DNA of 64,000 nucleotides from Candidatus Nitronereus thalassa (GTDB lineage Bacteria; Nitrospirota; Nitrospiria; Nitrospirales; UBA8639). The notes below the pieces were generated by a model, which searched no databases, was not told where the DNA came from, and saw only the letters and a list, made by a program, of their open reading frames with translations. Position numbers and translations under genes: made by a program. The first letter of the stretch is position 1. Each line of letters opens with the position of its first letter. The stretch covers positions 372,001 to 436,000 of the forward strand of contig NZ_JAQOUE010000002.1 in NCBI RefSeq assembly GCF_032191465.1. Direction: 5' to 3'. Shown here piece by piece: positions 1 through 64,000 of the stretch.

Positions 1-36
1 CCAAAATAAAAACCGTTGATTTTCATTCCGTCAGGC

Positions 37-75
37 ATGGTGGACTTTGCCGAAACAAAGCCCACCATATTTTTG
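37..75 (+). terminator. rho-independent terminator of an upstream plus-strand gene
   Basis: Arms at 37-49 and 56-68 pair over 13 positions with a single mismatch around the loop CCGAAA, and are followed by ATTTTTG. The T-run lies on the plus strand, so it should end a plus-strand transcript entering from left of the window. Confidence 0.7.
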
Positions 76-96
76 AAAGGATAAAGCTTAGATATA

Positions 97-180
97 TTAA
101 CCCTTCTTCTTTTTCGCCTGTTGGCTAGCCTTCTGCTTTTGACTTTTCTCCTTATCCTTTTTTCCGCCCTTGTCTCCCAT
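97..180 (-). CDS. lysine-rich microprotein (27 aa)
   Basis: The product starts MGDKGGKKDKEK and ends AKKKKG. It is 27 residues, almost all Lys, Gln, Gly, Asp and Ser, with no hydrophobic core, so it is probably disordered and could bind nucleic acid or ribosomes (inference). The start is fixed by a strong ribosome site, AAAGGAGGG, 5 nt before ATG. Very short lysine-rich proteins beginning MGDK recur in many bacterial genomes as conserved hypotheticals of unknown role. A second gene of the same flavour lies at 33968-34066. The hydrophobic reading on the opposite strand is only the complement of the Lys codons. Confidence 0.7.
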   Translation of the reverse strand: MGDKGGKKDKEKSQKQKASQQAKKKKG

Positions 181-646
181 AGTATCCCTCCTTTCTCAAA
201 AAGATTGACCGTCATGCAAGAGGAGTTTCTTGACTCCAAACCCCGATTACGTGAGCAAAAGATTTTCTTGTGCGCTAAAACACATCAGGAGAATTTTCAA
301 GAAAACAATCCAGAGCATGCGCTGAGTGATCAACTATTGCAAGGGGAAGTTCCTGCTAGTGGAACAAGAAGATTTCTCATTCAATGTACGCCTTTGAGGA
401 AAACTTATTGACCTCTCTCCAATAGTAAAAATTTGCCGCAAAAAGCATACTTTTGGAAGCCACAGATTCTCCTCAAAAAATTTTCCTCAGTCTAACAGGT
501 CGATCAGGGGGGGGAAGGAACCTGCCCCTCCTTCACGGAAATATACTCAACCCACAGCGCCCATTTTTGCTTGCACAATTAGATCTATGGCGGTAGCGTA
601 CCGCCTAAATATTCTTCGCGCACATCAATCCAGGGAGGGTGTGACG
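181..646. other. intergenic region between divergent genes
   Basis: No supportable gene. It should hold the promoters of the minus-strand microprotein and of the TPR/PPC protein. A G-rich run at about 508-520 faces a C-rich run near 525-535, which could form an imperfect hairpin; nothing else was recognised. Confidence 0.5.
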
Positions 647-1918
647 ATGTCGGCGGAATATCCCAAAAAATATTGGTGGCTTATCCTCATCGTCGTCCCA
701 TTGGCCATCGCGGTGATTGGCATCCTACCGCAATTCACGGGTAAGGACGAAGCCGATTCCATCACTATTTCCAATACAGAATTTTCCGGGGATCTCCACT
801 TCAACACTACGGATGTCATTATCAAGGAGTTTACCCAAATAACAGGGCAATCCTTGAACGACCATCACCTGCTGACCTTAATCAAGAAAGGTGTAAATCT
901 GGTGAGGGGGAAAGAATACGAAGCCGCGCTCCCTCTCTTTCAAGAAATCACCAAGCAAGTGGATTTACCCTCCGTGCAAAACAATCTGGGCACGCTGTAT
1001 GCCTCAACCGGACAGTACACCGAGGCACGAAAATCCTATCAGCGAGCGATTGCCCAAGCGCCGACCGATCCTCACGTGCAATATAACCTGGGACTCTTGA
1101 AGTATCGTGATGGAGAGGTGGAATCAGCCAAATCACACCTCATGGAAGCCTCAAACATTGGGGCGGCCAAGGATATCGTCAGGAAAATAGAGGGCCAAAA
1201 AAAAGAGGGAACGCGGGAAAACGAGCCGAACAATGTGTTTAAGCAGGCGAGCAACATGACCCCTGGACGAACCATAGAAGGCGCGCTCACTGAGCCTTCC
1301 GATGCCGATTATTTTGTATTCGAAACTCCTCCCACCCATCGCGATATGCTGGAAATTCAGTTACAGAATCACACGGACGGATATCGCCCTTACCTGGCGA
1401 TTTATAATGGTCAAAAAAATGAATTTTGGCATCAAGGCGCGGAGAACTCAGGCCAAGACTTATCGTACCGATTTCCTGCGATTCCTAGCGGTAAATATTA
1501 TGTCTACGTAGGACAATGGAGTAATACGGCGGGGCAGTATGCCTTGCGGGTAAGTGCTTTACAAAAATTCGATGGATTTGAACCCAATGAAGACCTTCAA
1601 ACAGCCGCGCCGCTCTCCATGGGAAAAGAAGCCGAAGCCAATATCATGGATTCCGGAGACCATGACTATTTTCATTTTAAGACATCCTCCAACTTCGAAA
1701 AAATCACCCTTACCCTTCGCAATCAATCCAGCACGCTCCGGCCCTACCTGGTGCTATATAATGGGGTCAAAAAAGAACTGTGGCATGCCGGCGCCGATAA
1801 CGCCGGTCAGGATCTTCGCTATGAATTTCAACCGGCGCCCAATGAATCATACTATGTGTATGTGGGGCAATGGAGCGGCACACAAGGTCTCTACCGCCTT
1901 GCTGTTCAATATCAGTAA
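647..1918 (+). CDS. membrane-anchored TPR protein with two PPC-type repeats
   Basis: 423 aa. A single transmembrane segment (WWLILIVVPLAIAVIGIL, residues about 10-27) anchors a large domain that probably faces the periplasm. Residues about 85-170 form two or three TPR units (VQNNLGTLYASTGQYTEARK, then VQYNLGLLKYRDGEVESAK). Two tandem copies of a beta domain of about 100 residues follow, each opening with an EPN motif (NEPNNVFKQA; FEPNEDLQTA) and carrying D-x-D-Y-F and Y-Y-V-Y-V-G-Q-W; this resembles pre-peptidase C-terminal (PPC) domains. The copies share long identical strings, so they arose by internal duplication. I start at ATG 647 because GGGAGG precedes it; an in-frame ATG at 587 has no such site. 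It is probably a scaffold or binding protein, with no visible catalytic residues. Confidence 0.75.
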   Translation: MSAEYPKKYWWLILIVVPLAIAVIGILPQFTGKDEADSITISNTEFSGDLHFNTTDVIIKEFTQITGQSLNDHHLLTLIKKGVNLVRGKEYEAALPLFQEITKQVDLPSVQNNLGTLYASTGQYTEARKSYQRAIAQAPTDPHVQYNLGLLKYRDGEVESAKSHLMEASNIGAAKDIVRKIEGQKKEGTRENEPNNVFKQASNMTPGRTIEGALTEPSDADYFVFETPPTHRDMLEIQLQNHTDGYRPYLAIYNGQKNEFWHQGAENSGQDLSYRFPAIPSGKYYVYVGQWSNTAGQYALRVSALQKFDGFEPNEDLQTAAPLSMGKEAEANIMDSGDHDYFHFKTSSNFEKITLTLRNQSSTLRPYLVLYNGVKKELWHAGADNAGQDLRYEFQPAPNESYYVYVGQWSGTQGLYRLAVQYQ

Positions 1919-1999
1919 TGCTTCATAAACATTTGAGAGATTTAAGAAAGTTTCAAACGGCTAAGAAATTTTAATCAAGTCTGACCCTATTTCTTAATT

Positions 2000-2050
2000 G
2001 GCCTCGTTTTACCGCCCTGCTTCGGCAGCGGCTGAACTCGAGCGTTAGGC
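2000..2050 (+). other. attC-like integron recombination site (degenerate, upstream)
   Basis: The right end GAACTCGAGCGTTAGGC matches the usual attC right half, ending in the core GTTAGGC (2044-2050; consensus GTTRRRY). A hairpin precedes it: CCGC/GCGG (2012-2015 with 2028-2031) and TGC/GCA around TTCG. The left core (RYYYAAC) is not clear, so the site is degenerate or I have not found its full extent. Confidence 0.45.
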
Positions 2051-2078
2051 AATTCATCAAAACAAAGAAGTATATTTA

Positions 2079-3056
2079 ATGAAGCAAGAGTTTACAATTG
2101 ACATATCAGAGGGAGCTAAAAGCGCATTAGAGGCTTTGCAGATTCTGACTGATCTTGATCCCAACGAAGGCTTCCACGCATCCAATGATCTTAGGCCGCC
2201 TTTAGGAATATATAATACTTCAATATCAAGGATATGTGACAAGCTTACTAAATGTTGCATTAAACTTGAGGCGTACTTCAAATCCTCAATAAAAGTCGAT
2301 GATTTAAGACGAAAGGATGAACTTCGAGAAGAAGTTATTGATTATTTAGAATTGGCGCTGTATGCAGCAGCAGAGCATGTTGATGATGTGGCTCTTATTG
2401 CAAAAGGCTTTTTTCCTGATAAGAAAAAGTATAAGTCATCAAAACCTGCTAGGCAGTTAGAAAACACAGTAAAAAAACATAAGGGTTTGATCTCGGCCAG
2501 CATAAATGCAATTAAGCATCACCAAGCACGCCTCCGACTTTATTCTCTAGAAATACTGCATGGAGATACCCCTCATTGTTTGCATGGCTACTTTATTGAA
2601 GGTGTTCATGATGGAGTAGTCGGGCCAAATAAAATTTTTCATGACAATCAGCGTCAAGTTTTTTCTATTACCTCGTTAATGTGGGAAATACTATGTTTTG
2701 TTCTTAATGCATCTCGGCAATTGAAAACATTTTTGGAAGTAGTCACTACTTCTAAGCCAAATGAAAGCCTAAAATGCAATGGTGTTTTCACAAAGGCTGT
2801 GATTGCAGCAGCTAGGCTTCCACTTTACTCTTTTGATGAGATCCATCCATTTTCTGAAACAAGAGTTATTGTTATGTGCTCGGACGGTAAAAATAGCCTC
2901 CTAGATTCAAGGATTTATGGTTCAATCACCAATAAATGGACCTCTTCAGACAAAATGGCATTTTTTCAAAATTCGTGCGGCTATGCTGGTGATGGAGTAA
3001 CTAAGTCATTTCGTATGGTAAAACCAATTGCTGTAAGGCTTCAGCATTGGACATAG
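2079..3056 (+). CDS. hypothetical protein, possible integron cassette gene
   Basis: 325 aa, not recognised. It looks cytosolic and mostly helical: no signal peptide, no long hydrophobic segment. Charged helices run to about residue 160 and a more mixed region follows (LHGYFIEGVHDGVVGP near 180). The gene is clearly more AT-rich than its neighbours. It begins about 30 bp after an attC-like core (2044-2050) and a second attC-like site starts 5 bp after its stop, the layout of a single-gene integron cassette with little 5' leader. The ribosome site is poor (AAAGAAG about 10 nt upstream), also common for cassette genes. Function unknown. The name as cassette gene is inference. Confidence 0.7.
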   Translation: MKQEFTIDISEGAKSALEALQILTDLDPNEGFHASNDLRPPLGIYNTSISRICDKLTKCCIKLEAYFKSSIKVDDLRRKDELREEVIDYLELALYAAAEHVDDVALIAKGFFPDKKKYKSSKPARQLENTVKKHKGLISASINAIKHHQARLRLYSLEILHGDTPHCLHGYFIEGVHDGVVGPNKIFHDNQRQVFSITSLMWEILCFVLNASRQLKTFLEVVTTSKPNESLKCNGVFTKAVIAAARLPLYSFDEIHPFSETRVIVMCSDGKNSLLDSRIYGSITNKWTSSDKMAFFQNSCGYAGDGVTKSFRMVKPIAVRLQHWT

Positions 3057-3060
3057 TCAT

Positions 3061-3112
3061 GCTTAACAAAGCAAATGCACTCGGACCGCATAAACATAAA
3101 CCGGCGTTAGGG
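3061..3112 (+). other. attC-like integron recombination site (downstream)
   Basis: Starts with GCTTAAC (3061-3067, fits RYYYAAC), continues CAAAGCAAATGCACTCGG, a string typical of attC left halves, and ends GCGTTAGGG (core 3106-3112, last base off consensus). At 52 bp it is short and the right inner arm is eroded. It sits directly after the stop codon of the 2079 gene. Confidence 0.45.
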
Positions 3113-3252
3113 AGCATGAAGTTTATGTGGAAATTTTCCAGGTTAGCGTGAATTGTTATTGTCAACAAGAAAAATGGATAAGATTTATTTTCAACGCAAA
3201 ATCAGAGGACAAGCCCTGCAATAATACATTTCCATCAGTCTTTTTTTGTCTT

Positions 3253-4884
3253 TCAATTCGGCTTTTCCAACCCCATCTTTTGCATGCGGGAAACTAAGGT
3301 TGTAGGTTTGATGCGGAGTAAGGTTGCGGCGCCGTCATCGCCGTAGACTTTCCAGTTGACCTTCTCCAGCGCCTTTCTCAAATTCTCGCGTTCGAAATCA
3401 CGCATTTCGTCTTCGGTCATGATTTCAGCCTGACCGGGGCTGACGGATTTTTTCCTTCCTAGTAATGAAGAACGTACCGAATCCGACACAGTAGGCAAGC
3501 CAAACTGGAGGGTGCTGCAGCGCGAGGTAATCACGGCCCGTTCGATCACGTTTTGCAACTCACGAATATTCCCAGGCCAATCGTATTTTTGCAGTTCGAT
3601 GACATGCGCCTGCGTCAGTCTTGGTGGATTGGAACAATTCATTTTCTTCGAGGTAAGTTCTAAAAAGTTAGTAGCCAAAAGAGGAATGTCTTCTTTGCGT
3701 TCGCGTAAAGGGGCGACTTCCAATGGAAACACATTCAATCGATAATACAGATCCTGTCGAAATCGACCGGCTTCAACTTCTTTTTTGAGATCACGATTTG
3801 TCGCGGCGACGACGCGCACATCAGCTTTCCTCGTTCGTTCATCGCCAACGCGTTCGTATTCGTTTTCTTGAAGGACACGCAACAGTTTACTTTGCAACTC
3901 AAGTGGAATCTCGCCCACTTCATCCAAAAACAACGTGCCCCCATCCGCCACTTCAAACCGCCCAGCACGATCTCTAAGCGCTCCGGTGAACGAGCCTTTG
4001 ACATGGCCGAAGAATTCGCTTTCATAAAGCTCCCGCGGAATCGAGGCACAGTTGACTTTCACGAGGGGCTTGTCCTTGCGCAGGCTACGTCCATGAATTT
4101 CTCGGGCCACGAGTTCTTTCCCCGTTCCGGATTCTCCGAGAATCAACACGCTGGCATCGGTAGGCGCGACGAGTTCGATTTGACGCAGCACGGCACGCAA
4201 CGCCGGGCTTTGCCCCACGATGTCGCCAAACGCCTGCGCCTCTAACACCTCTTCCCGCAAAAACGTATTTTCTAATTTGAGTTGTTCTTGCAACCGCTCG
4301 ATTTCATCGAACGCATTCGCATTGACGATAGCCACGGCCACATGATCGGCAATCATTCGCAACCACCCCGGTGCATCTTCCGCGATGGGCGCACGTGTAA
4401 AAACTCCCAACACCCCCAAGATCTCTCCTTGATACATAATGGGTTGGCCGTGAAACCCATGAATGCTTTCTTGCTTGGCCCAATCCTGCCTGGCGATCCA
4501 GGTCGTGTCATCGTCCACTTCATTGATAATGACCGGTTCTCCCGTTTTTCCAATGCGGCCAACCTTACACGCGCCAATGGGAAACCGACGAAAATTCCCA
4601 TTCAATCGATTCCATTCTTCATTGGGATTCACCACCGAGTTGCCGGCACTCGCCACTAAGTGCAAACAGGTCGTTTGATCGGCACAGTCTTCCCGCATGC
4701 GACAGGTTCCACAAATATCACCCGGTCGCTTGAGCCAAACACGCACCAGGGCCACATCGTCCCGCGACGCCATGCGCGTCACGATGAGTTGTAAGAGATC
4801 GTCAAGCGATCGCTGCTGCGCAATATCCAACACCAAACATTTAAAGGATGCGAATTCCGTCGGACAGATTTTCTCGGGTTTCAT
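3253..4884 (-). CDS. GAF-domain sigma-54-dependent activator
   Basis: 543 aa enhancer-binding protein. A GAF sensor spans residues about 20-190, an AAA+ domain about 215-450 and a Fis-like helix-turn-helix the last 50. Visible AAA+ motifs are Walker A GESGTGKE, the sigma-54 contact loop GSFTGA (usual form GAFTGA), and Walker [14 protein letters not shown]. The GAF domain contains the cysteine cluster [16 protein letters not shown] (C-x2-C-x5-C-x5-C), a likely metal or redox site. No receiver domain is present, so it should respond to a ligand or redox signal rather than a kinase. I chose ATG 4884 because GGAGAAAAGAAT precedes it. It is divergent from the 5109-6770 operon, which has a sigma-54 promoter, so it very likely activates that operon. 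Target assignment is inference from position. Confidence 0.9.
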
Positions 4885-4928
4885 ATTCTTTTCTCCAATA
4901 TCGCTGCGGGCGTATCCAATAGTTCCTT

Positions 4929-4944
4929 CCACGAAGTTTCGTGG
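4929..4944. promoter_or_regulatory. palindromic upstream activator site
   Basis: CCACGAA-GT-TTCGTGG, two perfect 7-bp arms. It lies about 105 bp upstream of the -24 element at 5048 and 45 bp before the regulator start, the right place for a sigma-54 enhancer site that could also autoregulate the activator. Role inferred. Confidence 0.55.
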
Positions 4945-5047
4945 ATTATACCTGACACCTCATCAACAACGGAAATTCGTTCTGTTCCCATGACGCATAA
5001 AACGTAAAAAGTATAAATATTTCAATATGTTTCGATCAAAATTTCTC

Positions 5048-5063
5048 TGGCACGCGAATTGGA
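5048..5063 (+). promoter_or_regulatory. sigma-54 (-24/-12) promoter
   Basis: TGGCACG-CGAA-TTGGA. The -24 element is exact; the -12 element has GG where GC is usual; the 10-nt gap between the invariant dinucleotides is correct. Expected transcription start near 5074, about 35 nt before the first gene of the operon. Confidence 0.75.
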
Positions 5064-5108
5064 ATAGAAAGCACACAACGATAAAAATTTCCATCAAAAG
5101 GAGAAATC

Positions 5109-5657
5109 ATGATGAGTAGATTGCCAACCATTCAACCCGAGCTCGCCACCGGCCAGACCAAACAGTTGCTGCAAGGAGTACAGAAAAAACTGGGCTTCGC
5201 GCCCAACGTTATGCGGACCATGGCAAACTCGCCAGCCGTCCTCCAAGCCTATCTCAATTTTTCTCAAGCGCTTGGCAAAGGTGACCTTTCCCCAAAGCTT
5301 CGCGAGCAAATAGCGTTGGTCGTGGCACAAGACAATCAATGCGAATACTGCCTCGCCGCCCACTCCGCCATTGGACGTACCGTAGGCTTGAGCGAAGAAG
5401 CCATTCGGGATAGCCGCAAGGGAGAGTCACCGGATACGAAGGACGCCGCCATTTTAGAATTTGCAAGTGCGCTGGTCGTGAATCGCGGGTGGGTTACTGA
5501 TGCGGAACTTTGCACCCTTCGGAAAGCCGGTGTGACCGATGCGGAGATCGCCGAAATTATCGCGAATGTCGCGCTAACCATCTTCACCAATTATTTCAAC
5601 CACGTGGCCCAAACCAAAATCGACTTCCCTGAAGTCGAAGAACTCGCGGTCGCGTAA
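5109..5657 (+). CDS. carboxymuconolactone decarboxylase / AhpD-like protein
   Basis: 182 aa, all-helical AhpD-like fold of the peroxidase-related family. The redox pair and proton relay are seen as CEYCLAAHSAIG near residue 78 (C-x2-C-x3-H). Members reduce peroxides or act as thiol relays; the substrate cannot be read from sequence. First gene of the sigma-54 operon; AAAGGAG sits before tandem ATG codons at 5109 and 5112, and either could be used. With a cysteine hydrolase two genes on and a cysteine-cluster regulator opposite, a role in thiol, electrophile or peroxide stress is plausible (inference). Confidence 0.85.
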   Translation: MMSRLPTIQPELATGQTKQLLQGVQKKLGFAPNVMRTMANSPAVLQAYLNFSQALGKGDLSPKLREQIALVVAQDNQCEYCLAAHSAIGRTVGLSEEAIRDSRKGESPDTKDAAILEFASALVVNRGWVTDAELCTLRKAGVTDAEIAEIIANVALTIFTNYFNHVAQTKIDFPEVEELAVA

Positions 5658-5689
5658 TCCTTTCACCCAACATAAGGAGAACACATACC

Positions 5690-6055
5690 ATGAGTACTTA
5701 CACTACAGTGAACCTTGAAAGCAGACTCGAAGAATTATTTTCGTACATTCGTGAAGGCCGCATACTCGATGCCATGAATGACTTTTATACAGATGATGTG
5801 GTGATGCAGGAAAACACCCAAACACCAACGGTTGGACGTGCGGCCAATCTTGAACGCGAAAAACAATTTCTGAGCACGGTCAAGGAATGGAAAGGCTTCG
5901 ACGTGACAGCCAAAGCCATCGGCGACAATGTCACCTTTTATGAAACCGTCATGGATTGGGTAGCGACTGATGGAACGCCGGTTCATGTGGAGCAAGTGGT
6001 GGTTGCCAAGTGGAAAGACGGTCGGATTGTGCACGAACGGTTTTATCACAATTAA
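5690..6055 (+). CDS. SnoaL-like (NTF2 fold) protein
   Basis: 121 aa. It begins with a helix around LEELFSYIREGRILDAMNDF, continues to a strand with YTDDVVMQEN, and ends in strands VEQVVVAKWKDGRIVHERF, the cone-shaped NTF2/SnoaL layout. Such proteins are small isomerases, hydrolases or binding proteins; polar residues in the cavity cannot be assigned. It sits 32 bp after the AhpD-like gene with its own ATAAGGAG, so it is co-transcribed from the sigma-54 promoter. The operon partner genes suggest it processes or binds the same small molecule. Substrate unknown. Confidence 0.75.
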   Translation: MSTYTTVNLESRLEELFSYIREGRILDAMNDFYTDDVVMQENTQTPTVGRAANLEREKQFLSTVKEWKGFDVTAKAIGDNVTFYETVMDWVATDGTPVHVEQVVVAKWKDGRIVHERFYHN

Positions 6056-6086
6056 ATCATTCAACCAGTAATAAAGGAGAAACATC

Positions 6087-6770
6087 ATGGCACTCCCAAA
6101 TCCAGGAATGGAGATTGTTCCAGAGCAAACAGCCCTAGTGATCACCGACCCACAGAATGATTTTTTAAACCCCAGTGGAGCAGCCTGGAGCGTGGTCGGC
6201 GAAAGCGTGACTGAAAATAACACCGTTGACCATCTTGATGCTCTCTTTCGAACAGCCAAGGAAACCAACATCCAAGTATTCATTTCGCCGCACTACTATT
6301 ATCCATCAGACCACGGATGGAAGTTTGAAGGAACATTGGAAGCAGTCATGCACAGCATCAGCATGTTCGATCGTATCGATCCGTTAAATTTGGATGATTT
6401 TGAAGATTCTGGTGCCGATTGGCTAGACCGATTTAAACCGTACATTGAAGACGGACAGACCATTGTGGTGAGCCCCCACAAAATCTACGGTCCCGAGACA
6501 AACGATCTTGTCCTGCAACTCCGAAAACGGAAATTCAGCAAGGTTATTCTCGCTGGAATGTCATCAAATCTCTGTGTGGAATCACACATGCGAGAGTTTC
6601 TTGAGCAAGGTTTTGAAGTGGCCATCGTCAAGGACGCCACCGCTGGAGCGAAAGTTCCTGAAGGAAACGGCTATGAGAGTGCTTTGGTTAACTATCGAAT
6701 GATGGCTAATACGGTACTGACCACGGAAGAAGTCATTCGCCAGTTACGCGAGACGACCGTTTCAGTTTAA
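6087..6770 (+). CDS. isochorismatase-like cysteine hydrolase
   Basis: 227 aa, usual family length. The triad is visible: Asp in ITDPQNDF (near residue 22), Lys in VVSPHKIYGP (about 133), and nucleophile Cys in SSNLCVESH (about 160). Family members hydrolyse isochorismate, nicotinamide, N-carbamoyl compounds or other small amides, so the exact substrate is open. Ribosome site AAAGGAG 7 nt upstream. Last gene of the three-gene operon driven by the sigma-54 promoter at 5048; no T-rich terminator is evident after it. Confidence 0.85.
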   Translation: MALPNPGMEIVPEQTALVITDPQNDFLNPSGAAWSVVGESVTENNTVDHLDALFRTAKETNIQVFISPHYYYPSDHGWKFEGTLEAVMHSISMFDRIDPLNLDDFEDSGADWLDRFKPYIEDGQTIVVSPHKIYGPETNDLVLQLRKRKFSKVILAGMSSNLCVESHMREFLEQGFEVAIVKDATAGAKVPEGNGYESALVNYRMMANTVLTTEEVIRQLRETTVSV

Positions 6771-6788
6771 TACAAACACTAGCGAAAC

Positions 6789-7316
6789 TTAAGGTTTGGT
6801 CTCTAATCGTTGGCAGAAGACCTTGATAGTTTTATTGAACAAGAATAGCGCCGTATCTTTTGGGGAGGCAGCAATAGCCGACTCGGCGGCTTTCTGGATA
6901 TCTGAGCTTGAAAGGGAAAACTTCTTTACCACGTACTCAGCATCCTCCAGATCGATCTCTGTTCCGCACCGAAGTTTGGCAATCACAAAGTCTGTGGGTG
7001 CAAGAAGACGCAGGGTTAGTCCTGAATCTTGGCAAAAGGTTGTTGTCCGATCTCGATAACCAGGTGGCATGGCGACAACAGACCATCCTGACATGTTTTC
7101 CCCGAGGTCAGCTGGCACTTGTCGCTTTTGAAGAAATTCGACAAGTTCATTTAATTGCCCAACGAGTTCCCCATCGACATTCATCGTCACTCGATCCGTC
7201 AATCCATAGGCTTGGAGTGCAAGTTCACCGACGAGAATGAGATCAACACTCGTACCAGTTTGCCGAACGTACTGGGTTAATTCTTGAATAATCTTGTCAA
7301 TATTGAGTGGTAACAA
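6789..7316 (-). CDS. nucleotidyltransferase-like protein (degenerate active site)
   Basis: 175 aa. The N-terminal half reads like a minimal nucleotidyltransferase of the DUF6036/AbiEii type: ILVGELALQAYG (residues about 27-38) takes the place of the usual G-G-x-A-L helix, but the expected T-x-D-x-D strand is TMNVDGE, with only one acidic residue kept in register. LRLLAPTDFVIAKL and the later E-D-A match the second half of that family. Its start overlaps the end of the 7297-7680 gene by 20 bp, so the two are translationally coupled. This is the layout of nucleotidyltransferase toxin-antitoxin modules, but activity is doubtful because the metal site is incomplete. Confidence 0.6.
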   Translation of the reverse strand: MLPLNIDKIIQELTQYVRQTGTSVDLILVGELALQAYGLTDRVTMNVDGELVGQLNELVEFLQKRQVPADLGENMSGWSVVAMPPGYRDRTTTFCQDSGLTLRLLAPTDFVIAKLRCGTEIDLEDAEYVVKKFSLSSSDIQKAAESAIAASPKDTALFLFNKTIKVFCQRLETKP

Positions 7317-7680
7317 ATCGAAGGGCCTCGGCGAAGGTTCGATATTCTCGAAAATCTATGGGGCCAGGATCATGGGGAAGGGACTCTCGCGAGAGAATGG
7401 CATTCAGTACGCTTCGATACGAGGTATACCAACGACAGGCCTTGGTATACGCTTCTCGCACCTCTGGAAGATGTTGCCAGGAAGGAACATCAAGACGCTC
7501 ATTGACCAAAATTTCGAGCCATAATAATCGGAGAGCCCGAGGCATTCGAAGCGCGTCTTCAATCGAATCCACCCCTGCATAGGCTGGAAGAAGTTTCAAT
7601 TTGGTAGCGGAGACACTCGTCGGTTTATTCAACATTGGCAAAGTGCATGGAATCGAAAACAGCAAAGCAAGCGGACTCAC
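7297..7680 (-). CDS. hypothetical partner of the nucleotidyltransferase-like gene
   Basis: About 127 aa from GTG 7680; an ATG 45 bp inside (LPMLNKPTSV) is an equally possible start because neither has a clear ribosome site. Helical and basic, with a Trp/Tyr-rich centre (ACRWYTSYRSVLNAIL). Family not recognised. It follows rfbB on the same strand with 40 bp between and overlaps the next gene, so it is the upstream half of a coupled pair. By position it could be an antitoxin or partner protein (inference). Confidence 0.55.
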   Translation of the reverse strand: MSPLALLFSIPCTLPMLNKPTSVSATKLKLLPAYAGVDSIEDALRMPRALRLLWLEILVNERLDVPSWQHLPEVREAYTKACRWYTSYRSVLNAILSRESLPHDPGPIDFREYRTFAEALRFVTTQY

Positions 7681-7720
7681 TCATAACACATTCGAAGTCA
7701 GAAAGTTTTTAGAGTCAAAT

Positions 7721-8740
7721 TCATTCGTTTCTCTCCCAATACCATTCCACGGTTTTTCGGATGCCATCCTCGAAACTGTGGGCCGGTTGCCAACCGAGTT
7801 CGGTTTGGATTTTTCGCGAATCAATGGCGTATCGCCAATCATGACCTGGCCGGTCTTTGACGAAACTGATTAATGACAAAATCTTGTCGGGGGTCTCACC
7901 AGTGACCTTGGCCACAGTTCGACATAACAACGTGGCAATATCGAGGTTGCTCCAATGGTTCGAGCCGCCAATATTGTAAGTCTCGCCAATTCTTCCCTTC
8001 TCAATCACCTTCCAAATCCCGACACAGTGATCTTCCACATAGAGCCAGTCCCGAAAATTCGAACCATCACCATACACCGGTATTGGCTGCCCTTTTAGAC
8101 AGGCGCGAATAACCGTAGGCATAAACTTCTCCGAATGTTGGTACGGCCCATAATTGTTTGAACAATTGGTCGTGGTGGTTGGCAATAGATATGTATGCTG
8201 ATACGCCCGTACAAAATGGTCCGCAGCGGCCTTACTCGCAGAATAGGGAGAGTTGGGCGCATATGACGTGGTTTCCGTAAACGGGGGATCACCAGGCCCT
8301 AGCGTCCCATACACTTCGTCGGTGGAAATATGATGGAAGCGGCATCGCGCCTCATCCCAATGTTGATGCTCTAACCAGTATTTTCGCGCTTCTTCTAATA
8401 AGGTAAAGGTGCCTTGCACGTTCGTACGAATAAAGGCCTCGGGGCCAGCGATGGAACGGTCGACATGAGACTCCGCAGCGAAATGTACGATTGTGTCAAT
8501 CGCATGCTCCTGCAACAGACAACTGACCAAGTCATGGTCACAGATATCGCCATGCACAAACGTGTGTCGATTGGGATCTGGCAGATTGACAAGATTCTCC
8601 TCCGAGCCGGCATAGGTCAACGCATCAAGATTCACGACCTTCACGGCGTTGTTGACGTAAAGCACATAACGAACGAAGTTGGAGCCGATGAATCCGGCCC
8701 CACCTGTCACGAGGATGGTACGCGGAGTAAATCCGGACAT
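7721..8740 (-). CDS. rfbB: dTDP-glucose 4,6-dehydratase
   Basis: 339 aa, full length. Short-chain dehydrogenase fold: NAD-binding VTGGAGFIGSNF at the N-terminus, catalytic T-D-E in HISTDEVYGTLG, and Y-x3-K in PYSASKAAADHF. Further family signatures are NNYGPYQHSEKFMP and GDGSNFRDWLYVEDH. It converts dTDP-glucose to dTDP-4-keto-6-deoxyglucose, step two of dTDP-L-rhamnose synthesis in the cytosol. AAGGAG precedes ATG 8740; the start overlaps rfbD by 34 bp. Last of the four rfb genes in transcription order. Confidence 0.96.
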   Translation of the reverse strand: MSGFTPRTILVTGGAGFIGSNFVRYVLYVNNAVKVVNLDALTYAGSEENLVNLPDPNRHTFVHGDICDHDLVSCLLQEHAIDTIVHFAAESHVDRSIAGPEAFIRTNVQGTFTLLEEARKYWLEHQHWDEARCRFHHISTDEVYGTLGPGDPPFTETTSYAPNSPYSASKAAADHFVRAYQHTYLLPTTTTNCSNNYGPYQHSEKFMPTVIRACLKGQPIPVYGDGSNFRDWLYVEDHCVGIWKVIEKGRIGETYNIGGSNHWSNLDIATLLCRTVAKVTGETPDKILSLISFVKDRPGHDWRYAIDSRKIQTELGWQPAHSFEDGIRKTVEWYWERNE

Positions 8741-9615
8741 GCCATAAGCTCCTTAATACAGTAATGCACACGATCTTCCCATGGCAGCGCCTGGATACCA
8801 AACACGCGCTGAATTTTGCTGGAGTCGAGCACAGAATATGCTGGTCGCTTGACCACGGCAGGATAATCATCCGACATGATCGGCACAATGGGCTTGTTTG
8901 AAAATGACGATACCTGTTTCGCCTGCTCCACCGCTGCCTTTGCAAAACCATACCATGTCGTATGGCCACCGCCACACAGATGATACGTCCCCCACGGTTC
9001 ATGATGGCCATCCAAAATCGCCTTCGTCACAATCACGATCGCAGACGCAAGATCTCTTGCCCACGTGGGAGACCCGGTTTGATCCTGAACAATTCGCAAC
9101 TCTTCCCCATTCATAGCCTTGCGGAGAACGGTCTTTAAAAAGTTTCGCCCCCAAACGCTATAGAGCCAGGCGGTTCGAAGAATAATGTGTTTGGGCTGAT
9201 GGTGTCGAACACATTCCTCCCCTTCCCATTTACTTCGCCCATACACACCAAGGGGAGATACCGGATCATCTTCACGATAAGGCCGACGGCTCTTCCCATC
9301 AAACACATAATCGGTGGAAACATGAACCAGAGGGATATCGAGACGATGGCTTTCCTTAGTCAAGGTTTGAACGCCATCGCGGTTCACGGAAAATGCCACA
9401 TCCGGGTTCGATTCGGCTTGGTCAACATCGGTATACCCGGCAGCGTTGATAACGAAAGATGGCGTTTGATGAAGGAGAGCATTTCTCACGGTGTCGGGGT
9501 TACACAAGTCCATGACGGGACGACCGACACCCACGACATCGATTCCAGCTGCACTGAAGCTCTCCCGTAACTCCTGGGCGAGCATGCCCTGCTTTCCGAC
9601 GACAAGAATTTTCAC
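8707..9615 (-). CDS. rfbD: dTDP-4-dehydrorhamnose reductase
   Basis: 302 aa. N-terminal nucleotide loop VVGKQGMLAQEL, substrate region NAAGYTDVDQAE, and catalytic Y-x3-K in GVYGRSKWEGEE; STDYVFDG is also diagnostic. Catalyses the last step to dTDP-L-rhamnose. Overlaps the rfbC stop by 4 bp (ATGA) and rfbB by 34 bp, so translation is coupled through the cluster. Confidence 0.95.
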   Translation of the reverse strand: MKILVVGKQGMLAQELRESFSAAGIDVVGVGRPVMDLCNPDTVRNALLHQTPSFVINAAGYTDVDQAESNPDVAFSVNRDGVQTLTKESHRLDIPLVHVSTDYVFDGKSRRPYREDDPVSPLGVYGRSKWEGEECVRHHQPKHIILRTAWLYSVWGRNFLKTVLRKAMNGEELRIVQDQTGSPTWARDLASAIVIVTKAILDGHHEPWGTYHLCGGGHTTWYGFAKAAVEQAKQVSSFSNKPIVPIMSDDYPAVVKRPAYSVLDSSKIQRVFGIQALPWEDRVHYCIKELMACPDLLRVPSS

Positions 9616-10175
9616 GGGGAGAGATCGAACAAGGGAAGAGTGGTTTTGGAAACATCCTTCAGATTGGGCAATAATCGGTCCTTTTCCGAAACTGTGGGTG
9701 CCGAGATGGGCCAGGTAATCTTCAGCATTTCATCATCCCACCGAATGCCATATTCATCGTTGGGTTCGTAAAAGTCGGTACAGAGATACTGCACATCGGC
9801 GATTTCAGAAATCACACCATAGCCGTGAGCAAACCCAGGAGGAATGTACAGTTGCACATGATTGACATCCGACAACTCCTCACCGACCCACTGACCAAAC
9901 GTTGGTGATCCTACCCGGATATCCACCACGACATCGAAAATTTCCCCTCTGGTGACCCAGACCAATTTTCCTTGCGGATGCTTCAGCTGATAGTGCAATC
10001 CTCGAATGACATCTCGTTGAGATTGCGCGAAATTGGATTGCACAAACGGACCGGAGATATCGGCTTTTTGATAGCGGTTCGCCTGCCAGGTTTCGAAAAA
10101 CAGACCTCGGCTATCACCAAACACCTGTGGTTCGATTCGCAGCACTCCCGGCAATCTCGTTTCCACAATTTTCAT
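9612..10175 (-). CDS. rfbC: dTDP-4-dehydrorhamnose 3,5-epimerase
   Basis: 187 aa, cupin fold. Starts [19 protein letters not shown]; the active-site His is in [15 protein letters not shown], and [10 protein letters not shown] marks the second conserved block with the typical Y-x-C-T-D-F-Y end ([10 protein letters not shown]). Epimerises C3 and C5 of the keto sugar. Overlaps rfbA and rfbD by 4 bp each. Pathway order A-C-D-B is complete here. Confidence 0.95.
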
Positions 10176-11056
10176 GAAGGTTTGACGCCCCTGGGATTGA
10201 GCACTCTCAGCACATACTCCCCATAACTTGTCCCGGCCATGTCATCCGCTAATCGATTCAGCTGCTCGGCATCAATATAGCCCATGCGATAAGCCACCTC
10301 TTCCACACAACCAATCTTTAATCCCTGACGGCGTTCCATCACTTCGATGAAATTCGCCGCATCAAGCAACGACTCCGATGTCCCCATATCCAGCCACGCG
10401 ACACCGCGTCCCCAGAGTCTTACCCGCAAGGCACCTTGCTTTAAATACGTCTTATTGACATCCGTAATTTCCAACTCCCCGCGCGCCGAGGGTTGTAATT
10501 GGGAAGCGATATCCACCACTTGATTATCATAAAAGTACAATCCGGTGACGGCATAATGAGACTTAGGATCCTTTGGCTTTTCCTCCAATCCGATCGCTCG
10601 GCCTTTGGCATCTACCTCAACGATCCCATAGCGTTCAGGATCTTTGACCAAGTACCCAAACACCGTAGCCCCTTTTGTTTCCTGTGCTTCCTGCTGAAGG
10701 ATCGATGAGAGGCCATGCCCATAGAAAATATTATCGCCCAAAATAAGCGAAACACCATCCTGCCCAATGAACCCTTTCCCAATGATGAAGGCTTGAGCAA
10801 GCCCACCGGGGTGAGGCTGCTCAGCATAAGCGAACTGCACCCCCCATTGCCGACCATCTTTTAACAACTGACGAAACAGCGGCAAATGCTCTGGGGTTCC
10901 AATTATTAAGATGTCGCGAATCCCAGCCAGCATCAACGTCGACAGCGGATAATAGATCATCGGCTTGTCGTACACCGGCAAGATCTGCTTACTGATGGCG
11001 CTTGTGAGTGGATACAGGCGACTGCCCGTGCCCCCCGCGAGGATAATTCCCTTCAT
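10172..11056 (-). CDS. rfbA: glucose-1-phosphate thymidylyltransferase
   Basis: 294 aa nucleotidyltransferase. N-terminal signature [14 protein letters not shown], then [23 protein letters not shown] and the sugar-site EEKPKDPKS. Makes dTDP-glucose, entry step to dTDP-L-rhamnose for O-antigen or other surface glycans. Start chosen at ATG 11056 (MKGIILAGG, 12 nt after GGGGAG); an upstream TTG at 11068 is too close to that site. Lies 22 bp downstream of the GT39-type gene. Confidence 0.95.
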
Positions 11057-11077
11057 GGATGTTTCCAACTCCCCTTA

Positions 11078-12763
11078 TTACCCATCTTCGATTCTTCTAT
11101 GAGTGTCAAAAATTTTCTCAGAATCGCGAACCACACGAACCAGGACAATCTTGTGCTTCCCTCGATTGAGGTAGCGAAATCGCTCTACCTTCAAAGCTAC
11201 CTGTGCCCCCTCCAATTTTGCAAATTGCTCATAAGTCATGAGGATCACAACCTGGCCTTTCCGGATCACCAGTTCCCGAAGTTCCTGGACCGCCTGGCCA
11301 AATTCTTTTTGATAGCCAATGATATTCGCCCCTGGGTGACGATATTGCCAATAGTATAAATCTTCATCGCCGCGCCAATCCCAATGCTGAAACGTCAGAA
11401 TAAAATCGTTGGGATGGGGCAGCAAGGCTTTGGTTTCCAGAAACATCGTTCGCGGAGAACCCGCCATATCCATGGCAGGCAAAAGAAAGCCAATAATGCC
11501 AAGCATCCATCCAGCGGCGATAACTCCTAGGCCCTTCAGTGCAATGTGAATACGGGAGGAAATCACGTGCCACATGAGCCACAGGGTTAATCCAATCATC
11601 ACCATAATATAGGGTAAAGGAAAGGCTTCAAGCGATATCCCACGCTGCCATTCTAAAATTGCCGGACCAGCAACCAGCCCCACCACGTTGACAAGGCAAA
11701 AGATGCCAAGCAGGATCTTCAACAGGCGTTCGCATTGAATCTTCTGCCGAGGATCGGCAAGCACCGAATGATAAAAATACCCAATCGCTAACGCGACCGG
11801 CGGCACGATCGGCAACAAGTACCGCTCGGTTTTTCCATGAGCGACGCTAAAGGCCGCGAAGTAGGCCAACATCCATACCAATAAAAAAAGCTCTTTGGAC
11901 TTAGGACCAAAGGGCCGCGCATACCAGAGCAAGACAAACGTCGAGGGGATCAACACTGACCAGGGAAAAAAATCAAACCACATCACTCTCAAATAGTAGT
12001 GAAACGGCTGATTCCCTATAGTGTCGGTTACCACACGATCTAAACTTTCCTTAAAGAAAAAGTTCTCGCGGAACTCCGGGCCTAAGACCCAATAGTAAGG
12101 AACCACCATCGCGAGAAAGACAAAGAGGCCAACGTACACAGGCCAGCGTCGCAGCGCACTCCATTCCCATTGCCACGCGAAATACACCAGCAGCGTGAGA
12201 CTGGGGAGCAACAGCGCATGCGCCGCCTTAAACATCGTCCCTCCCGCGAGGAACACAAATCCGACGACATACCACCAACTTTGTTTTTCAAGAAAATACG
12301 CGCGTGCCCAGCAATACATACCCGCGGTCATAAAAAAAGTCAGCCCTGGGTCCATCAAGACCAATCGCCCATACCAGTAAAAAAGAAAGGTGGTAGCTAC
12401 CACGACCCCCGCCCAAAACCCAGCCAATGGGGAAAATAGAATCACACCCAAATGATAGGTCAGCAACAGCGTCCCCAAACTGAACATCGACTCGGGAAGG
12501 CGCAACGCCACTTCGATACTTCCAACCAAAGGCGTGAAATATGTCGAGGCCAATGACTCCATCCAAAAAAACAGTGGGGGCTTATTCAAATAGCGTTGGC
12601 CATACAATTCCAAATGAAAAGGGTTCGCTTGCGTAAACGTTCGATCGATAATCGCCGCATACAAGCCCTCGTCCTCCACAAACAGCGAAATGTCGAGATG
12701 CCACAGGACCGAAAGCAGGCCAAGCCCCAACACCACACAAAATTGCAAACTCTTTTGATTCAT
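11078..12763 (-). CDS. GT39/ArnT-type membrane glycosyltransferase
   Basis: 561 aa polytopic inner-membrane protein with about a dozen hydrophobic helices in the first 430 residues and a soluble periplasmic tail. The first loop contains the acidic DEGLYAAIIDR and LNKPPLFFW motifs of the PMT/ArnT/GT39 class, which move a sugar from polyprenyl phosphate to lipid or protein in the periplasm. Acceptor and sugar cannot be read from sequence. First gene of the minus-strand run with rfbA-C-D-B, suggesting a job in surface glycan decoration. The C-terminal part (about 440-561) holds a mixed alpha/beta domain. Confidence 0.85.
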   Translation of the reverse strand: MNQKSLQFCVVLGLGLLSVLWHLDISLFVEDEGLYAAIIDRTFTQANPFHLELYGQRYLNKPPLFFWMESLASTYFTPLVGSIEVALRLPESMFSLGTLLLTYHLGVILFSPLAGFWAGVVVATTFLFYWYGRLVLMDPGLTFFMTAGMYCWARAYFLEKQSWWYVVGFVFLAGGTMFKAAHALLLPSLTLLVYFAWQWEWSALRRWPVYVGLFVFLAMVVPYYWVLGPEFRENFFFKESLDRVVTDTIGNQPFHYYLRVMWFDFFPWSVLIPSTFVLLWYARPFGPKSKELFLLVWMLAYFAAFSVAHGKTERYLLPIVPPVALAIGYFYHSVLADPRQKIQCERLLKILLGIFCLVNVVGLVAGPAILEWQRGISLEAFPLPYIMVMIGLTLWLMWHVISSRIHIALKGLGVIAAGWMLGIIGFLLPAMDMAGSPRTMFLETKALLPHPNDFILTFQHWDWRGDEDLYYWQYRHPGANIIGYQKEFGQAVQELRELVIRKGQVVILMTYEQFAKLEGAQVALKVERFRYLNRGKHKIVLVRVVRDSEKIFDTHRRIEDG

Positions 12764-12984
12764 CCAGAAAACAACCTGTGATTGGCAAAACGCCAGAAGG
12801 ATATTAATGGATACAATGCACCGTCACGTGACCGGCTGGGCACTGTATCACATTGGGTCAACACCGCACAGACATAGCGCTCAAGAAAGGTGGGAGATCA
12901 AGATGCCGAAGTTTTGAGTTGAAAAGTGATGCAAAAGAATGGACAATTACTACGGGTATTTAATTAGGTTGTGAGAGGACCACC

Positions 12985-13692
12985 ATGTTTCACCGAAATA
13001 AGACCAAGCTTAGCATCAAACTCATGCTCCTCTTTGCGGGACTGCTCTTGCCGGGATGCAGCGTCATTGAAACCGGATGGAACATTACCAAAGGAACCGT
13101 CAAAGGCGGATACTATGTGGTGAAGGGCGCGTATCACCTAACCGCTGGCGTCAGCAGAGTGGTCTACCACATTGGCAGATTCACCTTTAACGTGGTGCGG
13201 GCGCCAGATGATTGGCCCCTTACGAATAACGACCTGGAAACCATCGATGGATTGCCGGTGAAAGAAGCCATCCGCCAAGGCCGTGTCAAAGCCGCGCCGT
13301 ACGTCGTCAAAGGCCGACGCTATGTGCCTATGACGATGGAAGAAGCGCAAAAATACGAGGAAACCGGCACCGCCTCCTGGTATGGCTATGAAACACGCAT
13401 TCAAAAAGGCGGACACATGACGGCCAATGGCGAAGCTTTTGACCCCCATGGATTCACGGCCGCTCACAAATATCTGCCGCTCCCCATCAACGTAAAAGTG
13501 ACCAATCTGGAAAATGGCCGATCGATCATCGTCCGAGTCAACGACCGCGGTCCCTTCCCAAGCATCAACAATTCTCACTCCGGCAAACGCATCATCGATC
13601 TCAGCGCCGGCGCCGCCAAACGTCTCGGCTTCTACAACAAGGGTCTCGCCAAAGTCCACGTGGAAGTCATCCCCGTAAAATTTGAAACCTGA
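12985..13692 (+). CDS. rlpA: RlpA-like lipoprotein (septal ring lytic transglycosylase family)
   Basis: 235 aa. Signal peptide with lipobox LLPGC (Cys near residue 25), then about 90 residues rich in G-Y-Y-V-V-K/A-Y-H motifs, then a double-psi beta-barrel: GTASWYGYETRIQKGGHMTANGE cut here to its key parts is the family opening (ASWYG, TANGE), followed by RVNDRGPF and IIDLSAGAAKRLG. The Asp of VNDRGPF is the conserved catalytic-type residue. RlpA cleaves naked peptidoglycan glycan at the septum; no SPOR domain is present here. Ribosome site GAGAGGACC before ATG. It is monocistronic. Confidence 0.88.
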   Translation: MFHRNKTKLSIKLMLLFAGLLLPGCSVIETGWNITKGTVKGGYYVVKGAYHLTAGVSRVVYHIGRFTFNVVRAPDDWPLTNNDLETIDGLPVKEAIRQGRVKAAPYVVKGRRYVPMTMEEAQKYEETGTASWYGYETRIQKGGHMTANGEAFDPHGFTAAHKYLPLPINVKVTNLENGRSIIVRVNDRGPFPSINNSHSGKRIIDLSAGAAKRLGFYNKGLAKVHVEVIPVKFET

Positions 13693-13843
13693 TCCCATTC
13701 CGTATTCCCTAGGAATATTTCCCGATTTCAAAAACCCTCCTGATTGGCACACACTACGCCATGAGATTTTTCAAAGAGTTAAGAGTGACGTAGAGGCTGG
13801 TTCAAAAAGAAACTAATTGGATTGTCTTTATAGAGGAATTCTT

Positions 13844-15028
13844 ATGTCAGGTAAGAGCTCACGATGCCTTCAACTTCTTGAGGAAGTTGTTCACGAGCTT
13901 CAAAGTGGAAAACATGGTTACGTTACACGTGCTATCAGGAAGCTTGAGCTAACAGCAGAACTCCTTGATGATGCTGAACTTTCAAGTTGGTGTAAATTTC
14001 ATCTAGGCCACTATGTCTTGAAAATTAAAAATTACGAGGGTGGTGAAGCTAAAGAGTATTTTATGAAATTTCTTGCCCCAGCACTAAAGGAAATAAGGGC
14101 ATCCATTGAGATTGAAGAGTTGAACCCCCGTTTTAATAAAGCTGGTGGAGGGTTTGAAAGCGTCGAAATTATCGAACAAAAGATTGAACAATTTAATAAA
14201 AGTAAAACTGGGAACGACGGAACTTATTATCATAATAACCTCATGTCCACCTTGTCATCTGTCGCAAATGCTGCTTCAGTAAGGGCAGCCAGGCTGTATT
14301 CGGCGCTTGCATTTGGTGAGATACCAAAGCAACATTTTGATTTTATCCGTGATCGTGTTGACAACCTGCTCTTAGATGTCTGCCCCGATGCAATCGAACA
14401 GTTCATGAAGGCCTATGAGAGGCTTAGTTCGGGGAATTCCGAGGACTGGTCCTTAGCTCTTACTGTTTGTCGCCGTGTAATCAAAGCGGTTGCCGATGCC
14501 ATCTATCCACCAACAACTGCAAAAGCAGGCGACAGGGACCTAGGTGAACCGCAATATATAAATCGCCTCTGGGCCTTTCTTGATGAAAATCTTCCCGCAA
14601 GCTCAGATAAAGATTTAGCAAAAGCTCACGTCGATTACCTGGGATCTTTTCTACACCGCTTGGATAGAAAAGCGTCCAAAGGAGTTCATGCGAAAGTAAC
14701 TCATGAGGAAGCAGTACGATCGGTGCTTTACACTTATTTGACGCTCGGGGACCTACTGGAGTTTGCACCTTTTGAGGTTAGGAAGAAAGTCGCAGGCCCA
14801 ACTAAAGTAGACCTGAATACAGCTTCACTTGAGGAACTCGCAATAGTTCCAGGAATAACTCGGGGGATTGCAAAGCAAATTGTTAAGCTGAGAATACAAA
14901 TGCCATTATCTAATGTCGAGGATTTGAAAAAAATTAAAGGTGTTGGGCCCAAGACAGTGGAAAGACTAAAACAGCATGTAGTCACTCTGCCGACTGACCA
15001 AAATTCCGGCCAAAAAGCCAGAAAATGA
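13844..15028 (+). CDS. AbiTii-like protein with C-terminal helix-hairpin-helix
   Basis: 394 aa. Residues 1-60 (CLQLLEEVVHELQSGKHG, then AIRKLELTAELLDDAELSSW) resemble the AbiTii domain found at the N-terminus of abortive-infection type proteins. The middle, about 80-310, is helical and unrecognised, with WSLALTVCRRVIKAVADAIY near 210. Residues about 330-385 are a double helix-hairpin-helix of the ComEA/PolX kind: VDLNTASLEELAIVPGITRG and IKGVGPKTVERLKQH, which binds DNA backbone. Start at ATG 13844 follows GAGGAATTCTT; an upstream ATG at 13817 lacks a site. AT-rich relative to rlpA, so probably acquired. Defence role is inference; the HHH call is firm. Confidence 0.7.
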   Translation: MSGKSSRCLQLLEEVVHELQSGKHGYVTRAIRKLELTAELLDDAELSSWCKFHLGHYVLKIKNYEGGEAKEYFMKFLAPALKEIRASIEIEELNPRFNKAGGGFESVEIIEQKIEQFNKSKTGNDGTYYHNNLMSTLSSVANAASVRAARLYSALAFGEIPKQHFDFIRDRVDNLLLDVCPDAIEQFMKAYERLSSGNSEDWSLALTVCRRVIKAVADAIYPPTTAKAGDRDLGEPQYINRLWAFLDENLPASSDKDLAKAHVDYLGSFLHRLDRKASKGVHAKVTHEEAVRSVLYTYLTLGDLLEFAPFEVRKKVAGPTKVDLNTASLEELAIVPGITRGIAKQIVKLRIQMPLSNVEDLKKIKGVGPKTVERLKQHVVTLPTDQNSGQKARK

Positions 15029-15285
15029 TTTTGTGCCGAATGGGTCCCTTAAACAATAAGTACACCATAAGCAAACGCCCATTGGGATTAGTAGTATATA
15101 ACTCAAATTAAACAACATAGAATCAAAAGCAGTTATTTTTGATACCCTGAATGGAAATTAAAATTGCCTTAAAAGTAAGTAAATTTCTGTGAATCCCCAA
15201 GAAGGTTTTTGAAAATTTTCGATTTTCAGAAAAGGCTAACCCTTTTGTTGAAATGAATTATTAGCTTCCAAATAGGGGTAGATTC

Positions 15286-16296
15286 GTGACAGAGGAAAAA
15301 GACTTCTTCGAGATGGATCGTCGTAAGTTCCTGAAGCTTTCCGGATATGGTCTGACTGCCATAGGTGGTTATCTTGCAGCAGGTATTATCAACCCATTTC
15401 AAAATAAAATTAGTGATGCGGTGCAAGAAACTTTTTTCAGCAAAGACATTCCCCAACAAATCATTGAAGATCGAGAATTAACAGCTTTAATAAAACGAGT
15501 CTTTCTGGGGACTGGTGAGAACATTGCCATTCTCCCCGCTTCCCATAACCCAACTGTAGGTGCAGAACTGACTAAAGGTACCGTTGAAGCAGCGCAACCC
15601 TTTAAATCGGTGATTTTTGATCTCGATGAGAGAATTAAAGATATTTCAGGAAGCGTTAAAACTGGAATTTCAGGCAATCTAATTTGCTTTGGAAGTCCAA
15701 CATCAAACATCGTGGCGCGGACAGTTATGCAATATAAAGAAATAAGAGGCGATGGAAGGAACGGACACCATTTTATACCAAACGAAACATTTGAATTTCC
15801 TTTTTTGTATGAACTTAACGGAGATCTACTCTTGAAAGAAGGGCATTATTGCAAAAGGTTGGTAAGAGATCAGGAGATTATTATTCCAAATTGGGGTATC
15901 AGACTGAGTAAAGACCTTCTTAAAATTCCAGAAACACGCAATGATAAAATCGCTAATGATTATCTCATCATCACCAATGTACCAAATATTTTTCACAAAC
16001 AGTCTTATGAACTTGGACGTCGGATTATTATGCTTGGCGGGACTCATGCAACAGGGACCAGAGCTACAAAATTGTTGCTCTTAGACAAAGGTCTACTCAA
16101 ACAAATTGAGGATAAATCATCCAGGATGTCCTCATGGCAAGCAGTGGTGACAATTGATAATGTTAACCTTGAAACATCCGCCCCGCAAAGTCTTGGAGGC
16201 AGAGTGGATGTCAAGGAAGTAAACATAGATCGCCAAAAACTTGAATCCCTTGTTTATAAACATGACAAACTCTATCAAGGTTACCTTTCTGCCTAA
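15286..16296 (+). CDS. Tat-signal protein of unknown function
   Basis: 336 aa from GTG 15286 (AGGGG 7 nt upstream). The N-terminus has a twin-arginine signal, DRRKFLKLSG followed by a hydrophobic stretch, so export in folded form is expected. The mature part has two alpha/beta motifs: LICFGSPTSNIVARTVM (about 128-144) and the pair DYLIITNVPN...IIMLGGTHATGTRATKLLL (about 225-268). The GG-T-H-x-x-G-T string is reminiscent of bacterial proteins of unknown function with a G-x-H-G-x-G-T-type motif and an earlier GGP/GSP-x-x-N loop, usually not exported. No catalytic assignment possible. AT-rich like its upstream neighbour. Confidence 0.7.
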   Translation: MTEEKDFFEMDRRKFLKLSGYGLTAIGGYLAAGIINPFQNKISDAVQETFFSKDIPQQIIEDRELTALIKRVFLGTGENIAILPASHNPTVGAELTKGTVEAAQPFKSVIFDLDERIKDISGSVKTGISGNLICFGSPTSNIVARTVMQYKEIRGDGRNGHHFIPNETFEFPFLYELNGDLLLKEGHYCKRLVRDQEIIIPNWGIRLSKDLLKIPETRNDKIANDYLIITNVPNIFHKQSYELGRRIIMLGGTHATGTRATKLLLLDKGLLKQIEDKSSRMSSWQAVVTIDNVNLETSAPQSLGGRVDVKEVNIDRQKLESLVYKHDKLYQGYLSA

Positions 16297-16673
16297 AGTG
16301 GAACAACAACCAGTAGCCCACAAAATTCTCTTTGTGCTCAACGCTACAACATTCCAGCCTACTCCAGTCAAACTTCGGAATATGTGAAAACCTTGGCTGG
16401 AGTTGGCTGGAATGAGTGGGAGTAGGTTCCAGTAGGATGAGGGTCTTGCATTTGTAAACCGCAGGTCGGACTCACCAAATAGCCTTACCGACTCACGGGC
16501 AAAAACATCCCCCTCCATTTTTCCTTCCAGTTTCAAGAACTTATGCTTTCATGAAAATCTTTGCGGTTTTTTCTTGATTCCTTCCGTTATTTCTTCTTTC
16601 AAACTGCCGATAAAGTACAAAGACGTTGTGCATGGGCTTTCAATTCTTCACCTCGTTACAAGGAGGAGCCGTT
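16297..16673. repeat. intergenic region with a 20-bp inverted repeat and a tRNA-Thr-like fragment
   Basis: Arms at 16349-16368 and 16396-16415 pair at 17 of 20 positions (ACTGGAGTAGGCTGGAATGT against GCTGGAGTTGGCTGGAATGA). Further on, 16451-16469 reads TTTGTAAACCGCAGGTCGG, the sequence expected for anticodon loop TGT, 3' anticodon stem and variable loop of a tRNA-Thr, but the 5' half and most of the T-arm are missing. It marks the right edge of the AT-rich 13.8-16.3 kb stretch. Confidence 0.45.
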
Positions 16674-16892
16674 ATGAAGTGTGTTCGTTTAATTAATTTG
16701 CTCATCGTTGGTGTTGTTTTCTCCACAGTCGCGATTGGCTGCGGGGCAACCAAACAAGTGCGATACACCTCGGGCCCACCCAATGTGGCCGTTTCTACCG
16801 AAAGTCTGAATCAGGAGTCCATAGCAGCATCTTCAGTAGCGTCCTATTCAAACGATACGCAGTATGTGCATGTGAAAATGACACAACCCTGA
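16674..16892 (+). CDS. small lipoprotein
   Basis: 72 aa. N-terminal MKCVRLINLLIVGVVFS then lipobox AIGCG, with Cys near residue 23; the mature peptide is about 50 residues rich in Ser, Thr and Val with no recognised domain. AAGGAGGAG lies 6 nt before ATG 16674, which decides the start over an in-frame upstream ATG at 16626. Followed by a strong hairpin at 16913. Function unknown. Confidence 0.75.
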   Translation: MKCVRLINLLIVGVVFSTVAIGCGATKQVRYTSGPPNVAVSTESLNQESIAASSVASYSNDTQYVHVKMTQP

Positions 16893-16912
16893 TTCCCATA
16901 TTTCCCTGGAAT

Positions 16913-16943
16913 GCCGTTGGGACTCCCTCCGATTCCCAACGGC
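16913..16943. terminator. bidirectional hairpin between convergent genes
   Basis: Perfect 10-bp arms GCCGTTGGGA and TCCCAACGGC with an 11-nt loop, without a clean T-run on either side. It lies between the convergent small lipoprotein and mtgA. Confidence 0.5.
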
Positions 16944-16989
16944 CTTCCATCATTCTCTCATCCAACCTTCTACTCGTTTGCCCAGATTA

Positions 16990-17772
16990 TTACGAACCGA
17001 CCTTTTTCATCCTTTGTAAAATCAGGTCCTTTTTCTGCCGCACGTAAGGGCTGTTCTGATCAGGTCGATACTGCAAAGGCCGTGGAATGACGGCTGCCAA
17101 CCGTGCCCCTTCTTCAGCCGTCAGGAATCTCGATGATTTCCCAAAGTATTGCTGAGCCGCGGCCTCAATCCCAAACACTCCCCCACCCCATTCAATGACA
17201 TTGAGGTACAGTTCTAGAATTCGACCCTTGGAGAGTTGCGACTCCATGGTATACGCCATCAGGAGTTCCTTGGCCTTTCGCCTCAGGGTCTTGTCGGTAC
17301 TCAAATACAAATTTTTTGCCAATTGCTGGGTAATGGTACTGCCTCCGCGAGCCATTCTCCCTTGCTCGAAATTGGTTTCCACCGATTCTTGCACTTCTTG
17401 CCAGTCCACCCCTGCATGGGAATAAAACCGGCTATCTTCGGACACCAGAATAGCCCGACGCACATTCTTAGGTATTTGAGAGAGGGGTACCCAGTGTTGC
17501 GTGATATGGAACGATTTACCTTCGGCTTCCGCCTCCGCCCTGCGTTGTTGCATCAAGGCCGTCTCGGCGGGATTTTTCGTTTCAAGCTGTGCGATGGACC
17601 AGAAAGGAATGGTGGCGATTTCAATCAGCAGGTACAGGCACAAGAGTGACAGCATCGCCACGACTTTATGGGTTTTTGCCCAGAGAAGCACCGTCCCAAA
17701 TTTTTGAGGCCACGAAGCCTGCCGCCTTTGGGTTTGCCACAAATATGTGGGCCTAGGAATTTTCGTTTTCAT
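16990..17772 (-). CDS. mtgA: monofunctional peptidoglycan glycosyltransferase
   Basis: 260 aa, GT51 family with one N-terminal membrane helix (VVAMLSLLCLYLLIEIATIP). Catalytic motifs are EDSRFYSHAGVDWQ and GGSTITQQLAKNLYLS, followed by RKAKELLMAYTMES and LNVIEWG. It polymerises lipid II on the outer face of the inner membrane; there is no transpeptidase domain. ATG 17772 is preferred; a TTG at 17799 would overlap the DUF72 stop by 4 bp and is an alternative. Last gene of the minus-strand series from nfeD. Confidence 0.93.
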   Translation of the reverse strand: MKTKIPRPTYLWQTQRRQASWPQKFGTVLLWAKTHKVVAMLSLLCLYLLIEIATIPFWSIAQLETKNPAETALMQQRRAEAEAEGKSFHITQHWVPLSQIPKNVRRAILVSEDSRFYSHAGVDWQEVQESVETNFEQGRMARGGSTITQQLAKNLYLSTDKTLRRKAKELLMAYTMESQLSKGRILELYLNVIEWGGGVFGIEAAAQQYFGKSSRFLTAEEGARLAAVIPRPLQYRPDQNSPYVRQKKDLILQRMKKVGS

Positions 17773-17795
17773 AAAGATTCCGCTCGTCGCTTGCT

Positions 17796-18593
17796 TCAAG
17801 TGCTACGATGACTTTTCGGTACCCCTGAGATCCCACTCCGCTCCAGGCGCTTCATGACCTTCCGCTCTAAGGCCAGGGCATTTTTCACGGCATAGGCATG
17901 TTCATCATTATCAAAATAACAATAGACATCTTTTCCCGCATTGATCCACATCACACATTTTCTGGCCCACGCATCCAGCACGGAGGATTGATACGAGCCT
18001 TGATATGCATCTCCCGGCCCATGCAACCGTATGTAGACGAAATCTGCCGTCACCTCGATTGGCGTGACTTTCCCGGCCAAGTGATACAGACACAACCCTG
18101 CGTGATAATGCCGCAACAGATCATACGTTTCTTGCTGCAACCAACTCTCGTCCCGAAACTCGAAGGCAAATGGTCGATTCCCTGGCAACACTTTTAGAAA
18201 ACTTTCCAAACGTTCCAGATTCACTTTCCAGCGAGGCGGCAGCTGAAACAACACCGGTCCCAGTTTGGGACCCAGTCCCTGTATCGCGTCAAAAAACTTT
18301 TGAACGCTGGCTTCCGGATCTTTAAGTTTCTTCATGTGCGTGATAAATCGACTGCCCTTGCATGCAAAAAGAAAGTGTTTGGGGGTTCCCTTTCCCCAGG
18401 CTTCGAAGGTTTCAACTGAGGGAAGGTGATAAAACGTGTTATTGATTTCGACGGTGTGAAAGTGGCGGGAGTAGTATGAAATAAATTCTGAAGTCGGCAT
18501 TGTTTTGGGATAGAAGGGCCCCACCCAATGCGGATAGTGCCAGCCGGAGGTGCCGATGAAGATACGGCCGAGCTTCACTCGTGCGCCATTCAA
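17796..18593 (-). CDS. DUF72 family protein (YecE-like)
   Basis: 265 aa, TIM-barrel-like DUF72. Typical strings are IGTSGWHYPHWVGPFYP at the N-terminus, VEINNTFYHLP, FEFRDESW near the middle, and VYIRLHGPGDAYQG later, ending with Y-C-Y-F-D-N-D-E-H-A-Y-A. Molecular function of the family is not established. Overlaps pncB by 4 bp, so translation is coupled to it. Confidence 0.92.
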   Translation of the reverse strand: MNGARVKLGRIFIGTSGWHYPHWVGPFYPKTMPTSEFISYYSRHFHTVEINNTFYHLPSVETFEAWGKGTPKHFLFACKGSRFITHMKKLKDPEASVQKFFDAIQGLGPKLGPVLFQLPPRWKVNLERLESFLKVLPGNRPFAFEFRDESWLQQETYDLLRHYHAGLCLYHLAGKVTPIEVTADFVYIRLHGPGDAYQGSYQSSVLDAWARKCVMWINAGKDVYCYFDNDEHAYAVKNALALERKVMKRLERSGISGVPKSHRST

Positions 18594-19933
18594 CGCTGAG
18601 CATCCACGGCTTGTGCAAGGTCTCGCAGGGCTTGAGAGACCTGGACGTCAACCGTGGTACCTTCTCGAAGTAGTCGCAGTTTTTCCGGCAGCCGCTGTAA
18701 TTGTGCCGCTGCATGTTCACGGGATTGGGGGAGTGGAATGGGAGAACTTATTCGCTTGCCACATTCCAAAATCTTCTCGATGATCAGCTCTCCATCTTGG
18801 GAATCATCAGCAGTGGTCAACACATCATGATCGATATGCCCCTGCGAGTCATAGTGGCGATAAACTTGTTTACGGCCAGGCCACGTCGCCTTCCCTTCCG
18901 ATTTTTTTCGGCAGGCGCGGCCCGCATATTCCTGGAGTTTGTATGCGCAATCGAGATACGGGACATCCGCAGAGGCCGTCATCTTGGTGCCGACGGCCAA
19001 AAAGTCTATTGGTGCTTGGTCCGCCACCATGGCTTGAATGGCATACTCATCCAAATTTCCACTCGCGGTGATTTGCACGTCAGAGAGCCCGCCCTCATCC
19101 AAAATCTTTCGTACTTTGAACGCATGATCAACAAGATCTCCGCTATCGAGTCGCACGCCTTTAATGGCAATGCCTTTGTCTTTTAACCGCGGAGCCAGAG
19201 CAACGATTTTCTTCGCTCCTTCTTCAGTATCGTAGGTATCGATGAGCAGGATGACATTTTCTGGTTGCGCCTCGGCAAAATGTTCGAAGGCTTCGCTTTC
19301 GACTGTATGCGCTTGAATGAAACTATGCGCCATGGTACCGAACACCGGCACGCCAAATAATAGCTCGGCCAACACCGTGGCCGATCCGGCAAAGCCCGCT
19401 AGATAACTTGCCCGTGCGGCAAGCAATCCCGCTTCGGCTCCATGCGCACGGCGGAGACCGAAATCAATCAGAGGTTTGCCTGATGCCGCGAGTACACACC
19501 TCGCGGCTTTTGAGGCCGCCAAGGTTTGATATTGAAGAAGATTGATGAGGCGCGTTTCGACCAATTGCGCTTCAGGAAGCGGAGCCGTGATACGTGCGAT
19601 GGGCTCATTGGCAAAAAAGATAGTGCCCTCGGGCATCGCGTGCAAATCACCGGTGAACCGCCAGCGTTCTAAATATTTCACGAAGGACTTGCTGAAGTAT
19701 CCGCTCTTTTCTACCCATTCCAACTCTTCCGGCGTAAACCGCGCCTGCTCCAAAAACTCTACGAGTTGTTCCAGTCCCGCGGCCATGTAAAATCCGCGTT
19801 GAGGCGGCATCTTGCGCGAAAAGAATTCGAAGACCGCAGTCTCCTCCATGCCTTGCTCCATATAGCCTTGAAGCATGGTCAATTGATACAGATCTGTCAG
19901 GAGGATACTGGAGCGAATATCCGGGAACGACAT
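18590..19933 (-). CDS. pncB: nicotinate phosphoribosyltransferase
   Basis: 447 aa. N-terminal SSILLTDLYQLTMLQGYME, then LINLLQYQTLAASKAAR, the phosphorylatable-His loop DFGLRRAHG, and ASYLAGFAGSATVL. IKGVRLDSGDLVDHAFK carries the PRPP/phosphate-binding Asp-Ser-Gly. It makes nicotinate mononucleotide from nicotinate in the Preiss-Handler NAD salvage route. ATG 19933 is chosen because GGAGG lies about 13 nt upstream and conservation starts just after; an ATG-type start at 19975 would overlap the previous gene. Confidence 0.93.
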   Translation of the reverse strand: MSFPDIRSSILLTDLYQLTMLQGYMEQGMEETAVFEFFSRKMPPQRGFYMAAGLEQLVEFLEQARFTPEELEWVEKSGYFSKSFVKYLERWRFTGDLHAMPEGTIFFANEPIARITAPLPEAQLVETRLINLLQYQTLAASKAARCVLAASGKPLIDFGLRRAHGAEAGLLAARASYLAGFAGSATVLAELLFGVPVFGTMAHSFIQAHTVESEAFEHFAEAQPENVILLIDTYDTEEGAKKIVALAPRLKDKGIAIKGVRLDSGDLVDHAFKVRKILDEGGLSDVQITASGNLDEYAIQAMVADQAPIDFLAVGTKMTASADVPYLDCAYKLQEYAGRACRKKSEGKATWPGRKQVYRHYDSQGHIDHDVLTTADDSQDGELIIEKILECGKRISSPIPLPQSREHAAAQLQRLPEKLRLLREGTTVDVQVSQALRDLAQAVDAQR

Positions 19934-19937
19934 GCCC

Positions 19938-20306
19938 TTAGAAGGTCCTCCGGTCGCTTGATGATTCGAGCGCACGGCATGGACCCAAGACCGTCATCAG
20001 GATGATCCCCTGGCGCAGGGTCTGGGGACTCCCCAGACCCAAACGCCTAAGGGTTGTGGTACGGACATTTTGACTTTGAGAGGTCACAGGAGGCCTTGGT
20101 GGCGGCTCCTCTAATGGGCTCGCCGCCTCAGCAGGAGGAACTTTGGGCGCTTCCTCAAATTCAGGTTGGGGTGACCATTCAATCGGTTCAAACTCCACCC
20201 CATCGGTGGAGTGCTTTTGCATTTGTTCTTGCAACCAACGACCAGCGACGGAAAGCCCCCAAACGAAAAGCGCCAGCAAGAAAAAGATGATGCTTTCTAC
20301 GCTCAT
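19938..20306 (-). CDS. small membrane-anchored proline-rich protein
   Basis: 122 aa. One N-terminal transmembrane helix ([20 protein letters not shown]), then an acidic and proline-rich segment ([21 protein letters not shown]), then a basic tail. No family recognised. Overlaps the floA stop by 4 bp and ends 5 bp before pncB, so it belongs to the nfeD-floA operon. Position suggests a flotillin-associated membrane role (inference). Confidence 0.75.
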
Positions 20307-21280
20307 GACTTAGGTCCGCTCGATTGATCCTCTTCGTCTCCCGCGATGGAATCGCGCATGGCGGTATCGGCTTGCACATTCTTCATGCGATAGTAATCCA
20401 TGATCCCCATGTTTCCTTGCCGGAAGGCCTCGGCCATGGCTTTGGGCACTTCGGCTTCGGCTTCCACCACGCGGGCTCGCATTTCTTGTTCCAAGGCCAC
20501 CGCCATGGCCCGCCGTTCCTCGGCTTTGGCTTGAGCAATTTGTTTATCCGCATTGGCTTGATCAATCTGCAGTTTCGCCCCAATGTTTTGCCCCACATCC
20601 ACGTCGGCAATATCAATGGATAAAATTTCAAACGCCGTCCCGGCATCCAACCCTTTACTCAAAATATGTTTGGAAATGTTATCAGGGTTTTCCAGCACCG
20701 CTTTGTGCGTGGGAGACGACCCAATGGTGCTCACCATCCCCTCGCCAACGCGCGCGATGACGGTTTCTTCGCCCGCTCCACCGACCAACCGATCGATATT
20801 CGCTCGAACGGTCACACGGGACACGGCAATAAGCTGTATCCCGTCCATGGCCACCGCCGTAATGCGCGGGGTTTCTATGACTTTGGGCAACACTGACATT
20901 TGCACAGCCTCCAGCACATCTCGCCCCGCAAGGTCGATCGCTGCGGCTCGCTTAAACGGCATCGGGATATTGGCCTTGTCCGCAGAGATCATGGCATTGA
21001 CCACCCGCTCTACGTCCCCTCCGGCCAAAAAATGGGCTTCTAAATCGTTAATGGATATATCGAGCCCGGCTTTTGCGGAACTGATTCGAGCATTGACTAT
21101 CGTTCCCGGCGGCACTCGGCGAAGTCTCATGCCGATCAATGTCATCAATCCCACATAGGCATTGGATGCCCAAGCCGCGATCCAGAGCGGAATAGGAATC
21201 AGAAATAATAAAAACCCCAAACCCGCCAATACGACGAGAAGTAACCCGAGTGATCCAAAGACTTGCGTTTCGGCTCCCAT
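20303..21280 (-). CDS. floA: flotillin-like protein FloA
   Basis: 325 aa, full length. An N-terminal hydrophobic hairpin ([21 protein letters not shown]) precedes the SPFH domain, with the FloA string [20 protein letters not shown]; a coiled-coil rich in Ala/Glu ([20 protein letters not shown]) follows. FloA proteins assemble in functional membrane microdomains and influence secretion, signalling and wall turnover. Directly follows nfeD (1-bp overlap at 21280), the classic partnership. Confidence 0.95.
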
Positions 21281-22656
21281 TACGTTTCACCTCTTTCCGG
21301 TGGTTCCGCACATGACCGGACCACGATTCTATTTCCATCCACATGCACCACTTCAACCCACTTCCCCGCTTGAATGAACTCGCCTTCCGAGACAACATCC
21401 ACTCGCTGCCCATTGAAATGGGCAATGCCTGAGGGATGGAGATCAGATACCGTCGTGCCCTGTTTCCCAATCCATTGCCGATCGGTATCCGGTGTCGACT
21501 CATAGCCCTCTTTTGCTCCAAGTTCCTTATTAAGTACCAGTCGCTTGCCAAACGGCAATCGCGGGAATACTCGCAAGACTACTAAACTCAGGGCAATGGC
21601 AACGAGCAAAGAGATGGAAACCTGACCTATCGCGTCCAACACCACCTCCCATGTCGCACCTGCACCAACAAGGCTTAATCCCAAACCGCCCACAAGTGCG
21701 GCAATCCCCAGAATCCCAAAAATCCCAAACCCGGGGATGAGGAACACTTCGATGCCAACTAAAATCACGCCAAGCCCAACCAGCAAGAATTCTTCCAACC
21801 CTGCCAATCGGACCAGCCCATGCCCCCAGAAAAACAAAGCGAGGCTCGTGATTCCTAACACACCAGGAATTCCAAACCCCGGCATGCGGATCTCCGCGAT
21901 GATGCCCAAAATGCCCAGCGTCATGAGTAAAGAGCTGACCGCTGGGTTGGTAAGAAATCGAACCAGCGTTTCAGCCCAGGTCTCCGACGCATAGCGAATC
22001 GTGGCATTCGCAAGGTTTCTCGACTCTAACACAAGTTCGAGAGTATTGGCTTGAAAATCTGCGACCTTCAGCTTCAGCGCTTCCTCGGTCGTGAGGGTGA
22101 GTAATTTTCCCTTGTCGATGACATCCTTAATTTCCACGTCCGCATCGACCATGGCTTCGGCGATGAGTGAGGGACGCTTGCGAGTTTCTGCCGTTGCGCG
22201 AAATTCCTTTCGCATGTATGAAACGGTTTTTTCCGCCACGGGTTGAGCAGGACCACCAGGAGCACCTATTTGAACCGGGGTGGCGGCCCCAATGGTACCG
22301 CCATCGGCCATCGCAATAGTTTCCGCGGCAAGACTGATTAACGCTCCAGCGGAAATGGCTCGCTTGTTCACAAACGCAACCGTAGGCACTTTCGAATTGA
22401 GCAGAGCATCCCGAATCACTACCGCAGCATCCACCCGTCCCCCGAAGGTATTGATTTCCAGAACTACGGCCTTGGCATCTTCTTTCTCAGCCTCATTCAA
22501 CACCCGCTGAATAAACGGAGCCAGGCCCAAATCAATGATCCCATCAACGGGAACCACATAGACAACTGGCTGTTGGGCGTAGACAGGACAGACCCAGACC
22601 CACAGAGCCAAGAAGAAGGCGACTACATCTGTCGTTGAGCACTTGCGAATGGTCAC
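21280..22656 (-). CDS. nfeD: NfeD-family membrane serine protease
   Basis: 458 aa. Signal peptide ending CPVYAQQ, then a ClpP/SDH-type protease domain: [29 protein letters not shown] (oxyanion G-G), nucleophile Ser in [12 protein letters not shown], and Lys further on. Four to five transmembrane helices span about 235-370 and a C-terminal OB-fold ([20 protein letters not shown]) ends the protein. Long-form NfeD; acts with flotillins in membrane quality control. GTG 22656 is preferred (AGGAAAGG 7 nt upstream); an upstream ATG at 22704 has no site. Confidence 0.92.
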
Positions 22657-22830
22657 GAGAAACCTTTCCTGAATCCTTAAGATCCAGCCACAACTAAACT
22701 TCAATGGCAGGGATCAAGGACCATGCGGTTTGTGACGGAACCCAAGAAACTACCGTGCCCAAACCCAGTGGCACGTGAAAATAGGAAGGAAGCAACACGA
22801 CTGGATCTCGGATACCCTTGCAGGAATCCG

Positions 22831-24486
22831 TTAGTTTTCTGAAAGGCCCTGGAGCAACTCCACGCAACCCGGCTGCCGAAGTTTACGTAAAGCCACAGCC
22901 TCGATTTGGCGAATGCGTTCTCGAGTTACCCCAAAATCTTCACTGATTTCTTCGAGCGTGTGGTCTTTTTCAAACCCAATTCCAAAACGTTTTTTGATAA
23001 TATAGGCTTCACGGTCGGTCAACACCCCAAGTGCCGTAGAAACTTTTTGCTGCACATCATACCGCTCCGCTGCAGCATAGGGTGGATAAATATTCACATC
23101 CTCAATGAAATCGCCTAACCGCATATCTTCGCTATCGCCCATCGGCATGTCCAGCGACATGGGCTCCTTAATGCAGTCCGTAATTTCTCTAACTTTCTCG
23201 TTGGGCAGGTCCAAAGCATGAGCCAGCTCTTCCAATCTTGGCTCCCGACCCAACTGTTGGACTAAATGCCCCTTGACCCGCTTCACCTTTTGCATGGCCT
23301 CATGCATGTGGACTGGCACACGAATGGTGTTGGCTTGATCCGCAAGGGCCCGGGTAATCCGTTGTCGAATCCACCAGGTGGCATAGGTGCTAAATTTATA
23401 CCCCCGTTGGTATTCAAATTTATCGACCGCTTTCATGAGGCCTAAGTTGCCTTCTTGGACTAAATCCAAAAACTGCAACCCGCGCCCAAGATACCGTTTG
23501 GCAATGCTCACCACGAGCCGCAGGTTGGCACTAATCAGATCGGACTTTCCACGATCAATTTGGTTTTCCGCCTGTTCTAGTTTCTCTATCGTGATCAAAA
23601 ACTGTGACGCAGGCATAGATATGACATTAGCTTCGAGATGGGTAAGCTTCGATTGCGCATCAACCATACCGGCCAACAGGGATTCCGCCTGTGCTTTGGG
23701 CAATTTCGATTTGTATTTTTTGGACAGGAGTGTGACCCAATTTGAATGGGCCTTTGCCCGATACTTCTGAAATTCTTCCTCTGACAACCCAAATTGTTTT
23801 GCCCCCTCATGAAGTGCATAGAGATATGAACGGACATTTCCACTCTCGGCCTTCACTCGCTCAAGGCAATGCGCCTGAAAACTGGATGAAAGGTTTAACT
23901 CCTTCACCACTTCCAATATTTTTTGATATAGATCTTCTTGCCTTTTTTGGGAATTGGCCATCTGTTGCTTGGTAGATCGATTTCCATTCCGTCTTTCCAA
24001 CAACCCATGGAAGGATCTGGCATACCGGCGCACGATCGCAAGCCTCTGTAACGTCAGTGCTAACAACTCCTCTTCGGCTTGAGAATCTAACGGATCTTTA
24101 GCTTCCTCACCCTCTCCCGGCCCTTCCAGCTTAACCACATCTCGAAGAACCATCTCACCACGACGAAGCGACTCATGCACGTTCCATAGATGTTCCCACA
24201 CCATCGGAAGCGTGAATAAGATAGCATGCAAATCCTTCTGCCCTTGCTCAATTTGTTGAGCTAATCGGACTTCCCCCTCCTGCTTCAGCAAGGGAACTTG
24301 CCCCATCTCTTTAAGGAACAGATGGGCTGGGCCTTTGGACTCTGCCGCACTCTCCTGCGCGGAAAGAGTTTCACCCTTTTTCAAAAAGGTTGAGGACATC
24401 GAATGGTTGCCCATCGCCGCTGGCGATATACTCAGATCAGTTCTCGCCTCAACACCTTGAGATAGTATGTCAAATGATTTTTTCAT
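22831..24486 (-). CDS. sigma-70 family RNA polymerase sigma factor (RpoD-like)
   Basis: 551 aa. Region 1.2 is at about 55-90 ([18 protein letters not shown]); a long non-conserved insert of about 220 residues follows; regions 2-4 are complete: [53 protein letters not shown], and region 4.2 [20 protein letters not shown]. The last residues ([12 protein letters not shown]) differ from the usual RpoD end with its L-R-S-F-L pattern, and region 1.1 is not evident, so it could be the primary factor or a large group-2 relative. No anti-sigma gene is adjacent. Confidence 0.9.
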
Positions 24487-24515
24487 AATGGTCTGTCTTT
24501 ATTGTACACCCAACA

Positions 24516-24701
24516 TTACGCGGCTTTGGAGCCGGATCGGGTGGCCGATGATTTTGTGAGTGTTTGACTTTGGGTATTTTTGGAGACATAGGTCGTCCCC
24601 CCGCAATTTAGACACCGCAAAATGGCAATGTGCAAACTCGGTCCCTCGGGGTCAAATAACTGATCTCGAATAACTAATCCTTGGCACTTGGGACACTTCA
24701 T
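24516..24701 (-). CDS. zinc-ribbon microprotein
   Basis: 61 aa. Two pairs of cysteines, CPKCQG at the N-terminus and CLNCGG near residue 31, form a rubredoxin-like zinc ribbon; the Ser/Thr/Lys-rich tail is unstructured. GAGGGAG lies 8 nt before ATG. Ends 30 bp upstream of the sigma factor start on the same strand, so the two may be co-transcribed. Could be a nucleic-acid-binding or transcription accessory peptide (inference). Confidence 0.8.
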   Translation of the reverse strand: MKCPKCQGLVIRDQLFDPEGPSLHIAILRCLNCGGTTYVSKNTQSQTLTKSSATRSGSKAA

Positions 24702-24869
24702 TTTTTATCTCCCTCGCAGTCATTCCCTGCGTTTAGATTCTCATATGCCCTTCTCGAATTCTGGATCGAAAAATCTTGGTCTTTCTCTTTGATAAGCAAT
24801 ATTTCTCTCAATTCAAGTAGGCTGACTGATTTTTATGAGAAATCATTTTCAGATTCGGATGGGAAGCAC

Positions 24870-24943
24870 TTGTTTTTTCTCGTTTATACTAGTTACTATA
24901 GGTAACTAATTATAAAAGTAAAGTAGGTACCAAAAAGTAACTA
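24870..24943 (+). promoter_or_regulatory. promoter and HxlR operator
   Basis: TTGTTT (24870-24875), 18-nt spacer and TACTAT (24894-24899) give a sigma-70 promoter. TAGTTAC-TATAG-GTAACTA (24890-24908), a perfect 7-bp inverted repeat, covers the -10 element, and a further half-site GTAACTA (24937-24943) overlaps the start codon of the HxlR gene. This is the expected layout for autorepression. Confidence 0.65.
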
Positions 24944-25299
24944 TGAAATTACCAAGTAGCCCAGCCGGATGCCCTCTTGACGCCCTCCTTAGAGTACTTT
25001 CCGGCCCATGGACCATCTATATCCTCTGCCGGCTCCATAGAAATGGTCCTACTCGATTTGGCCAACTTAAGCGCCAACTTGTTGGAATTTCATCGAAAAT
25101 GTTGACGGAACGGTTACGAAGCCTTGAAAAAGCCGAGATTCTTTACCGGGTGCACAAACCTACCGTACCTCCGCAAGTGACCTATGGCTTAACGGCAGAA
25201 GGGAAGGAACTCACCACGGTTTTGGACCAGCTCAACACTCTGGCCCAACAATGGGATGGCAGGGTACAAAACGACTCCAACCAGAAAATGGCTAGTTAG
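24943..25299 (+). CDS. HxlR-family winged-helix regulator
   Basis: 118 aa. Family signature: Cys near residue 8 (SPAGCPLDALL), VLSGPWTIYILCRL, GPTRFGQLKRQL, GISSKMLTERLRSLEKAEIL and YGLTAEGKEL. HxlR proteins are dimeric and often sense electrophiles or redox state through that N-terminal Cys. The ribosome site is weak and overlaps the operator half-site. No divergent or downstream partner on the same strand, so the regulated gene other than itself is unclear. Confidence 0.9.
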   Translation: MKLPSSPAGCPLDALLRVLSGPWTIYILCRLHRNGPTRFGQLKRQLVGISSKMLTERLRSLEKAEILYRVHKPTVPPQVTYGLTAEGKELTTVLDQLNTLAQQWDGRVQNDSNQKMAS

Positions 25300-25389
25300 A
25301 ATTTCTCTGACTTCTCTGCGAGATGAATTTTCTGATGGGAAAGCCCCCTTCTTTGAAAAGAAGATGAGCCTTCCCAACAGAATGGATCA

Positions 25390-26739
25390 CTATCGGCTAG
25401 ATGAAGCTGGACGCGAAGATCGACGCGGTCGGTTCGGCGGAAAATTTCTTGGCCTTTCAGAACGATCCCGATGTAGGCCCTCTGCAGATCGAGGCCGTGA
25501 CATTCCGTTAGAGGAACGAGGCTTGGCCGATGTTCCCTCAGACATTTGTCCATATCTGGGTCTTGAAAATGAAGAGCGCGGAGCGCCTCCGTTTGGCTGT
25601 GGTCGAGCAGCAGGACGACTCCCGGGTGCGCAAGGCACGGCATGCCCCAGCAATCGCTCAATAGCCTGCAAGGATCGATAATCTTCCACCGTCACAAAAC
25701 TGGTGGCGGACCCAATGGTTTTCATGCGAGCCGTTCGCCCAATCCGATGCACGTAGTCCTCAGGAACATTGGGTAAATCATAATTGACAACATGCCCGAT
25801 ATTGGCCACATCCAGTCCACGAGCGGCAATATCCGTCGCCACGAGAATCTGAAACCGGCCTCCACGAAATCCTTCCAACGCGGCTCGGCGTTGCGTCAGT
25901 CGTCGTCCGCCATGCAACACGGCCACACGATGGCCTCCCCGATCCAAGGTTTCTCCCAACCGATCAGCCCGATGTTTAGTTCTGGTGAACACCAATACGG
26001 ACTCTCGCTTTTCTTTAAGAAGAGTCAGCAATAACTGAGTCTTATCTGATGACGTGGTATGATGCAAAACGTGATTAACCCCATCCGCAGGCGTGGCAGA
26101 TTTAGCCACCATGGCACGTACGGGATCCTTCAATGACATCCGAGCTAAATCACCAAGATCACTAGGCATGGTCGCGGAAAAGAGCAACGTCTGTCGATTT
26201 TCTGGAATGGCATCCAGAATTTGGTTGAGTTGCGGAGCAAAGCCCATATCGAGCATTCGATCGGCTTCGTCCAATACCACAATCTGTAAATGGTTTAATA
26301 AAATTGTGCCTTGCCACATATGGTCCAACAAGCGCCCTGGAGTCGCGACCAAAATATCTGGCCGCTGCCGCAGACCGCGAATCTGCGCATTCATATCACT
26401 GCCTCCCACAATCGTGGTAGCAAATATTCGACGCGAGCGTCCAAGTTTTTCGATGGTCTCTTGAATTTGAAACGCCAACTCGCGTGTGGGGGCCAAGATG
26501 AGCGCGCGTGGATGACCTTTGGGGCCAGCCATCAGGCGTTCAATCATGGGGATCACAAACGCGGCGGTTTTCCCGGTTCCTGTTTGGGCGCAACCCAGTA
26601 CATCACGACCTTCCATTGCAGGTGGGATGGCTTGAGCTTGAATAGGGGTCGGTTCTACCAATCCAGCCTTGGACAAAGCTTGTAACAAGGGAGCCGACAC
26701 TCCGAGTGATTCGAACGTTAACGTTACGGATTCAGTCAT
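25390..26739 (-). CDS. rhlE: DEAD-box RNA helicase (RhlE-like)
   Basis: 449 aa. All core motifs are present: Q motif PTPIQAQAIP, AQTGTGKTA (I), PTRELAFQ (Ia), VLDEADRMLDMGF (II), SAT (III), and HRIGRTARM (VI). The C-terminal 80 residues are basic and Arg/Ser/Pro-rich, typical of RhlE tails that bind RNA. Likely acts in ribosome assembly or RNA turnover. ATG 26739 follows GGGAGAAGGAATG; the upstream in-frame extension to 26805 lacks conservation. Confidence 0.92.
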   Translation of the reverse strand: MTESVTLTFESLGVSAPLLQALSKAGLVEPTPIQAQAIPPAMEGRDVLGCAQTGTGKTAAFVIPMIERLMAGPKGHPRALILAPTRELAFQIQETIEKLGRSRRIFATTIVGGSDMNAQIRGLRQRPDILVATPGRLLDHMWQGTILLNHLQIVVLDEADRMLDMGFAPQLNQILDAIPENRQTLLFSATMPSDLGDLARMSLKDPVRAMVAKSATPADGVNHVLHHTTSSDKTQLLLTLLKEKRESVLVFTRTKHRADRLGETLDRGGHRVAVLHGGRRLTQRRAALEGFRGGRFQILVATDIAARGLDVANIGHVVNYDLPNVPEDYVHRIGRTARMKTIGSATSFVTVEDYRSLQAIERLLGHAVPCAPGSRPAARPQPNGGAPRSSFSRPRYGQMSEGTSAKPRSSNGMSRPRSAEGLHRDRSERPRNFPPNRPRRSSRPASSSR

Positions 26740-27173
26740 TAAAACATTCCTTCTCCCAAGGGAGGTGTTAACAGAATGTCGGTGCAGCCCCTTGGAAGCT
26801 GACAAACTTCACATATCCCTGCGATGTTCACAGAGACCTCCTGTGTACTTTTTACAGCACATCAAGGAACGACGCCTTCTAAAGACAAAGAGTCGATGAA
26901 TTAAACATTCTGTAAAAATTTAGTGGGATCGTATGTACACGTGGTCAGAAAACCAAACGAGGCAGAACTTAGGTGGGAGTCCGCTCCGAGCAGGAGTCTG
27001 GTCGCGATACGACCGCGGGTCCGTTTACTTATGATTTCCTGTTTGTCGCCGGACCGTCTCAACAAACAATGGCTTCAAGGTACAGTAGAATACCCGCACT
27101 GTCAAATTCCCTTCTCTCCCGATTGACGTACCCTTAGAGGCCATCACACCTTGGAGGACCATCATAGCAATGG
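26740..27173. other. intergenic region upstream of the helicase and downstream of the GlsB-like gene
   Basis: The helicase leader has a spaced inverted repeat ACATTC/GAATGT near 26753-26780. Around 27003-27017 GGTCG-CGATA-CGACC forms a short GC hairpin within a GC-rich stretch (26985-27030). No open reading frame here looks coding. Confidence 0.4.
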
Positions 27174-27422
27174 CTACCCTTTCAACTTACGATAGGCGAT
27201 GAGAAGCAATAACGCCCCTCCAACCGCCACCATCATACTGCGCATATCAAATCCTGTGACATCGCCAAAGCCCAGCATCGAACTGATCGTGCCGCCCACC
27301 AACGCTCCAGCAATACCAATCAAGCTGGTCACGATCATGCCTCCTGGATCTTTCCCAGGCATAATGAATTTGGCCACAATTCCGGCGATTAACCCAAACA
27401 CAATCCAAGCGATTATTCCCAT
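27174..27422 (-). CDS. GlsB/YeaQ/YmgE family membrane protein
   Basis: 82 aa, three short hydrophobic segments separated by Gly-rich turns: MGIIAWIVFGLIAGIVAKFI, then GMIVTSLIGIAGALVGGTI, then a third helix ending LLIAYRKLKG. PGKDPGG is the typical loop. Members are stress-induced inner-membrane proteins of unknown activity (formerly called transglycosylase-associated). Ribosome site AAAGGGAG upstream. It follows the DUF2959 gene by 40 bp on the same strand. Confidence 0.92.
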   Translation of the reverse strand: MGIIAWIVFGLIAGIVAKFIMPGKDPGGMIVTSLIGIAGALVGGTISSMLGFGDVTGFDMRSMMVAVGGALLLLIAYRKLKG

Positions 27423-27462
27423 AAACTTGCTCCCTTTGGACGACTATTCACCTAAATGTCGA

Positions 27463-28125
27463 TCATTCCTGCATGGCTGCAATAAACGAATCCGCCTCCT
27501 TGATGGACTTTTCCATATCTTTAATCAGAGAAGATATGTTGCCCTCCACCGACACCAGTTCTTGTTTGAGAGAGGCGATGGCTTGTGCGTTTAAATTATG
27601 TTTCAAGAATAGCACTTGGTCTTTGAACGCGGCGATGACAGGTTCCATCTTTGTCTCGGCCCGTTTCATGGCCTTGATCAACTGCCCATATTGCTTCCGA
27701 GTCTGCTCCAACTTTTGCTGACTCGCCCGGCGAAGACTGGCATTTGAGTATTGATGTAATTCGAGTTCCCATTCATCAAACAACGCCTCTGACACATTTT
27801 CCACGGAGGCGATACGATCATGAACCGCCTGGGCCTTGCTCTCGCTACGTTCATACTCGGCATTCAGTTTTTCGTATTTGTCCTGCAACTCTCCCCCTTC
27901 GAAATTCAACACGGTGGAGAATTGCTCAAACGCGGTTTTAAACTGGTCCTTGGCCTCTTCTTGAGAATCACGGGCTTTTTGAACATCCGACACAAGGAGG
28001 TCTCGCTTATGATACCCTAACTTTTCCATAGCCCCGTAATAGGCGGTCTGACAACCACCACAAATCATCACCAGCACCATCCCAGTAATGATTATTCCCA
28101 TCTTAGATAATAAAGACTGATACAT
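27463..28125 (-). CDS. DUF2959 lipoprotein
   Basis: 220 aa. Signal peptide with lipobox MICGGCQTAYYG (Cys near 25), then GAMEKLGYHKRDLLVSDV, the family opening, and a long helical coiled-coil domain (about 40-215) rich in Gln/Glu/Lys. The family is conserved in Gram-negative bacteria but has no known role; the form suggests a periplasmic structural or stress factor. ATG 28125 follows AAGGAGAG. Probably co-transcribed with the GlsB-like gene. Confidence 0.88.
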   Translation of the reverse strand: MYQSLLSKMGIIITGMVLVMICGGCQTAYYGAMEKLGYHKRDLLVSDVQKARDSQEEAKDQFKTAFEQFSTVLNFEGGELQDKYEKLNAEYERSESKAQAVHDRIASVENVSEALFDEWELELHQYSNASLRRASQQKLEQTRKQYGQLIKAMKRAETKMEPVIAAFKDQVLFLKHNLNAQAIASLKQELVSVEGNISSLIKDMEKSIKEADSFIAAMQE

Positions 28126-28273
28126 GGGCTTCTCTCCTTCAATCAATTAAGTCATCCGAATAGTCCTCATTCCGCCAAGAATCTGAGGTTGTTCGCCGAG
28201 CATACACATAGACAGGAGCAAGAACCAACATCATAATACACCGACAGAATTTTCTTTTTCTAAGGAGTCAGAC

Positions 28274-28603
28274 ATGACGATATCCATTTCACTTGGACTG
28301 TATGTGCTCGCTGGACTGTGCGAGATTGGTGGCGGCTATTTGATATGGCAATGGCTTCGCGAGGGAAGACCCGGAGGCTTTGGTCTACTCGGTGGCATCC
28401 TTCTGATGACCTACGGTATCATTCCCACCTTTCAACATGCACATTTTGGTCGAGTGTATGCCGCCTATGGTGGCATGTTTATCATCCTGTCCTTACTCTG
28501 GGGATGGGCACTCGATGGAACTCAGCCCGACCGATTCGATATCCTCGGCGGGTTCCTCTGCCTCAGCGGAGTCATCATGATTATGTACATGCCTCGAACC
28601 TAA
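28274..28603 (+). CDS. YnfA-family membrane protein
   Basis: 109 aa, four transmembrane helices. Diagnostic strings: GLCEIGGGYLIWQWLREG near residue 15, FGRVYAAYGG near 58 and SLLWGWALDGTQPDRFD. YnfA proteins resemble the small multidrug resistance fold. TAAGGAG lies 6 nt before ATG. Starts a plus-strand run with TerC and an aldo/keto reductase. Confidence 0.92.
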   Translation: MTISISLGLYVLAGLCEIGGGYLIWQWLREGRPGGFGLLGGILLMTYGIIPTFQHAHFGRVYAAYGGMFIILSLLWGWALDGTQPDRFDILGGFLCLSGVIMIMYMPRT

Positions 28604-28635
28604 TATCTTTTACATCCGGCAAAGGAGTATCACTC

Positions 28636-29376
28636 ATGAGTTGGTTGGCCGACCCAGAAACCTGGCTTGCCTTGGGCACCTTGACGGCCCTCGAAATTGT
28701 GCTGGGCATCGACAACATTATTTTTATTTCTATCCTCGCCTCGAAATTACCCAAGGCTGAACAACCTCGTGCGCGGTTCTGGGGATTGGCCGTCGCGTTG
28801 GGCACACGTTTATTGCTCCTCTTTTCCTTGGCATGGTTAATGGGCCTCACGACTCCGCTCATTACAATCCTGGCCCATGAAATTTCTGGACGCGATATCA
28901 TTTTGCTGCTTGGCGGGCTCTTCCTGCTCGGGAAAAGCACGTTAGAAATCCACGAAAAACTGGAAGGCGAAGAAGAGCATGGGACTACGAGAGGCGCTGC
29001 CACTTTTGGAGCCATCATCGTACAAATCGCCTTGCTCGATATCGTGTTCTCTCTGGATTCCGTGATTACCGCCGTTGGAATGGCAAACCAGGTGAGCGTG
29101 ATGGCCACGGCTATCGTCATTGCCGTCCTCGTCATGATGGCAGCCTCCGGCGCGATTAATGAATTCATCGATCAACATCCCACCATAAAAATGCTGGCCT
29201 TGAGCTTTCTCTTACTGGTCGGGGTCATGCTCATAGGCGAAGGGCTGCACTTCCATATTCCAAAAGGGTATATTTATTTCGCGATGGCATTTTCAGTCTT
29301 TGTCGAAATGCTTAATACAAAAATTCGCCGTCGTCGTCCACCACCGGTCAAACTTCGGCAACGCTATGCGGAATAA
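28636..29376 (+). CDS. TerC-family integral membrane protein
   Basis: 246 aa with seven or so transmembrane segments. Typical signatures: LTALEIVLGIDNIIFISIL with the conserved acidic residues in helix 1, and LLDIVFSLDSVITAVGM in the second repeat. TerC proteins export manganese or support metal insertion into exported proteins; tellurium resistance is the historical name. ATG 28636 follows AAAGGAG. No yybP-ykoY type manganese riboswitch was seen upstream. Confidence 0.92.
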   Translation: MSWLADPETWLALGTLTALEIVLGIDNIIFISILASKLPKAEQPRARFWGLAVALGTRLLLLFSLAWLMGLTTPLITILAHEISGRDIILLLGGLFLLGKSTLEIHEKLEGEEEHGTTRGAATFGAIIVQIALLDIVFSLDSVITAVGMANQVSVMATAIVIAVLVMMAASGAINEFIDQHPTIKMLALSFLLLVGVMLIGEGLHFHIPKGYIYFAMAFSVFVEMLNTKIRRRRPPPVKLRQRYAE

Positions 29377-29379
29377 GCC

Positions 29380-30366
<987 letters not shown>

Positions 30367-30421
30367 CTGGAACCTGTGACGACAATCAGATAAATGAGGA
30401 GAACCGTAAGAACAACCTAGG

Positions 30422-30838
30422 TCAATTCACAAAACCAATGAGCTCAGGTTCCAGGACATGACTGAGGATGTCTGTTCGGGCAATCATGCCAACAAGCTTG
30501 TTCTCTCGAACGACAGGTATTCGAATGATACGATATTCAATCATCTTCCCGATCACTTCTTCAGCAGAAGCATCTTCTTCGACACACACTGGACATTCCG
30601 TCATAATCTGGCCGGCTTCAATATCTTCAAGATTTATTCCCTCTTGAACAGCCTTCAACAAGTCGAATTCAGTCACCATTCCAACTACCGACCCATTTAG
30701 TTCAACCACGGGTATACCTGTGGAAGCTCCAGACAAAAGTTGAACAGCAAGATCTCGACCTCGCGCATGTCGAGTCGTCACCATGACCCTGGGATTCATT
30801 ACTTCCCGTGCTCTCCATCCTAATGGACCACTTGACAT
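30422..30838 (-). CDS. CBS-domain protein
   Basis: 138 aa made of two CBS motifs only: VMNPRVMVTTRHARGRDLAV with GIPVVELNGSVVGMVTEFDL, and IMTECPVCVEEDASAEEVIG with RIPVVRENKLVGMIARTDIL. Such stand-alone pairs bind adenine nucleotides and regulate partner enzymes. GGGAGG lies 7 nt before ATG. Convergent with the aldo/keto reductase. Confidence 0.92.
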   Translation of the reverse strand: MSSGPLGWRAREVMNPRVMVTTRHARGRDLAVQLLSGASTGIPVVELNGSVVGMVTEFDLLKAVQEGINLEDIEAGQIMTECPVCVEEDASAEEVIGKMIEYRIIRIPVVRENKLVGMIARTDILSHVLEPELIGFVN

Positions 30839-31069
30839 CTGGCACCCTCCCGTTGATGTTCAGTCCGATCTAAGTAGCTCCTCGGCAGATTCTCCATTCT
30901 GATAAAGGGTTTTGATAAAAATCATAGGACTTTCAAGGAAAGAATAGGGGCAAACTTCCTCACAATCTTTCTAACATTACTCCCAATAGAGTAAGCCTCG
31001 AAGATCGCATTGAAAAGCGAAAGTCCCTTCACCTATTCTAGGAACATAACCGAGACCAAAAGTAGAATC

Positions 31070-31384
31070 ATGACCCTACGAGCCCATGTTGAAGCAATTT
31101 ACGAAAGCCTTCGCCCGACTTTAGGTGATCATGATCCATCACATGTTCAAACGAAACTCGAACGAGAACTCCGGCATGTGGTACCGAACTGGAGTGACGC
31201 CCTTCCGGATTGTCCGGGCTGGTACTGGTATAAACCGCCAAACATTGGCGAACCACAACTCCTACTCGTCAGCCATGGACGGATCGATACCAAACTTATG
31301 GCGGACCTTGGACCACCGAACAATTTAGTGGATGTGCAACGCATCAAAGGACAATGGGCGGGGCCGCTTTTGCCACCAAGTTAA
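31070..31384 (+). CDS. hypothetical protein
   Basis: 104 aa from ATG 31070 (an in-frame start at 31010 is possible; neither has a good ribosome site). Soluble, with a Trp/Tyr-rich centre PGWYWYKPPNIGEPQLLLVS and an acidic-amphipathic N-terminal helix. No family recognised. Ends 18 bp before the next gene, so the two may be co-transcribed. Confidence 0.6.
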   Translation: MTLRAHVEAIYESLRPTLGDHDPSHVQTKLERELRHVVPNWSDALPDCPGWYWYKPPNIGEPQLLLVSHGRIDTKLMADLGPPNNLVDVQRIKGQWAGPLLPPS

Positions 31385-31401
31385 ATAATAAAGAGGACAC
31401 C

Positions 31402-31857
31402 GTGCTTCCAGTGCAATTCATACAAAAAATTCGAAAACCGTTACCCTCCAAAAATTGGACCACGATGTGGCTGGTGCTTATAGTCTGGTTGGTAGGCCAA
31501 ACCGGCATAAGCTACGCGGAGCAACCGGGAAATATATTGACCATCCAAAATGATTCAGGTCAATTTGCCTTAGTCAAAACCGTCGGTCCCACTCGGGCAG
31601 TTACCAAAATCCCCCTCGATCAAAAAAAATCCGTTCGCCTCGCGCCCGGGGAATACTATATTCTCGTACGATTTGGATTTGCTCCTAAAGAATATATTTA
31701 CACTAGGGGCGAGCCCTTTACGGTCAAACAGGAGGAGAATAAATTTACCCTCACCACGATCACACTACATAGAGTCGTTGCGGGGATGGAAAACAACCAT
31801 GAAGTATCCGGTGACGAATTCGAAAACTTTACCCTTACCAAAGAAGGCATGCCCTGA
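31402..31857 (+). CDS. exported hypothetical protein
   Basis: 151 aa from GTG 31402, preceded by AGAGGACACC. An N-terminal hydrophobic segment (MWLVLIVWLVGQTGISYA, about 24-41) with cleavage expected after SYA marks it for export. The mature part is all-beta: ILTIQNDSGQFALVKTVGP, LAPGEYYILVRFGFAPKEYI, consistent with a carboxypeptidase-regulatory or PEGA-like beta sandwich. Function unknown. Confidence 0.65.
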   Translation: MLPVQFIQKIRKPLPSKNWTTMWLVLIVWLVGQTGISYAEQPGNILTIQNDSGQFALVKTVGPTRAVTKIPLDQKKSVRLAPGEYYILVRFGFAPKEYIYTRGEPFTVKQEENKFTLTTITLHRVVAGMENNHEVSGDEFENFTLTKEGMP

Positions 31858-31945
31858 AATAGGCGAAGATTCACCCATGGAAGCCAAGGCCACCCGGCAT
31901 GCTGAAAGAAAACTGATCCGTTAATGAAAAATCATAGACAGAAAA

Positions 31946-32581
31946 TCAGGTCCGAACCCATCCATCCTGATTGACATGCAATAAATTGAATTGCCCATAG
32001 CTTTCCGAGAGGTTTAAGGTAATTCCCGCTTGAGCCCAAGTTGATCCATTGCCCACCTCGGCCCTCGTAGTTTCCGATCCATCCGGCAAATTAATACAAG
32101 CCCGAACTGCGGTCCCCGTCACCGGGTCTCGAAGGGGTTGCCCAAAAGACTCAAGAATCCCTGGGACGTAAACCATCGCCTTTCGGGCAGGCACATTGAT
32201 CGCGATGTCAATCGGTACGAATTGAGGAGCCAACACTGTGGATATGCGTCGATTGAAAGAAAAAAAATGAGTCGCACCGGGCCTAGTGGACTCTCCGTGC
32301 AAAATTTTTCTTAAGGCTTCGCGTTGCGCGGAATTCGCCCGCTGATCGATGAAGATCTGCTGTTTCCCATTCCCGGCAACCATTTCATGGGGCCATTGAA
32401 GCAGCAACACGTAACTCAATCCGTCGAGTTGCGTCTCATTAAAATATCCTTCCGCAATATATCCAGAATCCAATGCCGCGCAAAGTCCTTGAGTCAATGG
32501 CGCATTGAATTGACTCCCCCAGCCATAGGCGCAATTGCAGTTTGAATACTCCACCCCGCGAATCATCCATTGATCTGTCAT
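31946..32581 (-). CDS. DUF1326 family protein
   Basis: 211 aa. The family opening is seen as EYSNCNCAYGWGSQFNAPLT with C-x-C, followed by LCAALDSGYIAEGYFNETQL and later WPHEMVAGNGKQQIFIDQRA. DUF1326 proteins are of unknown function. ATG 32581 chosen (GGCGGGGC upstream); 30 bp of further in-frame sequence upstream lacks conservation. Confidence 0.85.
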   Translation of the reverse strand: MTDQWMIRGVEYSNCNCAYGWGSQFNAPLTQGLCAALDSGYIAEGYFNETQLDGLSYVLLLQWPHEMVAGNGKQQIFIDQRANSAQREALRKILHGESTRPGATHFFSFNRRISTVLAPQFVPIDIAINVPARKAMVYVPGILESFGQPLRDPVTGTAVRACINLPDGSETTRAEVGNGSTWAQAGITLNLSESYGQFNLLHVNQDGWVRT

Positions 32582-32719
32582 AATAAGCCCCGCCGAATCC
32601 CCCACATTCACCGGTTCAAGGGAAGCCCAAATTCTCTGTGTTTAATGACCTCACGTTCTGTCACATCCCACCGTTTAGCAGGCGCCTTCAAAAAGGACTG
32701 TAGCGGCCTTCACTTACAT

Positions 32720-33688
32720 TTACATTACAGCAACCGGCGTTTCGACCACCGCGCCATTTTCATGAAACGAACTCACCCCAGGGGATACCGACGGTGGAAA
32801 CACCCTCGGCACACCGGCCCAGGAAAAAGGAACCCGCCGCTTTTCAGTGCCATCTTCCCAGCGATACACCAAATCATCCGTTTCCAAATCATATTCCGGA
32901 GTGTCCAGATGCTCCCACTTCTCGACAAAAAGCTGATAGAAAATTGTATACAAGCCGTGCTCCTTCGGATTGTATTGAAAGGCATACATGGGCATGTATT
33001 GGATATCTAAATTGGTGTGGTAATGCTGCAACCAGATATGATCTCCAAGGATAGCCAGCTTCACATTGGGATCATCCGAATAAAATTTTACCCGTACATT
33101 CTTCTGCGCGGCGCGCAACCGTTTGAGATACTCGATGCTTGCCTTGGTTTGTGCCATTAAACTTTCCAGGGTGATGTCGGGATGGAAAATGGACTGAGCC
33201 CGTGCCCGCGCATTCGCACTGGAGGGGTTCATCAACATGACCTTGGCCTCCAAACAATGCTTCAACACAAAATGCAAATCCCCCTCGGGATCGACAAACG
33301 TATTTCCCGTCGAACCAATGATCATCACATGGCGGGGAAACCCATGGTCCTGAATCAACGACGTGATGCGTGCCGATGACACACGCCGTCCTCCGGGAAA
33401 CACATGCACCAACCCGGCCCCCCGAGCCGCTTTCGCCAGTTTTCCATCCCGAAGGCTTCGCCCGAGAAAATTCAAGACAATAATCAGCACCATGGCCACG
33501 CCAATTTCGGCGGAGACCAAATACACCTTTTCATTTTTGACCAACCCCCAATACATGAGAAACCCTTGAGCCGCATAGGGTAACAATATAGCAATGGTCG
33601 CACTTACACTCACCAGACCGATGTGATATCCCACATGGCCTGTACCACTTAATCGCCGACGTAACTCAACTAACCGTTCACGATTCAT
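32720..33688 (-). CDS. membrane protein of unknown function with soluble alpha/beta domain
   Basis: 322 aa. Two transmembrane helices (about 22-45 and 55-73) anchor a cytosolic domain. MLMNPSSANARARAQSI near residue 150 and KFYSDDPNVKLAILGDHIWL near 205 look like half of a phospholipase-D or nucleotide-binding alpha/beta core, but no H-x-K-x4-D motif is present, so enzymatic activity is not claimed. Single gene between DUF1326 and a microprotein gene on the other strand. Confidence 0.65.
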   Translation of the reverse strand: MNRERLVELRRRLSGTGHVGYHIGLVSVSATIAILLPYAAQGFLMYWGLVKNEKVYLVSAEIGVAMVLIIVLNFLGRSLRDGKLAKAARGAGLVHVFPGGRRVSSARITSLIQDHGFPRHVMIIGSTGNTFVDPEGDLHFVLKHCLEAKVMLMNPSSANARARAQSIFHPDITLESLMAQTKASIEYLKRLRAAQKNVRVKFYSDDPNVKLAILGDHIWLQHYHTNLDIQYMPMYAFQYNPKEHGLYTIFYQLFVEKWEHLDTPEYDLETDDLVYRWEDGTEKRRVPFSWAGVPRVFPPSVSPGVSSFHENGAVVETPVAVM

Positions 33689-33967
33689 AACACACGTACT
33701 CCTTCAAGGAATATAGACCGCGTGGCGAAACCGCCAGTTCCACGGAACTTCCAATAAAAATGCGCTGATGATGGCAATGGGTACAACAGAGGAAAACGAA
33801 GGGCTCCCAACCTTCAGCGTCGTGTCTCTATCCGTCAAGAACGGACATCACATGTCGTCCCTTGTAGCAATCTTTCGGCAGGATTGCCCAAGGGCTTGCA
33901 AAACCCAGAGCCTCTTGGTACCACATCATCAGCACAGCCCATAATTCACCCTAAAGGAGTTAAACCC

Positions 33968-34066
33968 ATGGCCAAAAGCCAAGACTCACGCAAAGAAACG
34001 AAGAAAAAACCTTCCAAAAGCACCAAAGAAAAACGGGCCGAAAAAAAGGCTAAAAAGAAGGGATAG
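33968..34066 (+). CDS. lysine-rich microprotein (32 aa)
   Basis: The product begins MAKSQDSRKETKKKP and ends RAEKKAKKKG, nearly all Lys, Ser, Arg, Glu. AAAGGAG lies 8 nt before ATG 33968, which settles the start. Same style, and the same AKKKG-type end, as the peptide at 97-180. Followed without gap by the Vgb-like gene, so translation may couple to it. Function unknown; basic composition suggests nucleic-acid or ribosome binding. Confidence 0.7.
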   Translation: MAKSQDSRKETKKKPSKSTKEKRAEKKAKKKG

Positions 34067-34081
34067 TTGGGCACCTCTCAC

Positions 34082-35086
34082 ATGGCATTCCTCAGCCCAC
34101 TCATAATCCTGCTCGCCCTCGTGGGATGCACAAACTCACCCACCCATGGAGCAGTGCTCCCACTCAACCCAGTAGAGATCACCGAATGGGACGTACCCTG
34201 GGAACAAACTAGGCCGCGAGATCCGTTTGTCGATCAACACAATCGCGTGTGGTTTGTCGGTCAAGCGGGCGATTACCTCGCCATTCTCGACCCGACAACC
34301 TCTAAATTCACTCAATACCCGCTTGACCCCGGCACCGGCCCACACAATCTCATTGTCGACTCCAAAGACCAGGTGTGGTACGCGGGCAACCGTGCCGCAC
34401 ACATTGGAACACTCGATCCCGCAACCGGGCATATCACCAAATATGCGATGCCCAACCCAGCTGCCGACGATCCACACACTCTCGTATTCGGAAAGTCCAA
34501 TGAAATTTGGTTCACAGTTCAGGGAGGAAATTTTGTTGGGCGTTTGATGATGAACTCAGGCCACGTTGACCTTATGCCCCTGCCAACACCTTCTGCACGA
34601 CCCTATGGCATTGTTGTCGATGGAAGACAGATTCCCTGGTTCACGGAATTTGGCACCAACAAACTTGGAACCATTGATATAAACACTCACGCCGTTCGAG
34701 AGATCGAACTTCCAAGAAAAAATGCTCGCCCTCGACGACTGGCCGTGACCTCGGATAATGCCATCTGGTACGTGGATTACGCGGGCGGTTATCTGGGACA
34801 ATACCTTCCCAGCAAAGGGAGCGTCGAAGAATGGAAAGCCCCCGGAGAACAGGACGCACGTCCGTATGGGATGACGGTCGATAATCAGGATCGAATCTGG
34901 TTTGTCGAAACCGGCTCTTTTCCCAACCGCCTCGTTGGATTTGACACGAAAACCAAAAAGGTCATCAGCATCACCCCGATCAAAAGCGGAGGCGGCTCCG
35001 TTCGCCACATGTTCTATCATCAGCCCACACAAACCATCTGGTTCGGCACCGACACCAACACCATCGCCCGCGTCACACTCCCCTAA
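34082..35086 (+). CDS. Vgb-like beta-propeller lipoprotein
   Basis: 334 aa. Short hydrophobic leader with lipobox LALVGC, then six or seven repeats of the W-F/Y-x-x-x-G-x-x-G-x-L/I-D type (VWFVGQAGDYLAILDPTT, VWYAGNRAAHIGTLDPAT, PWFTEFGTNKLGTIDINT), as in the virginiamycin B lyase/streptogramin-lyase propeller family. The exported lipoprotein form suggests binding or lyase chemistry outside the cell; the actual Vgb catalytic His/Glu cannot be confirmed by eye. TTG 34067, directly after the microprotein stop and close to AGGGA, is an alternative start. Confidence 0.82.
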   Translation: MAFLSPLIILLALVGCTNSPTHGAVLPLNPVEITEWDVPWEQTRPRDPFVDQHNRVWFVGQAGDYLAILDPTTSKFTQYPLDPGTGPHNLIVDSKDQVWYAGNRAAHIGTLDPATGHITKYAMPNPAADDPHTLVFGKSNEIWFTVQGGNFVGRLMMNSGHVDLMPLPTPSARPYGIVVDGRQIPWFTEFGTNKLGTIDINTHAVREIELPRKNARPRRLAVTSDNAIWYVDYAGGYLGQYLPSKGSVEEWKAPGEQDARPYGMTVDNQDRIWFVETGSFPNRLVGFDTKTKKVISITPIKSGGGSVRHMFYHQPTQTIWFGTDTNTIARVTLP

Positions 35087-35223
35087 TCTTTCATTCGCAA
35101 CATTTAGGCAACTGGGAATCAATAGACCTCTCCATGAATCTTAGCTGCAGAGCACCATCCGAGATGGTATGATGCACGCGACTCGACAACCCCATTTTTA
35201 TTCCAACATTTTAAGAGGAAACC

Positions 35224-35634
35224 ATGGCCACAAAATTCACACGCTATCTTATTGGGATCTCCCTGGGCTTCATGATCTTCACAGGAACTGGCTTGGCCGC
35301 AGACCCGGCTGAAGTCGGAAAGTTTGTCAACGCACGCATCGAAATTGGCGAAATGATGACCAACTACTTTTCTGGGGGAAATCAATACGGAAAAGGCGGG
35401 CGACCAGACCCCGCGCAAATGAAGAAAATGGGAGAGGACATCAATGCAAAGCTCAGCACACTCTTAGCCACGCATAACTTGACCATCGACGAATATCGCC
35501 AGCGTAGCCCAGAGATCTTCGCCAACGATGCAGCCGTGAAGGAATATCTTAATCAACATCCTGCACTAAAAGAACGATATGAGGCCCTGCCGTTTTCAAG
35601 AATGGGGCGCGGTGGCAGCGGGCGAGGATACTAA
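35224..35634 (+). CDS. exported hypothetical protein, possibly DUF4168-like
   Basis: 136 aa. Signal peptide (RYLIGISLGFMIFTGTGLAA) with cleavage after LAA, then a helical domain and a C-terminal Gly/Arg/Ser tail (RMGRGGSGRGY). Helical content around TLLATHNLTIDEYRQRSPEI resembles DUF4168-type secreted proteins, weakly. AAGAGGAAACC before ATG. No clear function. Confidence 0.7.
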   Translation: MATKFTRYLIGISLGFMIFTGTGLAADPAEVGKFVNARIEIGEMMTNYFSGGNQYGKGGRPDPAQMKKMGEDINAKLSTLLATHNLTIDEYRQRSPEIFANDAAVKEYLNQHPALKERYEALPFSRMGRGGSGRGY

Positions 35635-35673
35635 AAGCTCCCCACTGGTCAGAACGAATCCAACGTTGCGTGG

Positions 35674-36333
35674 ATGAAGTATCGACTTCAACAACATCAC
35701 GACCACTGGCAATTGGTGGATCAGGACGCGCCGAACATCGCTCCGGTGTTCATTGATTTCCTGTCAGGCAAAACCGCCTACCGCAGAAAATATGGCCATG
35801 CCGGTGGCGAAGCCATCAGCAGAGCCGTGGGGATCAAAAAAGGCCATCGCCCCAACGTCATCGATGCCACCGCAGGTTGGGGACGAGATGCCTTTGTGCT
35901 TGCAACCCTGGGCTGTCGCGTCCACATGATCGAACGATCGGAAATCATCGCCACGCTTCTTGAAGATGGATTACGTCGAGCTGAACAAGATGAAAAAATC
36001 GGCGCCTTGATCAAAGAGAAACTCTCGCTGTCCTGTGGCGAAAGCCGCCAAGAACTCCGCAAAATGCCATTCGAACCCGAGGTGATTTATCTTGATCCGA
36101 TGTTTCCCCACAAAGAAAAATCAGCCCTAGTCAAAAAAGAAAACCGGATACTGCAAGAAATCGTAGGGCAAGACGATGACGCCAAAGAACTCTTGAAACT
36201 CTCACTTACCATTGCCGCGAACCGTGTGGTGGTCAAACGTCCGAGCTATGCGGACTTTCTTGCCGACCTCAAGCCGCACACCTCGATCAAAACCAAAAAC
36301 CACCGCTTTGATATTTATCTCAGCAATACATAG
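35674..36333 (+). CDS. rsmJ: 16S rRNA m2G1516 methyltransferase
   Basis: 219 aa class I methyltransferase. The family-specific strings are present: FLSGKTAYRRKYGHAGGE, SAM loop VIDATAGWGRDAFVLATLG, and LDPMFPHKEKSALVKKENR, with VVVKRPSYADFL near the C-terminus. RsmJ methylates G1516 in helix 45 of 16S rRNA. Starts 40 bp after the upstream gene. Confidence 0.93.
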   Translation: MKYRLQQHHDHWQLVDQDAPNIAPVFIDFLSGKTAYRRKYGHAGGEAISRAVGIKKGHRPNVIDATAGWGRDAFVLATLGCRVHMIERSEIIATLLEDGLRRAEQDEKIGALIKEKLSLSCGESRQELRKMPFEPEVIYLDPMFPHKEKSALVKKENRILQEIVGQDDDAKELLKLSLTIAANRVVVKRPSYADFLADLKPHTSIKTKNHRFDIYLSNT

Positions 36334-36442
36334 CTGCCCAGCGGAACTTCCAAGACACATATCAACCCCTTGTCGATGCATGGATTCTATACGATAATGC
36401 AGGAGATGTTCCAAAGTATGTAGATTCAGGAGGAAAGAGTTA

Positions 36443-36700
36443 ATGGCAAATAAACGGATCGGGATTAAAGACCCAGACCTTGCCAAAGTTGGAGTAGCGC
36501 TCAAACGCGCCGCGCTAAAAGCCAGGGAAATAGGATTAGCCACAAATACCCCAGTCTACGTCTTTCGAGACGGGAAAATTGTTGATGTTGTGGCAGAACA
36601 AAAAGCCAAACACCTACCTCATAAAACCAGCGGGAAAAGTTCACGGGCCCAAAAGGCAGGCCTTGGAAGAAAAACCTCAAAGATTACAAACAAGAGATAA
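36443..36700 (+). CDS. small basic conserved protein
   Basis: 85 aa. N-terminal half forms a helix-turn-strand (VALKRAALKAREIGLATNTPVYVFRDGKIVD cut to key parts VALKRAALKAREIG and TPVYVFRDGKIVD); the tail is Lys/Arg-rich. Proteins with the A-A-x-x-A-x-x-x-G-x-x-T-x-x-P-V-Y-V-x-R-D-G pattern are widespread hypotheticals, sometimes beside toxin genes, but no toxin is next to this one. Strong AGGAGG precedes ATG. Confidence 0.8.
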   Translation: MANKRIGIKDPDLAKVGVALKRAALKAREIGLATNTPVYVFRDGKIVDVVAEQKAKHLPHKTSGKSSRAQKAGLGRKTSKITNKR

Positions 36701-36798
36701 GAGGAATAATCTTTCCTCGTGTTACCAATTCCGACATTCTTAAGTGCAACCCAAAAACACCTCAATCTTTCAGCACAACGAAGAACGGGTGCAAAGCG

Positions 36799-37482
36799 AT
36801 GAGAAGAAACCAGACTATTTCCCCAAAAACAGCGCCGACATTCAGACCGCTTCCAATTAGTCTCACCAAGTCCTCAACCCTTCTGTGTCTCGCCTTTACT
36901 CTCCTTCTAGGAACCTCAGGCTGTACAGACCTTAAACGTCTGGCCTATGAAGGGTTTGACCGTGATGAGTGGCAACAACCAGAGCAAGTCATAAAAGCCC
37001 TGAAAATCGAGCCAGGAGACCAAGTCGCAGACCTTGGGTCGGGAAGCGGGTATTTCACCTTTCGATTGGCGGATGCGGTAGGACCCAACGGAAAAGTCTA
37101 CGCCGTAGATATCGATGCGGAGATGAACGCCGCCCTCGCCGAACAGGTACAGGAAAAAGGATACCAGAATATCGAAGTCGTGCTCGCGCAACCGCACGAC
37201 CCTGGATTGCCCGACAACAGCATCGACCTCATCTTTTCAACCAACACCTATCATCATCTCGAACAACGAGTGGCGTACCTGGCCAACCTCAAACAAGACC
37301 TTCAACCCAATGGACGAATCGCCATCATCGACTTCAATGGCGAGGGATGGTTCCAACACTTGTTCGGCCACTACACCTCCAGCGAAAGTATCCAGCGCGA
37401 ATTACAAGAAACAGGCTACACCCTCGAAACAAAACTAGACTTTCTCCCCAAACAGGTCTTCCTCATCTTTGTAAGAAACTAG
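36799..37482 (+). CDS. lipoprotein with SAM-dependent methyltransferase domain
   Basis: 227 aa. An N-terminal basic/hydrophobic leader ends in lipobox LLLGTSGCTDL (Cys near residue 41), then a complete class I methyltransferase domain: VADLGSGSGYFTFRLADAVG (motif I), VYAVDIDAEM, DLIFSTNTYHHL, NGRIAIIDFNGEGW. SAM is cytosolic, so an exported methyltransferase is puzzling; the leader may instead act as an uncleaved anchor. ATG 36799 has GGGTGCAAAGC upstream, weak. Part of no obvious operon. Confidence 0.8.
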   Translation: MRRNQTISPKTAPTFRPLPISLTKSSTLLCLAFTLLLGTSGCTDLKRLAYEGFDRDEWQQPEQVIKALKIEPGDQVADLGSGSGYFTFRLADAVGPNGKVYAVDIDAEMNAALAEQVQEKGYQNIEVVLAQPHDPGLPDNSIDLIFSTNTYHHLEQRVAYLANLKQDLQPNGRIAIIDFNGEGWFQHLFGHYTSSESIQRELQETGYTLETKLDFLPKQVFLIFVRN

Positions 37483-37662
37483 TAATAGCATCCCGAACCA
37501 TAAAAACATCGCCCTCCCCTCTGTAATTCCCGACATTGGTAATCGGGAATCCATCCTCCATGTAATAACCTTTTATTTTTCCCTCCATTGAAGTACATTC
37601 GGGCGGCGAAAAAAAACACCTCGTTATGAATCAAGAAAATAGACCTTTGCAGGAGATCCACA

Positions 37663-39027
37663 TTGAGAGATAAGAAAAAAGTGTGGCGAAACCGAACAAA
37701 AGCGGTGACCGTATCTACCGTCTTGTTATTGATGATATGTGCCACCGGCCTGGCAGCCGATCGAACTGCTGTGGACACAAGCCGGTCGTCGGTCCAGACC
37801 ATCATGAAGTTCCCATCGACGGTGCGAAAGATTCCTCGGGTAACGGCACCAATACTGAGATCCGTGCAACTATGGGATATCGTCAATGGCGCAGCGAATT
37901 CCAGCATCAGCTACCGACGGCAGGTGCAATTGGGAATCAGCTATTCTGGCACACGCCCGACCCATTACCGAGTCAGCGAAAACCGTCAATTCGAGCGTGC
38001 CTCATGGCAGACATTTTATCCTCGTGGACGATACCGCTATACGTTTCAGCGAAATAGTGATGGGCGGAAAACCGTGTACGTGCAGTTGCGCTACGGCGAC
38101 GGAACGAAATACCTCAGCCAAGTGCAACAGGCATCGATCGTCTATCGCAAACCGCCGACCATCAGTAATTTTCAGATTGAGAACGGCGCAGCCAGCGCTT
38201 CCAAGCGGCAGGTCCTGCTCACGTGGAACGTCTCCGGCATTGCGACGGACTACCGTGTCAGTGAGTCGTCCGATATGGCGGGGGCATCGTGGAAAACTGG
38301 CGGTGCACCTCCGAGCGGTGGTCTGATCTTCGATTTAGCCGAAGGAGCCTCAGGGCAACGAAGGATATATCTTCAGGTAAAGAGAGAACAGAGTGACCCC
38401 GTATCTGCCAACGACAGTATTAATCTCACTGTTGGCATTTGCCCGATCGGGCATCGAGGGTTGGAATGCAGCGGTGCCGGGACCTGTTCAAACGCGGGAC
38501 AATGTACCTGCAACGCGGACATCAGCGGGCCAGCCTGCGAAACTATTTGCCAGCGGTGCTACGGAGCAGCCGGAAACAATTGTGGCGTCGCCGATGGCAT
38601 GAATTTCCCCGCGAACCTCGGCGTGTGCATGAGCACGCCCCAGGGACCAAGCTGCCAGATCAATGCAGGAAGCTGGGCACACGACGAATGCTGCGTGCGC
38701 TACCGTTTTGGCGGACCGAATTCTCAACAAGGCTCCTGCACAGTAGCCGGCCTCGGCCCTCCACCGTATGTCTGCCAGTTAGAACTGGCCAAAGCCGTGG
38801 CCCAGCTACCAAACCCCCTGCTCACCTGGACACGCACGGATGTGAACTTCAGCAAGAGTTCTTGTACGGACGGAATCGAAATGCCGGTGACCCATGCCGA
38901 TATGTGTAATCCTTCGGGCGGCACCCTACTCTGCAGTGATGTGCAATATTGCTGTAGTGGGAGCGGCCAGGCATCGGCCATTCAGGCACCAGCAGCAACC
39001 GGCGGGATATTGTGTGTCTGTGATTAA
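37663..39027 (+). CDS. secreted cysteine-rich protein with EGF-like segment
   Basis: 454 aa from TTG 37663, which follows GGAGATCCACA; a basic/hydrophobic signal peptide (VSTVLLLMICATGLAA) is cleaved after LAA. Residues about 60-260 hold two beta-sandwich repeats with similar V-S-E-S/N strings (THYRVSENRQFERASW, TDYRVSESSDMAGASW). An EGF-like block follows (GLECSGAGTCSNAGQCTCN), then about 180 residues with many Cys, likely disulfide-bonded outside the cell. The last 74 codons are duplicated at 39908-40129. Function unknown; adhesion or matrix role is a guess. Confidence 0.75.
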   Translation: MRDKKKVWRNRTKAVTVSTVLLLMICATGLAADRTAVDTSRSSVQTIMKFPSTVRKIPRVTAPILRSVQLWDIVNGAANSSISYRRQVQLGISYSGTRPTHYRVSENRQFERASWQTFYPRGRYRYTFQRNSDGRKTVYVQLRYGDGTKYLSQVQQASIVYRKPPTISNFQIENGAASASKRQVLLTWNVSGIATDYRVSESSDMAGASWKTGGAPPSGGLIFDLAEGASGQRRIYLQVKREQSDPVSANDSINLTVGICPIGHRGLECSGAGTCSNAGQCTCNADISGPACETICQRCYGAAGNNCGVADGMNFPANLGVCMSTPQGPSCQINAGSWAHDECCVRYRFGGPNSQQGSCTVAGLGPPPYVCQLELAKAVAQLPNPLLTWTRTDVNFSKSSCTDGIEMPVTHADMCNPSGGTLLCSDVQYCCSGSGQASAIQAPAATGGILCVCD

Positions 39028-39239
39028 GCCCAGCTAGGGCCCTACAACCAGCAGATTATAACCCAAGAGCTGCCAAGTATTGGTGATGTGCCAATATTCA
39101 CAACCCAGAATCCATCTTGGCCGTTTGCAAAAAGACAAGTTCTATATTGATGAGGAATTACCCCCAAACATGGTATAAAGACCTGCCATATACCAAATTT
39201 AAAAGGTGGGAAGAGATTCAAGGGTAATAAGGACAGAAA

Positions 39240-39578
39240 ATGAGTAGGGAGTTTGTGGACTATTTGAGAGATATTATAGACGCTATGGGAAAGGCTCAAC
39301 AATTTGTCAGGAATCTCTCTTATTTAGAATTCAAAGCTGACGACAAAACGGTCTTTGCCGTCGTCAGAGCCTTGGAGATTGTTGGGGAAGCAACCAAAAA
39401 TATTCCCGATGATATTCGCAAGAACTACCCCGAGATCCCCTGGAAAGATATGGCGGGCATGAGAGATGTCCTGATTCATGATTATTTTGGCGCTGATGTA
39501 GAAACCGTATGGTTAACGGTTACAGAAAAAATCCCGCAGGTAAAACCGTTGATAGAAAAAATGCTAGAGAAATTATGA
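39240..39578 (+). CDS. hepT: HepT-family ribonuclease toxin
   Basis: 112 aa HEPN protein (DUF86). Catalytic R-x4-H-x-Y is seen as RDVLIHDYF near residue 78; ALEIVGEATKNIPDDIR and YPEIPWKDMAGMR are typical flanks. HepT cuts or blocks RNA and is silenced by AMPylation or oligoAMPylation of its Tyr by the cognate MntA. Overlaps the mntA start by 4 bp (ATGA). Sits between the two copies of the 3' end of the cysteine-rich gene. Confidence 0.92.
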   Translation: MSREFVDYLRDIIDAMGKAQQFVRNLSYLEFKADDKTVFAVVRALEIVGEATKNIPDDIRKNYPEIPWKDMAGMRDVLIHDYFGADVETVWLTVTEKIPQVKPLIEKMLEKL

Positions 39579-39868
39579 TCACCTTAGAAACGATAAAGAC
39601 AACGCTGCAAGCTCACAAAGAAGAGCTCAGCCAAAAATATGGTGTAAAGCAAATCGGGGTGTTTGGTTCTTGTGTGAAGAACGAACAGCTTGAGACGAGT
39701 GATGTTGACCTCCTGGTTGAATTTGATAAAGCCATCGATTTGTTCATCTTTGTTAATCTCAAAAACTATCTATCGGACTTGCTGAACGCCAACGTTGATC
39801 TCGTGATGAAAAAAGCCTTAAAGCCGAAAATTGGCCAACGCATACTACAAGAGGTTGTGGAAATTTAA
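39575..39868 (+). CDS. mntA: MntA-family nucleotidyltransferase antitoxin
   Basis: 97 aa minimal nucleotidyltransferase. G-S-x10-D-x-D motif intact in GVFGSCVKNEQLETSDVDLL, with further Asp in NVDLVMKKALKP. It modifies the HepT Tyr to neutralise it. Toxin first, antitoxin second, 4-bp overlap, is the standard order. The stop TAA (39866) is in the same frame as the downstream 3'-end copy. Confidence 0.92.
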   Translation: MITLETIKTTLQAHKEELSQKYGVKQIGVFGSCVKNEQLETSDVDLLVEFDKAIDLFIFVNLKNYLSDLLNANVDLVMKKALKPKIGQRILQEVVEI

Positions 39869-39907
39869 TGGGGATACCCAACGAATGGATCAGCCGTTCC
39901 TGGATAC

Positions 39908-40129
39908 CTACCAAACCCCCTGCTGACCTGGACGCGCACGGATGTGAACTTTAACAAGAGTTCCTGCACGGACGGAATCGAAATGCCGGTGACCCATGCC
40001 GATATGTGTAATCCTTCGGGCGGCACCCTACTCTGCAGTGATGTGCAATATTGCTGTAGTGGGAGCGGCCAGGCATCGGCAATTCAAGCCCCAGCCGCAA
40101 CTGGCGGGATATTGTGTATCTGTGACTAG
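39908..40129 (+). pseudogene. duplicated 3' end of the cysteine-rich secreted protein gene
   Basis: 222 bp matching 38806-39027 without indels and with about 14 differences (about 94% identical), ending in its own in-frame stop (TAG against TAA). It lacks the first five sixths of the gene and has no ribosome site, so it is a remnant. Similar bases continue just past both stops. Confidence 0.85.
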
Positions 40130-40189
40130 GGCTAGTCAGGGCCTTCCATCGAGACCAGCATCGTTACACAGTCCTTTCAGACTGGAGCC

Positions 40190-40819
40190 CTAGGCCTCAG
40201 ATTTCCTGGGATAATGATAGTCCAGACAAAAGGCGCACAATTCCTGACGAATATTGGCAGGAAGCTCTCTCACCCAGGTAGGAATCCAATCCCACCGATT
40301 TTTCTCTTGTAAATTTTTCACTTTGCGGCAGTGAGAACATTGGTGAATAAGTCCATCGCTATCGGTATAAACCGAGGCATTCCCCTCGCGTGCCACCTCA
40401 GTAACTGGGTGCGGCATTTCCTGCACCAGACTATTCACGATAAGAATTCCTTGATTCACGCCCACCGGATAGAGGGTCATGTTGAACATCCGGTACCGAT
40501 GAGCACTGGAACATTGATACGCGTGCTGCTTGGGATAACCCTGACTCCTCGGATCATTAAACGTGGAAAGAAAAAACCCCGTATAAAACTCCTTCAAATC
40601 AGAAGTCACCGCCTCCATCACATTTCTTCCCAATTTCCACTCCTCAGAAATGCTCGGTTCGCCGCCGTTATCTTGGGCGAAGGCAAACCACGCCGGATTG
40701 AAATACGCTAAAGAAAAATCTTTCCATAACCCATAGACAGCCGAAGAATGCATTTCGATATTCACTTCATCGAAGCTGGCGAGAAGCTTTTGAAATGCCG
40801 GGTCAATCCGCGCCTTCAT
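40190..40819 (-). CDS. PAS-like protein with C-terminal cysteine pairs
   Basis: 209 aa. The first 150 residues look like a PAS-type sensor (LWKDFSLAYFNPAWFAFAQD, MTLYPVGVNQGILIVNSLV). The tail has two C-x2-C pairs in QCSHCRKVKN and LCAFCLDYHYP, with WDWIPTWV between, a pattern seen at the ends of bacterial sensor proteins. No kinase or output domain, so it may be a stand-alone sensor or adaptor. Overlaps nothing; convergent with the duplicated remnant. Confidence 0.7.
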   Translation of the reverse strand: MKARIDPAFQKLLASFDEVNIEMHSSAVYGLWKDFSLAYFNPAWFAFAQDNGGEPSISEEWKLGRNVMEAVTSDLKEFYTGFFLSTFNDPRSQGYPKQHAYQCSSAHRYRMFNMTLYPVGVNQGILIVNSLVQEMPHPVTEVAREGNASVYTDSDGLIHQCSHCRKVKNLQEKNRWDWIPTWVRELPANIRQELCAFCLDYHYPRKSEA

Positions 40820-41348
40820 GTTCTACACACCATGATCATTTCCGTCTGGCAAGCCATCCCGTGAACTTTCAACCTATTCCCTTCCACCTCCAAAAAACAA
40901 CCACCAAGCAACGCGGCCTTTTCTTCTATTTTTAACGAGTAGGAGAATGGATAAAGTGTCAAACCTTTTCTACCTCAAGGGCATACGCGCATGGCCAGGC
41001 TAGTTACCGAAATCACCTGCCCATTCCTTGTACTTGCGTCGCCACATACTTCTAAGAAGCCAATCTCCTCGTTCCCATCGACAGCGTCGCCGACAAGAGC
41101 AACACGCCCACTTCTAAATCGGTGGTCGTTACTGTCCAACTCTATTTTAGTACCCCCTGCCATTCCTCAACGACAAACAACTTTTTCAGTATTCTCTTTC
41201 ATTTTCGCAAACCAATTAGGTACCATTTACCGATGACAATTGGCCCATTTTTTTTAAGGCCTTCCGCACTCCAATAAAGAGGGATTTTTTCTCATCTTAA
41301 AAAAATGTGGCATTCAAGGCCTGCCCCCCCAACCAAATGGAGGATCAC
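40820..41348. other. intergenic region before the DUF4062 gene
   Basis: AT-rich, no supportable gene. A 62-codon reading on the minus strand (40975-41163) has a protein-like look but its start is poor. The promoter of the DUF4062 gene should lie here. Confidence 0.4.
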
Positions 41349-42923
41349 ATGGAAATACATTCTCGAACAAACGACAGAAAATATAAAATATTTATTAGCT
41401 CGTCCTTTGAAGATTTAAAGGATGCACGAATCCAGCTAATGAAAAGAACTTTAAAGCTCGGCCATTTTCCAGGAGGAATGGAATTATTTTATCCAGGAGA
41501 GACTAGAAACTTGGAGGTAATTGAAAGGGAAATAAAATCTTGTGACATTTTTGTAATTCTCATTGGGGCAAGATTGGGGATGCCTATTACTGACGATGAT
41601 TATCCTGAAATTGATCACGTTTATTACACAATGGAAGAGTACGAAATAGCATGTAAATATAATAAGCCCGTGATACCTTTTCTGCTATACGAAGAGGAAT
41701 TTAATAAGGCCATTGAAGAAATCACAGATAGTTCTAAAAAGCTAGGCAGTTCTTCGCACATTTCTAACCAGATAGAAACGTTGAAGAATTTCAGAAACAC
41801 TGTGGTGCAAGGGCCACAGGGCAAGAGAATCGCAGGGTTTTTTTCATATAACGACACATCACATTTGTGTGAAGTTTACTCTGGCGCAATTAGCGCTACA
41901 ATTAATGAGTACTTTGATTCAGGCCAAAAAGGTGGTTGGGTAAACGGAGCAATATATGATGATCTCAAGGCCCAAATTGCACTAGGAAGATCAGTTAGCA
42001 ACAATATTTTCTTTAAAAGATTTGCCGAAAGGTTGAGCACCTTTGGAACCTTGTCGGGTAGGACTCAAATTGATTCGGAGTTAAAAACTAGCATTGCCGA
42101 ATTCTTCTGGCTAAATTACCTAACAATCATAGAAGAAAAAGGCATTAATAAAATATTTTTTGAGTCAGGCTCTTCTATAGCTTATGCCTCGAGAAAGTTT
42201 ATCGAATATGTTTATGAAGAGAGACAATCCTATCACGATTGGCTCCACGAAAAACTTCAAATCAGAACAAACAACTTTTTAACTTTTCTAGATTTACTTC
42301 TTATTGATTCGAGTTGGCAACCTTTGGATGTCCGCCTCCAACCGAATGGCCCCTTCTCTTCTGACTATGGTGCGTCATATGGAATGATCAAAAATGCTAA
42401 GGTTAGGTCGGCAACTAAACACAACCGTGAAGAGAAAGGGCTTCATAAAGACGCCAATGAAGCCATATTTAAAATGACTGAGGAGTTAAAAATTGATTTT
42501 GAAAGATCAGGAATGATATTGATGACAGCCTCCGGTTTATATTTGGAAAAGGAATCAAGATTTTATGGCCCTCATGTTGGCAGCTACCATAACATGTTAT
42601 TGAAACGCAGCCTTCTTTCCATGCCTTGCCCGAAAGTTATTTTTCTTGATCAAAAAAAATGGGGACTAGAGTTTGATTCTGATAACTGTTATGCCATTTG
42701 TGACAAAACCTGCGGGGATGATTTAACTTGGGAATCTCTAAAAACTAAGACACCACTAGCAGTGGCGTTAGCAGCTTTTGAAAAGGACCAACAGGATAAC
42801 CTAGCCAAATCTCTTTTTTCTGAAGGATTCATTCATCAGGAAAAAGGAACTGTCAAAGCTGGGGCTAAGGGAAGGTGGCCAATAATAGCAGGAAACGAAT
42901 CATTTTGGAAATTTTTTAGTTAA
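41349..42923 (+). CDS. DUF4062 protein with DeoR-type sensor-like C-terminal domain
   Basis: 524 aa. Residues about 10-105 are DUF4062, a TIR-like alpha/beta domain of conflict and STAND proteins: FISSSFEDLKDARIQLMKR, IEREIKSCDIFVILIGARLG, YTMEEYEIACKYNKPVIPFL. The C-terminal half, about 265-455, follows the order of a DeoR C-terminal sensor (NagB/RpiA-like phosphosugar fold): INKIFFESGSSIAYASRKF, IRTNNFL, NGPFSSDYGASYG, GMILMTASGLYL, KRSLLSMPCPKVIFLDQKKW and CYAICDK. No DNA-binding domain. Start ATG 41349 has GGAGG 5 nt upstream, better than in-frame ATGs at 41307 and 41340. Strongly AT-rich, so probably acquired. Fusion call is by eye. Confidence 0.78.
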   Translation: MEIHSRTNDRKYKIFISSSFEDLKDARIQLMKRTLKLGHFPGGMELFYPGETRNLEVIEREIKSCDIFVILIGARLGMPITDDDYPEIDHVYYTMEEYEIACKYNKPVIPFLLYEEEFNKAIEEITDSSKKLGSSSHISNQIETLKNFRNTVVQGPQGKRIAGFFSYNDTSHLCEVYSGAISATINEYFDSGQKGGWVNGAIYDDLKAQIALGRSVSNNIFFKRFAERLSTFGTLSGRTQIDSELKTSIAEFFWLNYLTIIEEKGINKIFFESGSSIAYASRKFIEYVYEERQSYHDWLHEKLQIRTNNFLTFLDLLLIDSSWQPLDVRLQPNGPFSSDYGASYGMIKNAKVRSATKHNREEKGLHKDANEAIFKMTEELKIDFERSGMILMTASGLYLEKESRFYGPHVGSYHNMLLKRSLLSMPCPKVIFLDQKKWGLEFDSDNCYAICDKTCGDDLTWESLKTKTPLAVALAAFEKDQQDNLAKSLFSEGFIHQEKGTVKAGAKGRWPIIAGNESFWKFFS

Positions 42924-43266
42924 CCTAAGCACTTTAATATATTCAAAAAAATTCGACATTCCAGAATTAAAGACGAGAAGAGATGGGGGTCAGCAACTGT
43001 TGAATGAGAAGAACTGGGTTCAGGACTTGAATCGCGCAGCCTTTTCTTTCCACAATCTACCTATTCAAACCGCATAAAAAATTAAATTAGTTTCCAAATA
43101 GGCAATCTCCAACCTTTTCTCCACCTCTCCCACACCAAGAGTGCAATTTCTGATTTGAATGATTTGCAGTGGAATAAACCTCTTTCACGGTTCTTTATTC
43201 GATATAACTAATGTGAGGATATTGCAGTCCAACAAATGATATTATGTTGGCTTTATTGCTTTTGTC
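42924..43266. other. intergenic region
   Basis: AT-rich, no gene or strong structure seen. It separates the DUF4062 gene from the next AT-rich gene on the same strand, so they may have separate promoters. Confidence 0.4.
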
Positions 43267-44421
43267 ATGGGAAGGATCATGGATCTTGGGAGTCCATCAC
43301 AATTTGATTTATCTAACCCCCAATGGATAGCAGTTTGCCTAGCCCTTATTGGCATAATTGGTACTGCTGCTTATCACAGTATTCCATGGATTCGAAAACG
43401 AACGGTCTACAAGTACTGCAATTTCAATCTACAGATTTTAGATAAATTTCCTCCCAATCATCACGAATTATCGGGTTTAGTCTCATTTCCACTCAACGTG
43501 ACGGATTTCTATGTTGTGATCAAATCTAAAGACAGATTTTCTCTTCAGAGAGTTAATTTACGATTCCTCGACAAGAACCAGACCTTCAAGTCGCATCCAT
43601 ACGGCAATGCAGATTTGAAGGTTATAAAAATAACGTCCCTGAGATATTGGGATGATCGCTATGTTGATATTGAAAGCTGCTCAGATCAAGTAGGTGGTTT
43701 TGGAGCAGCATTTAACAGAACTCTCAAAAAGGAAGACGGGCTATATTTCCGACTGGGCGTCCATATTCAGTCGCCATGGGTTGGCATAATATGTTTTCGG
43801 GCCATAGATAACGATGGCTTTGAAAGTTTTGCTAGAAATAAGTTGGTAGCTTTTGGGCTAGCATATGAAGATGCGTGGAAGGTTTGGTGTGGTGAAAAGA
43901 ATATAAATCATTGTAATATCGCTCCAATCTCGATCACAGATTTAGAGACGGAAAGTCAACCCTCTATTGAGCTTTTACCTAAGAGCAGCCAAAGTCCTGA
44001 TTTGCGATTATCCGTACATAACCACGGACCTACAGCAGCTTTTTCCGCGAAATGCGAAATCTTGAGCACCAAAAATGATCCGAATCCACCAAGGAAGGGC
44101 CTTTTTCAGCTTCGATGGATTCTTCAAAATGATAGAGAAATGATGATTAGGCAGGGAGATAAGGAAGATTTGCTAATTGCAAGAATAAATGTTGACCATG
44201 GTTCTCGGCTTGGGCAAATGATCTTTTATGAATTACTTTCAAATGGTGATGCCGAATTTACTTCATGTCGTTGGAATTTGCCTGAATTGGAACTCCCTGA
44301 ATATGAACTCGAGATTCGTATTTATAATGATGGTTTTGATAAACCCTTTCTTAAAACATTTATTGTACGGCCACATCTACATTGGGGGCCACTAGAAATG
44401 ATTGAAATAAAGGTCTCTTGA
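43267..44421 (+). CDS. membrane-anchored protein of unknown function
   Basis: 384 aa. One transmembrane helix near the N-terminus (WIAVCLALIGIIGTAAYHSI), then a soluble region with two beta-rich parts (VSFPLNVTDFYVVIKSKDRF; LRLSVHNHGPTAAFSAKCEI, the latter like a CARDB/Ig-type strand pattern). No enzyme motif. GGAAGG lies just before the second ATG (43279), which may be the true start. AT-rich and next to the DUF4062 gene on the same strand; could be its membrane partner (inference). Confidence 0.65.
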   Translation: MGRIMDLGSPSQFDLSNPQWIAVCLALIGIIGTAAYHSIPWIRKRTVYKYCNFNLQILDKFPPNHHELSGLVSFPLNVTDFYVVIKSKDRFSLQRVNLRFLDKNQTFKSHPYGNADLKVIKITSLRYWDDRYVDIESCSDQVGGFGAAFNRTLKKEDGLYFRLGVHIQSPWVGIICFRAIDNDGFESFARNKLVAFGLAYEDAWKVWCGEKNINHCNIAPISITDLETESQPSIELLPKSSQSPDLRLSVHNHGPTAAFSAKCEILSTKNDPNPPRKGLFQLRWILQNDREMMIRQGDKEDLLIARINVDHGSRLGQMIFYELLSNGDAEFTSCRWNLPELELPEYELEIRIYNDGFDKPFLKTFIVRPHLHWGPLEMIEIKVS

Positions 44422-44730
44422 TTGAGTACTAAAAATTGATTTCGTATGCGATTTATTACGCAGTCAGGTATTAAAATTACTTTGAAAAAGAAAAAGAAGA
44501 AGATCGGGATCAGAATCGCAAAGAAAATCTGATACAGAAAGAAGTACAGGGCATATTCAAAAACAGGGATTTTTTTGTTAGCGCACTGAAGCCCCACGCC
44601 GAAAACCGGATGGCATAGGCGAATAAATGAGGGAACACGTTGCGAAGAGCGCTATATTTGTGCGCGCCCGAGAGGCTGTGAGCGCCCGGCTGACAACGTA
44701 ATTACGGAAATGGACAGGTTTAGAGGTGAA
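44422..44730. other. intergenic region between convergent genes
   Basis: First half is a purine-rich run (44480-44560), second half returns to GC-rich sequence with a repeated GCGCCCG string (44668-44700). The composition switch marks the edge of the AT-rich block. No gene. Confidence 0.4.
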
Positions 44731-46593
44731 CTACAGGCTCTCTCGATGCTCCCTCACCAACCCAACAATTCTGTTCATCACCCGTTGGGACCGTCGTTGC
44801 GCTACTGACTTACGATTTTTGATTTCTTTTTTCTTGTCTGGATCAGGCCGCATTTTTTGATACAGAATAAAATCACGCAATACCGCTTGAAGTTTATCAA
44901 ACGATAGTCGCTTTCGTTCCCTCAGAATTTTTTCTGTCACCCAAATAATGGACTCTCCGGTGATGCGATCATACTGGTTAATGATGGATGCCCGCATCCC
45001 GAGTTCGAGTAACATTTGTCTTTCCGTTTTTTTGAAATGTTTCGCCGCTTGATGCACTAATGCCCTATATAGTTTTTGAAATTCTCGTATTTTTCTGATT
45101 TTCGTCTCATCTAACGTTCTGTCCCGTTTGTTGGCATAGCTTGACGCCATCGTTCCCATAAAGACGTCAGGGGTCATGATCGCATCCGTTTCAGACAGAT
45201 GAGGGGGTAGGGCTCGCAGAATATCCCTCATACAATAAATGGCATCCCAGGTGAGCCCGTCTGCAACCTTGTACACGCCTCTTTTCGATTTCGCCTTTTC
45301 GAAATAACTAAACACGCCTTTAAATTTCTTCATTAGATCCTGGTGTTCTGTGAACAGGTATTCTCGATGGGAATCCTTAAATCCGATTTTGTATAACAGA
45401 TGACGACACAAATGGTGTTCAAATTCCTGATCAAACACCTTCAACAATGTATGGCGAGTAAAATGTTGAATAGGCTTCTTCTGACCTCTGACGAGAAAAT
45501 CACTCATTTGAATAAACGTTTGCACGATATATCGGGCCTTGAGTTTTTGTTCGGGAATGGTCGTGGACCAACGATCCGTGTCATCAAATCGGTACTCGTG
45601 GTGATACAGGCCAAACTGCCTCACTGACCCATAGTCTATGATTCCACCGTCCATCAAAATATTGTCTCCGTCCCAATCTAACCAGACGAAGAGATAGTCT
45701 GATTCGAACGTGGCCGTGGTCTGCGCAAACTGGTTGGCCATGTACTCTGCAAGATATTCATAGCCTTTCTTTCGAGAACTCTGCCTGGGCCAATCACCGT
45801 TCAACACCTGTCGATCAATGTAATAGTCCACCGCGGCACGTAGCCCTTCAAGATCCCCCTGCTTGAGGTATCGAAACAGATGTGACGGTCGCAACAAGTT
45901 CGTTCCCGCTCGAACATTAATCGCGTTTCCCTTTGGATATTCAATCATCGCCAAGGTTCTCTCCGTCGCGATACCATTTCTATGAAAAATTTCACTCAAC
46001 AGGGCTGCCGAAATTCCATCCTCGAGGTCTGCATACCCACATCCATAAGATGCGAAGGGGTCGCCGGTTTTAAAAAACTTCTTTTCAATGGCCGTGGCTG
46101 GGCTGAGGCACGTCGCCCCTGTTCCGCAGCTTGATACGTCCCACGTGGTCCCACGATAGGAAATCTGGCCGTTCCAGATGCTTCGCCCATCTCCGGACGT
46201 GCGTCCGGTTTTGTCCGGGTGTTGCAATTGCAGATACCGGGTCGCCATGTACTTATGAGGTTTTATATGCTTTTTGGGAATGAGTGTTTGATGGAAGACA
46301 TCATATTCATTGATGATTTGAATGCCGAACGTATCAAGCACCGTTTGAGCCAGCTTGCGATTCATTTTCTGGGGGTGATCCCCAGCAATCAAACCCATCT
46401 CCTTCGCAAGGTCGTAGTTGAAATAGGCAAGCTTGCCCCCTTTCCGCAGGCGCACGGAGTATTCCACATAGCCCCCTGGGACGGCTTTCTGAAAGTCATG
46501 GTTTCCATTGATCAGACGAAACCTGTCATACCGCCGAGGATCTTGCTTCCCCTGACGCCCAGGAGCCCGCTTTGATTTTGGTAAAGTCTTCAC
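44731..46593 (-). CDS. SelO/YdiU-like pseudokinase family protein (divergent)
   Basis: 620 aa. Residues about 35-330 follow the SelO (UPF0061) order: PGGYVEYSVRLRKGGKLAYF in place of the usual G-G-H-Q-F-G loop, GDGRSIWNGQISYRG, then SAALLSEIFHRNGIATERTL, and the kinase-like core DWDGDNILMDGGIIDYGSV, keeping Asn and Asp of D-N...I-D-Y-G. SelO proteins AMPylate targets in redox stress. Here several loops are shortened or changed and about 200 C-terminal residues are extra and basic, so activity is likely but not certain. Monocistronic. Confidence 0.78.
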   Translation of the reverse strand: MKTLPKSKRAPGRQGKQDPRRYDRFRLINGNHDFQKAVPGGYVEYSVRLRKGGKLAYFNYDLAKEMGLIAGDHPQKMNRKLAQTVLDTFGIQIINEYDVFHQTLIPKKHIKPHKYMATRYLQLQHPDKTGRTSGDGRSIWNGQISYRGTTWDVSSCGTGATCLSPATAIEKKFFKTGDPFASYGCGYADLEDGISAALLSEIFHRNGIATERTLAMIEYPKGNAINVRAGTNLLRPSHLFRYLKQGDLEGLRAAVDYYIDRQVLNGDWPRQSSRKKGYEYLAEYMANQFAQTTATFESDYLFVWLDWDGDNILMDGGIIDYGSVRQFGLYHHEYRFDDTDRWSTTIPEQKLKARYIVQTFIQMSDFLVRGQKKPIQHFTRHTLLKVFDQEFEHHLCRHLLYKIGFKDSHREYLFTEHQDLMKKFKGVFSYFEKAKSKRGVYKVADGLTWDAIYCMRDILRALPPHLSETDAIMTPDVFMGTMASSYANKRDRTLDETKIRKIREFQKLYRALVHQAAKHFKKTERQMLLELGMRASIINQYDRITGESIIWVTEKILRERKRLSFDKLQAVLRDFILYQKMRPDPDKKKEIKNRKSVAQRRSQRVMNRIVGLVREHRESL

Positions 46594-46807
46594 AATCTTA
46601 GGAATCGGATATTTGATGAAAATAGTTTAATATTCACAAGCGAACATTGGATTGATACATCATCGACGAATATAAAAGAGTGGGCCTTCTCTCAAGTGAG
46701 TGAATAAATTTTAGGGAATCATTTCCTGAAAGGCTTAATCGAAAAAAAGTTGATAGGTTTCTCTGCGAGGGAAAAGTGGCCAGGCTTTTTTGTAGATTTA
46801 TGCTGAT

Positions 46808-47012
46808 CCTCCCTCCCCTTTGTAAAGGACGTAATTTCCGAAGAGGGAAAGCGGGTGAGATAGAGCCCTCCTCCAATTCCTCCCCTTTGTAAGGGGAGGA
46901 CAAAGGTGGGGTAGACTGTTCAACTCTAGAATGATGCGTGAGGTTTTCTTTCGCAGCACTCAATTGTCGTGACCCTCTACCTCCCCTGCACCTCCTTACA
47001 AAGGAGGGGAGT
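46808..47012. repeat. palindromic CCTCCCC-type dispersed repeats
   Basis: Within the 485-bp gap 46594-47078 three related hairpin units occur: near 46808-46829, CCTCCCCTTTGTAAGGGGAGG at 46879-46899, and CTCCTT-ACA-AAGGAG flanked by CCCC/GGGG at 46981-47012. They share the CTCCCCTTTGTAA core in either orientation. This resembles REP-type non-coding repeats. The rest of the gap looks empty. Confidence 0.6.
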
Positions 47013-47078
47013 GGAAAACGACACAAGCTTCTCCCCCAGTTGTGAGAAGAGCCAAAATACTAGCATACGGAGCCGTTC

Positions 47079-47744
47079 ATGAAACTCGTCTTGTATTCGG
47101 GTGGGCAAACAACTTCAAATCGTCTGATTCACCATGCCCTCTTTCAATTAGTGAACCCGAAACGAAATAAATCCATGACCTACATTCCCTATTGCCAGGA
47201 CGGATCTGACCTCTTTTTTAAGAGGGCAATCAAACGATACCAGGGTGTGGGCTTTAAACGGTTTCATTGCTTGCCGGTCGATGTGCCCTATACTCGTCAG
47301 GATCTACAAACGGCCCTCAGGAGTGACGTGATTTATCTTGCGGGGGGAAACACGTTTTACTTTTTAAAACACCTAAAAAAAAGCGGATTGATTCCTCAAT
47401 TGAAAACATTTGTCGAGAGAGGAGGCGTGCTCGCGGGTCTCAGTGCCGGGGCGATCATGCTTACCCCTCATATTGGCACCGCAGGGCCTCCCCTTCCGTA
47501 CCCAGACGAGAATGACGTGAAGTTAAAAAATCTACGGGCCCTGGGTCTGGTCCGCTTTGAGTTCTACCCCCACTACGCCTCAACGCTCCACACCAACCAA
47601 GCCATCCTTCGGTACAGTCGCACCACCAAATACCCCATTTTCGCCTGCCCCGATGGCAGCGGCATCACGATCAATGAACATCGCATGACCTTCATTGGAA
47701 AAGTGTTGATGTTTTTTGGAGGAAAGAAAGTGGAGATTTTTTAA
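47079..47744 (+). CDS. peptidase E (family S51) dipeptidase-like
   Basis: 221 aa. Nucleophile Ser in GVLAGLSAGAIMLTP near residue 124, GGNTFYF upstream, and a conserved His in FEFYPHYAST; the fold is class I glutamine-amidotransferase-like. Family enzymes cut Asp-X dipeptides or cyanophycin fragments. ATACGGAG upstream of ATG. Monocistronic, convergent with the 47853 gene. Confidence 0.88.
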   Translation: MKLVLYSGGQTTSNRLIHHALFQLVNPKRNKSMTYIPYCQDGSDLFFKRAIKRYQGVGFKRFHCLPVDVPYTRQDLQTALRSDVIYLAGGNTFYFLKHLKKSGLIPQLKTFVERGGVLAGLSAGAIMLTPHIGTAGPPLPYPDENDVKLKNLRALGLVRFEFYPHYASTLHTNQAILRYSRTTKYPIFACPDGSGITINEHRMTFIGKVLMFFGGKKVEIF

Positions 47745-47790
47745 TTTCCAAAGGGGGAAGGAAAAAGGCATTCGATACTCATGCCTCACC

Positions 47791-47818
47791 CCTTGCCATT
47801 TTTTTTCAAAGGGCAAGG
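47791..47818. terminator. hairpin between convergent genes
   Basis: CCTTGCC and GGCAAGG (7-bp arms) enclose a T-rich 14-nt loop; a small GGCAT/ATGCC hairpin precedes it. It lies between the peptidase E gene and the 47853 gene and could serve either strand. Confidence 0.4.
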
Positions 47819-47852
47819 CCGACCTAGGCAGGGTTTTTTGACAAACCCGTTT

Positions 47853-48263
47853 TTAGGAAGGTTTTATTTCCCGGGCGGCTTGAAGCACCCAAGCTTTTAA
47901 GCTGCCGGCTTGTTCGGCCACATCCTGAATGTTCGTTAAGTCATGGGCCCAAACTCCTTGAACTTCTTCGCCCTTCCCAGTGATATCCTTTTGGATGGCC
48001 GCAAGTTCCACATCAAACCGCTCCACAGGCTGAGATTCAATTCGCCGGGTGCCACGCTTCTTATTCATGATGCCATCCGCACCAAGGTCGCAGGCAAACC
48101 GGACGAGGTCGAGCTTTCCGTCGGGTAGGAGCTTAGCAACCAATCGATGGGTCGTTCCTGCTTTGGAATGCACAAAAGCCGCTTTATGGAATCGTTCCCC
48201 CTTGGCAGGGTCGACCTCTAGCGTGGTCATATCTGGGGCTGGGGCTTCATCAACTTCTGCCAT
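47853..48263 (-). CDS. hypothetical protein
   Basis: 136 aa soluble protein, not recognised. Mixed strands and helices: FVHSKAGTTHRLVAKLLPDG, ADGIMNKKRGTRRIESQPVE, DLTNIQDVAEQAGSLKAW. AAAAGGAG lies 7 nt before ATG. The basic, Thr/Lys-rich middle might contact nucleic acid. No operon partner. Confidence 0.7.
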   Translation of the reverse strand: MAEVDEAPAPDMTTLEVDPAKGERFHKAAFVHSKAGTTHRLVAKLLPDGKLDLVRFACDLGADGIMNKKRGTRRIESQPVERFDVELAAIQKDITGKGEEVQGVWAHDLTNIQDVAEQAGSLKAWVLQAAREIKPS

Positions 48264-48522
48264 ATGTGATTCTCCTTTTCATCTATTGGTACTGACGACC
48301 TGATAGTTTGCAACTCTCTGACCTTAGCAAAGGCCTCAGTGAGGAGCAAGAAGTCGGGGTTTCGTGATGATTATGGATTGATCCGAGGGTTTCAGGATAG
48401 GTATCTATACATTGGTGAAACCTTGCCCCTTTACTGGACATCGGCCTGGTTCCTGCCTTCAGCCTTGCTGGCGAACTTTTTGAACCATCCCCGTTGACTA
48501 GACGTCCCCACTCACAAATTCG

Positions 48523-49434
48523 TTAACTGCGTGCGCGAACAGGTTGATACTGCCGTGACCGTGTTGCGGCATGTTGGGCTCGCCCTTCGTTTTCAAATTT
48601 GCGTCGCGCGAGGAAGTTTTTAGTAAACCGCAAGAGGGTTTCGGGTGCATAATAGGGAATCGTTTTGACCGTGGAGTCTTGCAGGAATCGTTTGAGATCT
48701 TCGGCGGGGGTGTCTTGGCAAAGCTCAGCGGCGATAGAGAACCCGGCACTGCCGGGCCGCACATAGTCCGCGCGAAGCGGAAGCGGGTCGCTGCCGGGGA
48801 GTATTCTTATACCTTGTTGTTCGGCTTGGAGAAACGGCTCGGGGTAGGGAAGAAATGTATGGCGACTACCGTGGTCTCCCAAAAAAATTTCTTCAGGCTT
48901 TTGCGACTGCAAAAACTCCGAAAGTTTCTTTCCTTGCTCCCCCGACCATTTCGACGCGCCCCACAAGACCATGGGGAGGCCTCCACTCTTTCGAATGGCG
49001 TCAACCGTGGTGGCCAGCTTCCCCCCGTCTGGGAATACGGTCTCGGTGAGAAGTGCTGAAACGATCACCTGTCCTTTGGTGATAATCTGCCGTCCAGCGA
49101 TGACCACAAGATCGTCCCCGCGAGACGATCGCAAGATCAGGGAGCATTGTTCTTTCGTGCGGTGGATTGTCCACGCCTCCCACGATCCATTCCGTATCGC
49201 TTCACCTTCGTCAGCCATTTTGGTGAGCCAACTAAACCAATCGTTCCCCTGGGATTCGACAAGCAGGAGCACCCCACCAAACTGGGTAAGATCATGCTCA
49301 TACGCCTGCGCCGCGAAATTCACGCATGCGGCATCGAAGAACTTGTGCAGTGGAAAGCAGGCGTGAATATGGACCTGTGCATCGACAAACGTGCGGCTCT
49401 CGTTCATGGGGGTTGCTTGGCTGTTCTGTCGCAT
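48523..49434 (-). CDS. putative metal-dependent hydrolase (amidohydrolase/PHP-like)
   Basis: 303 aa. Residues 17-35 (VDAQVHIHACFPLHKFFDAA) have the His-x-His that opens PHP or amidohydrolase barrels; GDHGSRHTFLPYPEPFLQA and GSDPLPLRADY follow as expected for late metal ligands (His, Asp). Substrate unknown. GGAGAATC precedes ATG 49434; an internal ATG at 49407 is possible. The C-terminus is basic. Confidence 0.65.
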   Translation of the reverse strand: MRQNSQATPMNESRTFVDAQVHIHACFPLHKFFDAACVNFAAQAYEHDLTQFGGVLLLVESQGNDWFSWLTKMADEGEAIRNGSWEAWTIHRTKEQCSLILRSSRGDDLVVIAGRQIITKGQVIVSALLTETVFPDGGKLATTVDAIRKSGGLPMVLWGASKWSGEQGKKLSEFLQSQKPEEIFLGDHGSRHTFLPYPEPFLQAEQQGIRILPGSDPLPLRADYVRPGSAGFSIAAELCQDTPAEDLKRFLQDSTVKTIPYYAPETLLRFTKNFLARRKFENEGRAQHAATRSRQYQPVRARS

Positions 49435-49806
49435 GATTCTCCGGCACCTCGGTCACCTTTTCGGCAATACCGCACTCATTATTTAGGCATCATTACGTAC
49501 ATTCATGGCCGGCATAATTTCACCACGATTCAAGACACCAGCCTTGGGCATGGCTTTGGGCCAGTTAGATGAACTCTATGAGAACGGAAGAAAATGAATC
49601 TTGGGATTTGGTATCAAAAGAACTTGAAACAACATTCATTTCTTGTGGGCGTGCTTTTCGTACCATTGCCTGGAAATCACCAAGGGGAAAGGAGTAGAGT
49701 TTGGTTCGGAAATGTCAGCACACCGAAAAGCCCTTGTCTCCAAAATTCTTTTTTATCACTTCACCCAAGAAAAATAAGTGAGCCTGAGAAGATCCCTCAA
49801 CAGACT
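49435..49806. other. intergenic region
   Basis: Region between divergent genes. It contains an in-frame upward extension of the deaminase gene (from 49594) that lacks conservation, and no structured element that I recognise. Confidence 0.4.
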
Positions 49807-50265
49807 ATGACTCCTGAAGATTTTATGCGCCTGGCGATTTCCATGGCGCGGAACGTCCCTCAATATCCATTCGGGGCAGTGATCGTTCGACGGCCCACCG
49901 GGGAGGTCCTTGCCCAAGGATATAACCGTTCTTCTCTCAATCCAACCTTTCACGGCGAAATCGATGTCATTAATCGTTGTGCTGCCGACCACGCCCCACT
50001 CGATTGGACCGAACTCGACTTATATACGACGGCTGAGCCGTGTCCCATGTGTCAGAGTGCCATCGAGTGGGCCGGAATTGCGACGGTGTATTTTGGAACG
50101 TCGATCCCTTTTCTCCAACAACTCGGGTGGAGGCAAATCGATATCCGGTCCGAAGAAGTATCTCGCCGTACCCCATTTCGAGACACCACCATCATTGGCG
50201 GCATTCTGGAACAAGAATGCAATGCCCTATTTGAAGCCGCCCACCAGAGTACGTGTAAGCAATAA
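49807..50265 (+). CDS. nucleoside/guanine deaminase-like zinc enzyme
   Basis: 152 aa cytidine-deaminase fold. Zinc ligands and catalytic Glu are FHGEIDVI (H-x-E) and AEPCPMCQSAI (P-C-x2-C). The C-terminal TPFRDTTIIGGIL resembles guanine deaminases and tRNA adenosine deaminase relatives. ATG 49807 (MTPEDFMRLAISMA) is where conservation begins. Confidence 0.88.
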   Translation: MTPEDFMRLAISMARNVPQYPFGAVIVRRPTGEVLAQGYNRSSLNPTFHGEIDVINRCAADHAPLDWTELDLYTTAEPCPMCQSAIEWAGIATVYFGTSIPFLQQLGWRQIDIRSEEVSRRTPFRDTTIIGGILEQECNALFEAAHQSTCKQ

Positions 50266-50436
50266 ACCCCTTTTAAACCATTGCGCTACATCAAAATTTT
50301 GGTCTGTGGTTTACCAAAGGCGGTGAGTTCTCTCCTTGCCTATTCTCCACAATTGCTTATAGTCCCGAACTCGGGCACAATTCATTTCCTACAGTCATGA
50401 TTGTTGTACCTCGCAGGGGAAAGGAATTCGATCTTT

Positions 50437-50979
50437 ATGAGCCAATTTGTGAATCGAATGATACGCGCGGCAAAACTCGACCCACAGGTCTATGAAGAAG
50501 TCGAAGCCGATAAAAGTACTTTGCCTCAAGCCATGGGCGTGGTGGTGTTATCCAGTGTGGCCGGTGGCATTGGGTTTATGGAAGAGACCGGATTGGGAGG
50601 GCTCGTGTTCGGCACGGTCCTGTCCCTTGCTGGCTGGTACATCTGGGCGTTTGTCACCTACCTCATTGGCACAAAACTTTTACCCGAACCCCAAACCTCT
50701 GCTGATCTTGGTGAACTGCTTCGGACCATTGGGTTTTCCAGCGCCCCCGGTTTGATTCGAGTTTTCGCCATCATACCCGCCTTAGACCTTGGAATCACCC
50801 TCGTGGCCGCGGTGTGGATGCTCGTCGCTATGGTCGTGGCCGTGCGGCAAGCCTTGGATTACCACAGTACCTATCGGGCCGTTGGGGTCTGTGTGCTTGG
50901 GTGGATTGTACAGGCAGTTTTTCTCGGAGTGATTTTGTGGATGGTAGGGGGAATGCCTGAACCCATGCCGGCCCACTAA
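50437..50979 (+). CDS. Yip1-family membrane protein
   Basis: 180 aa with four or five transmembrane helices (VLSSVAGGIGFMEETG, FGTVLSLAGWYIWAFVTYLI and later). The pair P-G-L-I-R-V...A-V-R-Q-A-L-D is usual for Yip1-type proteins, of unclear function in bacteria. ATG 50437 follows AAAGGAATTC with a long spacer; a TTG-started extension to 50401 is less likely. Confidence 0.8.
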   Translation: MSQFVNRMIRAAKLDPQVYEEVEADKSTLPQAMGVVVLSSVAGGIGFMEETGLGGLVFGTVLSLAGWYIWAFVTYLIGTKLLPEPQTSADLGELLRTIGFSSAPGLIRVFAIIPALDLGITLVAAVWMLVAMVVAVRQALDYHSTYRAVGVCVLGWIVQAVFLGVILWMVGGMPEPMPAH

Positions 50980-51032
50980 CTCTCTTTACCTTGTTCGGCA
51001 GCCGCCCCTTTTCGGAAATCTTTGTTCCGCGA

Positions 51033-53186
51033 CTACGGCGTTTCGCCTTTTACCGCTTTCATAGAGAGCGAAATGCGCTTCCGAGGAATATCCACTTCCA
51101 ACACGGTCACTTTCACTTGTTGACTCACTTTCACCACAGTGTTGGGATCGCTGACATAGCGATTGGCGAGTTGACTGATATGCACGAGGCCATCTTGATG
51201 CACGCCAATATCGACAAAGGCGCCAAAGGCTGTCACGTTGGTCACGACTCCGGTTAACACCATGCCGGGCTTCACGTGCTCAATGGATTGCACGGCTTCG
51301 TCAAATTGTACGGCTTCAAATTGCTGACGTGGGTCACGTCCTGGTTTTGCCAATTCTGAAAGAATATCCGTGAGCGTCGGCTTGCCGACTTCATCGGTAA
51401 TGTAACGATTGAGATCGATAGCGCGTTGCCGCTCGGCATCCTTCATCAGCTCCTTTACCGTACAGCCAAGGTCTTTGGCCATCGCATTCACTACGGAATA
51501 CCTTTCAGGATGTACGGCACTAGCATCGAGCGGATGTTCGCCATCGGTGATGCGCAAAAATCCCGCGGCTTGTTCAAAGGCTTTGCCTCCCAGGCGTGGA
51601 ACTTTTTTCAGTGCCGTTCGGCTTGGAAAGGGACCATGCTCTTGTCGATACGCCACGATATTAGTAGCCAATTGAGGGCCGACACCGGACACGGCAGTGA
51701 GCAATTGCGGGCTCGCCATATTCACATTTACTCCCACTCGATTCACACAACTGATCACCACATCCTGTAGCCGCTGTTTTAAAATGCCTTGATCGACATC
51801 ATGTTGGTACTGCCCGACCCCGATCGCCTTAGGATCGATCTTCACCAATTCGGCTAACGGATCCATGAGCCGACGACCAATCGATACAGCTCCACGTACG
51901 GTGACATCGTGATCAGGAAACTCTTCGCGCGCCACAACCGATGCAGAATACACCGAGGCCCCGCTTTCATTTACCATCACCAAGGGAATTTCCGTGGGCA
52001 AAGACAACCCGCGCAAAAACGTTTCGGTTTCTCTTCCAGCGGTACCATTCCCGATCGCAATGGCTTCAACCTTGAACCGCGCGCAGAGCCCGACAATCGT
52101 TTCCCCCGCTTTGGCTGCCCCGCCTGCGCCCTGATGTGGAAAGATCGTCTCCGTATGTTGGAGATTCCCTTGCCGATCGAGGCACACGACTTTGCAGCCA
52201 GTGCGAAACCCTGGATCAATCGCGAGCACATGCTTTTGTCCTAACGGTGACGCCATCAACAATTGCTGAATGTTTTGTGCAAACACGTCAATGGCCGTGA
52301 GATCCGCTCGAGTTTTTGTCTGAAGACGAGTCTCGGTTTCCATGGCAGGTGCCAGCAGTCTCGTGAAACCATCTTGCATGGCGAGAGTCACTTGATCTGA
52401 CGCAGAGCTCTTCCCTTTTATAAAGAGACGATGCAAGAGAGACAGCGCTGCCGGCTCCGGTACCACCACACGAAAACTCAGAAAGCCTTCCTGCTCTCCA
52501 CGACGCATGGCCAACACCCGATGTGACGGCGCAGTCGCCACGGGTTCTTCCCACTCGGCATAATCTCGATACTTGCTAGCTTGAACATCTTTTCCCCTCG
52601 CGCCAGTGGTCTTGAACTTCCCTTGTTCCAAAAATAACGCTCGCATGGAGGCCCGAGCCTGATGGTCCTCGTTAATCCATTCCGCCATGATGTCGCGCGC
52701 CCCCGCCAAGGCATCCTCCACCGATTCCACGCTCTGCTCTGGATTGAGAAATTTCAATGCTTCGGCTTCGACATTCAACCTTGGATCTTGTCCCCAAAGA
52801 CTTTGCGCCAACGGCTCCAGCCCTCGTTCTTTGGCAATCATGGCTCGCGTGCGGCGCTTGGGTCGATAGGGCAGATACAGGTCTTCTAGCTCCGTCATCG
52901 TGAGGGCCGCGTCAATTCGTTCCTTCAGACTGTCCGTAAGTTTCCCCTGTTCTTCGAGGGACGATAAGATGGCGGCTCGACGTTTATCCAATTCTCGAAG
53001 TTGGGCAACACGATCGCGAATCGATGTGATGACAACCTCATCCAGGCCACCGGTCACCTCCTTCCGATACCGCGCAAGAAACGGCACCGTAGCGCCGTCA
53101 TCCAACAGCTCCACGGTGGCCGTGACTTGTTTGATGGCAATCCCCAGTTCCAACGCCATGGTTTTATGGTGCAATGCCGAATTCAT
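51033..53186 (-). CDS. tex: Tex transcription accessory protein
   Basis: 717 aa. N-terminal Tex domain (LDDGATVPFLARYRKEVTGG), YqgF-like RNase H fold (LAIDPGFRTGCKVV), double helix-hairpin-helix (NMASPQLLTAVSGVGPQLA), and C-terminal S1 domain (GMVLTGVVTNVTAFGAFVD). Tex binds RNA and nucleoprotein in transcription stress. Closes the helicase-ylqF-tex minus-strand run, 22 bp after ylqF. Confidence 0.96.
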   Translation of the reverse strand: MNSALHHKTMALELGIAIKQVTATVELLDDGATVPFLARYRKEVTGGLDEVVITSIRDRVAQLRELDKRRAAILSSLEEQGKLTDSLKERIDAALTMTELEDLYLPYRPKRRTRAMIAKERGLEPLAQSLWGQDPRLNVEAEALKFLNPEQSVESVEDALAGARDIMAEWINEDHQARASMRALFLEQGKFKTTGARGKDVQASKYRDYAEWEEPVATAPSHRVLAMRRGEQEGFLSFRVVVPEPAALSLLHRLFIKGKSSASDQVTLAMQDGFTRLLAPAMETETRLQTKTRADLTAIDVFAQNIQQLLMASPLGQKHVLAIDPGFRTGCKVVCLDRQGNLQHTETIFPHQGAGGAAKAGETIVGLCARFKVEAIAIGNGTAGRETETFLRGLSLPTEIPLVMVNESGASVYSASVVAREEFPDHDVTVRGAVSIGRRLMDPLAELVKIDPKAIGVGQYQHDVDQGILKQRLQDVVISCVNRVGVNVNMASPQLLTAVSGVGPQLATNIVAYRQEHGPFPSRTALKKVPRLGGKAFEQAAGFLRITDGEHPLDASAVHPERYSVVNAMAKDLGCTVKELMKDAERQRAIDLNRYITDEVGKPTLTDILSELAKPGRDPRQQFEAVQFDEAVQSIEHVKPGMVLTGVVTNVTAFGAFVDIGVHQDGLVHISQLANRYVSDPNTVVKVSQQVKVTVLEVDIPRKRISLSMKAVKGETP

Positions 53187-53207
53187 CTGTTCATGACATC
53201 CTTTTCA

Positions 53208-54059
53208 TCATGCAAAGTTTTGGTTCGGGCTTTCCAAACTGATTCGCCCCAAAATGCCTTGACGAAATTCTTTGAGGAGGATTCTGGCGGCTTGTTCTTT
53301 ATCCAGTTCACCGCCCTTTCCCTTACAGAGGCATCCCCGTTTGATAGCAATAGCTTCAAGAATTTCCGCGCCTTCACCCTCTTCGATCTCAATTCCATAG
53401 CGCTTCCTCAGCAGCGACGGGTAGCGGGCATGGAGAGTGGATGCAAGAAATTCTGCGATTTCTTCATCGACCACGGCATTCGCCCCAATAGCATGAATTG
53501 ACGCCAGCAGGAACCCGACCAACGGGGTCTCGATTTTTGGCCATAAAAGGCCGGGGGAATCTATCAGCGTCAGACGATCGCTCACATTGTGGCGTTGCTG
53601 CTTTTTCGTCACAGCCGGTTCGTTCCCGACCTGCGAAAGGCGACGTTTGAGCAACGAATTCATCAACGTGGATTTTCCTACGTTCGGAATGCCCATGATC
53701 AACAGGCGTAGTGGTTTCGTTGGACTGTGACGATGAGGCGCAAGTATTTGGCAGTGACCGGGCACTTTCATCGCCTGCCCCACGAGATTCCCGGAAATGG
53801 CTATGGCGTGAACGCCCGCTTGCTGTTGATAGGCCTTCACCCAGGCTTTGGTGACCACCGGATCAGCAAGGTCAGCTTTGTTTAATACTTTGAGGCATGG
53901 ACGGTCGCATTGCCGACGCAATTCGGTAATCATCGGGTTGCTACTTGCCGAAGGCACGCGGGCATCAACCAGTTCGACGACCACATCAATCGACTCCATC
54001 GTCTTTGCCACTTCTCTGCGCGCCCGGTTCATATGCCCGGGAAACCATTGTATGGTCAT
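53208..54059 (-). CDS. ylqF: ribosome biogenesis GTPase YlqF (RbgA)
   Basis: 283 aa circularly permuted GTPase: G4 NKADLAD near residue 60 comes before G1 GIPNVGKSTLMNSLL near 128 and G3 DSPGLLWP near 165. N-terminal WFPGHMNRARREV is the family opening. Acts in 50S subunit maturation. Starts 13 bp after the helicase gene's stop. Confidence 0.95.
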   Translation of the reverse strand: MTIQWFPGHMNRARREVAKTMESIDVVVELVDARVPSASSNPMITELRRQCDRPCLKVLNKADLADPVVTKAWVKAYQQQAGVHAIAISGNLVGQAMKVPGHCQILAPHRHSPTKPLRLLIMGIPNVGKSTLMNSLLKRRLSQVGNEPAVTKKQQRHNVSDRLTLIDSPGLLWPKIETPLVGFLLASIHAIGANAVVDEEIAEFLASTLHARYPSLLRKRYGIEIEEGEGAEILEAIAIKRGCLCKGKGGELDKEQAARILLKEFRQGILGRISLESPNQNFA

Positions 54060-54072
54060 ACCGCTCCCATGG

Positions 54073-55680
54073 TTACACCGGAAAAGTCTTCCCCACCCAC
54101 CGCAACACTTTGCTCAATTCAGCCTCGGTCATGGAGGTGCGCGATTTTTTGAATTGCCGATAGACGGCTCCGTTGACCGTGCCATGCTTCAACCGTCGGG
54201 ACTGTTCATGGGCACGCACATGTTTTTCGATTTGAACCCGCAACCGGTCGAGGCGTTCTTTTGGGGTCTCTTGAGGTTCTTCGACATGCGCGGCCCCAGG
54301 CATATTCGCCCATAACCCTTGTTGGCGAATACCCAGGACCCCTGAGCTTAAGGGTTCCATCCTTAATTCCGTTCGGTCCATAAAGGGTAAGAGGCCCGAC
54401 CCATCGAGGCTGGCATCTTCCTGAATCCCAGCCCTTGAAGTCGAAGACCGAAGCTCCACCTGCCGTTGGGCCAAGATGTATCCCATACATTCACGAAAAG
54501 GCCGATCATCAGGCGCATATATATAGGCGCGTTGTTCCTCATAGGGACCGGCCAAAGGATCCATCCGTGTGGCCCGATGGACGACTTGTTCGATCCAGGG
54601 TTTCGTTCGGATGTGTGTCAAGCAAATCAAATGCGTAATAGCCGGAACATCCAAACCCTCGTACGCCATCGCCACGGTAATGAGACAATCCACGGCACTG
54701 ATACCCTGCCGTTTGAACGCTTTTATTGTTCGATAGGCCGATGACGTATCGTCACTGGTCGCAATCTTTGCAGGGACCCCACGTGCCTGAAGCCAGGCTG
54801 TATATTTTTGCGCTTGCTCGATGTTGGCCGCTACGACGAGTAATTTTGATCGAGGATGAGTCGCCCGATAGGTTTGCCAGGCCTTCACCCCTGTATGGAG
54901 AAGCTCCAAGGCCGCTTCAGTTTTCAATGCCGTAAGCAGCGCTTCCGAAGTTTTCTTTCCAGCCTCGGCTAAACTTTCCACATGATGCTCGATACCTTGC
55001 ACATCTAACCACGTGGCTTGGCAATTGGCATAGTGCACCGTCAGGTCAATACAAGCATGTTCGCGAATGGCATCAGCCAGTGAATATCGAATCACCGCCC
55101 GAGATTCGGTGTGCGCCCAATCGATGTCATCCAGCTGGTGTGACGAGGCATACGGCATGAAGGCCATCCGCATTCGATCGCCTCGCTCGAATGTCCCACT
55201 CATCAGCACCCGTAAGACCGCTTGCTCATAGAGGGGGTGAATCGCCTGGTGCCACACACCATCGGCTTCCATATGATGAGGTTCATCCAGAACCAGAATA
55301 TATCGTTTTCGACGAAATTCCTTGGCGTTAATCTTCCGCGCATCGGCGGCCAAGGCTTGGTAGGTGGTGACATAGGCAGCACAGCCTCGTGTAGGAGACT
55401 CCTGATTGGTACTCACCATGGCTTCGAGCCGATGGCCGAGCATGGTGCGATGGGTGGGATCTTGAAAGCCGCGTGCCCCTTGGTCTTGCAACACCCGTCG
55501 AGGCACGACCCAACACAGGGCATCGGCAATGGTGGGAATTAACCGTGCAGCCAGGATTTGCGGCAGGAGACTTTTCCCCCCGCCTGGAGTCACGGCACAC
55601 ACAACATCGGTCAAAGAACGCCCCTGAAGCACAGACTCACAGATATCGAGGAGCTCTTGTTGATGTCGGCGTAACGGCAT
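54073..55680 (-). CDS. SF2 DEAD/DEAH-type helicase (Res-like)
   Basis: 535 aa. Walker A variant TPGGGKS near 34, Walker B LDEPHHM near 132 (DEPH instead of DEAH), motif III-like VLMSGTF, and VAMAYEGLDVPAITHL with HRATRMD as motifs V and VI. The helicase core fills 20-410; the C-terminal third is basic and unassigned. Similar to helicases of restriction or phage-defence systems, but no nuclease domain is visible. Transcribed ahead of ylqF and tex. Confidence 0.8.
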   Translation of the reverse strand: MPLRRHQQELLDICESVLQGRSLTDVVCAVTPGGGKSLLPQILAARLIPTIADALCWVVPRRVLQDQGARGFQDPTHRTMLGHRLEAMVSTNQESPTRGCAAYVTTYQALAADARKINAKEFRRKRYILVLDEPHHMEADGVWHQAIHPLYEQAVLRVLMSGTFERGDRMRMAFMPYASSHQLDDIDWAHTESRAVIRYSLADAIREHACIDLTVHYANCQATWLDVQGIEHHVESLAEAGKKTSEALLTALKTEAALELLHTGVKAWQTYRATHPRSKLLVVAANIEQAQKYTAWLQARGVPAKIATSDDTSSAYRTIKAFKRQGISAVDCLITVAMAYEGLDVPAITHLICLTHIRTKPWIEQVVHRATRMDPLAGPYEEQRAYIYAPDDRPFRECMGYILAQRQVELRSSTSRAGIQEDASLDGSGLLPFMDRTELRMEPLSSGVLGIRQQGLWANMPGAAHVEEPQETPKERLDRLRVQIEKHVRAHEQSRRLKHGTVNGAVYRQFKKSRTSMTEAELSKVLRWVGKTFPV

Positions 55681-56034
55681 TGGGTTTTAAAATTGGAGGA
55701 ACTCAGCAAAAATCGTGCACGGATTGGCCACCGAGAACAAACGGTTCAAAAAAAATCATCAGATTACCCTGGCTTATTCTCCATAGAGATACCCAAACCA
55801 ACACATTTTGGCAATTCACCTCGGCACACACTCGGAAAAAGGTGAAAAACGTCCAAGGGAAGTTTCCAACTTGAATCTTTCTCCTCGAAAAGCGTAGGAC
55901 TAGTAACTCTCGACGTCGTCGATTGAAACCACACACCTTCGGATCATTGCAGACCACCCAACGCCCTGGAACAATATCGTTGCCGTTTGTAAAGTTGGAA
56001 TATCCACGTGACATCACCCTAAAGGAGCAGAGCC
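55681..56034. other. intergenic region between divergent genes
   Basis: No gene, repeat or clear hairpin seen. It should hold promoters for the helicase gene and for the zinc microprotein. Confidence 0.4.
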
Positions 56035-56202
56035 ATGCCAAAGGCCAAACGAGAAAAAAACTGTTATATCTGTGAAAAGGCCGATGGAATTCGGATGAGT
56101 TTTATGGTCTGCGCCCGATGCGCTCGTCACTTTTGCAGCCGACATGGTGATATCCAATTGGATGAATGCACCCATTGCATCGAGGATGGAGAAGAAACGT
56201 AG
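56035..56202 (+). CDS. cysteine-rich zinc-finger microprotein (55 aa)
   Basis: The product begins MPKAKREKNCYICEKADGI and has C-x2-C (CYIC), C-x2-C (CARC), HFCSRHG and C-x2-C (CTHC): seven Cys and two His in 55 residues, enough for two zinc sites in the style of small treble-clef or FYVE/AN1-type fingers. AAAGGAG lies 8 nt before ATG. A nucleic-acid or protein adaptor role is inference. Upstream of the HD-GYP gene by 190 bp, same strand. Confidence 0.75.
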   Translation: MPKAKREKNCYICEKADGIRMSFMVCARCARHFCSRHGDIQLDECTHCIEDGEET

Positions 56203-56391
56203 CTCTGCCCCCATTGCAAACCTGCGTTTCCGCATTCATCAAGAGATTGCCAATTTTGTTTTTAAGATGTGATACAGGCTTGTTCCTCTCGTTGCTGCAT
56301 ATTTTTGAATATTTTTCCGTCTTCAGATTCTTTGATTTTTTCCCGAAGAAGTACACATGTCCACCGGCCTTTATCCTCTGAGAATCTTGTT

Positions 56392-57783
56392 ATGGCCCTA
56401 ATCTTCCTTGAAAATATTGACCAGCTACGCCTGGGACTATATGTCAAAATCAAAGGGTCGTGGTTTAGCCACCCCTTTTCCGTCAGCTCCTTTAAAATCA
56501 AAACAGCGAAGGAATTGGAAATTCTTCGAGGCTTGACTCGGGTCAAACTCTATTACGATCCCACGAGATCAGATCCCGACCCAAACGCCATCGCTGCCGA
56601 TACAACTTCCGATGAAAAAACCTCCATGATGGCCATGGAGGATTCGGAAGCAGCCTCACTTGAAAACCAAAAAGAGGATCTGCGGACCGAAGGCTCAGAC
56701 CCTGAACCCGTGGAAGAATCCCTTGCGGAGACAAAAGAAAAAGCGGCTTCCCTGCAAAAACAGCGTAGCCAGATTTTTCAGGAGCAGATGACCCATTTAA
56801 AGAAAGTGGAGAGTACCTATTCCAAGGTACTCAAAGACAGCGAAACCATTTTCAACAATTTGATCGCCAGTCGTCCGGAAAGTATTAAAGCTGCGAAACA
56901 GGTAGTATCTGGCATGGTGGATGTCTTTCGTCACCAATCGGTGTCAATGACGCTCATGGAAGTCTTGGGACGAAACGGGTTAGGGTGGGGACTCTCCACG
57001 CATTCGCTCAACGTAAGCATCATGTCCCTGCTCATTGGGCACGAATTGGGAATGTCCAAAGAAGATTTGCAACTCTTAGGACTGGGAGCACTCTTTCATG
57101 ATCTCGGGGAACGACTCGTCCCCATGAAAGTCAAATTCATGGAAGGGGGCATGAAGATGCAGTCTGATTCCTCCCTACACCAACTACACCCGGAAAAGGG
57201 TTGTGAGTGGCTGGAGAAGTTCGCAGGGTTTCCACCCGAGGCATTAAGTATCATTCTTCAACATCATGAACGATTAAATGGGACAGGATATCCCCAAGGC
57301 CTCCGTCAGGAAGACATTGGACTCCCCGCGCAAATCGTCATGGTCGCCGATGAATATGATGAAATGTGCAATGCCCCTCGACAAGCGGATCGGCGCACGC
57401 CCCATCAAGCCCTGGGCCTCTTATTTCGGGCATTCATGGGAACGGATTCCCATAAATTCTCCGAGGAAGTGGTGCAAGCGTTAATCCGGGTGTTGACCGT
57501 TTATCCCCCAGGCACCTTTGTCCAACTTTCAGATGAGTCTATGGGCGTCGTGACGAGCATCAATCAAAAAAACCCAACTCACCCTTTGATCATGCTGTAT
57601 ACTCCACAAGAATTGAATAACGAAGCTACGATCATTGACCTGGCGAAAAATGAGCATCTCAAAATTGGAAAGGTGCTACGGCCCAATGAATTGCCATCCA
57701 AAGTCCATGAAAAGTTAAGCCGACGCCATGTGGCCATCTTCCTCCATGCCAGTGAAGAAATCGCCCAACCCGTTCCGGCCTAA
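56392..57783 (+). CDS. HD-GYP domain protein (putative c-di-GMP phosphodiesterase)
   Basis: 463 aa. An N-terminal DUF3391-like domain (1-55) and an acidic linker (60-130) lead to the HD-GYP domain: GALFHDLGERLVP (HD) and HHERLNGTGYPQGLR (GYP), with metal-binding His and Asp kept. The C-terminal AVIVADEYDEM-like string is MVADEYDEMCNAP. Degrades cyclic di-GMP in the usual case. Start by conservation at 56392. Confidence 0.88.
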   Translation: MALIFLENIDQLRLGLYVKIKGSWFSHPFSVSSFKIKTAKELEILRGLTRVKLYYDPTRSDPDPNAIAADTTSDEKTSMMAMEDSEAASLENQKEDLRTEGSDPEPVEESLAETKEKAASLQKQRSQIFQEQMTHLKKVESTYSKVLKDSETIFNNLIASRPESIKAAKQVVSGMVDVFRHQSVSMTLMEVLGRNGLGWGLSTHSLNVSIMSLLIGHELGMSKEDLQLLGLGALFHDLGERLVPMKVKFMEGGMKMQSDSSLHQLHPEKGCEWLEKFAGFPPEALSIILQHHERLNGTGYPQGLRQEDIGLPAQIVMVADEYDEMCNAPRQADRRTPHQALGLLFRAFMGTDSHKFSEEVVQALIRVLTVYPPGTFVQLSDESMGVVTSINQKNPTHPLIMLYTPQELNNEATIIDLAKNEHLKIGKVLRPNELPSKVHEKLSRRHVAIFLHASEEIAQPVPA

Positions 57784-57907
57784 ACCTCACGAATACTTTT
57801 GTGGCAACGCCACACGATCTTTATCTCCCATTATTTTTGCTAATTCCCTCCCTTATCCAAATCCGCACTAGCCGGGTCGAGATCGGATTTGCTAGTATGC
57901 GCCTCCC

Positions 57908-58978
57908 ATGGAAATTGGCATTGTCGGGCTACCCAACGTTGGCAAATCAACGATTTTCAATGCGCTGACGTCAGGAGGCGCGGCGGCGTCGAATTATCCC
58001 TTCACCACGATCGAGCCAAATGTCGGTGTCGTAGCCGTCCCCGATGCGCGGCTAGACCGCCTCACCGAGCTATTCAAACCAAAAAAGACCATTCCCGCTT
58101 CCTGTCGCTTTGTGGATATTGCTGGCCTCGTCAAAGGCGCGGCGAGCGGTGAAGGATTGGGGAACAAATTTCTGGCCAACATTCGTGAAGTAGACGCCAT
58201 TCTGCACATGGTCCGCCTCTTTGAAGACCCTGATGTCGTGCATACCCTGGGAAGCGTCAATCCCAAACGCGACATTGAAGTAATTGAAACCGAGCTCATG
58301 CTCGCGGACCTGGAAAGCCTCACGAAGCAATTCGATAAAGTTTCTGGCAAGGCCAGGACGGGAGACAAGGCCTCGAAAGAGGCTTTGGTGATCCTGGAAA
58401 CCCTCAAGAACGGTCTGGAAGAAGGCAAGCCGGCAAGAACCTTGGGGATTGAGGAGGAAACCCTCCAACCCTTCTTTCTCTTGACGGCCAAGCCGGTTCT
58501 CTATGTTGGCAACACCGATGAGAACCCAGACCAATCCGTCATCGCTGAGTTTCAGGCGTTTGCTAAGGAACGGCACTCCGAGTCAGTGGTTATTTGCGGG
58601 AAATTGGAAAGCGAAATCGGTGAGTTGTCTGGTGAAGATCGGGATTTATTTATGGCAGACCTCGGCATGGAACAAAGTGGCCTAGAAAAAGTCATTGTTA
58701 GCGCCTACAAAACCCTTGGATTGTGTTCCTACTTCACTTGTGGCCCACAAGAAGTTCGTGCTTGGACCATCCCCGTCGGCGCCAAGGCGCCTCAAGCCGC
58801 TGGCGTCATCCATACCGATTTTGAAAAGGGCTTTATCAAGGCTGATATTTACGGATTTCCAGATATCGACCAGTTCCGTTCAGAGGTGACGCTACGCGAG
58901 AAGGGCCTAATCCGCTCGGAAGGCAAGGAATACGTTGTGAAGGACGGCGATGTTTGCCACTTCAAGTTTAATGTATAA
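57908..58978 (+). CDS. ychF: redox-regulated ATPase YchF
   Basis: 356 aa. OBG-type P-loop GLPNVGKSTIFNALTSGG at the N-terminus, switch DIAGLVKGAASGEGLGNKF, family NPKRDIEVIETELMLADLE, and a C-terminal TGS-like domain (KADIYGFPDIDQFRS). YchF binds ATP instead of GTP through its changed G4 and tunes translation and oxidative stress. Single gene followed by tandem terminators. Confidence 0.96.
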   Translation: MEIGIVGLPNVGKSTIFNALTSGGAAASNYPFTTIEPNVGVVAVPDARLDRLTELFKPKKTIPASCRFVDIAGLVKGAASGEGLGNKFLANIREVDAILHMVRLFEDPDVVHTLGSVNPKRDIEVIETELMLADLESLTKQFDKVSGKARTGDKASKEALVILETLKNGLEEGKPARTLGIEEETLQPFFLLTAKPVLYVGNTDENPDQSVIAEFQAFAKERHSESVVICGKLESEIGELSGEDRDLFMADLGMEQSGLEKVIVSAYKTLGLCSYFTCGPQEVRAWTIPVGAKAPQAAGVIHTDFEKGFIKADIYGFPDIDQFRSEVTLREKGLIRSEGKEYVVKDGDVCHFKFNV

Positions 58979-59049
58979 TCCGTAAGCCTGAGGGCTGTGC
59001 ACGGCCTACTTTTCAGGATGCCTACAAAAGGTGTACACTAAGTGTCGAT

Positions 59050-59107
59050 CCTCTTCCTAAGAAGGGGATTTTTATGGCGTAACGGGAAGTCACCCCGTTG
59101 GGTTTCT
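59050..59107 (+). terminator. two tandem terminators after ychF
   Basis: CCTCTTC-CTAA-GAAGGGG followed by ATTTTT (59050-59073), then AACGGG-AAGTCAC-CCCGTT followed by GGGTTTCTT (59081-59107). The first has the better T-run. Confidence 0.6.
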
Positions 59108-59168
59108 TCACTCCCTCCGGTTGCCTTCGCCACTATTATTATTTCTTCACTGACAAAGGAATGACTAC

Positions 59169-59525
59169 ATGGGAGATGCCAAGGTACGGTTTGCCGAAGG
59201 TGAAATTGGGAAGCTATTTTCGTTTACTGGGAAGGAGATCCCACCTGGCACGACTCCCCTCATCGAGGAGGATGGCGTCAGTTTGACCGAAGCCGGGAAA
59301 GCGTATTGCCAGAAACGAAAATTAAACCCTCACATAGAATCCATCCGCGTACAACATGGTCAGCAAACGTCTTATGCCGTGATCTACGCAGCGGAAGCCT
59401 CGATCAAAAATCAAGAGAGTCGCTTGGACGAAGACGCCAAGAAAAAAGCCATATCTGAACGCCTCAGACTTGATTGGGCTCAACAGGACAAAGCCTATCA
59501 AGACGCACTCAAAGCCAGGTCGTAA
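59169..59525 (+). CDS. hypothetical protein
   Basis: 118 aa, soluble, charged, without recognised domain. N-terminal half has strands (RFAEGEIGKLFSFTGKEI, IRVQHGQQTSYAVIYAAE), the tail a long charged helix (EDAKKKAISERLRLDWAQQD). AAAGGAATGAC before ATG. Between terminators and the next gene, on its own. Confidence 0.65.
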   Translation: MGDAKVRFAEGEIGKLFSFTGKEIPPGTTPLIEEDGVSLTEAGKAYCQKRKLNPHIESIRVQHGQQTSYAVIYAAEASIKNQESRLDEDAKKKAISERLRLDWAQQDKAYQDALKARS

Positions 59526-59665
59526 TTTTCACAAAGATCGTTAATCCCTGCGCATTTTTTGTCTTTATAGATAACGGTGCGCAGGCTTTACCCATCTTCC
59601 TCTTTTTTTTTCACCAAGACTTCTCCACCGTCAGTATTCTTTCCACAGTACTCAGTTCCATCACC

Positions 59666-60385
59666 ATGAATGCCGTTTTTTATCCCTTTCATCTTTGCCA
59701 GGAATCTACCCTCCACCATCTCCTGCAACTCTATGAATCCCTCCACTTTCGTGACTTCATGGCGCTCCAACTCACACCTTTGGTTGGAACGACCGCTTTC
59801 CCCGACCGAATGGGGGATTATTATCCCGAATTATTGAGGACTGGCCGGATTATTCAAGGCCATCAAGTCAGTGGACCAATGAATGGGGAAATGATTAAAG
59901 GTATAGATCGCGATCTGGCTGATACTCAGTGGCGATCGATATTCCACGAGGCCCTAGTACATGACTATCGATTTCAGCGAGGATTGTTTGATAAGTCCAA
60001 ACTTCGCTCAACAACACAGGAGGCGTCAGAAATTAAATCGCTATTGTCGACGTTGGCTGAGACAGAGTGGATCAACTATGGATTTCAAGTTGATACCATC
60101 AAAACCCTGAGCCGCTCGGCACATTCTCCACAGGACGGACCTACATTTGAATATGGATGGGCCTTGCTGAAAACCAGTGCCTCGCTGCTCTATACCATTC
60201 AACTCTGTCACACCCTGGACTCCGTGGCGGTCACCGATTCACGGGCCCATCACCAGCTTCTCACTCAAACATGCAGGCGAGACAGCGTTTATCTCAGAAA
60301 TGTCTATCTGGATCCAAAAGATGGGAAGGAACATATAGCCTCTTTAGGGGACATGTCCCCTAAAGATTCAGGCAGGGCGGGATAA
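59666..60385 (+). CDS. hypothetical protein, DUF6236-like N-terminus
   Basis: 239 aa from ATG 59666 (no strong ribosome site; an in-frame extension upstream looks non-coding). The opening AVFYPFHLCQESTLHHLL and the following LYESLHFRDFMALQL resemble families that begin with a Y-Y/F-P-F-x strand and a helix; function is unknown. The last 15 codons contain a 24-bp perfect palindrome (60342-60365), so the C-terminus may be recently altered. Confidence 0.6.
   Translation: MNAVFYPFHLCQESTLHHLLQLYESLHFRDFMALQLTPLVGTTAFPDRMGDYYPELLRTGRIIQGHQVSGPMNGEMIKGIDRDLADTQWRSIFHEALVHDYRFQRGLFDKSKLRSTTQEASEIKSLLSTLAETEWINYGFQVDTIKTLSRSAHSPQDGPTFEYGWALLKTSASLLYTIQLCHTLDSVAVTDSRAHHQLLTQTCRRDSVYLRNVYLDPKDGKEHIASLGDMSPKDSGRAG
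60342..60365. repeat. 24-bp perfect palindrome
   Basis: CTTTAGGGGACA joined to TGTCCCCTAAAG without any mismatch. It lies inside the 3' end of the 59666 gene, 60 bp before the convergent Sel1-repeat gene. It may be a terminator hairpin, a protein-binding site or an inserted mobile palindrome. Confidence 0.8.
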
Positions 60386-60426
60386 ACTTATGAACTCAGC
60401 ACGAATGAAAAATTACGCATGACTTT

Positions 60427-61026
60427 CTACAACACTGCTTCGGGGCCTTTGGGTCTCCAAGCTCTGGCCAAGGCTTTGGCTTCCTTGATTTGGGCTGGTG
60501 TGAGCACCTCTTCCAACATGCCCAACGCTTGGATGGCGGGATCCATTCCCTGCTCGGCAGCCAGCATGGCCCATTTATAGGACTGCACATAATCCTGCGC
60601 CACACCCTCTCCTTTAAAATACATCAAGCCCAAATGATTTTGCCCAGCGGCATTTCCCTGCTCCGCAGCACGAAGGAACCACTGAAACGCCTGCTGGTAA
60701 TCTTTGGGAACACCTAACCCATATCGAAACACCAGGCCGAGATTATTTTGAGCCGTGGCATTCCCCTGATCGGCCGCACGTTTATACCATTCCTGCGCTT
60801 TCGAAAAGTCCTGCTTCACCCCTTGGCCCCAGCGATACATGAACCCCAACATGTTTTGAGCTTCGGGATTACCTTGATGAGCCAAGGGTTCCCACTCCCG
60901 AAAAGCCCTTTCGAAGTCTTCACCTAAATAGGCATTTTCCGCGGTTTCAAAATCGGCCCATGCTGGATTCGTGGCAACACTCAAAACGACAATCATCAAA
61001 CCAAAAATTGAAAGAATCTTTTTCAT
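60427..61026 (-). CDS. exported Sel1-repeat protein
   Basis: 199 aa. Signal peptide (SIFGLMIVVLSVATNPAWA) then four Sel1-type repeats, each about 36 residues with the A-x-x-G-x-x-x-A-Q-x-x-L-G-x-x-Y pattern: GNPEAQNMLGFMYRWGQGV, GNATAQNNLGLVFRYGLGV, GNAAGQNHLGLMYFKGEGV. Such solenoids bind other proteins in the periplasm. AGGGC precedes ATG. Just downstream of the alcohol dehydrogenase on the same strand. Confidence 0.9.
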   Translation of the reverse strand: MKKILSIFGLMIVVLSVATNPAWADFETAENAYLGEDFERAFREWEPLAHQGNPEAQNMLGFMYRWGQGVKQDFSKAQEWYKRAADQGNATAQNNLGLVFRYGLGVPKDYQQAFQWFLRAAEQGNAAGQNHLGLMYFKGEGVAQDYVQSYKWAMLAAEQGMDPAIQALGMLEEVLTPAQIKEAKALARAWRPKGPEAVL

Positions 61027-61058
61027 TATTAGCCCTCCGGAATTTTCCAGCCTCCCGG

Positions 61059-62102
61059 CTACCCCAACGATTCAACATCGATAACAAAGCGGAAGCGAAC
61101 ATCGCCTTTTAAAATTCGTTCGTAAGCCTCATTGACCTGCTGAAAAGGAATCACCTCCACGTCAGAGGGGATTTGATGCTTCGCGCAAAACTCGAGCATT
61201 TCCTGCGTTTCAGAAATCCCTCCAATGAGCGAACCCACCATACGCCGACGTTTCAAGACCAAATGAAACGCGGCCACTGGTAAAGGCTCGCTAGGAGCCC
61301 CGACTAAGATCATGGTTCCATCTCTGGTCAGCAAATCCAAATAGGCATTGTAATCATGGGAGGCAGACACCGTATCGATCACAAAATCAAATTTCCCTGA
61401 TTGTTCTGACAACGCACCATCTTTTTCGGTCGACACAAAGTCAACAGCTCCTAGCCGATAGGCATCTTGCCGTTTGCGTTCAGAGCGGCTGAAAACCGTC
61501 ACCTCCGCGCCAAGAGCCCATCCAATTTTTACAGCCATGTGACCTAGCCCTCCAAGCCCCACAACTCCCAGCCTATGACCTTTCCCCACACCCCAATGTT
61601 TCAAAGGGGAATAGGTCGTGATACCCGCACACAGCAACGGAGCCGTACCCTCCAATGACAGAGAAGACGGGACCCGTAACAGATAGTTTTCATCCACGAC
61701 AATCTGCTTGGAATAGCCACCATAAGTTGGCGCACCCTGTTTATCGAGACCGTTATACGTCAGAATCATGCCCGCTTCGCAGTACTGTTCCAATCCTACC
61801 TGACATGCTCCACACCTCCGGCAAGAATCAACAAAGCACCCCACCCCAACGCGGTCCCCTTGCTTAAATTTTTTGACTTCCCCGCCAATTTGGATGGCCG
61901 TTCCTACGATTTCATGCCCAGGCACCATGGGGAAAAAGGAACCACCCCATTCATCACGGGCTTGGTGAATATCGGAATGGCAAATTCCACAATACTGGAT
62001 TTGGATAAGCACATCGTGAGGCCCAACGGCTCGTCGATTAAAACTAAATGGCTCCAACGCTGCACCAGCGCTCATGGCCGCATATCCCTTAGTGTGCAAC
62101 AT
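61059..62102 (-). CDS. zinc-dependent NAD(P) alcohol dehydrogenase (YahK-like)
   Basis: 347 aa. Catalytic zinc site CGICHSDIHQARDEWG with PGHEIVG; structural zinc site CRRCGACQVGLEQYC with four Cys; Rossmann GLGGLGHMAVKIGWALGAE. Likely reduces aldehydes with NADPH (cinnamyl/YahK type). ATG 62102 follows GGGAGAATGTTC; a longer reading to 62162 is not conserved. Confidence 0.93.
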   Translation of the reverse strand: MLHTKGYAAMSAGAALEPFSFNRRAVGPHDVLIQIQYCGICHSDIHQARDEWGGSFFPMVPGHEIVGTAIQIGGEVKKFKQGDRVGVGCFVDSCRRCGACQVGLEQYCEAGMILTYNGLDKQGAPTYGGYSKQIVVDENYLLRVPSSLSLEGTAPLLCAGITTYSPLKHWGVGKGHRLGVVGLGGLGHMAVKIGWALGAEVTVFSRSERKRQDAYRLGAVDFVSTEKDGALSEQSGKFDFVIDTVSASHDYNAYLDLLTRDGTMILVGAPSEPLPVAAFHLVLKRRRMVGSLIGGISETQEMLEFCAKHQIPSDVEVIPFQQVNEAYERILKGDVRFRFVIDVESLG

Positions 62103-62349
62103 GAACATTCTCCCTATTCTAGAAACGTCATAGTGATTATCGCATACATGCCCTAAGAACAAAATTATTTCATCATGGCATAAACTAAGGACCCGAGTCG
62201 ATCAAGCTCAGGACAACATTGGGGCTTTCATACATGAACGCTCCAGGCAACCCAGCAACAGGTGAATGAGAGGTCGACTGGACGACGAGAGTCAAAGGAG
62301 AAACTCACGTATTTAGTTTAACTTGTGTGGACGGAAGAATAAACGATGG

Positions 62350-62553
62350 TTACTCGACTGCAAACTTTGCAGGAAATTCTTGATCATCCAGGGACAGGGG
62401 TCTTGTCAAAATAAAGCCTGAGACGCTGAAGCCGATCAAAGCAAAAAGGCTATTCACCACCATGCTCACATTAACGACTGAAAGGGTGACAGAGGACAGC
62501 CCCACCATGAGGGCCGAGGCCTTTACTTTCGTGGCTTTGCGGATACTTCCCAT
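62350..62553 (-). CDS. possible small membrane protein
   Basis: 67 aa from ATG 62553 (MGSIRKATKVKASALMVG). Two hydrophobic stretches (LMVGLSSVTLSVVNVSMVVN, LFALIGFSVSGFILT) and a basic N-terminus suggest a membrane peptide, but the ribosome site is weak and no family is recognised, so the gene is uncertain. It lies in the region between the alcohol dehydrogenase and DUF2891 genes, which otherwise holds nothing visible. Confidence 0.35.
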   Translation of the reverse strand: MGSIRKATKVKASALMVGLSSVTLSVVNVSMVVNSLFALIGFSVSGFILTRPLSLDDQEFPAKFAVE

Positions 62554-62642
62554 CGTCTGTTCCGGCCCTTGGAATAATGACGGAAATACACCATTCGCCA
62601 CCACTTCACAAAAACCGAAACGACCGGTACAGTGGTGAGATT

Positions 62643-63617
62643 ATGATTTCAGATCCTCATCTATCGCCTTCGTCAACAGCATGGGAAAATTTTTGTGCGT
62701 CCAGAACAGAATATCTGACGGCACTCGCCATCACCGTAGCTCAGGGTGTCACTCGTCAGGACACGGCACATCCGGCCTTTTGCGGGTGCATAGATTGGCA
62801 TTCCTGTGTACATGGCATCTATGCTTTGCTCACCGTTTCGCGACTGACCGACGATCCCCAATGGGCGGAAATCGCGGAGTCTCGACTCACCCCTGATCAA
62901 CTTGACCAAGAACTCATCACCATCCAGCGGGAGGAAGTGAATCAAGAACTGCCTTATGGATTTGCGTGGTTTCTAAAACTGGCCCTAGAACGTGAGCGAT
63001 ACTCGGGTAAACCAGATTTACGCCCTTTAGCCACAGAACTCGCACAGCGTTTAGAGCAATGGATATTTTCCCTTTCCCCAGAAAGAATCACCTACCATGC
63101 TCAGCATCGGGCCTACGGAAATCTATCTTGGGCCTTAATTAATCTGTGGGAATGGTCTCAATTTCAATGTGAGAGAGACCGGACCGCGAATCTATTGCAA
63201 TGGACCAAAGATCGACTCCTTCCCCTTGATTCCATCGTCCCTCAGTCGTGGGATAACGCCACCGATGAATTCTTCCCCGCCGCACTTCAGCGAACCCGCG
63301 CATTGCTGGCAATCTTACCGAAGAAGGAAAGCAAAGAGTGGCTGGAGGCATTTTTGAATGAGGGGGAATTCCTCCAGCCTGTGGAGCACCCCTCATCTCC
63401 ACATTCGGCAGGGCTGAACTTTAGTCGCAGTTGGGGCTTGTGGGATCTCTATTCCCATACCGGCAAAGAAGCCTATCGGGATCAATACGTCAACCACATT
63501 GTCACCCACATGGAATTACCTCAATACTGGCGTGACAACTACAAAAAACATAGCCATTGGGTTGCCCAGTTTGGCATCTATGCCATCGCCTTGAGTTTCG
63601 ATAAACCCTTGAACTGA
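62643..63617 (+). CDS. DUF2891 family protein
   Basis: 324 aa. Family strings: HPAFCGCIDWHSCVHGIYAL near residue 45 and ELPYGFAWFLKLALERE near 107, with RAYGNLSWALINLWEW and a C-terminal HWVAQFGIYAIALSF. The domain is all-helical, like an alpha/alpha barrel; function not known. ATG 62643 is where conservation begins. Convergent with the DUF1501 gene. Confidence 0.88.
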   Translation: MISDPHLSPSSTAWENFCASRTEYLTALAITVAQGVTRQDTAHPAFCGCIDWHSCVHGIYALLTVSRLTDDPQWAEIAESRLTPDQLDQELITIQREEVNQELPYGFAWFLKLALERERYSGKPDLRPLATELAQRLEQWIFSLSPERITYHAQHRAYGNLSWALINLWEWSQFQCERDRTANLLQWTKDRLLPLDSIVPQSWDNATDEFFPAALQRTRALLAILPKKESKEWLEAFLNEGEFLQPVEHPSSPHSAGLNFSRSWGLWDLYSHTGKEAYRDQYVNHIVTHMELPQYWRDNYKKHSHWVAQFGIYAIALSFDKPLN

Positions 63618-63673
63618 GCAACCCTCTTATTCAATTTTTTGGTAATTGTCAGAAACTGTATCACGCTATCAGA

Positions 63674-64000
63674 TTACACGAACCCTAAATTAGAAACTGG
63701 GAAATTCACCAAATTGGGGAACACTGCATTGATATCTGACGAGTTCACCCCAAACCAATTGGCCAAGGTCGCTCCGTATTGATCTACACTTGTCGTGGGT
63801 ATCCATCGTCCCCTGCCATCGGTCGTATCTGGCCCATCTAATTGCAACACGGGGGGCATCCCATAAATACCTCCAGTCACGGCTCCGCCTAACACAAACT
63901 GATAGCTTCCCCAGGCATGGTCCGTCCCTAAATTTGGATTAGGTTGAAATGTCCGTCCAAAATCCGACTGCGTAAACGCCGTAACTTCGTTTTGTACATT
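63674..64000 (-). CDS. DUF1501 protein, C-terminal part (cut by the window)
   Basis: 108 residues visible, reading in from beyond base 64000. The strings [20 protein letters not shown] and [18 protein letters not shown] match the end of DUF1501 proteins, which resemble alkaline phosphatase/sulfatase folds and are often exported by Tat. The full protein would be several hundred residues. Stop at 63674. Confidence 0.9.

What the first reader, a model, noticed from the sequence alone, without database searches (positions are those of the whole stretch)
41349..42923. DUF4062 fused to a DeoR-type sensor-like domain: candidate new effector-sensor architecture
The N-terminal DUF4062 signatures are clear. 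The C-terminal half follows the order of a DeoR C-terminal domain: E-S-G-S-S-I-A loop near residue 271, T-N-N near 306, a glycine-rich segment, an A-S-G-L strand near 394, then F-L-D-Q-K-K-W (433) and C-Y-A-I-C-D (448). DeoR sensors normally sit behind a winged helix and bind sugar phosphates. Here a TIR-like conflict domain takes that place. A small-molecule-triggered effector is a reasonable reading. The gene is AT-rich and close to a HepT/MntA module.
Basis: partly seen in the sequence, partly recalled or inferred. Interest (0 to 1): 0.72.

Follow-up and report, generated by a model that had tools for sequence, protein, structure and literature searches.

The report
TIR-like NADase with DeoR-type sensor
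A bacterium of the Nitrospirota carries a single gene that joins a predicted NAD-destroying "self-destruct" domain (DUF4062, the Swarozyc anti-phage domain) to a sensor domain of the kind that normally lets DeoR gene regulators detect sugar phosphates; the fusion recurs in at least six bacterial phyla and suggests a suicide enzyme that may be switched on by a small metabolite.

Summary
Window 41349-42923(+) is an intact 524-aa gene. Residues 9-190 are a DUF4062 TIR-like domain (PF13271, E=6.6e-18) whose Glu97 aligns with the position of KpSwz's catalytic Glu97. Residues ~237-524 are a divergent DeoR-type sensor (NagB/RpiA/DeoRC, or ISOCOT, fold). Pfam does not detect it, but profile comparison with real DeoR proteins does (score 46.2; best of 200 shuffles 20.4). 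So does a confident model (pTM 0.89), whose solved-structure matches are E. coli DeoR (TM 0.69 by target), RpiA and eIF2B. The winged helix is absent and DUF4062 takes its place. RpiA's catalytic acids are missing, while the SGS, TN and Lys437 loop residues are kept. I found ten further homologues in at least six phyla. Every complete one has the same fusion, and no partner gene is conserved. The closest lies in a defence island; another adjoins a type I restriction subunit. DUF4062 is already known as the NADase of the Swarozyc anti-phage system (preprint, May 2026), whose sensor is a different fold that binds phage portal protein. This is therefore a new variant of a known kind. A small-molecule trigger is the best reading but is unproven; a protein trigger is the main rival.

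The parts
41339..41343 (+). Shine-Dalgarno-like GGAGG, 5 nt before the ATG
   Evidence: read from sequence
41349..42923 (+). DUF4062-DeoRC fusion gene, 524 aa plus stop
   Evidence: same architecture in the homologous loci with an intact 5' end
41385..41651 (+). DUF4062 (TIR-like) core by Pfam, residues 13-101; the modelled domain runs to about residue 190
   Evidence: PF13271 E=6.6e-18; profile of the family N-terminus hits KpSwz TIR/DUF4062 10wc E=4.7e-28 and TEP1 11gz E=1.5e-6; Foldseek TIR hits
41637..41639 (+). Glu97, predicted catalytic residue (YTxxEYxxA)
   Evidence: invariant in 9 of 9 family members with an N-terminus; aligns with the Ala at chain position 84 of 10wc, which is residue 97 if the chain begins at residue 14 (my numbering) and so the E97A mutation of KpSwz
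41919..42056 (+). linker, residues 191-236, mostly low-confidence helices; no winged helix seen
   Evidence: pLDDT 44-67 for residues 191-240; no HTH family hit
42057..42671 (+). DeoRC-like (NagB/RpiA/ISOCOT fold) core, residues 237-441
   Evidence: hhalign to DeoR proteins (controls); model pTM 0.89; Foldseek DeoR 7l6l, RpiA, eIF2B
42162..42173 (+). E272-S-G-S loop after the first strand, equivalent to DeoR AGST / RpiA GSGST phosphate loop
   Evidence: invariant in A5; aligned to DeoR and to RpiA 1xtz 'SGSTVVYVAE'
42267..42275 (+). T307-N-N loop after the second strand, equivalent to DeoR TN
   Evidence: invariant, aligned to DeoR TN
42528..42536 (+). A394-S-G loop, at the position of the RpiA DGAD catalytic loop; Asp absent
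42567..42608 (+). G407-P-H-V-G-S-Y-x-N...K419-R420 signature, the diagnostic motif of this family
   Evidence: the pattern scan found 11 stretches in 84,980 species genomes, 10 of them encoding this family
42657..42659 (+). Lys437 (DQKKW), equivalent to the invariant Lys of DeoR SKF and RpiA EAKW
   Evidence: near-invariant; aligned to DeoR K; RpiA equivalence through the DeoR-RpiA alignment
42672..42920 (+). C-terminal extension, residues 442-524, with further strands and helices
   Evidence: pLDDT mostly above 84

Best explanation
This is a stand-alone, single-gene effector. The N-terminal DUF4062 domain is a TIR-like NADase held inactive. The C-terminal DeoR-type domain senses a phosphorylated small molecule (a sugar phosphate or a nucleotide-derived phosphate) and supplies the oligomer scaffold. 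Ligand binding in the conserved SGS/TNN/Lys437 pocket shifts the sensor's oligomer interface and lets the TIR-like heads pair. NAD+ is then hydrolysed and the infected or poisoned cell stops growing, most likely as abortive anti-phage defence. Shown here: both folds, the order of domains, conservation of the predicted catalytic Glu and of the pocket loops, loss of RpiA-type catalytic acids, absence of a DNA-binding domain, recurrence across phyla and absence of a conserved partner gene. Inferred: NADase activity in this protein, the nature of the ligand, activation by oligomer change, and the defence role.
For: DUF4062 half: Pfam, KpSwz and TEP1 profile hits, TIR folds by Foldseek, Glu97 conserved 9/9; DUF4062 NADase and anti-phage activity is experimental in KpSwz (PMC13174449). 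Sensor half: hhalign to DeoR proteins with shuffle controls; model pLDDT 86, pTM 0.89; matches to RpiA, E. coli DeoR 7l6l (TM 0.69 by target, 5.2 A) and eIF2B, the same three families that a true DeoR protein gave in a published Dali search (PMC10991401). Of 40 near-invariant residues in this half, 19 lie in loops just after strand ends, which cover 20% of the domain; no random draw of 20,000 reached that. That is where this fold binds its ligand. Homologous effector domains bind sugar phosphates, and their ligand responds at the dimer interface (PMC11229326). Defence or mobile context: L061 and L062; the window copy lies in an AT-rich segment whose contents are not found beside the flanks in a congener. 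No shared partner gene among the loci compared.
Against: No ligand, NADase activity or phage protection was tested. The only studied bacterial relative, KpSwz, is triggered by a protein. The Glu of classical DeoR ligand sites (E-x-E-V-K) appears to be replaced by a near-invariant Asn415, so a classical ligand cannot be assumed. About half of the homologue loci sit among apparently housekeeping genes. Relative placement of the two domains is uncertain (full-length pTM 0.59).
Confidence: 0.52

Rival explanations
1. The DeoRC-like domain has been co-opted as a protein-recognition scaffold. It binds a phage structural or other foreign protein, much as the KpSwz accessory domain binds the phage portal, and no small molecule is involved.
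For: KpSwz accessory domain is a HTH/winged fold, a DNA-binding type reused to bind the portal (PMC13174449). Large family-specific insertions and a C-terminal extension relative to DeoR could form a protein surface.
Against: The most conserved residues are the ligand-loop residues of the fold, not surface insertions. A protein-sensing surface under an arms race would be expected to vary, while the GPHVGSY motif is nearly fixed across phyla (but the scan pattern itself selected for it). The family's accessory domain shows no relationship to that of KpSwz (searches list no KpSwz hit).
Confidence: 0.28
2. The C-terminal domain is an enzyme of the RpiA/NagB kind that makes or removes a signal, for example by acting on ADP-ribose or a sugar phosphate, and works in series with the NADase.
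For: RpiA is among the best structural matches. The phosphate loop and Lys437 are kept.
Against: The RpiA catalytic Asp (DGAD loop) and Glu (REK) positions carry Ala/Ser and Leu/Phe, as judged through the DeoR alignment. By sequence the domain groups with DeoR sensors, not RpiA: hhalign to RpiA is at chance level, 17.4 against a shuffle maximum of 20.4.
Confidence: 0.06
3. The protein is not a defence system but a metabolic-stress or growth-arrest switch that lowers NAD+ when a sugar phosphate accumulates.
For: Several homologues sit among housekeeping genes. One truncated copy lies 58 bp upstream of FBP aldolase, KduI/IolB and ADP-dependent phosphofructokinase genes.
Against: Patchy distribution (2 of 270 genomes of its class), an accessory AT-rich position, defence-island context of the nearest homologue, and the known role of DUF4062.
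Confidence: 0.12

Closest known systems
Swarozyc (KpSwz), DUF4062 TIR-like NADase anti-phage system (PMC13174449; PDB 10wc)
   Same: Same effector domain in the same N-terminal position, catalytic Glu at the aligned position, single gene, defence-island context for some homologues.
   Different: The accessory domain in KpSwz is a HTH/winged fold of about 160 residues that binds phage portal; here it is a DeoRC-like domain of about 290 residues with no detectable similarity to it.
DeoR-family transcription regulators, C-terminal sensor PF00455 (E. coli DeoR, PDB 7l6l)
   Same: Same fold and the same order of motifs in the sensor half, with the output domain at the N-terminus.
   Different: No winged-helix DNA-binding domain; below Pfam detection; longer insertions; a family-specific GPHVGSY-N-KR motif in place of the E-x-E-V-K motif.
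RpiA / NagB / eIF2B (ISOCOT superfamily)
   Same: Same fold, and the phosphate-loop motif SGST-VAYVA is shared with yeast RpiA.
   Different: Catalytic acids absent; fused to an effector domain.
Ligand-gated TIR effectors (TIR-STING and TIR-SAVED of CBASS, ThsA-type Thoeris effectors)
   Same: Works-like comparison only: a ligand-binding domain controls a NADase.
   Different: No CD-NTase or TIR signal synthase is conserved next to the gene; the sensor is of the DeoR type, not STING, SAVED or SLOG.

Membership tests
DUF4062 (PF13271) | Profile match above the curated cut-off | tested here: met
   65.1 bits against cut-off 24.7
Swarozyc / DUF4062 TIR-like NADase | TIR-like fold with catalytic Glu at the KpSwz E97 position | tested here: met
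   Foldseek TIR hits; alignment to KpSwz 10wc; Glu97 conserved 9/9
Swarozyc / DUF4062 TIR-like NADase | Portal-sensing HTH/winged accessory domain as in KpSwz | tested here: not met
   Accessory domain is DeoRC-like; its profile finds no KpSwz chain. Not filed as a Swarozyc of the KpSwz type.
Swarozyc / DUF4062 TIR-like NADase | NAD+ hydrolysis and phage protection | not testable with these tools
   needs the bench
DeoR-type sensor domain (DeoRC) | Pfam PF00455 above its cut-off | tested here: not met
   1 of 10 members at E=0.12; none significant
DeoR-type sensor domain (DeoRC) | Homology to DeoR C-terminal domains by profile-profile comparison | tested here: met
   hhalign score 46.2, 83% probability, 200 shuffles at most 20.4
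DeoR-type sensor domain (DeoRC) | NagB/RpiA/DeoRC fold | tested here: met
   Foldseek on a pTM 0.89 model: RpiA 3.3e-5, DeoR 5.4e-5, TM 0.69 by target
DeoR-family transcription regulator | N-terminal winged-helix DNA-binding domain | tested here: not met
   N-terminus is DUF4062; no HTH hit and no winged helix evident in the model
DeoR-family transcription regulator | Binds a phosphorylated sugar | not testable with these tools
   pocket loops conserved, ligand unknown
RpiA/NagB isomerase | Catalytic Asp and Glu of the RpiA active site | tested here: not met
   equivalent positions carry Ala/Ser and Leu/Phe by alignment through DeoR; catalytic residues named from general knowledge of RpiA
CBASS / Thoeris ligand-gated TIR effector | Conserved neighbouring signal synthase | tested here: not met
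   no neighbour gene shared among the loci compared

The most novel reading that the evidence does not exclude
A one-gene abortive-infection system that detects infection through a metabolite, such as deoxyribose- or ribose-5-phosphate or an ADP-ribose derivative released when a phage breaks down host nucleotides. It would use a DeoR-type sensor to gate a TIR-like NADase directly, with no signal synthase.
Probability: 0.15. Interest if true: 0.85.

Novelty: new variant of a known kind. Interest (0 to 1): 0.62.

Why it matters
DUF4062 has just been shown to be a NADase in bacterial defence and in the human vault particle, but what its many accessory domains sense is open. Here is a widespread, compact version whose sensor belongs to a well understood ligand-binding fold with a conserved pocket. 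It offers a direct test of whether DUF4062 effectors can be switched on by a metabolite instead of a phage protein. It would also be, to my knowledge, the first DeoR-type sensor found to control a NADase instead of a DNA-binding domain; none of the papers searched describes it.

Tried and rejected
A single-sequence scan of genome contigs with the whole protein found no relative; the family surfaced only after a C-terminal search of the phylum and a GPHxGSYxNxxxKR pattern scan. The domain was not found in phage records, plasmid records or viral contigs, so there is no evidence of phage or plasmid carriage. HepT/MntA as a functional partner was rejected: no homologue of HepT, MntA or any other window neighbour appears in the ORFs of the homologue loci, and the pair lies inside its own 246-bp direct repeat. 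An RpiA-like enzyme was considered and rejected on missing catalytic residues and chance-level sequence similarity. Recruitment from a resident DeoR gene was considered: the window's genome has no PF00455 match at E <= 0.001, so the fusion was not made from a DeoR gene still present. The copy in L021/L068 seemed to link the sensor to a sugar-phosphate operon, but it begins at a contig end and lacks the ESGS segment, so it carries little weight. L024 is frameshifted inside the GPHVGSY motif; only its reading frame before that point was used in A4 and A5. PF06026 as a source of RpiA homologues gave one sequence only.

Full report
The gene. The window lies in a Nitrospirota genome: the nearest same-class homologue (G202, L025) is titled Nitrospirota, and the window is G000:C2:372001-436000. 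The ORF 41349-42923(+) is intact and has a GGAGG box. It is 38-40% GC against about 49-50% around it.

N-terminal half. Pfam gives DUF4062 at residues 13-101, E=6.6e-18. The only solved relative found by single sequence is KpSwz TIR/DUF4062 (10wc, E=2.2e-8). A profile of the family N-termini finds KpSwz at 4.7e-28 and human TEP1 (11gz) at 1.5e-6. Foldseek on the full-length model gives TIR domains. The conserved YTxxEYxxA glutamate, Glu97, is present in 9 of 9 members with an N-terminus. In the alignment with 10wc it faces an Ala at chain position 84. The published structure is of a construct KpSwz 15-C carrying E97A, so this Ala fits the mutated catalytic residue; the residue numbering is my inference. 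PMC13174449 (bioRxiv, May 2026) shows that DUF4062 hydrolyses NAD+, that KpSwz gives abortive anti-phage defence, and that its HTH/winged accessory domain binds the phage portal.

C-terminal half. Neither Pfam, NCBIfam nor PADLOC recognises it, and per-member Pfam scans reach DeoRC only once, at E=0.12. An alignment of ten family C-termini (A5) compared with nine bona fide DeoR-type proteins taken from the homologues' own genomes gives an end-to-end match in motif order, score 46.2, P 9.1e-6. The reversed profile scores 13.4 and 200 column-shuffled profiles at most 20.4. As a yardstick, DeoR against RpiA scores 43.2 with the same program, whereas A5 against RpiA scores 17.4, within chance. By sequence the domain is therefore DeoR-like, not RpiA-like. 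The AlphaFold2 model of this half has mean pLDDT 86 and pTM 0.89. Its Foldseek matches are RpiA (1xtz, 3.3e-5), E. coli DeoR (7l6l, 5.4e-5, TM 0.69 by target, 5.2 A) and, further down, eIF2B. A true DeoR-family protein, CsqR, gave the same three families in a published Dali search (PMC10991401). RpiA rmsd values near 15 A show that only part of those longer alignments superposes; the DeoR match is the cleaner one.

Pocket. The invariant or nearly invariant residues of the C-terminal half include E272-S-G-S, T307-N-N, P332, Y340-G-A, A394-S-G, G407-P-H-V-G-S-Y-x-N, K419-R420 and K437. Nineteen of 40 fall in the loops right after strand ends, which make up 20% of the domain; none of 20,000 random draws did as well. 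The GPHxGSYxNxxxKR residues were partly selected by the scan pattern, so their conservation is inflated; the other loops were not selected. These are the ligand loops of this fold. SGS and Lys437 match DeoR, and the SGST loop matches RpiA. The RpiA catalytic Asp and Glu are not conserved, and the Glu of the DeoR E-x-E-V-K motif faces Asn415, so the ligand need not be a classical DeoR inducer. Related effector domains bind sugar phosphates at a site next to the dimer interface (PMC11229326).

Family and distribution. A scan of 84,980 species genomes with the GPHxGSYxNxxxKR pattern found 11 stretches, 10 of them encoding this family. They come from Nitrospirota, Syntrophaceae, Opitutaceae, Chloroflexi (two), Planctomycetes (two), Acidobacteria (Angelobacter and Sulfopaludibacter) and one unnamed bacterium. 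Every copy with an intact 5' end carries DUF4062. Identities to the window protein run from 24 to 47%. The family is rare: 2 of 270 genomes of its class and 1 of 396 in the phylum of L028. It was not found in phage, plasmid or viral collections. The pattern scan gives a lower bound.

Neighbourhood. The nearest homologue (L022/L061, Syntrophaceae) lies among a type ISP restriction-modification enzyme, a helicase, a phage integrase, a TPR-CHAT protein and a caspase-like protein. L062 has a type I restriction R subunit directly upstream. L018 has a resolvase and a DUF3800 gene. Others (L063-L067) appear to lie among housekeeping genes (judged mostly by eye). No neighbouring gene is shared between loci, so the system appears to be a single gene. 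In the window, congener G001 matches up to 36333 on the left and from 44765 on the right, on different contigs. Everything in between, including this gene, is missing from those flanks.

Mechanism. The best reading is a ligand-gated NADase: an autoinhibited TIR-like head on a DeoR-type sensor and oligomer scaffold. The architecture and conservation are shown here; catalysis, ligand, activation and defence role are inferred. The main rival is protein-triggered activation, as in KpSwz.

Novelty. DUF4062 as a NADase defence domain is already published, and its modular accessory domains were noted there in general terms without mention of NagB or DeoR. The DeoR-type sensor fusion was not found in the literature searched. 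I class it as a new variant of a known kind.

Noticed in passing
window 38806-39051 and 39908-40153: A 246-bp direct repeat (91% identical) flanks the HepT/MntA pair (39240-39868): the 3' end of the EGF-like secreted-protein gene 37663-39027 is duplicated on the far side of the module, which looks like an insertion with duplication of the target gene's end.
   Followed up: partly
window 36334-44764: Segment between two blocks conserved in congener G001; it holds HepT/MntA, the DUF4062-DeoRC gene and other genes, and may be a variable island. In G001 the two flanks are on different contigs, so an empty site was not seen.
   Followed up: partly
window 44731-46593 (-): 620-aa protein weakly related to SelO (protein adenylyltransferase pseudokinase, E=4.3e-7), far below the SelO equivalog cut-off; conserved in the congener at 86% DNA identity.
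   Followed up: no
window 43267-44421 (+): 384-aa protein of no known family with a probable single membrane helix near its start, directly downstream of the finding; no homologue near the other family members.
   Followed up: partly
L068 241-1191 (same as L021): Copy truncated at its 5' end, 58 bp upstream of FBP aldolase class II, KduI/IolB and ADP-dependent phosphofructokinase genes, resembling an inositol or sugar-acid catabolic operon.
   Followed up: partly
L003, L004: Relatives in the window's own family carry 331-335 aa KpSwz-like DUF4062 proteins, apparently ordinary Swarozyc candidates.
   Followed up: no
L024 around 4000-4050: The Anaerolineales copy is frameshifted within the GPHVGSY motif; its genome holds about a dozen DUF4062 matches.
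   Followed up: no
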